From: a virus
Length of the DNA: 21,262 bases
Direction: 5' to 3' (one strand)
Virus record (IMG/VR): IMGVR_UViG_3300024344_001297
Location: 1-21,262 of that record
Each line of letters begins with the position of its first letter. Position 1 is the stretch's first letter. The notes under the pieces were generated by a model. It was not told the origin of the DNA. It saw only the letters and a list, made by a program, of their open reading frames with translations, and made no database searches. Made by a program: the position numbers and the translations under genes. Of the stretch, positions 1 through 21,262 are shown piece by piece.

Positions 1-707
1 ATGTATTAAGAAATAAGATTAAAAACTTTGCTTCAACTGTATCATTATCTGGTGGTAAAAAAGTTGTGATATTAGATGAGGCAGATTATCTTAATCCACA
101 ATCAACACAACCTGCATTAAGAGGATTTGTAGAGGAGTTTCATAAGAATTGTAGATTTATTCTTACTTGTAATTTTAAGAATAGAATTATAGAACCTTTA
201 CATAGTAGATTTTCAAATATAGAGTTCAAGGTAAATCCAAAAGATAAACCTAAACTTGCAACTAAATTATTTGAGAGAGCAGTTTATATTTTAAAAGAGC
301 AAAATATTAGTTATGAAGATAAGGTCCTTGCAGAATTAATTAAGAAGCATTTTCCTGATTTCAGAAAACTAATAAATGAATTACAAAGGTATTCAGTAAG
401 TGGTACCATAGACGCTGGTATTCTAGTAAATGTATCAGATGAAAATCTAAAATCATTGCTAACACATCTAAAGAATAAAGAGTTTAGCGACATGAGAAAG
501 TGGGTTGTCAATAACCTTGACAATGATCCTGTTAAGATTTTCAGAAAGATATATGATACACTATATCAAAGTCTAGAGCCATCTACCATACCTCATGCTG
601 TTTTAATTATTGCTGACTATCAATACAAGTCAGCGTTTGTTGCTGACCAGGAGATTAATCTAGTTGCTTGTTTAACTGAGTTAATGTCACAGGTTAAGTT
701 CAAATGA
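1..707 (+). CDS. 44: Sliding clamp loader large subunit, T4 gp44-like (5' partial)
   Basis: ATPase subunit of the phage clamp loader, which with gp62 opens and loads the gp45 sliding clamp at primer-template junctions. The reading frame is open from base 3 to the TGA at 705-707, so the start and the Walker A region lie upstream of the window. About 234 residues are visible against 319 in T4 gp44. The visible part begins just before an AAA+ Walker B strand (KKVVILDEAD, about 57-86), followed by a sensor-1-like FILTCN and an arginine-finger-like HSRF, then the helical C-terminal collar domain. A GTG at 66 falls inside Walker B and cannot be the start. The stop overlaps the gp62 start (ATGA), as expected for a translationally coupled 44-62 pair. 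Identity follows from the motifs plus the gp62-regA-gp43 order downstream. Confidence 0.93.
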   Translation, partial: VLRNKIKNFASTVSLSGGKKVVILDEADYLNPQSTQPALRGFVEEFHKNCRFILTCNFKNRIIEPLHSRFSNIEFKVNPKDKPKLATKLFERAVYILKEQNISYEDKVLAELIKKHFPDFRKLINELQRYSVSGTIDAGILVNVSDENLKSLLTHLKNKEFSDMRKWVVNNLDNDPVKIFRKIYDTLYQSLEPSTIPHAVLIIADYQYKSAFVADQEINLVACLTELMSQVKFK

Positions 708-1093
708 GTTATGAATTAAAAGACTATCTTAACGCCATAAACTTTAATAAAAAGAATCTGATGGATTCTGAAGATAAATTATGGCAAAAGAAATATCCCT
801 CTTTTATAGTAAACAAAATATTGTCTGGTTTTCAAGATTGTGTAATGCTCGTAAATGAAATGAATCGTAATCATTTTGTTGATAAGGATATGCAGTTTCA
901 GTTTCTACTAAATAGTATTAGATCAAAGAAAAGGTTTAGTCCTTTTTTGAGAGCGAATAAATTAAAAGATATTGAGTGTGTAAAAGAGTATTATGGATAT
1001 AGTAATGATAAGGCAAAGTCCGCTCTTGATATACTCACCAACGATCAGATAAAGCTGATTAAAGAAAAATTATATAAGGGTGGGACCAAATGA
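704..1093 (+). CDS. 62: Sliding clamp loader small subunit, T4 gp62-like
   Basis: Small subunit of the clamp loader, partner of gp44. The 129-residue product begins MSYELKDYLNAINFNKKNLM and is shorter than T4 gp62 (187 residues), as I recall for marine T4-like phages. It has no catalytic motif, which fits its structural role. The start overlaps the gp44 stop in an ATGA tetranucleotide and the gene ends in another ATGA shared with regA, so the three are almost certainly translated from one mRNA by coupling. The assignment rests on position between gp44 and RegA and on the N-terminal pattern (short helix, then aromatic-rich segment with KYPSFIVNK); the sequence alone would be a weaker match. 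Confidence 0.85.
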   Translation: MSYELKDYLNAINFNKKNLMDSEDKLWQKKYPSFIVNKILSGFQDCVMLVNEMNRNHFVDKDMQFQFLLNSIRSKKRFSPFLRANKLKDIECVKEYYGYSNDKAKSALDILTNDQIKLIKEKLYKGGTK

Positions 1094-1518
1094 ATGAATT
1101 AGATAATATCTGGCATCCAGAAAAGATGTTAGAGGTACAGTTGAAAGAACCTGATGACTTTCTCAAGGTCAGGGAAACACTTACACGAATAGGTGTGGCA
1201 TCCAGAAAAGATAAAAAATTATTTCAATCTTGTCACATATTACATAAACAAGGAAGATATTTCATAGTGCATTTTAAAGAGTTATTTGCTTTAGATGGTA
1301 AAGAAGCAAACTTTTCTGACAATGACGCTGAGAGAAGAAATACAATTGCTCAATTACTAAGTGATTGGGGATTAATCGCTATATTAAACAAAGAAGTTGC
1401 TGAGAAGAAAGCACCATTATCACAAATTAAAGTTTTAAGTTTCAAAGAAAAGAACGAGTGGGACCTTCAAGCAAAATATAATATAGGTAAAAAAATAGAT
1501 GAAGGCACCAAAGTTTAG
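1090..1518 (+). CDS. regA: RegA translational repressor
   Basis: RNA-binding protein that represses translation of early phage mRNAs by covering their initiation regions. The 142-residue product matches T4 RegA (122 residues) along its length from memory: the core DDFLKVRETLTRIG, FQSCHILHKQGRYFIVHFKE, a segment ending LLSDWGLIAI and the C-terminal SFKEKNEWDL all have direct counterparts. It carries about 12 extra residues at the N-terminus (MNELDNIWHPEK) before the residue equivalent to the T4 start. Met13 is a possible alternative start, but the ATGA overlap with gp62 and the purine-rich GGGTGGGA 5' of the first ATG favour the longer form. The gene's last 20 bases overlap the next gene. In T4 RegA represses its own and clamp-loader mRNAs; the same loop is likely here. 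Confidence 0.95.
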   Translation: MNELDNIWHPEKMLEVQLKEPDDFLKVRETLTRIGVASRKDKKLFQSCHILHKQGRYFIVHFKELFALDGKEANFSDNDAERRNTIAQLLSDWGLIAILNKEVAEKKAPLSQIKVLSFKEKNEWDLQAKYNIGKKIDEGTKV

Positions 1519-2875
1519 AGACTTTATAACAGAGCAGAAAAAAGAATCTTATAAACTGCTTGTTATAACAGACGAACCAGAAAAGGCTAAAACTTTTCAC
1601 ACAGCAGACAGACTAAGAGAAGAAGCTGAAAAGTTAGGTTGGGATTATTATCTCTACAAACTAACTGGTGGCTATACAACATACAACGATGGTATTCGTA
1701 GATTTCATAATAAAGAAGATAAAAAAGGTTTTGTCGTAGATAAAGATACCGTAGCAATTATCAGAGGTTCTATAACTAGAAAGGATAGTTGGATGGACCT
1801 TATATCTATGTTAGAAAAAGATGGTGTATGTGTTGTAAACAGCAGGCAATCTGTTAGTGTTTGTACAGATAAGTACAGAACCTTTTTAAGATTATCTGAT
1901 TATGGTGTGCCACAACCAAGAACAGTTTTAATAAATGATCCTGATAATTTACAAAAGTCAGTAGAAGAATTAGATACTAAATTTCCTATCATACTAAAAA
2001 CGCTAAGAGGGTCAAAAGGTGTTGGTGTATTATTTGTTGAGTCAGAAAAATCATTAGACAGTATTGTACAACTTATTCATAAACAGGATGATGACGCTGA
2101 CCTATTACTTCAGGAATATCATAAGATAGATTATGATGTTAGGGTTTTAGTTTTAGGTGGCAAAATATTATCTGTAATGAAACGACCTGTATTAGAGGGT
2201 GATTTTAGAAGTAATGTTTCCCAAGGATCAAAACCAGAGAAGTTAGATTTAACAGAGATAGAGGTAGAGACGAGTCTATTGGCTGCAAAAGCAGTTAATG
2301 GTCTATGGACTGCTGTTGACTTTTTACCTAGTAAGAATAGAACAAAAGACGCACCTCTGGTTATAGAAGTAAACTCATCACCTGGAACTGAAGGTATGGA
2401 AGAGGCGACAGGTAGAAATATTAGTAAAGAGATATTAGAATTTTTTAGTGATAAAAAGAATTGGCAAATAGTACCGAGTGAATGTGGATACAAAGAGATC
2501 GTATCTATAAAACCATTTGGCGATATTGTAGCAAAATTTGATACAGGTAATTCAGGTATGTCAGTTATACACGCTGATAAGATGGAAGTAAAAGGTAAAC
2601 AAGTCACCTGGTCATTATTAGGCAAAACAATAACTAGTAATATAATTAGGAAAGAAGAAATATCAGTGGGTGGTTTAAGAGACTATAAAGAAGACAGATT
2701 TGTAATTAAGTTAGATGTAGGTTTCTTAGGTGGTACTTATGAGACAGAATTTACTTTAGACGATAGAGAGGATAGAACACCGATTTTATTTGACAGAGGA
2801 TTTATGAATCGAATGAATGTAATGGTAAATCCAAATAGAAAATATGTAGTGACTACAAAATATAGTTTAGAATAG
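1499..2875 (+). CDS. RimK-like ATP-grasp ligase fused to RimB-like aspartic-protease domain
   Basis: A 458-residue two-domain protein. Residues about 15-320 are an ATP-grasp ligase of the RimK type, which joins amino acids (classically glutamates) to a protein or peptide carboxyl end: a glycine-rich KTLRGSKGVGV nucleotide loop, a LLLQEY hinge and the metal-binding EVNSSPG at 290-296. Residues about 335-458 look like the RimB/retropepsin-like family (COG4067), with the aspartic-protease-type D348-T349-G350 and a C-terminal segment of the type LF-RGFMNRMNVMVNPNRKY. RimK and RimB genes are often neighbours in bacteria, so a fusion is plausible. The ATG lies inside regA with a 20-base overlap and a weak AGGT upstream. 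The N-terminus MKAPKFRDFITE resembles a T4 capsid-targeting peptide. Substrate unknown. Confidence 0.82.
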   Translation: MKAPKFRDFITEQKKESYKLLVITDEPEKAKTFHTADRLREEAEKLGWDYYLYKLTGGYTTYNDGIRRFHNKEDKKGFVVDKDTVAIIRGSITRKDSWMDLISMLEKDGVCVVNSRQSVSVCTDKYRTFLRLSDYGVPQPRTVLINDPDNLQKSVEELDTKFPIILKTLRGSKGVGVLFVESEKSLDSIVQLIHKQDDDADLLLQEYHKIDYDVRVLVLGGKILSVMKRPVLEGDFRSNVSQGSKPEKLDLTEIEVETSLLAAKAVNGLWTAVDFLPSKNRTKDAPLVIEVNSSPGTEGMEEATGRNISKEILEFFSDKKNWQIVPSECGYKEIVSIKPFGDIVAKFDTGNSGMSVIHADKMEVKGKQVTWSLLGKTITSNIIRKEEISVGGLRDYKEDRFVIKLDVGFLGGTYETEFTLDDREDRTPILFDRGFMNRMNVMVNPNRKYVVTTKYSLE

Positions 2876-2876
2876 C

Positions 2877-2905
2877 TTTACAAAATAAGTAAGTTATGTT
2901 ATAAT
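2877..2905 (+). promoter_or_regulatory. Sigma70-type promoter for the 76-aa ORF and DNA polymerase
   Basis: A -35 box TTTACA at 2877-2882 and a -10 box TATAAT at 2900-2905 are 17 bases apart, with an extended -10 TG at 2897-2898. The predicted start is near 2912, 20 bases ahead of the ATG at 2932. It begins one base after the stop codon of the RimK-RimB gene. It would drive the small ORF and gp43. Confidence 0.75.
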
Positions 2906-2931
2906 AATAATAATAATGAAAAGGAGTGAAC

Positions 2932-3162
2932 ATGGCAAAAAATCATCAATCAGATAATCCATTATTTAAGGCATTAGTTAAAAAATATGAATCAGATATA
3001 GCATCAGCATTTGCTACTTTGATTGTTTATTTCGATAGTTCAGTTGGCATAGGTGAACACCCTCAGTTTATAGAGGAGATGGATAAACAGTTAGAGAAGA
3101 TGGCTAACGCTGAAGAAAAATTAATAACATTAAATAAACATTTTAATAATACACAAATATAA
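2932..3162 (+). CDS. Small conserved-type phage protein, function unknown
   Basis: A 76-residue protein (MAKNHQSDNPLFKALVKKYE...) that I do not recognise beyond the impression that similar ORFs occur in marine T4-like phages. It appears helical, with an amphipathic stretch IEEMDKQLEKMANAEEKLI (about 45-63) that could form a coiled coil. It has no signal peptide, membrane segment or cysteine motif. The ATG at 2932 is preceded by AAGGAG at 2921-2926 with a 5-base spacer; an upstream in-frame GTG at 2926 overlaps that ribosome site and is rejected as start. It is the first gene behind a strong promoter and lies 3 bases ahead of the DNA polymerase, so it is likely made early with it. Confidence 0.75.
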   Translation: MAKNHQSDNPLFKALVKKYESDIASAFATLIVYFDSSVGIGEHPQFIEEMDKQLEKMANAEEKLITLNKHFNNTQI

Positions 3163-3165
3163 TAT

Positions 3166-5661
3166 ATGAAGTTCTATACATCGGTATTGCCATATCGTGG
3201 CAGGCTATTGGTCCGTGGTGTAAACCATGATGGTAGTCATAAAAAATATCGAGTTAATTATAGACCGTCTCTATTTGTGCCTGCAAACAAAGAATCAAAA
3301 TATAAAACATTAGATGGTCGTAATGCAGGCAAGATAGATTTTGATAGTATACCTGACGCCAAGAAATGGATTGATGAGTATGAAGATGTTAGTGGATTTG
3401 AATACTTTGGTAATACTAGATATCAATATCCTTTTATTGCAGATCAGTTCCCTGATAAGATAGATTGGGATATAAAACAGATAAGGCTAATCACAATCGA
3501 TATAGAATGTGAAAGTGAGAATGGTTTTCCTGACGCTGACGAAGCGATTGAACCTATCATATCAATCACAGCAAAAGAACACACTACAAAAAAGATTGTT
3601 GTCTTTGGCATGAATAATTTTGTCAATGATAGGCCAGATGTAAATTTTGTTAAGTGTGCTACTGAAAGAGATTTGATTGAGAAGTTTAAAGAGTTCTGGT
3701 TAGAATATAATCCTGATATCGTCACAGGTTGGAATGTTAAGTTCTTTGACATGCCTTATTTGATGAATAGATTTAGAAGGCTGATGGGCGATGAATATCT
3801 TTTACAGTTTAGTCCTTGGGGTGTGGTGACACAACAAAGTGCTAGGGTTACTGCTAAAGGTTTTAATAAAGAACAAAAGTATTGGGATATCATGGGTGTT
3901 GCTACTTTAGATTATCTTGACCTGTATCGTAAACATACTTTCGTTAGACGTGAAAGTTATAAATTAGATTACATAGGTGAGGTAGAATTAGGCGAGAACA
4001 AACATGAAAATCCTTATGATACGTTTAAAGAATTTTATACGAAAGATTATCAACAGTTTATTGAATATAATATCCAAGATGTTGAATTAGTTGATAAGTT
4101 AGAGGACAAGATGAAATTAATTGAATTACATTTGACTATGGCCTATGAGGCAAAGGTAAACTATCAAGATGTATTTGGTCAAGTTCGTATGTGGGATACT
4201 ATAATATTCAATCATCTAAAATCTAAAAATATTGTAGTGCCTGCTAATAAAGAATTAGAGAAGTCAAGAGCGTATGAAGGCGCTTATGTAAAAGATCCTA
4301 TCGTAGGATTTCACAACTGGATTGTAAGTTTTGATTTGAACAGTTTGTATCCACATTTAATTATGCAATACAATATCTCTCCTGAGACGATGGTCGGTTA
4401 TGAACCAAATCGTGTGAATGTAGAAAACATGTTGAATCAAAAATCTGATTTGTCTGACCTAGATATGAGGACTATCACTCCCAATGGTGCTCAATTTAGG
4501 ACAGACAAACAAGGCTTTCTTCCTGAGTTAATGGATAAATTATACAAAGAGAGAGTTATCTATAAAGACAAGATGGCAAAAGCAAAAGCATTGTATCAAG
4601 AGACAGGCGATAAGAGACTACAAAACGATATATCAAAAAATTATAATATTCAACTTGCAAGAAAGATTGCTTTGAATAGTGCTTATGGTGCTATCGGTAA
4701 TCAATACTTTAAATATTTTGATGTAAGACACGCTGAAGGTATCACTATGGCAGGTCAACTTACTATCAGATGGATTGAAAGAGACGTAAATATATATCTA
4801 AATAAATTATTAAAAACTAGTAATGATGTATATGTTGTTGCCTCTGATACAGATTCTATCTATATCAAATTAGATTCTATTGTCAATAAAATATTTGAAG
4901 ATAAATCAGATAGTAAAAAGATTGTAAAAGTATTAGATAAATTTTGTGAAGAAAAACTACAACCATATATTGACAAAAGTTTTTCTAGACTGGCAGAATA
5001 TGTGAAAGCATATGACCAGAAAATGTTTATGAAACGAGAAGTGATTGCCAACAAAGGTATATGGACTGCTAAGAAAAGATATATCTTAAACGTATTTAAC
5101 GAAGAAGGCCTTGATCTGAAAGAACCTAAACTAAAGATCATGGGTATCGAGGCTGTTAAGTCATCAACTCCTGCACCTTGTCGTGTTAAGATTAAAGAAG
5201 CATTAAAAGTTATTATGAACAAAGATGAGGCCTCACTAATAGATTTCATAGAAAACTTTAGAACACATTTTAAAAAATTATCACCTGAAGATATTGCATA
5301 TCCTAGAAGTTGCAATAATCTCAAAAAATATAGTTCATCAAAAGACATATATCAAAAGTCAACACCTATTCATGTGAAAGGCGCCTTGATCTATAATAAT
5401 ATGTTAAAGAAAAAACAATTAAGAAAGTATGAGATAATACAAGATGGTGATAAGATAAAATTTATAACATTAAAAGAACCAAATCCTATAAGAGAGCATG
5501 TAATATCTTTCACAAGTAAGTTGCCAAAAGAGTTCAACTTACATCAATATATTGATTATGATGAGATGTTTACAAAATCTTTTTTAGAACCACTAAGATT
5601 TATTGTTAATGCAATCGGTTGGAATTTTGAGAAGAAGGCAACTTTAGATGAATTTTTTTAG
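3166..5661 (+). CDS. 43: Family B DNA polymerase, T4 gp43-like
   Basis: Replicative DNA polymerase with 3'-5' proofreading exonuclease. The 831-residue product (T4 gp43 has 898) carries every family B landmark: Exo I with D112 and E114 in TIDIECE, Exo II GWNVKFFDMPYLMNR, Exo III YNIQDVELVDKL, polymerase motif A with D390 in SFDLNSLYP, motif B KIALNSAYG (500-508), motif C with D561/D563 in ASDTDS, and KKRY downstream. No catalytic residue is missing. The extreme C-terminus KKATLDEFF (823-831) matches the position and style of the RB69/T4 gp43 tail that binds the gp45 clamp. The ATG has no clear ribosome-binding site (AT-only upstream), so translation may depend on coupling to the 76-residue ORF ending 3 bases before. 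Confidence 0.97.
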   Translation: MKFYTSVLPYRGRLLVRGVNHDGSHKKYRVNYRPSLFVPANKESKYKTLDGRNAGKIDFDSIPDAKKWIDEYEDVSGFEYFGNTRYQYPFIADQFPDKIDWDIKQIRLITIDIECESENGFPDADEAIEPIISITAKEHTTKKIVVFGMNNFVNDRPDVNFVKCATERDLIEKFKEFWLEYNPDIVTGWNVKFFDMPYLMNRFRRLMGDEYLLQFSPWGVVTQQSARVTAKGFNKEQKYWDIMGVATLDYLDLYRKHTFVRRESYKLDYIGEVELGENKHENPYDTFKEFYTKDYQQFIEYNIQDVELVDKLEDKMKLIELHLTMAYEAKVNYQDVFGQVRMWDTIIFNHLKSKNIVVPANKELEKSRAYEGAYVKDPIVGFHNWIVSFDLNSLYPHLIMQYNISPETMVGYEPNRVNVENMLNQKSDLSDLDMRTITPNGAQFRTDKQGFLPELMDKLYKERVIYKDKMAKAKALYQETGDKRLQNDISKNYNIQLARKIALNSAYGAIGNQYFKYFDVRHAEGITMAGQLTIRWIERDVNIYLNKLLKTSNDVYVVASDTDSIYIKLDSIVNKIFEDKSDSKKIVKVLDKFCEEKLQPYIDKSFSRLAEYVKAYDQKMFMKREVIANKGIWTAKKRYILNVFNEEGLDLKEPKLKIMGIEAVKSSTPAPCRVKIKEALKVIMNKDEASLIDFIENFRTHFKKLSPEDIAYPRSCNNLKKYSSSKDIYQKSTPIHVKGALIYNNMLKKKQLRKYEIIQDGDKIKFITLKEPNPIREHVISFTSKLPKEFNLHQYIDYDEMFTKSFLEPLRFIVNAIGWNFEKKATLDEFF

Positions 5662-5665
5662 ACAC

Positions 5666-5695
5666 TTGACATTTCAAGAATCGTTATTATATAAT
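5666..5695 (+). promoter_or_regulatory. Consensus sigma70-type promoter of dnaK
   Basis: A perfect -35 TTGACA at 5666-5671 and perfect -10 TATAAT at 5690-5695 with an 18-base spacer. The -10 lies in a 12-base AT palindrome (5685-5696). The predicted start near 5702 would begin the transcript with AGGAG, about 14 bases before the ATG. It starts four bases after the polymerase stop. I saw no operator or heat-shock (sigma32) element. Confidence 0.82.
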
Positions 5696-5715
5696 ATAGA
5701 AAGGAGAAATATATA

Positions 5716-7614
5716 ATGAGTAAAATAATTGGAATAGATTTAGGAACAACAAACTCTTGTGTCGCTGTAATGGAAGGCACACAAGGAAAGGTAATAGAAA
5801 ATACTGAGGGTCAGAGAACGACACCATCAGTAGTATCTTTTGGTGATGAGACGCTGATTGGTATGCCAGCAAAAAGAGTTGCTGTAACCAATCCAGAGAA
5901 TACTATCTATGCAGTTAAAAGATTAATTGGTAGAAAGTTTGATGGTGGCTCTGTACAGAAAGATATCAAAACAACACCTTATAAAATTATCAAAGCAGAT
6001 AACGGAGACGCATGGATAGAATCAAAAGATAAAAAGTATTCACCATCACAAATCTCTGCTTTCACTTTACAGAAAATGAAAGAGACTGCTGAGAAATATT
6101 TAGGATCAGAGGTCAAAGAGGCAGTCATAACTGTACCTGCTTACTTTAATGATTCACAAAGACAGGCAACAAAAGACGCTGGTAAGATAGCAGGTCTTGA
6201 TGTAAAAAGAATTGTAAACGAACCAACAGCAGCTGCACTTGCATATGGTCTAGATAAAAAGAAATCAGGCACAGTTGCAGTATATGATTTGGGTGGTGGT
6301 ACTTTTGATGTATCTATACTTGAATTAGGTGATGGTGTGTTTGAGGTTAAATCTACGAATGGTGATACATCACTAGGTGGTGAAGACTTTGATAATGCAA
6401 TCGTAGATCATTTATTATCTACATTTAAAAATGATACAGGCATGGACCTGAGATCAGACAATCTAGCATTGCAGAGAGTTAGAGAAGCAGCCGAGAAAGC
6501 AAAATGTGAATTATCATCTGTTGTTGAAACAGAGATCAATATACCTTTCATAACTGCTGATCAAGCAGGACCTAAACATTTAAATGTAAAACTAAACAGA
6601 GCAACATTTGAAAGTTTAGTAGATAGCCTTATTAAGAGATCACTTGCACCTTGCGAGACAGCATTGAAAGACGCTAATATAAAATCAACAGACATAAGTG
6701 AGGTTATATTAGTTGGTGGTATGACTAGAATGCCTAAGGTAAAAGAAGAGGTAGAAAAATTCTTTGGTAAGAAACCACATGAGGGTGTTAATCCAGATGA
6801 GGTAGTTGCCATTGGTGCTGCTATTCAAGGTGGTGTATTACAAGGTGATGTCAAAGATGTATTACTATTAGACGTGACACCACTATCACTAGGTATTGAA
6901 ACACTTGGTGGTGTGACTACAAAACTTATAGAAAAAAACACAACGATACCTACAAAGAAAAGTCAGGTATTTTCTACTGCTGAAAACAATCAATCAGCAG
7001 TTAATATTAATGTGACACAAGGTGAAAGACAACTTGCAAAAGATAATAAGATGTTAGGTAACTTTATGTTAGATGGTATACCACCTGCACCAAGAGGCAT
7101 GCCACAGATCGAGGTTACATTTGATATAGACGCAAATGGTATTGTAAGTGTGTCTGCTAAAGATAAGGGTACAGGTAAAGAACAAAAGATTACCATACAA
7201 GCGTCTGGCGGATTATCAGAAGCAGAGATAGATCAAATGGTCAAAGACGCAGAAGCAAATAAAGAAGCAGACGAGAAGATCAAAGAGAAGATAGAGGCAA
7301 GAAATCATGCTGATGGTCTAGTTGCTTCTACTGAGAAAGCATTAAAAGAACATGGTGACAAGGTATCTGCTGAAGAAAAAACTAAGGTAGAGACATCTAT
7401 CAATGATCTAAAAGAAGCATTGAAAGGTGATGATACCGAAGATATCAAAAAGAAGACAGGTGAATTGACCGAAGCGTCAATGAAACTTGGTGAAGCAATT
7501 TATAAAGATATGCAAGAACAAGCAAAAGAAACGGCACAAGATGGGCCTAAAAACGAAGAAAAAAAGAAAGATGATAATATCGTTGACGCAGATTATGAAG
7601 AAGTAAAAGACTAA
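5716..7614 (+). CDS. dnaK: Molecular chaperone DnaK (Hsp70), full length
   Basis: ATP-dependent Hsp70 chaperone of 632 residues, near the usual bacterial length of about 640 and apparently intact. It shows the N-terminal phosphate loop [15 protein letters not shown], phosphate-2 motif [12 protein letters not shown] (189-200), adenosine motif [11 protein letters not shown] (330-340), interdomain linker VLLLDVTP (382-389), substrate domain, helical lid, and an acidic tail ending DADYEEVKD like cellular DnaK. Features such as ADNGDAW and [11 protein letters not shown] recall alphaproteobacterial DnaK from memory, suggesting acquisition from such a host. AAGGAG at 5701-5706 precedes the ATG by 9 bases. 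No dnaJ or grpE is seen, so it probably uses host cochaperones. Codon use looks like its AT-rich phage neighbours, so the transfer is probably old. Possible roles are capsid folding or replication complex remodelling. Confidence 0.97.
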
Positions 7615-7616
7615 GT

Positions 7617-8930
7617 ATGAAAGATTATATTCGTAATGAAACACTATATAGCCGTCTCCTAGACGCTGCTAGACACGATAAATTGCCTATATTAGATAAC
7701 AAGACATTTGAATCTATGAACGCAGAATATGGCAAGGAAGAGATGAGAAAAAATCTTGCCGATTATATCGCAACAGAAAGACCTGTTTTTCCGTTAAAAG
7801 AAATATCGGAAGATACAATGAGAGAATGTTTTTATAATTTACAAAAGTTTGACACTAACTCTATCTGTATACCAAAAGAACAGGTTGACAAAGAGGTCTT
7901 TGAAAAATATGACGACTATGAATATTCATATAGCAAATATGGACTAGGTTTGATAAATGGGCCAAGTACATACAATGATGTAAGTAATTACTTCATGCAA
8001 GACCTAAGGCTTGAGTGTAGCAGTTATGGTTTTCGAGCACCAAAAGAAGTTTGGGAAAACGGTGATGCTTATGATATCTGGAAATGTCTAGGTCCTATAT
8101 GGCGTGGTATTAATGGTGTTAAACTTACCAAAGTAAAAGATTTAGATGGCAATGAGTCAGAAAAATTATTAGGTGGTGAGTTGAGTGATAAGAGTTATAT
8201 ATCAGCATTTAGATTAGGCACATATATTGCAACACAATTTAAACCTGTCGTTGCAAAAGCAATCTATCAAATGACAAATGCTAAAAGAGTGTTAGATACA
8301 AGTTGTGGTTGGGGTGATAGACTTGCAGGTTTCTTTGCCAGTGACGCTGAAGAATACTATGGCTGTGATCCTAATCCTAATACATATGCTAGATATACCG
8401 AACAGATATCTAAGTATAATAAATTATTATCTAAACCTAAGAAGGTAACCATATGGCGTTGTGGTGCTGAAGATTTACCATATAATAAATTGCCACCAAT
8501 AGATGTTGCATTTACCTCTCCACCTTACTTCTCTACCGAACAATATAATAAGGGTGGTGAGTTTCAAGAGGATCAATCATGGTCTAAATTTAATGAGTAT
8601 GAAAGATGGCGTGATGATTTTTATTTACCAGTTGCAGAGAAATCAATGGCAGTTTCTAAATTTATGTTTGTAAATATTATGGATCCAAAGATCAAAGGTA
8701 CCAGATACAGATCAAGTGATGAATTGGTAAACAGACTAAAAGATAAATTCATGGGTCAAATCGGCATGAGAATTATGCAAAGACCAAAATCAGATACACT
8801 ATTTAAAGATGAAAAAGAAAAAGCAGATTTTATGAACAAGATGTTTATAGAAAATGTATGGTGTTTTGGACCTAAAGAAGACCTATTTAAAAATTCAAGA
8901 AAGGCTAATTTAGATGAGTTCTTTGCTTGA
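7617..8930 (+). CDS. DNA methyltransferase with SPPY motif and clamp-binding-like tail
   Basis: Putative SAM-dependent DNA amino-methyltransferase of 437 residues. Motif I is VLDTSCGWGDRLAG (225-238), and the catalytic motif IV is TSPPYF with SPPY at 301-304, typical of N4-cytosine or some N6-adenine enzymes; the order I then IV fits the gamma/alpha-like arrangement. The first ~215 residues are not recognisable and may be a target-recognition or phage-specific domain. The last residues, KANLDEFFA (429-437), nearly repeat the DNA polymerase tail KATLDEFF, implying sliding-clamp binding. It follows dnaK by 2 bases with no clear ribosome site, so it is probably coupled to dnaK. No restriction gene is nearby, so it is an orphan, likely for self-protection or regulation. 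Target base and site cannot be read from sequence. Confidence 0.85.
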   Translation: MKDYIRNETLYSRLLDAARHDKLPILDNKTFESMNAEYGKEEMRKNLADYIATERPVFPLKEISEDTMRECFYNLQKFDTNSICIPKEQVDKEVFEKYDDYEYSYSKYGLGLINGPSTYNDVSNYFMQDLRLECSSYGFRAPKEVWENGDAYDIWKCLGPIWRGINGVKLTKVKDLDGNESEKLLGGELSDKSYISAFRLGTYIATQFKPVVAKAIYQMTNAKRVLDTSCGWGDRLAGFFASDAEEYYGCDPNPNTYARYTEQISKYNKLLSKPKKVTIWRCGAEDLPYNKLPPIDVAFTSPPYFSTEQYNKGGEFQEDQSWSKFNEYERWRDDFYLPVAEKSMAVSKFMFVNIMDPKIKGTRYRSSDELVNRLKDKFMGQIGMRIMQRPKSDTLFKDEKEKADFMNKMFIENVWCFGPKEDLFKNSRKANLDEFFA

Positions 8931-8954
8931 CTTACTAAATAGATATAGTATAAT
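8927..8954 (+). promoter_or_regulatory. Sigma70-type promoter of uvsX
   Basis: A -35 box TTGACT at 8927-8932 contains the TGA stop codon of the methyltransferase, and -10 TATAAT lies at 8949-8954 after a 16-base spacer. The predicted start near 8961 gives a 21-base leader containing GAGGA at 8970-8974 before the ATG at 8982. Confidence 0.75.
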
Positions 8955-8981
8955 AGATAATGATAACAATGAGGATAATTA

Positions 8982-10031
8982 ATGAGTGATTTTCTAAAAG
9001 ATGTAATAAAAGAAACTGGTAATGAATATGCTAGTTTAGTATCAGATGGCGCTTCAGGTGATGTAGATTCATTTATAGATACAGGTTCATATATATTCAA
9101 CGCATTATTAGGTGGCTCTATAAACAGAGGCCTACCATCAAACAAAATAACAGCAATCGCAGGTGAAAGTGCCACAGGTAAAACTTTCTTTGTTCTAGGT
9201 ATGTGTAAACATTTCCTAGATAAGAATCCTGATGGTGGTGTTATATTCTTTGAGTCAGAGTCAGCCGTGACAAAAGATATAATAGAAGAACGAGGAATAG
9301 ATAGTAGCAGAATGGTTATTATGCCAGTGACTACTGTACAAGAATTTAGACATCAAGCACTTACTGTGCTTGACAAATACATAGACCAGGATGTATCAGA
9401 AAGAAAACCATTACTATTAGTTTTAGATAGTTTAGGTATGCTATCAACAACTAAAGAGATGGAAGATACACAGGCAGGTAAAGAAACAAAAGATATGACA
9501 AGGGCACAGATAGTCAAGGCTGCCTTTAGAGTATTGACACTAAAACTAGGTAAGGCAAAAGTGCCTCTAATAATTACTAACCATACTTATGATGTTATCG
9601 GATCAATGTTCCCACAAAAAGAAATGGGTGGTGGATCAGGATTAAAATATGCAGCGTCATCAATCGTATATCTATCTAAAAGAAAAGAGAAAGATGGCAC
9701 AGAGATCATAGGTAATATAATACATTGTAAGAATTACAAATCAAGACTAACCAAGGAAAATAAAGTCGTAGATGTTAGATTAACTTACGACAAAGGTTTG
9801 GATAGATACTACGGTCTACTAGACTTGGCTTTAAAACATAACATATTTAAACAAGTTTCTACTAGAATTGAATTACCAGACGGATCAAAAACATTTGGTA
9901 AGACAATTAATAATGACCCGACAAAATACTTTACAGATGATATACTAAAACAACTAGATGATGTTTGTGGTAGAGAGTTTAAATATGGAGAAACAGAAAA
10001 TAACAATACCGAAATTACACAAGACGACTAA
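8982..10031 (+). CDS. uvsX: UvsX RecA-like recombinase
   Basis: Strand-exchange protein that forms filaments on single-stranded DNA and supports recombination-dependent replication and repair in T4-like phages. The 349-residue product (T4 about 390) has the RecA core: Walker A GESATGKT at 61-68, the catalytic glutamate region [10 protein letters not shown], Walker [12 protein letters not shown], and the L2-region-like segment [11 protein letters not shown] followed by [16 protein letters not shown]. It lies just ahead of the gp41 helicase as in T4, and is preceded by its own promoter and a GAGGA ribosome site 7 bases from the ATG. The 3' end overlaps the next gene by 47 bases. Assignment is secure; the C-terminal tail is acidic and Asn-rich ([12 protein letters not shown]). 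Confidence 0.95.
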
Positions 10032-10332
10032 CCCTAAACATAGGGAAGATTATGTGTTTGTAGAAAAACCTGGTGAGGATTTTACAGCGCTTAAACTTAT
10101 TAGTGGTCCATTTTCATCCATAGTTTACAAATACGGTAAGGTAGGATTCAGGCCTGAATCTGAAAAGACGCCTGAGGGTGCGTTGCCCATGGTTTTTGAC
10201 TATACTATTATAGAAAATAATATAGACGCAGATACAGATAGTCAAGAATTTGTTAACCACATAGGCGACATACTAGTTGTATTACTAGACGAAGAGCTAA
10301 AAACTAAAAAGGATAAAGATGGAAAGAATTGA
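9985..10332 (+). CDS. Unknown protein between uvsX and gp41
   Basis: A product of 115 residues from the ATG at 9985 ([21 protein letters not shown]...). A longer form from 9958 is possible, but its extra nine residues lie wholly inside uvsX and no ribosome site favours it. I do not recognise the family. The middle looks like a compact beta-rich domain ([20 protein letters not shown], then [11 protein letters not shown], then a segment of the type [13 protein letters not shown]), with a lysine-rich end. In T4 this position holds gene 40, a membrane protein aiding head assembly, but no membrane segment is visible here, so gp40 is not supported. Overlaps with uvsX (47 bases) and gp41 (14 bases) suggest tight co-translation and a role linked to recombination or helicase loading. 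Confidence 0.7.
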
Positions 10333-11689
10333 GAGAACAGTATTAAGTAATCTTATTTACAATGAAGAATATACCAGAAGGGTTTTACCTTTTATCAAAG
10401 AGGAATATTTTTCAGATAGATTAGAGAAGATATTATTTACAGAGATATATAACTTTGTAAATAAGTATAATGCTCTGCCTTCTAAAGAGGCTTTGTCTAT
10501 TGAGATGAATGGTAGTAAAAATGTAAATGAAGATGAATACAAAAAGGTTACAGATATTATCTCTACATTAAATAAAGAACCAGTCAACATGGATTGGTTG
10601 AGAGACACAACAGAAAAGTTTTGTAAAGATCGTGCCATACATAATGCTATCTTAGGTGGCATACAGATCATAGATGGCAAAGATAAAAAACATACACCTG
10701 AATACCTTCCAGAAATGTTATCAGAGGCGTTATCTGTTTCTTTCGATCAAAAAGTAGGGCATGATTATCTATTAGAAACAAAAGAAAGATTTGATTTCTA
10801 TAAAAAGAAAGAGGAAAGATTACAATTAGATTTAGATTTTTTCAACAAAATCACAAGAGGTGGTATACCAAGTAAGACCTTAAATATATGTCTTGCAGGT
10901 ACTGGTGTTGGTAAGACAATGTTTATGACACACCTTGCTTCGTCTGTATTATTACAAGGCAAAAATGTTTTGTATATTACTTTAGAAATGGCTGAAGAAA
11001 GAATCGCTGAAAGAATAGACGCTAACTTATTAAATGTTGGCATGAGTGATCTAGAAGAATTACCATATGCAATGTATGAGACAAAGATAAACAAATTACA
11101 AAGTAAGACAACAGGTCAATTAATTATCAAAGAATATCCTACTGCGTCTGCTCATACAGGTCATTTCAAAGCATTAATAAAAGAGCTTGCATTAAAGAAA
11201 TCATTTAAACCTGATATTGTATTCATAGATTATTTAAATATATGTTCTAGTGCTAGATTTAAAACAGGTGCAAACGTCAATAGTTATACTTACATCAAAG
11301 CAATCGCTGAAGAATTAAGAGGCATGGCAGTAGAAAATGATCTGCCTATATTCTCTGCTACTCAAACTACTAGAGGTGGTTTTGTGAGTAGTGATGTAGG
11401 TCTTGAAGATACATCTGAGAGTTTTGGTCTACCTGCAACTGCTGACTTCATGTTTGCTTTGATATCTAGTGAGGAACTAGATGATAAGAATCAGATCATG
11501 GTTAAACAATTAAAGAATAGATATAATGATCCAACAGTAAATAGAAAATTTATATTAGGTGTTGATAGATCAAAGATGAGATTTTATGACGTTGAACAAA
11601 ACGCACAAACAGATTTAGTTGATAGTGGACAAACAACTGAAAGAAAATTTGAGAAAAAAATAGGTCAGTTCTCAGATTTTAAAATATAA
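10319..11689 (+). CDS. 41: Replicative DNA helicase, T4 gp41-like (DnaB family)
   Basis: Hexameric 5'-3' helicase of the replisome, partner of primase. The 456-residue product (T4 gp41 has 475) has an N-terminal helical domain (about 1-140) and a RecA-type motor with Walker A AGTGVGKTM at 193-201, the H1a-type VLYITLEMAEERIAERI, Walker B DIVFIDYLNI and the H3-type PIFSATQTTRGG, then the arginine-finger region with KQLKNRYNDP and LGVDRSKMRFYD. All motor elements are present. The ATG is preceded by AAGGATAA and overlaps the previous gene by 14 bases. A primase (gp61) gene is not in the window. The UvsX-gp41 order supports the call. Confidence 0.95.
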   Translation: MERIERTVLSNLIYNEEYTRRVLPFIKEEYFSDRLEKILFTEIYNFVNKYNALPSKEALSIEMNGSKNVNEDEYKKVTDIISTLNKEPVNMDWLRDTTEKFCKDRAIHNAILGGIQIIDGKDKKHTPEYLPEMLSEALSVSFDQKVGHDYLLETKERFDFYKKKEERLQLDLDFFNKITRGGIPSKTLNICLAGTGVGKTMFMTHLASSVLLQGKNVLYITLEMAEERIAERIDANLLNVGMSDLEELPYAMYETKINKLQSKTTGQLIIKEYPTASAHTGHFKALIKELALKKSFKPDIVFIDYLNICSSARFKTGANVNSYTYIKAIAEELRGMAVENDLPIFSATQTTRGGFVSSDVGLEDTSESFGLPATADFMFALISSEELDDKNQIMVKQLKNRYNDPTVNRKFILGVDRSKMRFYDVEQNAQTDLVDSGQTTERKFEKKIGQFSDFKI

Positions 11690-11708
11690 CGACCTAAAAA
11701 GGAATAAA

Positions 11709-11918
11709 ATGGCTACAGGAAAAATAAAATGGTTTGATACTAAAAAAGGTTTCGGATTTATTACACCAGATGATGGTGATAAAGACGCTTTTTTACATGT
11801 GTCAGCATTACAGGCTGCTAACATTTCATCTGTAAAAGATGGACAAGCAGTTGAGTATGAACTAACTGAGCAGCGTGGTAAAATGGCTGCTAGTAATATA
11901 CAATTAAAAGGAGAATAA
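11709..11918 (+). CDS. Cold-shock protein, CspA family
   Basis: A 69-residue single cold-shock domain that binds single-stranded RNA/DNA and melts RNA structure. It starts MATGKIKWFDTKKGFGFITP with RNP1 KGFGFI at 13-18 and RNP2 AFLHVS at 27-32, both with their aromatic residues intact. Length matches cellular CspA (about 70). A clear AAGGA ribosome site sits 6 bases before the ATG. It is the first gene after gp41 and the next gene's ribosome site (AAAGGAG, 11907-11913) lies in its 3' end, so they are co-translated. A phage CspA could aid translation of phage mRNAs in cold seawater or act as an antiterminator; this is inference. No thermosensor leader is visible because the upstream gap is only 19 bases. 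Confidence 0.95.
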   Translation: MATGKIKWFDTKKGFGFITPDDGDKDAFLHVSALQAANISSVKDGQAVEYELTEQRGKMAASNIQLKGE

Positions 11919-11919
11919 A

Positions 11920-12144
11920 ATGGCAATCACCATTGATGGCAAGTCTTATGATGAGTCTAAACTTTCAGACGAGGTAAAGTCTTCAATTGTACAAGTCTCT
12001 CAACAACAAGCGAGACAGAAACAATTGTCAGCTGAGTTTGATAATACAAAAGTTTTGATTAAACATCATAAAGATATAATAACTAAAGGCTTAACAGACG
12101 AAGCACTAGTAAAAGATGAGAAAAAAGAAGAAACGAAACAATAA
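11920..12144 (+). CDS. Small helical protein, DUF6447-like
   Basis: A 74-residue protein that opens MAITIDGKSYDESKLSDEVK, the pattern of a family I recall in T4-like phages and bacteria (DUF6447-type: a short beta hairpin TIDGKxY, then LSDE and a coiled coil). The rest (about 20-60) is a single amphipathic helix rich in Gln, Lys and Asp, ending in an EEKK-rich tail. It has no catalytic signature. A strong AAAGGAG lies 6 bases before the ATG. Its 3' end overlaps the next ORF by 29 bases in another frame. Function unknown; a multimerising adaptor is possible. The family name is from memory and uncertain, but the ORF itself is well supported. Confidence 0.78.
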   Translation: MAITIDGKSYDESKLSDEVKSSIVQVSQQQARQKQLSAEFDNTKVLIKHHKDIITKGLTDEALVKDEKKEETKQ

Positions 12145-12394
12145 AGTCAGGACTTTTCCTGGTGATAGAAAACCAGCAAAGTCAGTTTCTAAAAACAAAA
12201 TGTTTTATGAAACAAAACTGAGTAAGTGGCAAGGTAAGATGAGGTGGTTGGTAATCGAAAGACCAACTGGTAGTATCTTGACAGCTGCTCATTTTGAAGA
12301 TGAAGCAAAGAAACTTGCTGACTTTCAAAATAAACATAAACAATGGGTACCTCAAGGAGGTGTCGTTAAACATTTGACAATGGGAAAAATATAA
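12116..12394 (+). CDS. Small basic protein, function unknown
   Basis: A 92-residue ORF with a very basic N-terminus (MRKKKKRNNK) followed by a segment KWQGKMRWLVIERPTGSIL and a C-terminal QWVPQGGVV. I do not recognise it. The start is uncertain: the ATG at 12116 lies inside the previous gene and has no good ribosome site, and an in-frame ATG at 12200 would give a 64-residue form keeping the aromatic core. The stop overlaps the next start by one base (TAATG), which supports it as a real coupled gene. The basic patch suggests nucleic-acid contact, by composition only. Confidence 0.6.
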   Translation: MRKKKKRNNKVRTFPGDRKPAKSVSKNKMFYETKLSKWQGKMRWLVIERPTGSILTAAHFEDEAKKLADFQNKHKQWVPQGGVVKHLTMGKI

Positions 12395-13095
12395 TGGGTG
12401 AAATAATAATGAAACAACCTGATGGTAAGTATCTAACTACCGATGGTAGCAACATGCTTGGTGGCGATTATCATAGAACTATTAGAGCTTCTGATGGCAC
12501 AATACCTGAAGAAGATATAAAAAGATACCATGATATTGCTATGAAGTTAGACTGGCAAGACGGTTGGTATTCATCGGAAGAGATGAAAGCAGAGGCAAAG
12601 ACATCTGGTTACAAACATATTCATCTTGGTGGTCATGATACTAAACGAGAAGAATATGAGATAGAGCAAGATTGGGTCAAAGAGATATGGGATAAAGTTA
12701 ATCCTGGTATGAAACTATTGAGGCATTATCTTAATGGTCATGGCAAACATCAATCTGGTGGCATACATCTTGACGGATGGACTGCTAATCAATATACAGT
12801 AATAGTGTATCTAACACCTGATTGGCAACCTGAAGATGGTGGATCGATTGAGTTCTGGACACCTAATCTAAATGACGAGATGAGAGCGATGGCAATAAAC
12901 ACACCATACGGCATAACAGGTAGTGACGCAAAAAATATTGTGAAGTCATATTGGCCGAGAGCAGGTCGTGTCGTGTTGTTTGATGGCAGAATACCTCATG
13001 TTGCAAGAGCAGTTGAAACAGACAAGTTTAGAGTGTCATTAGTTTTCAAAGGCACAACAGACGGTATGAAAAAAGAGGAATCTAAACCAGAATAA
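12394..13095 (+). CDS. 2-oxoglutarate/Fe(II)-dependent dioxygenase (prolyl-hydroxylase-like)
   Basis: A 233-residue double-stranded beta-helix oxygenase that would hydroxylate a substrate using 2-oxoglutarate, O2 and Fe(II). The iron triad is visible: H125-x-D127 in GGIHLDGW and H202 in GRIPHVARAV, with R213 (DKFRVSLVFK) as the likely 2-oxoglutarate-binding basic residue. TVIVYLTPDWQPEDGGSIEF between them is typical of the 2OG-FeII_Oxy family found widely in cyanophages and pelagiphages. The first ATG overlaps the previous stop (TAATG); a second in-frame ATG at 12409 is an alternative. Substrate unknown (protein proline, nucleobase or small molecule). The stop is one base from the tRNA gene. 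Confidence 0.88.
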   Translation: MGEIIMKQPDGKYLTTDGSNMLGGDYHRTIRASDGTIPEEDIKRYHDIAMKLDWQDGWYSSEEMKAEAKTSGYKHIHLGGHDTKREEYEIEQDWVKEIWDKVNPGMKLLRHYLNGHGKHQSGGIHLDGWTANQYTVIVYLTPDWQPEDGGSIEFWTPNLNDEMRAMAINTPYGITGSDAKNIVKSYWPRAGRVVLFDGRIPHVARAVETDKFRVSLVFKGTTDGMKKEESKPE

Positions 13096-13096
13096 T

Positions 13097-13173
13097 GGGG
13101 GCGTAGTTCAGTTGGTTAGAACGCCTGCCTGTCACGCAGGAGGTCGAGGGTTCGAGTCCCTTCGCTCCCGCCA
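13097..13173 (+). tRNA. tRNA-Asp (anticodon GTC), CCA encoded
   Basis: A 77-base cloverleaf. The acceptor stem pairs GGGGGCG (13097-13103) with CGCTCCC (13163-13169), with one G-T pair; discriminator G at 13170 and encoded CCA at 13171-13173. The anticodon stem-loop CCTGCCTGTCACGCAGG carries GTC at 13131-13133. The T-arm GAGGGTTCGAGTCCCTT is canonical. It starts two bases after the last base of the oxygenase stop codon with no promoter of its own, so it is presumably cut from the long transcript by host RNases. It reads GAC and, by wobble, GAT. Confidence 0.97.
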
Positions 13174-13175
13174 CT

Positions 13176-13183
13176 AATAAATA
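13176..13183 (+). promoter_or_regulatory. Possible late promoter, AATAAATA
   Basis: Seven of eight bases match the T4 late octamer TATAAATA. It lies directly after the tRNA, and by T4 spacing transcription would start at or next to the ATG at 13189, giving a leaderless message. One mismatch and AT-richness make this a tentative call. Confidence 0.35.
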
Positions 13184-13188
13184 GTAAT

Positions 13189-14448
13189 ATGTCAGCAACA
13201 GATACAAAATTTGGGGAATCAGCACAAGCACTATTCTGTGCCATAGCCGATATTGTCGGTTTATCAAAAGCACCAAAGGTATTAGACCTAACAAAATATA
13301 CTAATTACAATGAGTTTGAAGCTGCAAACAGGAAGTTGATAGATCAAGCATATAAAGCCATAGACACCCCAGGTGCTTCTTTACAAGGTATAGAGGATTT
13401 TTTAAATAGACCTCAGGACAAAAGTGGTTGGTATCGCTCATCTGTTTTGATAGCTTTAAAACTAATAAAAGATATTACAACATTAATGTCAAAATTAGGT
13501 TATACAAAATTTAATAGAATACAGACACCAGGAATTAATAACTTACTATACAAAAGAGGTGATGGTCCTATCATGGGTAATATAGAGAAGTTATTTAAGA
13601 TAGCAAATAAAAATACAAAATACTGGACTACTCTAGGACAACCATCATTTGGTGATATTAATAAATGGAGTCCTGCTGATATGTATTTTGCTAGTGACGC
13701 TGCAAAAAGAAATGTGAGTAAAGAATTATTATTTGCAGTATCAAATCAAGGATCATATAATATAGACAGGTTAAATATATTAATTAATGAAAATATGAAA
13801 TCTGGTGATTTATTTCCTCTATCATTAAAAAAACAAATAAGACAGGTTCAACTACAACCAGTAAACTTTGATGATAAAGATAAAGCAGAATTATTAAAAG
13901 ATGTTAATTACAAAGACCTATATAAGATTGAAATGAAAGCAGGTAAAGTTTGGTTTACACCACAAGATCCACAAAGAGATATGTTGTTAGGAGTAGTTGA
14001 TTCTAAAGGTGGTGATAAGGGTAAGATACAGATAAGACATGAACCTTCAGCAGGTCAATGGAAGGTTGACTTTACATACAAAGGTGCTCAGGCAAGAGGT
14101 GGTTCTCTTACATCATTTGACGCATTTTCTAAACTAGTAGGTCAACATAATGCAAAAGTCGGTGCAGAATTTTTAAAACAATATAAGATAGGAAATGAGT
14201 TATTTAAAGCACAAAATAAAATACATGAGAAAACAAAAACAGAATATAGAAATAAGTATGGCAAAGAAGCTTACGATAAAAGAAGAGGTGAATTAAGTGC
14301 TACAACCATTATTAACAGAGTTATGCCTGTTATATCAGGTTGGCTAGCAAAAGAAAAACCACAAGTAAAGACTGAATTTGTTAGAAGTATATTTACTTAT
14401 GTGACATCTAGAGCACCTAAATCAGGTAAGTTTGTAATTGCCAAGTAA
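13189..14448 (+). CDS. Conserved-type phage protein with KWSPADM motif, function unknown
   Basis: A 419-residue protein starting MSATDTKFGESAQALFCAIA. I do not recognise a named family. A central block DINKWSPADMYFAS (156-169), followed by LNILINENMKSGDLFPLSLKK (195-215), has the form (K)WxPADxx...L...G.L.P.SLKK that I recall from hypothetical proteins of other phages and from some nuclease-like proteins; it could be a nucleotide- or nucleic-acid-processing fold, but no catalytic residue set can be assigned. Residues about 250-300 are beta-rich (KIEMKAGKVWF, KIQIRHEPSAGQWKVDFTYK). The start has no ribosome-binding site and sits 5 bases after a late-promoter-like octamer. It opens the putative late region and may be a virion or head-associated protein by position only. 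Confidence 0.75.
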   Translation: MSATDTKFGESAQALFCAIADIVGLSKAPKVLDLTKYTNYNEFEAANRKLIDQAYKAIDTPGASLQGIEDFLNRPQDKSGWYRSSVLIALKLIKDITTLMSKLGYTKFNRIQTPGINNLLYKRGDGPIMGNIEKLFKIANKNTKYWTTLGQPSFGDINKWSPADMYFASDAAKRNVSKELLFAVSNQGSYNIDRLNILINENMKSGDLFPLSLKKQIRQVQLQPVNFDDKDKAELLKDVNYKDLYKIEMKAGKVWFTPQDPQRDMLLGVVDSKGGDKGKIQIRHEPSAGQWKVDFTYKGAQARGGSLTSFDAFSKLVGQHNAKVGAEFLKQYKIGNELFKAQNKIHEKTKTEYRNKYGKEAYDKRRGELSATTIINRVMPVISGWLAKEKPQVKTEFVRSIFTYVTSRAPKSGKFVIAK

Positions 14449-14456
14449 TATAAATA
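14449..14456 (+). promoter_or_regulatory. T4-type late promoter, TATAAATA
   Basis: An exact match to the T4 late octamer TATAAATA in the 37-base gap between two genes. Transcription by the late sigma (gp55-like) holoenzyme would start near 14462, leaving a ~24-base leader with GGAAAGAG (14472-14479) before the ATG at 14486. No -35 element is present, as expected for this class. It marks the downstream genes as late. Confidence 0.7.
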
Positions 14457-14485
14457 TTTACAATATTAAATGGAAAGAGTGTTAA

Positions 14486-15700
14486 ATGCAAGGGTTTCAA
14501 AAGTATCTTATAGAAGATAAAAATACACACCTTGAACATTTAGAAGACGAAATTATAAACAATGGGACACAAGGGGCAAGAACCTCGATTGAATTTTTAA
14601 AGTCTATCAAAAAAATGCTTCAAGGCGGCAAAGGCGGGTCGAATGTTTCCGTTAAATGGGACGGTGCACCTGCTGTATTTGCAGGTACGAATCCAGAGAA
14701 CGGTAGGTTCTTTGTGGGTACCAAGTCTATATTTAACGCAACACCTAAAATAAATTACACCGTGTCAGATATTTCTAGAAATCACGGCGGCGCACTGGCG
14801 GATAAACTGGCTGTTGCGTTAAAGTATTTGCCCTCTCTAGGGATCAAAGGTGTTCTACAAGGCGACTTGTTATTTACAGATGATAAAAAGAACGCTGTAG
14901 TAAATGGCGAGAAGTCAATAGTATTCACACCCAATACCATAACATATGCTATACCAGCAACTAGTGTTGATATGTACAACAGAATTAGAGCAGCAAAAAT
15001 TGGTATAATATTTCACACTTCATATTCAGGAAAGACAATGAGAGGACTAAAAGCTAGTTTTGGTGCAAGTGTAGGTGGTCTTAAATCAAACAAAAATATA
15101 TTCTTTGATGACGCAAGATACAAACAAGCACAAGATCCTGGTTTTACCAAGGGTGAGGAAAAACAGTTTGACGCTATTCTAAGAATGGCAGAGGGCTCTG
15201 CTTACAAGGCAGGTGCTTTCATAGATAAGATTAAAAAAGATAAAGGTCCTTTGTCTCTAGGTGTTCAACTAAAAACATTTTTCAATACATATATTAGAGC
15301 AGGCACAAAGATAGGTAATGCTAAAGCACTAACAAATAATTTTGAGGTGTTCTTTAGAAGCAGAATACAAAAAGAAATTAAAGATAAAAAGACAGATAAA
15401 GCAAAACAAAAGTATACCGAGATATTAGAAGCAGGTATGAAAATACTAAGACCTAATAGACAAGGTCTTTATTTTGCTATCGCAACTTACATAACTTTAC
15501 AAAGAGCAAAAAGTTTATTGTTAAGTAAATTAAATCAAATACAAAGTATTGGTTCTTTTATGAGAACATCTACTGGATACAAAGCAACAAATCCAGAAGG
15601 TTATGTTGCCATCAATAAGGGCAGTGCTGTAAAACTAGTTGATAGATTAGTTTTTAGTAGAGCAAACTTTACAATGGCAAAAGATTGGGTAAGAGGATAA
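14486..15700 (+). CDS. KxDG nucleotidyltransferase/ligase-like protein, DUF6267-type
   Basis: A 404-residue protein with the outline of a covalent nucleotidyltransferase (DNA/RNA ligase-like). Motif I is VKWDGAPAVF with K57-W58-D59-G60, where the lysine would form the lysyl-AMP; GVLQGDLLF (~120-130) could be motif III, EGYV (371-374) motif IV and VKLV (382-385) motif V. The family is, as I recall, DUF6267 in T4-like marine phages. A helical insert (about 215-350) separates motifs III and IV. The N-terminus MQGFQKYLIED resembles the T4 capsid-targeting peptide with an LIE cleavage site. It is the first gene behind an exact late promoter. Activity and substrate are unproven; a degenerate ligase fold is an alternative. 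Confidence 0.75.
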   Translation: MQGFQKYLIEDKNTHLEHLEDEIINNGTQGARTSIEFLKSIKKMLQGGKGGSNVSVKWDGAPAVFAGTNPENGRFFVGTKSIFNATPKINYTVSDISRNHGGALADKLAVALKYLPSLGIKGVLQGDLLFTDDKKNAVVNGEKSIVFTPNTITYAIPATSVDMYNRIRAAKIGIIFHTSYSGKTMRGLKASFGASVGGLKSNKNIFFDDARYKQAQDPGFTKGEEKQFDAILRMAEGSAYKAGAFIDKIKKDKGPLSLGVQLKTFFNTYIRAGTKIGNAKALTNNFEVFFRSRIQKEIKDKKTDKAKQKYTEILEAGMKILRPNRQGLYFAIATYITLQRAKSLLLSKLNQIQSIGSFMRTSTGYKATNPEGYVAINKGSAVKLVDRLVFSRANFTMAKDWVRG

Positions 15701-15701
15701 A

Positions 15702-15959
15702 ATGTATAAATTTAAACAGTTTATGTTGCAGGCACAGAAACAAAAGAAGTGCCCGCCAGGATATAGATTTGATAAGAAATTACAGGTCTGTGTGCCTACT
15801 GGTGTGAGTAGATATTATCCTTATCTAGGTGGTGTCAGAAATAATACTGATACATCTAATGGCAACAATAACAACAACGGCAACGGTAATGGTAACGGCA
15901 ACGGAAATGGTAATGGAAATAGTGGCAACGGCAACAATAGTGGTGGTAACGGATCGTGA
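15702..15959 (+). CDS. Small Cys-motif protein with Asn/Gly-repeat tail
   Basis: An 85-residue protein in two parts. Residues 1-40 are MYKFKQFMLQAQKQKK followed by CPPGYRFDKKLQVCVP, a two-cysteine loop (C17, C32) seen in small phage virion proteins by my recollection. Residues about 50-85 are an Asn/Gly low-complexity tail (GNGNGN with N4 runs). AAGAGG lies 5 bases before the ATG, 1 base after the preceding stop. The N-terminus shares the MxxFxxF pattern of its neighbours, but ends LQAQ rather than (I/L)xE. The gene ends in a GTGA overlap with the next. A virion decoration or flexible-linker role is possible; no function is claimed. Confidence 0.72.
   Translation: MYKFKQFMLQAQKQKKCPPGYRFDKKLQVCVPTGVSRYYPYLGGVRNNTDTSNGNNNNNGNGNGNGNGNGNGNSGNGNNSGGNGS
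15861..15956 (+). repeat. Degenerate GGNAAY hexamer repeat (Gly-Asn codons)
   Basis: About 96 bases of GGC/GGT/GGA alternating with AAC/AAT plus a few AGT codons, coding the Asn/Gly tail. Third positions vary, so selection appears to act on the protein rather than by recent exact duplication. Such a tract is prone to length change. Confidence 0.85.
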
Positions 15960-18853
15960 AAACATTTAATCAACTAAGAAAAACAATCTCAGAAAAATTC
16001 ATGGACATAGATAGCCTTCGTCACGCAAAGGTTGAGGAGAAACCTGTTGAGAATTACAAAGGTGATTACAAAGAATTAAGAATAGAAGAACCTACTGAGA
16101 ATACAAGTAGCAAGACTAGAGAAGAATTAAAATCCATGCAAGGCTTGATGAAAGGTAGAACACCTGAGATTGAGCAAAGTGTTAAAAACCATGATGATAA
16201 AGTTGCATATGCAGTAGAACAAGTTTTAAAAAAGAACAATCTAGAATACAAAGAGTCAACAGTTAAAAAACTTGCGACTATTGGATCAGGCATAGTAAGA
16301 TACTATAAAAATAAATTTCAAAGAGTTAGACCATACAATCTTGCAGAGGCATTAGGCATGAAAGATTTTGACCATATGCCACTAGATAGTGATACAATGA
16401 AAACACCAGCATATCCATCTGGTCATACTTTACAATCAAGACTGGTTGCTATGTATTATGCAGAGAAATATCCTGAACATAAACAAACATTAATGATGGC
16501 TGCTGATGAATGTGGTGAGGGTAGAGTATATGCAGGTTGGCACTATCCATCTGACCACTATGCATCTGTAAAATTAGCAAAACAGATTTATCCTAATATA
16601 ACAATATCAATGAACGAAAGTGTTATTGATATACCAAGAAGAACATATGCACCTAACGTATTTGATGATGAAGAAACAAATGATCCTAAAATTAAAGCAA
16701 GTGTTAAGGCACAGATAGACAAACAGATTAAAGAATTTGAAAAAGAATATCCTGTAATCAAAACAACATTGATAGGTTCTATTCTTACAAAGAGATATAG
16801 AGATGACGCTGATCTAGACATCAATGTTCTATTTGATGTGCCACAAGAAAAACAGGAAGAAGAAAGATTAAGATTATCCAAGAAGTTTTTATCTGCTAAC
16901 AATCCTGATAACATACAAGGCATGTTGATACCAGGTTCAAGACATCCTATAAACTATTACATACTTACAGATAGAGAAACGTATGATGAACAAAATGAAA
17001 AAGCAGATGCTGTTTTTGATATTGAGAGTGATAGATTTATAAAAAGACCAGAAGACTTTACGTTTGATATAAACTTGTATCTAAAAGATTTTGAAAAAAA
17101 GGTACAAGAGATAGATGTAATTAAGGGCGAACTAAAAAGAGATGTAATTGATTATGATGATCTAACAGAATTAGAGCCAAGAGATGTTAGAGACATAAAA
17201 GATAGAATAGAAAGTAAAGTACAAGAAATTAAAAAAGATTTACAAGACATCATAGACATTGGTGATAAAGTTGACGCTGAAAGAAGAGCAGCGTTTGATA
17301 GAGACATGACACCAGATGAGATAAGAGCATATGGTATTAAGAATAGATTACCTAAAGCAGTTATCTATAAGATGTTAGAGAAGTACCACTATATAACTTT
17401 TTTCAAAAGATGTAAAAAGATATTAGATGATGATGAAGTTTCACCAGATGAAATAGATTCATTGAAAGGTGGTTATGTAGAATCTGCCCAAAGTGAAACG
17501 AGGGCAGTCCATGAGGCGTTAAGTAGTAGCAAAAAACTGACATTTGCTTTTGGTAGGTTCAACCCTCCTACCACTGGGCACGCTAAACTTATGAGAGAAG
17601 TGATTACACAAGCTAGAAAGAACAACGCAAACCATGTTGTTTACGCTAGCGCCTCACAGGACAGTAGAAAGAATCCATTAGATGTAAAAACTAAAGTACA
17701 GTTTATGAAAAAAATGTTTCCACAAAACAAGATATTAGCAGCAGGTGGAACACAAAGAACATTTATGGAGATATTAAAATTTTACAATAGAATGTATGGT
17801 GAAATTATTATGGTTGCAGGTAGTGATAGAATAAGAGAATTTCAAACACTTGCAGACAAATATAATGGTAAAGAATATAATTACAAATCAATCAAAGTAG
17901 TTTCATCTGGTGAAAGAGATCCTGATGCTGAAGGTGTTACAGGTATGTCAGCTTCTAAAATGAGAGAGATGGCAAAAAATGGTGATTATAGAAACTTTGC
18001 AAGAGGTGTTGTAGGATTATCATCTTCAGATACTAAAAAATTATATGACGCTGTAAGAAAAGGCATGGACATTAGAGAAAGTTATGTAGATAAATTTACT
18101 GATTTTATAAACAATGATTTAAGAGAAGAATATCACCAAGAAAAAATATTTAATGTAGGTGATATGGTAGAACATATGGATGGCTCACAAGGTATGGTAG
18201 TTAGACGAGGTTCTAATTATGTTTCATATGAATCAGATGGTCTTATAAAAAAGGCATGGTTGTATGATCTACAACCTTTAGATGAGGCACCAAGAATACC
18301 TAGAAAAAAAGGTCAACCTGCAGGCTCAGATAAACATAGTGACTTATATACAGACGAAAATCCAAAAGGAACTATTCATGGTCTTGGTTTTAAAGATGTA
18401 GCAAAGGCAAGAGCTAGTGTAGCAAAAATTAAAGCGTCTGGTAAGAAACACGCTCATAAAATACAGGCTGCGATTGCAATGGAACAAAGAGCAAAAGAAA
18501 TGGGTAAGACAGCAGAAGCGGCAGTCTTTAGAAGATATATCGAACAGATGAAAAAGAAGACTAAAGAAATGCAAAAATCTAAGAAAGAAAGTTTTTTAGA
18601 TAGTTTAGAAAAGGCATTTCCTATTGACGAATATAACGAAATAGGCACAGATGAGTATGCTCAGCACACTATGAAAATGACGCCAGGTCAACCTATTCAA
18701 AACTTTAGAAAATATACAGAAATTATTAAGTCCGAAGACATAGAAAAATTTGCAATTGAAGCTGAAACTATTGATAAATATAAGAAAAGATTTAAAGAGC
18801 GTTGGAAAGAAGAATTAGATAAGGCTGTTCAACGAATGAAAAAGGAACTATAA
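15956..18853 (+). CDS. 965-residue multidomain enzyme: PAP2 phosphatase + polymerase-beta NTase + NMNAT-like + SH3/KOW-like
   Basis: Starts at GTG 15956 in a GTGA overlap; this gives MKTFNQLRKTISE, close to the T4 capsid-targeting peptide. Domain 1 (~80-215) is a PAP2/vanadium-haloperoxidase phosphatase with all three signatures: K118-x6-R125-P126, P154-S155-G156-H157, and G189-R190-x5-H196-x3-D200. Domain 2 (~240-480) is a polymerase-beta-type nucleotidyltransferase with G274-S275 and D286-x-D288, then a long charged helix. Domain 3 (~525-700) is an NMNAT/cytidylyltransferase fold with GRFNPPTTGH (533-542), GSDR and SASKMR (665-670). Residues ~732-775 (FNVGDMVEHMDGSQGMVV...) look SH3/KOW-like, and ~785-880 form a basic helical DUF5872-like segment. 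No frameshift is visible. Likely late and virion-linked; substrates unknown. Confidence 0.85.
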   Translation: MKTFNQLRKTISEKFMDIDSLRHAKVEEKPVENYKGDYKELRIEEPTENTSSKTREELKSMQGLMKGRTPEIEQSVKNHDDKVAYAVEQVLKKNNLEYKESTVKKLATIGSGIVRYYKNKFQRVRPYNLAEALGMKDFDHMPLDSDTMKTPAYPSGHTLQSRLVAMYYAEKYPEHKQTLMMAADECGEGRVYAGWHYPSDHYASVKLAKQIYPNITISMNESVIDIPRRTYAPNVFDDEETNDPKIKASVKAQIDKQIKEFEKEYPVIKTTLIGSILTKRYRDDADLDINVLFDVPQEKQEEERLRLSKKFLSANNPDNIQGMLIPGSRHPINYYILTDRETYDEQNEKADAVFDIESDRFIKRPEDFTFDINLYLKDFEKKVQEIDVIKGELKRDVIDYDDLTELEPRDVRDIKDRIESKVQEIKKDLQDIIDIGDKVDAERRAAFDRDMTPDEIRAYGIKNRLPKAVIYKMLEKYHYITFFKRCKKILDDDEVSPDEIDSLKGGYVESAQSETRAVHEALSSSKKLTFAFGRFNPPTTGHAKLMREVITQARKNNANHVVYASASQDSRKNPLDVKTKVQFMKKMFPQNKILAAGGTQRTFMEILKFYNRMYGEIIMVAGSDRIREFQTLADKYNGKEYNYKSIKVVSSGERDPDAEGVTGMSASKMREMAKNGDYRNFARGVVGLSSSDTKKLYDAVRKGMDIRESYVDKFTDFINNDLREEYHQEKIFNVGDMVEHMDGSQGMVVRRGSNYVSYESDGLIKKAWLYDLQPLDEAPRIPRKKGQPAGSDKHSDLYTDENPKGTIHGLGFKDVAKARASVAKIKASGKKHAHKIQAAIAMEQRAKEMGKTAEAAVFRRYIEQMKKKTKEMQKSKKESFLDSLEKAFPIDEYNEIGTDEYAQHTMKMTPGQPIQNFRKYTEIIKSEDIEKFAIEAETIDKYKKRFKERWKEELDKAVQRMKKEL

Positions 18854-19794
18854 TGGTAAAAATAGTAGATATGAGAGAAGCTCTACAACAAGTTAGAGAG
18901 AAAGCTCCGAATACAGCTGATGCTATGAAAAGATACAAGTCAGGCAACGCTGGTTTCACAGACAAATCACATTTAAAAGCAAAAGGTTTAATCCCAAGAG
19001 CAGACGGCACTAAAAAAGTAAGTCCTAAATATGAATCAGACGCTTACGACAATGACAGATTTATTGTTAAAGGTGGTGTAGTTAAAAAAGATAATTCAAA
19101 TACACCTGATAGTAAGGATCATGTCTATGCTCCTAATGCTAAAATCGCAAAACAACTTCATAGTCAAGGTAAAAAAGTTTACAGAGAAGACCTAGATAAA
19201 GGTGACGAAAAAACAATCAAACCTATTATCAAACAACTTAAAAAATCTGTTAAAACACATGACAAACAAGCTAAAACTTTAGAAAAAGATATTTCAGATG
19301 ATAAAGATTTAGAGGAACAAGTAAAAGATTTAGAAAATCAAATTGCAGAAGCAAAAGCAGAATTAGAAGAAATTAGATTAAACGAAGAGCAAGCGTATGT
19401 CATTAGATTTAAAAGAATCAAAGATAAAGAAAGAATGGTTGTAGTGTTTAGAAACAAACATGATGCCGATATGTATGCTGACAATATCAAAAAAATGGGT
19501 GGTCAAGTATTCTCAAATAAATTAGAGAGAGTTCCTATGTTGAAAAAAGAAGATATGGATCTTGACGAGACTATAAAGGCAGTACAAAATAAAGCAAAGA
19601 AAACTGGTATGCCTTATTCAATTTTAAAACAAGTTTATAATAGAGGAATGGCTGCATGGAAAGGTGGTCATAGACCTGGTGCTACTCAACAACAATGGGC
19701 ACTTGCTAGAGTAAATTCATTTGTAACTAAATCATCTGGTACATGGGGTGGTGCAGATAAAGACTTAGCTAAAAAAGTTAGAGGTAGCAAATAA
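18853..19794 (+). CDS. DUF5824-like protein with coiled coil
   Basis: A 313-residue protein. The N-terminal part has KGLIPRADGTKKVSPKYES, a pattern I recall in marine phage proteins. Residues about 140-180 form a heptad-rich coiled coil (DKDLEEQVKDLENQIAEAKA...), followed by a small alpha-beta segment (AYVIRFKRIKDKERMVVVFR, then DADMYADNIKKMGGQV) resembling a ferredoxin-like fold. Residues 252-313 (GMPYSILKQVYNRGMAAWKG, then HRPGATQQQWALARVNSF, GTWGGADKDLA) match DUF5824 as I remember it, a helical domain of unknown function seen beside toxin/phage proteins. AAAGGA sits 6 bases before the ATG, and the start overlaps the previous stop (TAATG). Likely late and co-translated with the multidomain enzyme. 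Confidence 0.78.
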   Translation: MVKIVDMREALQQVREKAPNTADAMKRYKSGNAGFTDKSHLKAKGLIPRADGTKKVSPKYESDAYDNDRFIVKGGVVKKDNSNTPDSKDHVYAPNAKIAKQLHSQGKKVYREDLDKGDEKTIKPIIKQLKKSVKTHDKQAKTLEKDISDDKDLEEQVKDLENQIAEAKAELEEIRLNEEQAYVIRFKRIKDKERMVVVFRNKHDADMYADNIKKMGGQVFSNKLERVPMLKKEDMDLDETIKAVQNKAKKTGMPYSILKQVYNRGMAAWKGGHRPGATQQQWALARVNSFVTKSSGTWGGADKDLAKKVRGSK

Positions 19795-21262
19795 TGACTA
19801 AATCATTTTCAGATATGAAAGAAAAGAAAACTCCTTGTTGGTCTGGATACAAGATGGTAGGAATGAAAAAGAAAAATGGTAGAATGGTTCCTAATTGTGT
19901 CAAAGAAGAATATGTTGATCTTGTTCTAGGTAAAGAATATGTTTCTGAAGGCGTTGAAGACATGTATAAAAGTAAATTAAATCAGGCACAGATTAACACA
20001 ATCAAAAATACATGGCAAAATAAAAAAACATTAATGCCACAAGATAAAGAAAGAGTTAAAAAGTTTCTTGATAGTATGGATCAGTTTACTAAAATGGAAC
20101 TTAAAAAGGCAAATATTAAACATGTATCTGCTATGATAGAAGATAAAGAATTAGATTTTTCTGAAGCACTATCTGATATAGTAGAAGATATAGAGTTTAA
20201 AGCTGCTGTAAGAGGACAAGAGTTAAAAGAATTTACAGACGATCAATTAAATAAATTAGCAATTGCATACAAAGATTTAGCAGGCAAAACAATGTCTGTA
20301 CAAAATGCTAATAAATTAAGAAAATTATTTGATAGAATACCTGACAGCTCTTTAGATAAAATAAGAAGAAAGAAAATACCTTTTATATCAGGTCTTGCTT
20401 TATCAAGAATGATACAAAAGAAAATGCCTGTTAGAGAATCAAGTTGGGAAGAGTATGCTGAATTTGAAGGCGTAGAACAAATACAAGAAGCAGACCTAAC
20501 AAAATCACAAATTAAAAAAGTACATAAACAAGCTGACGACCTACCTAAAAAAGACTTTATCAAAAGATATGGTAAAGATGGTGACTCAGTTAGATATGCA
20601 ACAGCAACTAACATGGTCAAAAAGAAAATGGGTATAGGCGAAAGTAAATTTAAATTAAACAAGGGAGAACTAACAATGAGTGAATCATATAAAGAAAGAT
20701 TTGACTCTGCTATGGGGCACTTAGGAATAAGCTCTCTAGGCGAATTAAATCCAGAAGATCAAAAACCATTCTTTGCATTTGTAGATGATCTAAAAGAAGG
20801 TCTATCAGCTGCACAGAAAAAATTACCACCTGCTTTACAAAAAGCAATCGCTAAAAAAATGAGTGATAAAAAAGAAAATTTAGTAGGCGGTCAAAAGAAA
20901 TTAGATAAAGATAAAGATGGCGATTTAGACTCTAAAGATTTTGCAATGTTAAGAAAAATGAAGAAGGAAGAAAAAACAAAAGAGACTGATTCAGAACCAA
21001 AAATGAAAGACCTTAATGCTATGGTCAAAGATCCACATAAATCTAAAGAAGATAAACCTATGAAAGACATGAATGCTATGTACATGAAATCAAATGTAAA
21101 AGCACCTGTCAAAGATAACGGTGGAGCTGACATGGCAAAAGTAAAAGATAAACCTGCTATGCAAGAACCAATGAAAAAAATAAATGCTATGTACAAAGAA
21201 AGTAATAGACCACATAGATATTTAAAAACAAAACCTGGTTCACTAGAAGAAGCAGTTTTAAT
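19794..21262 (+). CDS. Phage virion/prohead-type protein with EF-hand loop (3' partial)
   Basis: A frame open from ATG 19794 (TAATG overlap with the preceding stop) to the window end: 489 codons with no stop, so the gene continues. The N-terminus has KTPCWSGYKMVGMKKKNGRM followed by VPNCV, a two-cysteine motif recurrent in marine phage proteins. The body is charged and helical. From M295, MSESYKERFDSAMGHLGISS starts a segment typical of marine phage structural ORFs, preceded by an in-frame AAGGGAG. Residues 371-383 are a canonical EF-hand loop, DKDKDGDLDSKDF. The end has degenerate repeats around MK(D/K)xNAM(Y/V). A prohead core/scaffold or internal head protein is plausible; no enzyme motif is visible. 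Confidence 0.78.
   Translation, partial: MTKSFSDMKEKKTPCWSGYKMVGMKKKNGRMVPNCVKEEYVDLVLGKEYVSEGVEDMYKSKLNQAQINTIKNTWQNKKTLMPQDKERVKKFLDSMDQFTKMELKKANIKHVSAMIEDKELDFSEALSDIVEDIEFKAAVRGQELKEFTDDQLNKLAIAYKDLAGKTMSVQNANKLRKLFDRIPDSSLDKIRRKKIPFISGLALSRMIQKKMPVRESSWEEYAEFEGVEQIQEADLTKSQIKKVHKQADDLPKKDFIKRYGKDGDSVRYATATNMVKKKMGIGESKFKLNKGELTMSESYKERFDSAMGHLGISSLGELNPEDQKPFFAFVDDLKEGLSAAQKKLPPALQKAIAKKMSDKKENLVGGQKKLDKDKDGDLDSKDFAMLRKMKKEEKTKETDSEPKMKDLNAMVKDPHKSKEDKPMKDMNAMYMKSNVKAPVKDNGGADMAKVKDKPAMQEPMKKINAMYKESNRPHRYLKTKPGSLEEAVL
20661..20678 (+). promoter_or_regulatory. Internal in-frame ribosome site and ATG
   Basis: AAGGGAG (20661-20667) precedes an in-frame ATG (20676-20678, codon 295 of the surrounding gene) by 8 bases. 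This is better than the site at the gene's own start and could give a shorter nested product beginning MSESYKERF. Confidence 0.45.
21003..21206 (+). repeat. Degenerate protein repeats MK(D/K)xNAM(Y/V)
   Basis: Three copies at 21003-21029 (MKDLNAMVK), 21060-21095 (MKDMNAMYMKSN) and 21171-21206 (MKKINAMYKESN), spaced by 57 and 111 bases. All are in the same frame, so they are coding repeats in the partial terminal gene. Confidence 0.7.

What the first reader, a model, noticed from the sequence alone, without database searches (positions are those of the whole stretch)
1499..2875. RimK ATP-grasp fused to a RimB-like aspartic-protease domain in a replication operon
The ATP-grasp part (EVNSSPG at 290-296) could add amino acids to a protein end, and the DTG-containing domain (348-350) resembles RimB, which regulates or removes RimK-type tails. 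A fused writer and eraser would be self-contained. Its place between regA and gp43, plus a FITE N-terminal signal, raises the idea that it changes host ribosomes (RpsF) or a phage protein early in infection.
Basis: partly seen in the sequence, partly recalled or inferred. Interest (0 to 1): 0.58.

Follow-up and report, generated by a model that had tools for sequence, protein, structure and literature searches.

The report
Injected protein-glutamylation writer-eraser in marine phages
A marine T4-like phage carries one enzyme predicted both to add short glutamate tails to proteins and to clip them off, and its first dozen residues look like the tag such phages use to load enzymes into the capsid for injection, so it may rewrite proteins in the host from the first moment of infection.

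Summary
ORF 1499-2875 (458 aa) is a RimK-type ATP-grasp ligase (residues 19-318) fused to a RimB/DUF785 retropepsin (330-452), between regA and DNA polymerase gp43. The retropepsin is supported by Pfam (just over cut-off), by fold match to RloA/DUF785 crystal structures (Z 12-14), by DTG in all 94 rows that have the domain, and by conservation of the basic residues that bind poly-glutamate in RloA. The fusion is not new: Monier et al. (2008) reported RimK-DUF785 next to regA in ocean phage contigs, and bacterial RimBK (opposite order) is proteolytically active. New here: the "FITE" N-terminus matches the T4 capsid-targeting sequence (T4 IPII/IPIII MKTYQEFIAEA; here PKFRDFITE), present in 91 of 94 unique homologues; it sits on at least five unrelated protein families of marine T4-like phages; and in cyanophage S-CREM2 all three genes that carry it encode proteins found in virions by mass spectrometry. 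A distant Yersinia-phage homologue is also virion-associated. Best reading: a packaged, injected glutamylation writer/eraser. Host S6 as target is not supported: SAR11 S6 tails are not acid-ended, and SAR11 genomes lack RimB and nearly all lack RimK. The target is unknown.

The parts
1499..2875 (+). RimK-RimB fusion gene, 458 aa
1499..1534 (+). N-terminal tag, residues 1-12 (MKAPKFRDFITE): proposed T4-type capsid-targeting sequence with predicted prohead-protease cut after Glu12
   Evidence: conserved in 91 of 94 unique homologues; T4 ipII/ipIII N-termini read from NC_000866; tag/virion link in S-CREM2
1553..2452 (+). RimK ATP-grasp ligase part, residues 19-318
   Evidence: PF08443, TIGR00768; model aligned to RimK 7qys Z 29.4, 285 residues, rmsd 2.9
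2486..2854 (+). RimB/DUF785 retropepsin domain, residues 330-452
   Evidence: PF05618; domain model aligned to 2pma Z 13.7, 9g58 Z 12.8, 9g59 Z 12.3; profile hits to the same entries
2540..2548 (+). DTG catalytic motif, residues 348-350
   Evidence: 94 of 94 rows that have the domain
1090..1518 (+). regA translational repressor (upstream neighbour, overlaps the start by 20 bases)
   Evidence: PF01818, phrog_242
704..1093 (+). clamp-loader small subunit (gp62-like)
   Evidence: PF16790
3..707 (+). clamp-loader large subunit gp44 (start cut by the window)
   Evidence: PF21328
2926..3162 (+). small ORF, phrog_1811, between the fusion gene and gp43
3166..5661 (+). DNA polymerase gp43
   Evidence: PF00136/PF03104
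14486..15700 (+). second gene with the same kind of tag (MQGFQKYLIE), phrog_455
14449..14456 (+). TATAAATA, T4-type late-promoter-like site 30 bases upstream of the second tagged gene; the only exact copy in the window
   Evidence: 3.87 expected by chance, so the single copy is not evidence by number

Best explanation
The gene makes a phage virion cargo enzyme. Its first ~12 residues act as a T4-type capsid-targeting sequence: they take the protein into the prohead core and are cut off after Glu12 by the prohead protease; the protein is then injected with the DNA. In the host the RimK part uses ATP to add alpha-linked glutamates to the C-terminus of some protein (or makes free poly-glutamate), and the RimB part, a dimeric retropepsin with Asp348, trims these tails and may stimulate the ligase as RimB does in Pseudomonas. 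The net effect would be a self-limiting polyglutamate mark placed at the start of infection, in a host that has neither enzyme. Shown by computation: both domains, their conserved active-site and substrate residues, the conserved tag, and the association of that tag with virion proteins in related cyanophages. Inferred: packaging and injection of this protein, and its two activities. Unknown: the target.
For: Domains. Catalytic and substrate residues: RimK positions K125, K167, D213, R215, R229, R237, N239, D274, E290, N292 identical in 95 of 95 rows; D348-T349-G350 in 94 of 94 with the domain (that these positions are the RimK active site is recalled). RloA's poly-Glu-binding K46, R114, R137 (catalytic D48; R114A and R137A lower activity most, PMC12239564 passages) correspond by profile alignment and spacing to K346 (93 of 94), R400 and R423 (94 of 94); the step from P. 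aeruginosa RloA numbering to the aligned PDB sequences is my inference from spacing. Tag: 91 of 94 unique proteins (second aromatic position also allowed to be Leu, as in L171); the 3 misses are two contig-edge truncations and Yersinia phage GN1. T4 ipII and ipIII start MKTYQEFIAEA; T4 review: residues 4 and 7 target, 8 and 10 process, protease site L/I-X-E (PMC9026906 passages). The tag lies before residue 18, where the alignment to cellular RimK begins. At least five unrelated protein families share it. S-CREM2: the three annotated genes with the strict tag (SAM hydrolase, APH-like kinase, cytidylyltransferase) are all among the 52 proteins found in virions (PMC10665884 section 18); S-SCSM1: 1 of 2 tagged annotated genes (NMNAT gp281) is a virion protein; pooled 4 of 5, Fisher p about 0.006. 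YerA41 g112 'Ribosomal protein modification protein' is marked as found in particles (PMC7354516 passages), matched to our hit by gene order. Host: PF05618 in 0 of 41 and TIGR00768 over cut-off in 1 of 41 SAR11-family genomes, that one looking like a phage contig.
Against: No proteomics seen for this phage or for Mosig. In Mosig the fusion is the only one of 200 CDS with the strict tag (0.24 expected), so within one genome the tag is not statistically striking. The Yersinia phages lack the tag though their homologue is called structural, and YerA41's particle list also holds many replication enzymes that could be carry-over. Virion lists of cyanophages may hold contaminants too, as PMC10665884 itself says. 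No late-promoter-like TATAAATA near 1499. Melnitz phages keep tag and ligase but lack the RimB domain. Bacterial RimBK did not glutamylate SBW25 RpsF (PMC11957791 section 14), so ligase activity of fused forms is unproven. The Fisher test uses an approximate CDS total (219) for S-CREM2, a tag rule that also allowed Met at the Ile/Leu position, and was designed after I had seen gp281 and gp154 named as virion enzymes; it rests on few genes.
Confidence: 0.68

Rival explanations
1. A glutamylation writer/eraser made inside the cell from the early replication operon and acting there, not packaged; the N-terminus is only a start peptide.
For: Gene sits in the gp44-gp62-regA-gp43 block and has no TATAAATA upstream. 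The one cyanophage stand-alone RimK read here has no such tag (S-RIM32).
Against: Tag conserved in 91 of 94 unique homologues while the next residues vary, shared with unrelated families, and tied to virion presence in two relatives. T4 internal proteins are, as I recall, also made early.
Confidence: 0.2
2. It modifies host ribosomal protein S6 (RpsF) as RimK does in E. coli and Pseudomonas, to shift translation to phage messages (proposed for phage RimK in PMC2530865).
For: Closest solved homologues are S6 ligases, including a RimK-RpsF complex 5zk6 (Z 28.7); RimK plus RimB matches the Rim system.
Against: S6-ligase model NF007764 not reached (99.5 against 331 bits). SAR11 S6 tails: 4 of 29 end in Glu, none in two acidic residues. 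SAR11 lacks a resident Rim system. Host identity is inferred.
Confidence: 0.15
3. The ligase works on an amino-acid carrier protein (LysW/ArgW-like) or a small molecule, or makes free poly-glutamate, rather than tagging a host protein.
For: LysX and ArgX tie with RimK in fold (3vpd, 3vpb Z 29.4); LysX and MptN models also score; RimB stimulates free poly-Glu synthesis by RimK (PMC11957791).
Against: No LysW-like C-terminus among 200 Mosig proteins or small window ORFs; the YerA41 gene noted as LysW-like has no such tail. A poly-Glu protease fits poly-Glu tails better than carrier chemistry.
Confidence: 0.15
4. The RimB domain is a catalytically dead leftover that only binds or activates the ligase.
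For: Low Pfam score (27.2 against 27); one phage lineage (Melnitz) has no such domain.
Against: DTG and the three basic substrate-contact positions are conserved in 93-94 of 94 rows; purifying selection.
Confidence: 0.08

Closest known systems
Phage RimK-DUF785 on GOS contigs next to regA (Monier et al. 2008, PMC2530865)
   Same: Almost certainly the same gene family: same domain order, same neighbour
   Different: DUF785 was then of unknown function; no protease, packaging or tag was proposed in the section read; function suggested by analogy to the T7 kinase acting on S6
RimBK of Desulfotalea psychrophila and Flavobacteriales/Rhodobacterales (Little et al. 2025, PMC11957791)
   Same: RimB and RimK domains in one chain; protease active on polyglutamylated RpsF
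   Different: RimB is N-terminal there, C-terminal here; cellular; no capsid tag described; glutamylation of SBW25 RpsF not seen
Pseudomonas RimA-RimB-RimK
   Same: Writer plus eraser of poly-alpha-L-glutamate tails
   Different: Separate genes, cyclic-di-GMP/RimA control, RpsF as target; none of that control is seen here
T4 internal proteins IPI-III and Alt
   Same: N-terminal propeptide of the same spacing (IPII, IPIII); Alt is an injected enzyme that modifies a host protein
   Different: Chemistry: Alt is an ADP-ribosyltransferase; here glutamate ligation and trimming
RloA retropepsins of Pseudomonas (PMC12239564)
   Same: Fold, DTG, poly-Glu-contact residues
   Different: RloA is secreted to the periplasm, not fused to a ligase

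Membership tests
RimK family alpha-L-glutamate ligase (TIGR00768) | curated score cut-off | tested here: met
   177.9 against 143.4 bits
RimK family alpha-L-glutamate ligase (TIGR00768) | ATP-grasp fold and active-site residues | tested here: met
   Z 29.4 to RimK 7qys; invariant residues in 95 of 95 rows (active-site roles recalled)
30S ribosomal protein S6--L-glutamate ligase (NF007764) | curated score cut-off of the equivalog | tested here: not met
   99.5 against 331 bits
30S ribosomal protein S6--L-glutamate ligase (NF007764) | adds Glu to RpsF | not testable with these tools
   needs an assay
RimB / PF05618 retropepsin | Pfam gathering score | tested here: met
   27.2 against 27, marginal; 20 of 22 A2 members match at E 0.01
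RimB / PF05618 retropepsin | DTG catalytic motif | tested here: met
   94 of 94 rows with the domain
RimB / PF05618 retropepsin | retropepsin fold | tested here: met
   2pma Z 13.7 (113 aligned, rmsd 2.5), 9g58 12.8, 9g59 12.3; retroviral and Ddi1 proteases at 8.6-10.4
RimB / PF05618 retropepsin | basic residues that hold poly-Glu | tested here: met
   K346, R400, R423, by alignment and spacing
RimB / PF05618 retropepsin | cleaves poly-Glu; acts as a dimer | not testable with these tools
   needs an assay
RimBK hybrid | RimB N-terminal, RimK C-terminal | tested here: not met
   order reversed; reversed order also in bacterial MAG locus L172
T4-type capsid-targeting sequence | aromatic-x-x-aromatic-(I/L)-x-E within the first ~20 residues | tested here: met
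   window and 91 of 94 homologues; T4 reference
T4-type capsid-targeting sequence | prohead protease gene in the genome | tested here: met
   annotated in the relative Mosig; the window is a fragment and was not shown to hold one
T4-type capsid-targeting sequence | proteins that carry it are in virions | tested here: inconclusive
   3 of 3 tagged genes in S-CREM2 and 1 of 2 in S-SCSM1; not measured for this protein
T4-type capsid-targeting sequence | cleavage after the Glu | not testable with these tools
   needs N-terminal peptide mass spectrometry

The most novel reading that the evidence does not exclude
Marine T4-like phages share a portable T4-type capsid-targeting tag that marks a class of injected enzymes (RimK-RimB, nucleotidyltransferases, P-loop kinases, SAM hydrolase, APH-like kinase, phrog_455), and RimK-RimB is one of them: an injected writer and eraser of protein polyglutamate tails, bringing to SAR11 cells a protein-modification chemistry they do not own.
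Probability: 0.55. Interest if true: 0.8.

Novelty: new variant of a known kind. Interest (0 to 1): 0.58.

Why it matters
If true, phages of the most abundant ocean bacteria inject a reversible protein-tailing enzyme at the first moment of infection, a counterpart of T4 Alt with different chemistry. More useful still, the short N-terminal tag would let anyone read from sequence which enzymes these phages pack into the capsid, a question that so far needed virion proteomics, and it can be tested directly with existing isolates (Mosig, S-CREM2, S-SCSM1).

Tried and rejected
S6 as target: SAR11 S6 tails do not look like RimK substrates (a first parse read only part of the loci and is superseded). 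LysW-type carrier protein: none found in Mosig or the window. Poly-Glu or doubly acidic tails as self-targets in Mosig: no protein of 200 has five Glu or eight acidic residues in a row; three end in two acidic residues. Defence-related family: no PADLOC match. DNA hypermodification (YerA41 has modified DNA; ATP-grasp ligases occur in such pathways, recalled): considered, not pursued, as it leaves the retropepsin and the tag unexplained. Late promoter at the gene: none. The count of 71 tagged ORFs against 0.31 expected in 644 is inflated, because the loci were fetched with tagged queries; I rely on the five unrelated families and the virion proteomes instead. Locus L170 (MAG TMED93, masked letters) was left out of all alignments; L173-L177 are ordinary RimK/ATP-grasp relatives and were not used. 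The PDB search with the full model showed only ATP-grasp folds, which says nothing about the C-terminal domain; the domain was modelled alone for that.

Full report
WHAT IS THERE. The frame 1499-2875 is a real gene of 458 codons. Residues 19-318 are a RimK-family ligase: PF08443 at E 3.9e-37 and TIGR00768 above its cut-off, but not the S6-specific equivalog NF007764 (99.5 against 331 bits). Residues 330-452 match PF05618 by a hair (27.2 against 27 bits). The gene overlaps the end of regA and is followed by a small phrog_1811 ORF and the gp43 polymerase. The window is a 21262-base virus record; the nearest isolate is Pelagibacter phage Mosig EXVC030M, whose homologue is 66.6% identical over the full length, sits in the same place and is annotated 'putative glutathione synthetase'. 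HTVC008M, another Pelagibacter phage, has no match and only a small gene at that place.

IS THE C-TERMINAL DOMAIN REALLY RimB-LIKE. An AlphaFold2 model of the whole protein (mean pLDDT 80.5) aligns to RimK structures only over its first part (7qys Z 29.4, rmsd 2.9, 285 residues; 5zk6, RimK with RpsF, Z 28.7). The domain modelled alone (137 residues, pLDDT 83.0) has as its four best Foldseek matches 9g58 RloA, two chains of 2pma DUF785 and 9g59 RloA2 (E 2.1e-5 to 3.6e-4), with VIA-align Z 13.7 for 2pma, 12.8 for 9g58 and 12.3 for 9g59, then retroviral and Ddi1 proteases at about 9-10. A sequence profile of the domain finds the same three entries (9g59 1.8e-8, 2pma 1.9e-6, 9g58 5e-6); a fourth, ribosomal protein eL27 at 0.0047, is taken as chance. 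Among 94 unique homologues plus the window, DTG is present in all 94 rows that have the domain; the one row without it is Melnitz, which lacks the domain. In RloA, K46, R114 and R137 hold a poly-Glu peptide around catalytic D48, and R114A and R137A reduce activity most (PMC12239564, passages). By profile alignment and spacing these are K346, R400 and R423 here (Lys two before the Asp; 23 residues between the two Arg in both), kept in 93-94 of 94 rows. So the domain keeps not only the catalytic motif but the substrate-holding residues.

PRIOR KNOWLEDGE. Monier et al. 2008 (PMC2530865, section 11 read; passages) found more than a hundred ocean metagenome contigs with phage RimK, one flanked by regA, 'several' with DUF785 at the C-terminal side, and suggested S6 modification by analogy with T7. 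Little et al. 2025 (PMC11957791, sections 5 and 14 and passages) showed that RimB is a retropepsin that removes glutamates from RpsF and stimulates RimK, and that RimBK hybrids (RimB first) exist in bacteria and cleave, though no glutamylation of SBW25 RpsF was seen. I saw no mention of a phage form in the passages read. A search for 'RimK' with 'DUF785' returned only Monier. The reversed order is also in a bacterial MAG (L172) and, per Monier, in Halobacteria.

THE N-TERMINAL TAG. The 17 residues before the ligase fold have no counterpart in the aligned cellular RimKs, whose first residue pairs with residue 18 here (7qys, 3vpb). They hold F-x-x-F/Y-I/L-x-E in 91 of 94 unique homologues (Leu allowed at the second aromatic, as in L171); two misses are cut by contig ends, the third is Yersinia phage GN1. 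T4's packaged internal proteins IPII and IPIII start MKTYQEFIAEA, the same spacing. In T4 the aromatic positions 4 and 7 target the protein to the prohead core, positions 8 and 10 govern cutting, and the protease site is L/I-X-E (PMC9026906, passages). A remote homologue (43%) on a phage-like contig in a Sphingobacteriales MAG keeps it as MLSFNELISE. In these phages the tag is not tied to one family: 96 non-redundant tagged ORFs in the fetched IMG/VR loci, L171 and the window fall into five unrelated groups of 52, 17, 16, 9 and 2 members: RimK-RimB, phrog_455, an adenylate-kinase-like P-loop protein, a nucleotidyltransferase and another P-loop protein (the names of the last three are by sight and). 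The window holds one more, 14486-15700 (MQGFQKYLIE), with the window's only TATAAATA 30 bases upstream. In Mosig alone only the fusion has the strict tag, 1 of 200 CDS.

DOES THE TAG MEAN 'IN THE VIRION'. Two cyanophages of the same family (Kyanoviridae) have published virion proteomes. I scanned both whole genomes for the strict tag. In S-CREM2 the annotated genes with it are gp6 (SAM hydrolase), gp14 (APH-like kinase, GTG start) and gp154 (cytidylyltransferase); one further mechanical hit is an antisense frame inside gp6. All three are in the table of 52 virion proteins (PMC10665884, section 18). The authors thought such enzymes may be carried in virions but also named contamination as possible. 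In S-SCSM1 the annotated tagged genes are gp281 (NMNAT, a virion protein; PMC9602691 passages) and the 106-residue gp030 (not so labelled); a third mechanical hit is a 62-residue minus-strand frame. Together 4 of 5; Fisher p about 0.006 with an approximate gene total for S-CREM2. Independently, the Yersinia phage homologue (36% over residues 82-447), without this tag, is called 'structural protein', and YerA41 g112 'Ribosomal protein modification protein' carries the asterisk for LC-MS/MS detection (PMC7354516 passages and section 18); that g112 is this gene is my inference from its place two after the reductase alpha subunit. I saw no paper that links a capsid targeting sequence with marine phages: searches 'capsid targeting' + 'cyanophage' and 'capsid targeting sequence' + 'marine' gave only T4 and SPN3US papers.

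THE HOST. SAR11 genomes were found among 385 alphaproteobacterial genomes by a 16S probe (2 hits). In that family PF05618 is in 0 of 41 genomes and TIGR00768 over its cut-off in 1 of 41; the latter lies among phage-like genes (by sight). S6 was found in 35 of 41; of 30 loci returned, 29 tails could be read: 13 end in Lys, 4 in Glu, none in two acidic residues. So the phage would import the chemistry, and S6 is not an obvious substrate. That SAR11 is the host rests on Mosig.

VERDICT. A real, conserved, very probably active two-domain enzyme of a family already noted in 2008, now readable as a glutamylation writer plus poly-Glu retropepsin, with good evidence that its N-terminus is a packaging tag. 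My estimates: packaging 0.8; ligase plus protease activity 0.75; protein polyglutamylation rather than another RimK-type reaction 0.65; S6 as the target 0.15.

Noticed in passing
14486-15700, 14449-14456: phrog_455 protein with the same N-terminal tag; strict tag in 48 of 80 IMG/VR homologues. Very widespread in cyanophages (470 records). TATAAATA sits 30 bases upstream.
   Followed up: partly
15956-18853: 965-residue protein with a nucleotidyltransferase domain (phrog_3041/395), the family that carries the tag elsewhere and is found in cyanophage virions.
   Followed up: partly
L332 (OR473000) gp12, gp13: S-CREM2 Cas9-like nuclease, a virion protein, has a tag-like string RFASFMAEA at residues 18-26, and gp13, also a virion protein, starts MKDLHSFLTEQ.
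   Followed up: no
L003 5586-5990 and 5992-7041: Melnitz-1: the record's label 'RimK-like ATP-grasp' sits on the RegA gene; the real tagged RimK (no RimB domain) is labelled hypothetical and starts at TTG as annotated.
   Followed up: partly
L171 3992-5404: Phage-like contig in a Sphingobacteriales MAG with a tagged RimK-RimB gene, 43% identical.
   Followed up: partly
L172 2713-5929: Bacterial MAG with a RimK-RimB fusion between two further RimK-type genes.
   Followed up: no
L302: The only RimK over cut-off in 41 SAR11-family genomes lies among phage-like genes and resembles cyanophage RimK.
   Followed up: no
5716-7614: Full-length DnaK-like protein (632 aa) in the phage, directly after the polymerase gene (named by sight, not searched).
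   Followed up: no
13097-13173: tRNA-Asp(gtc) between the oxygenase-like gene and the phrog_1462 gene.
   Followed up: no
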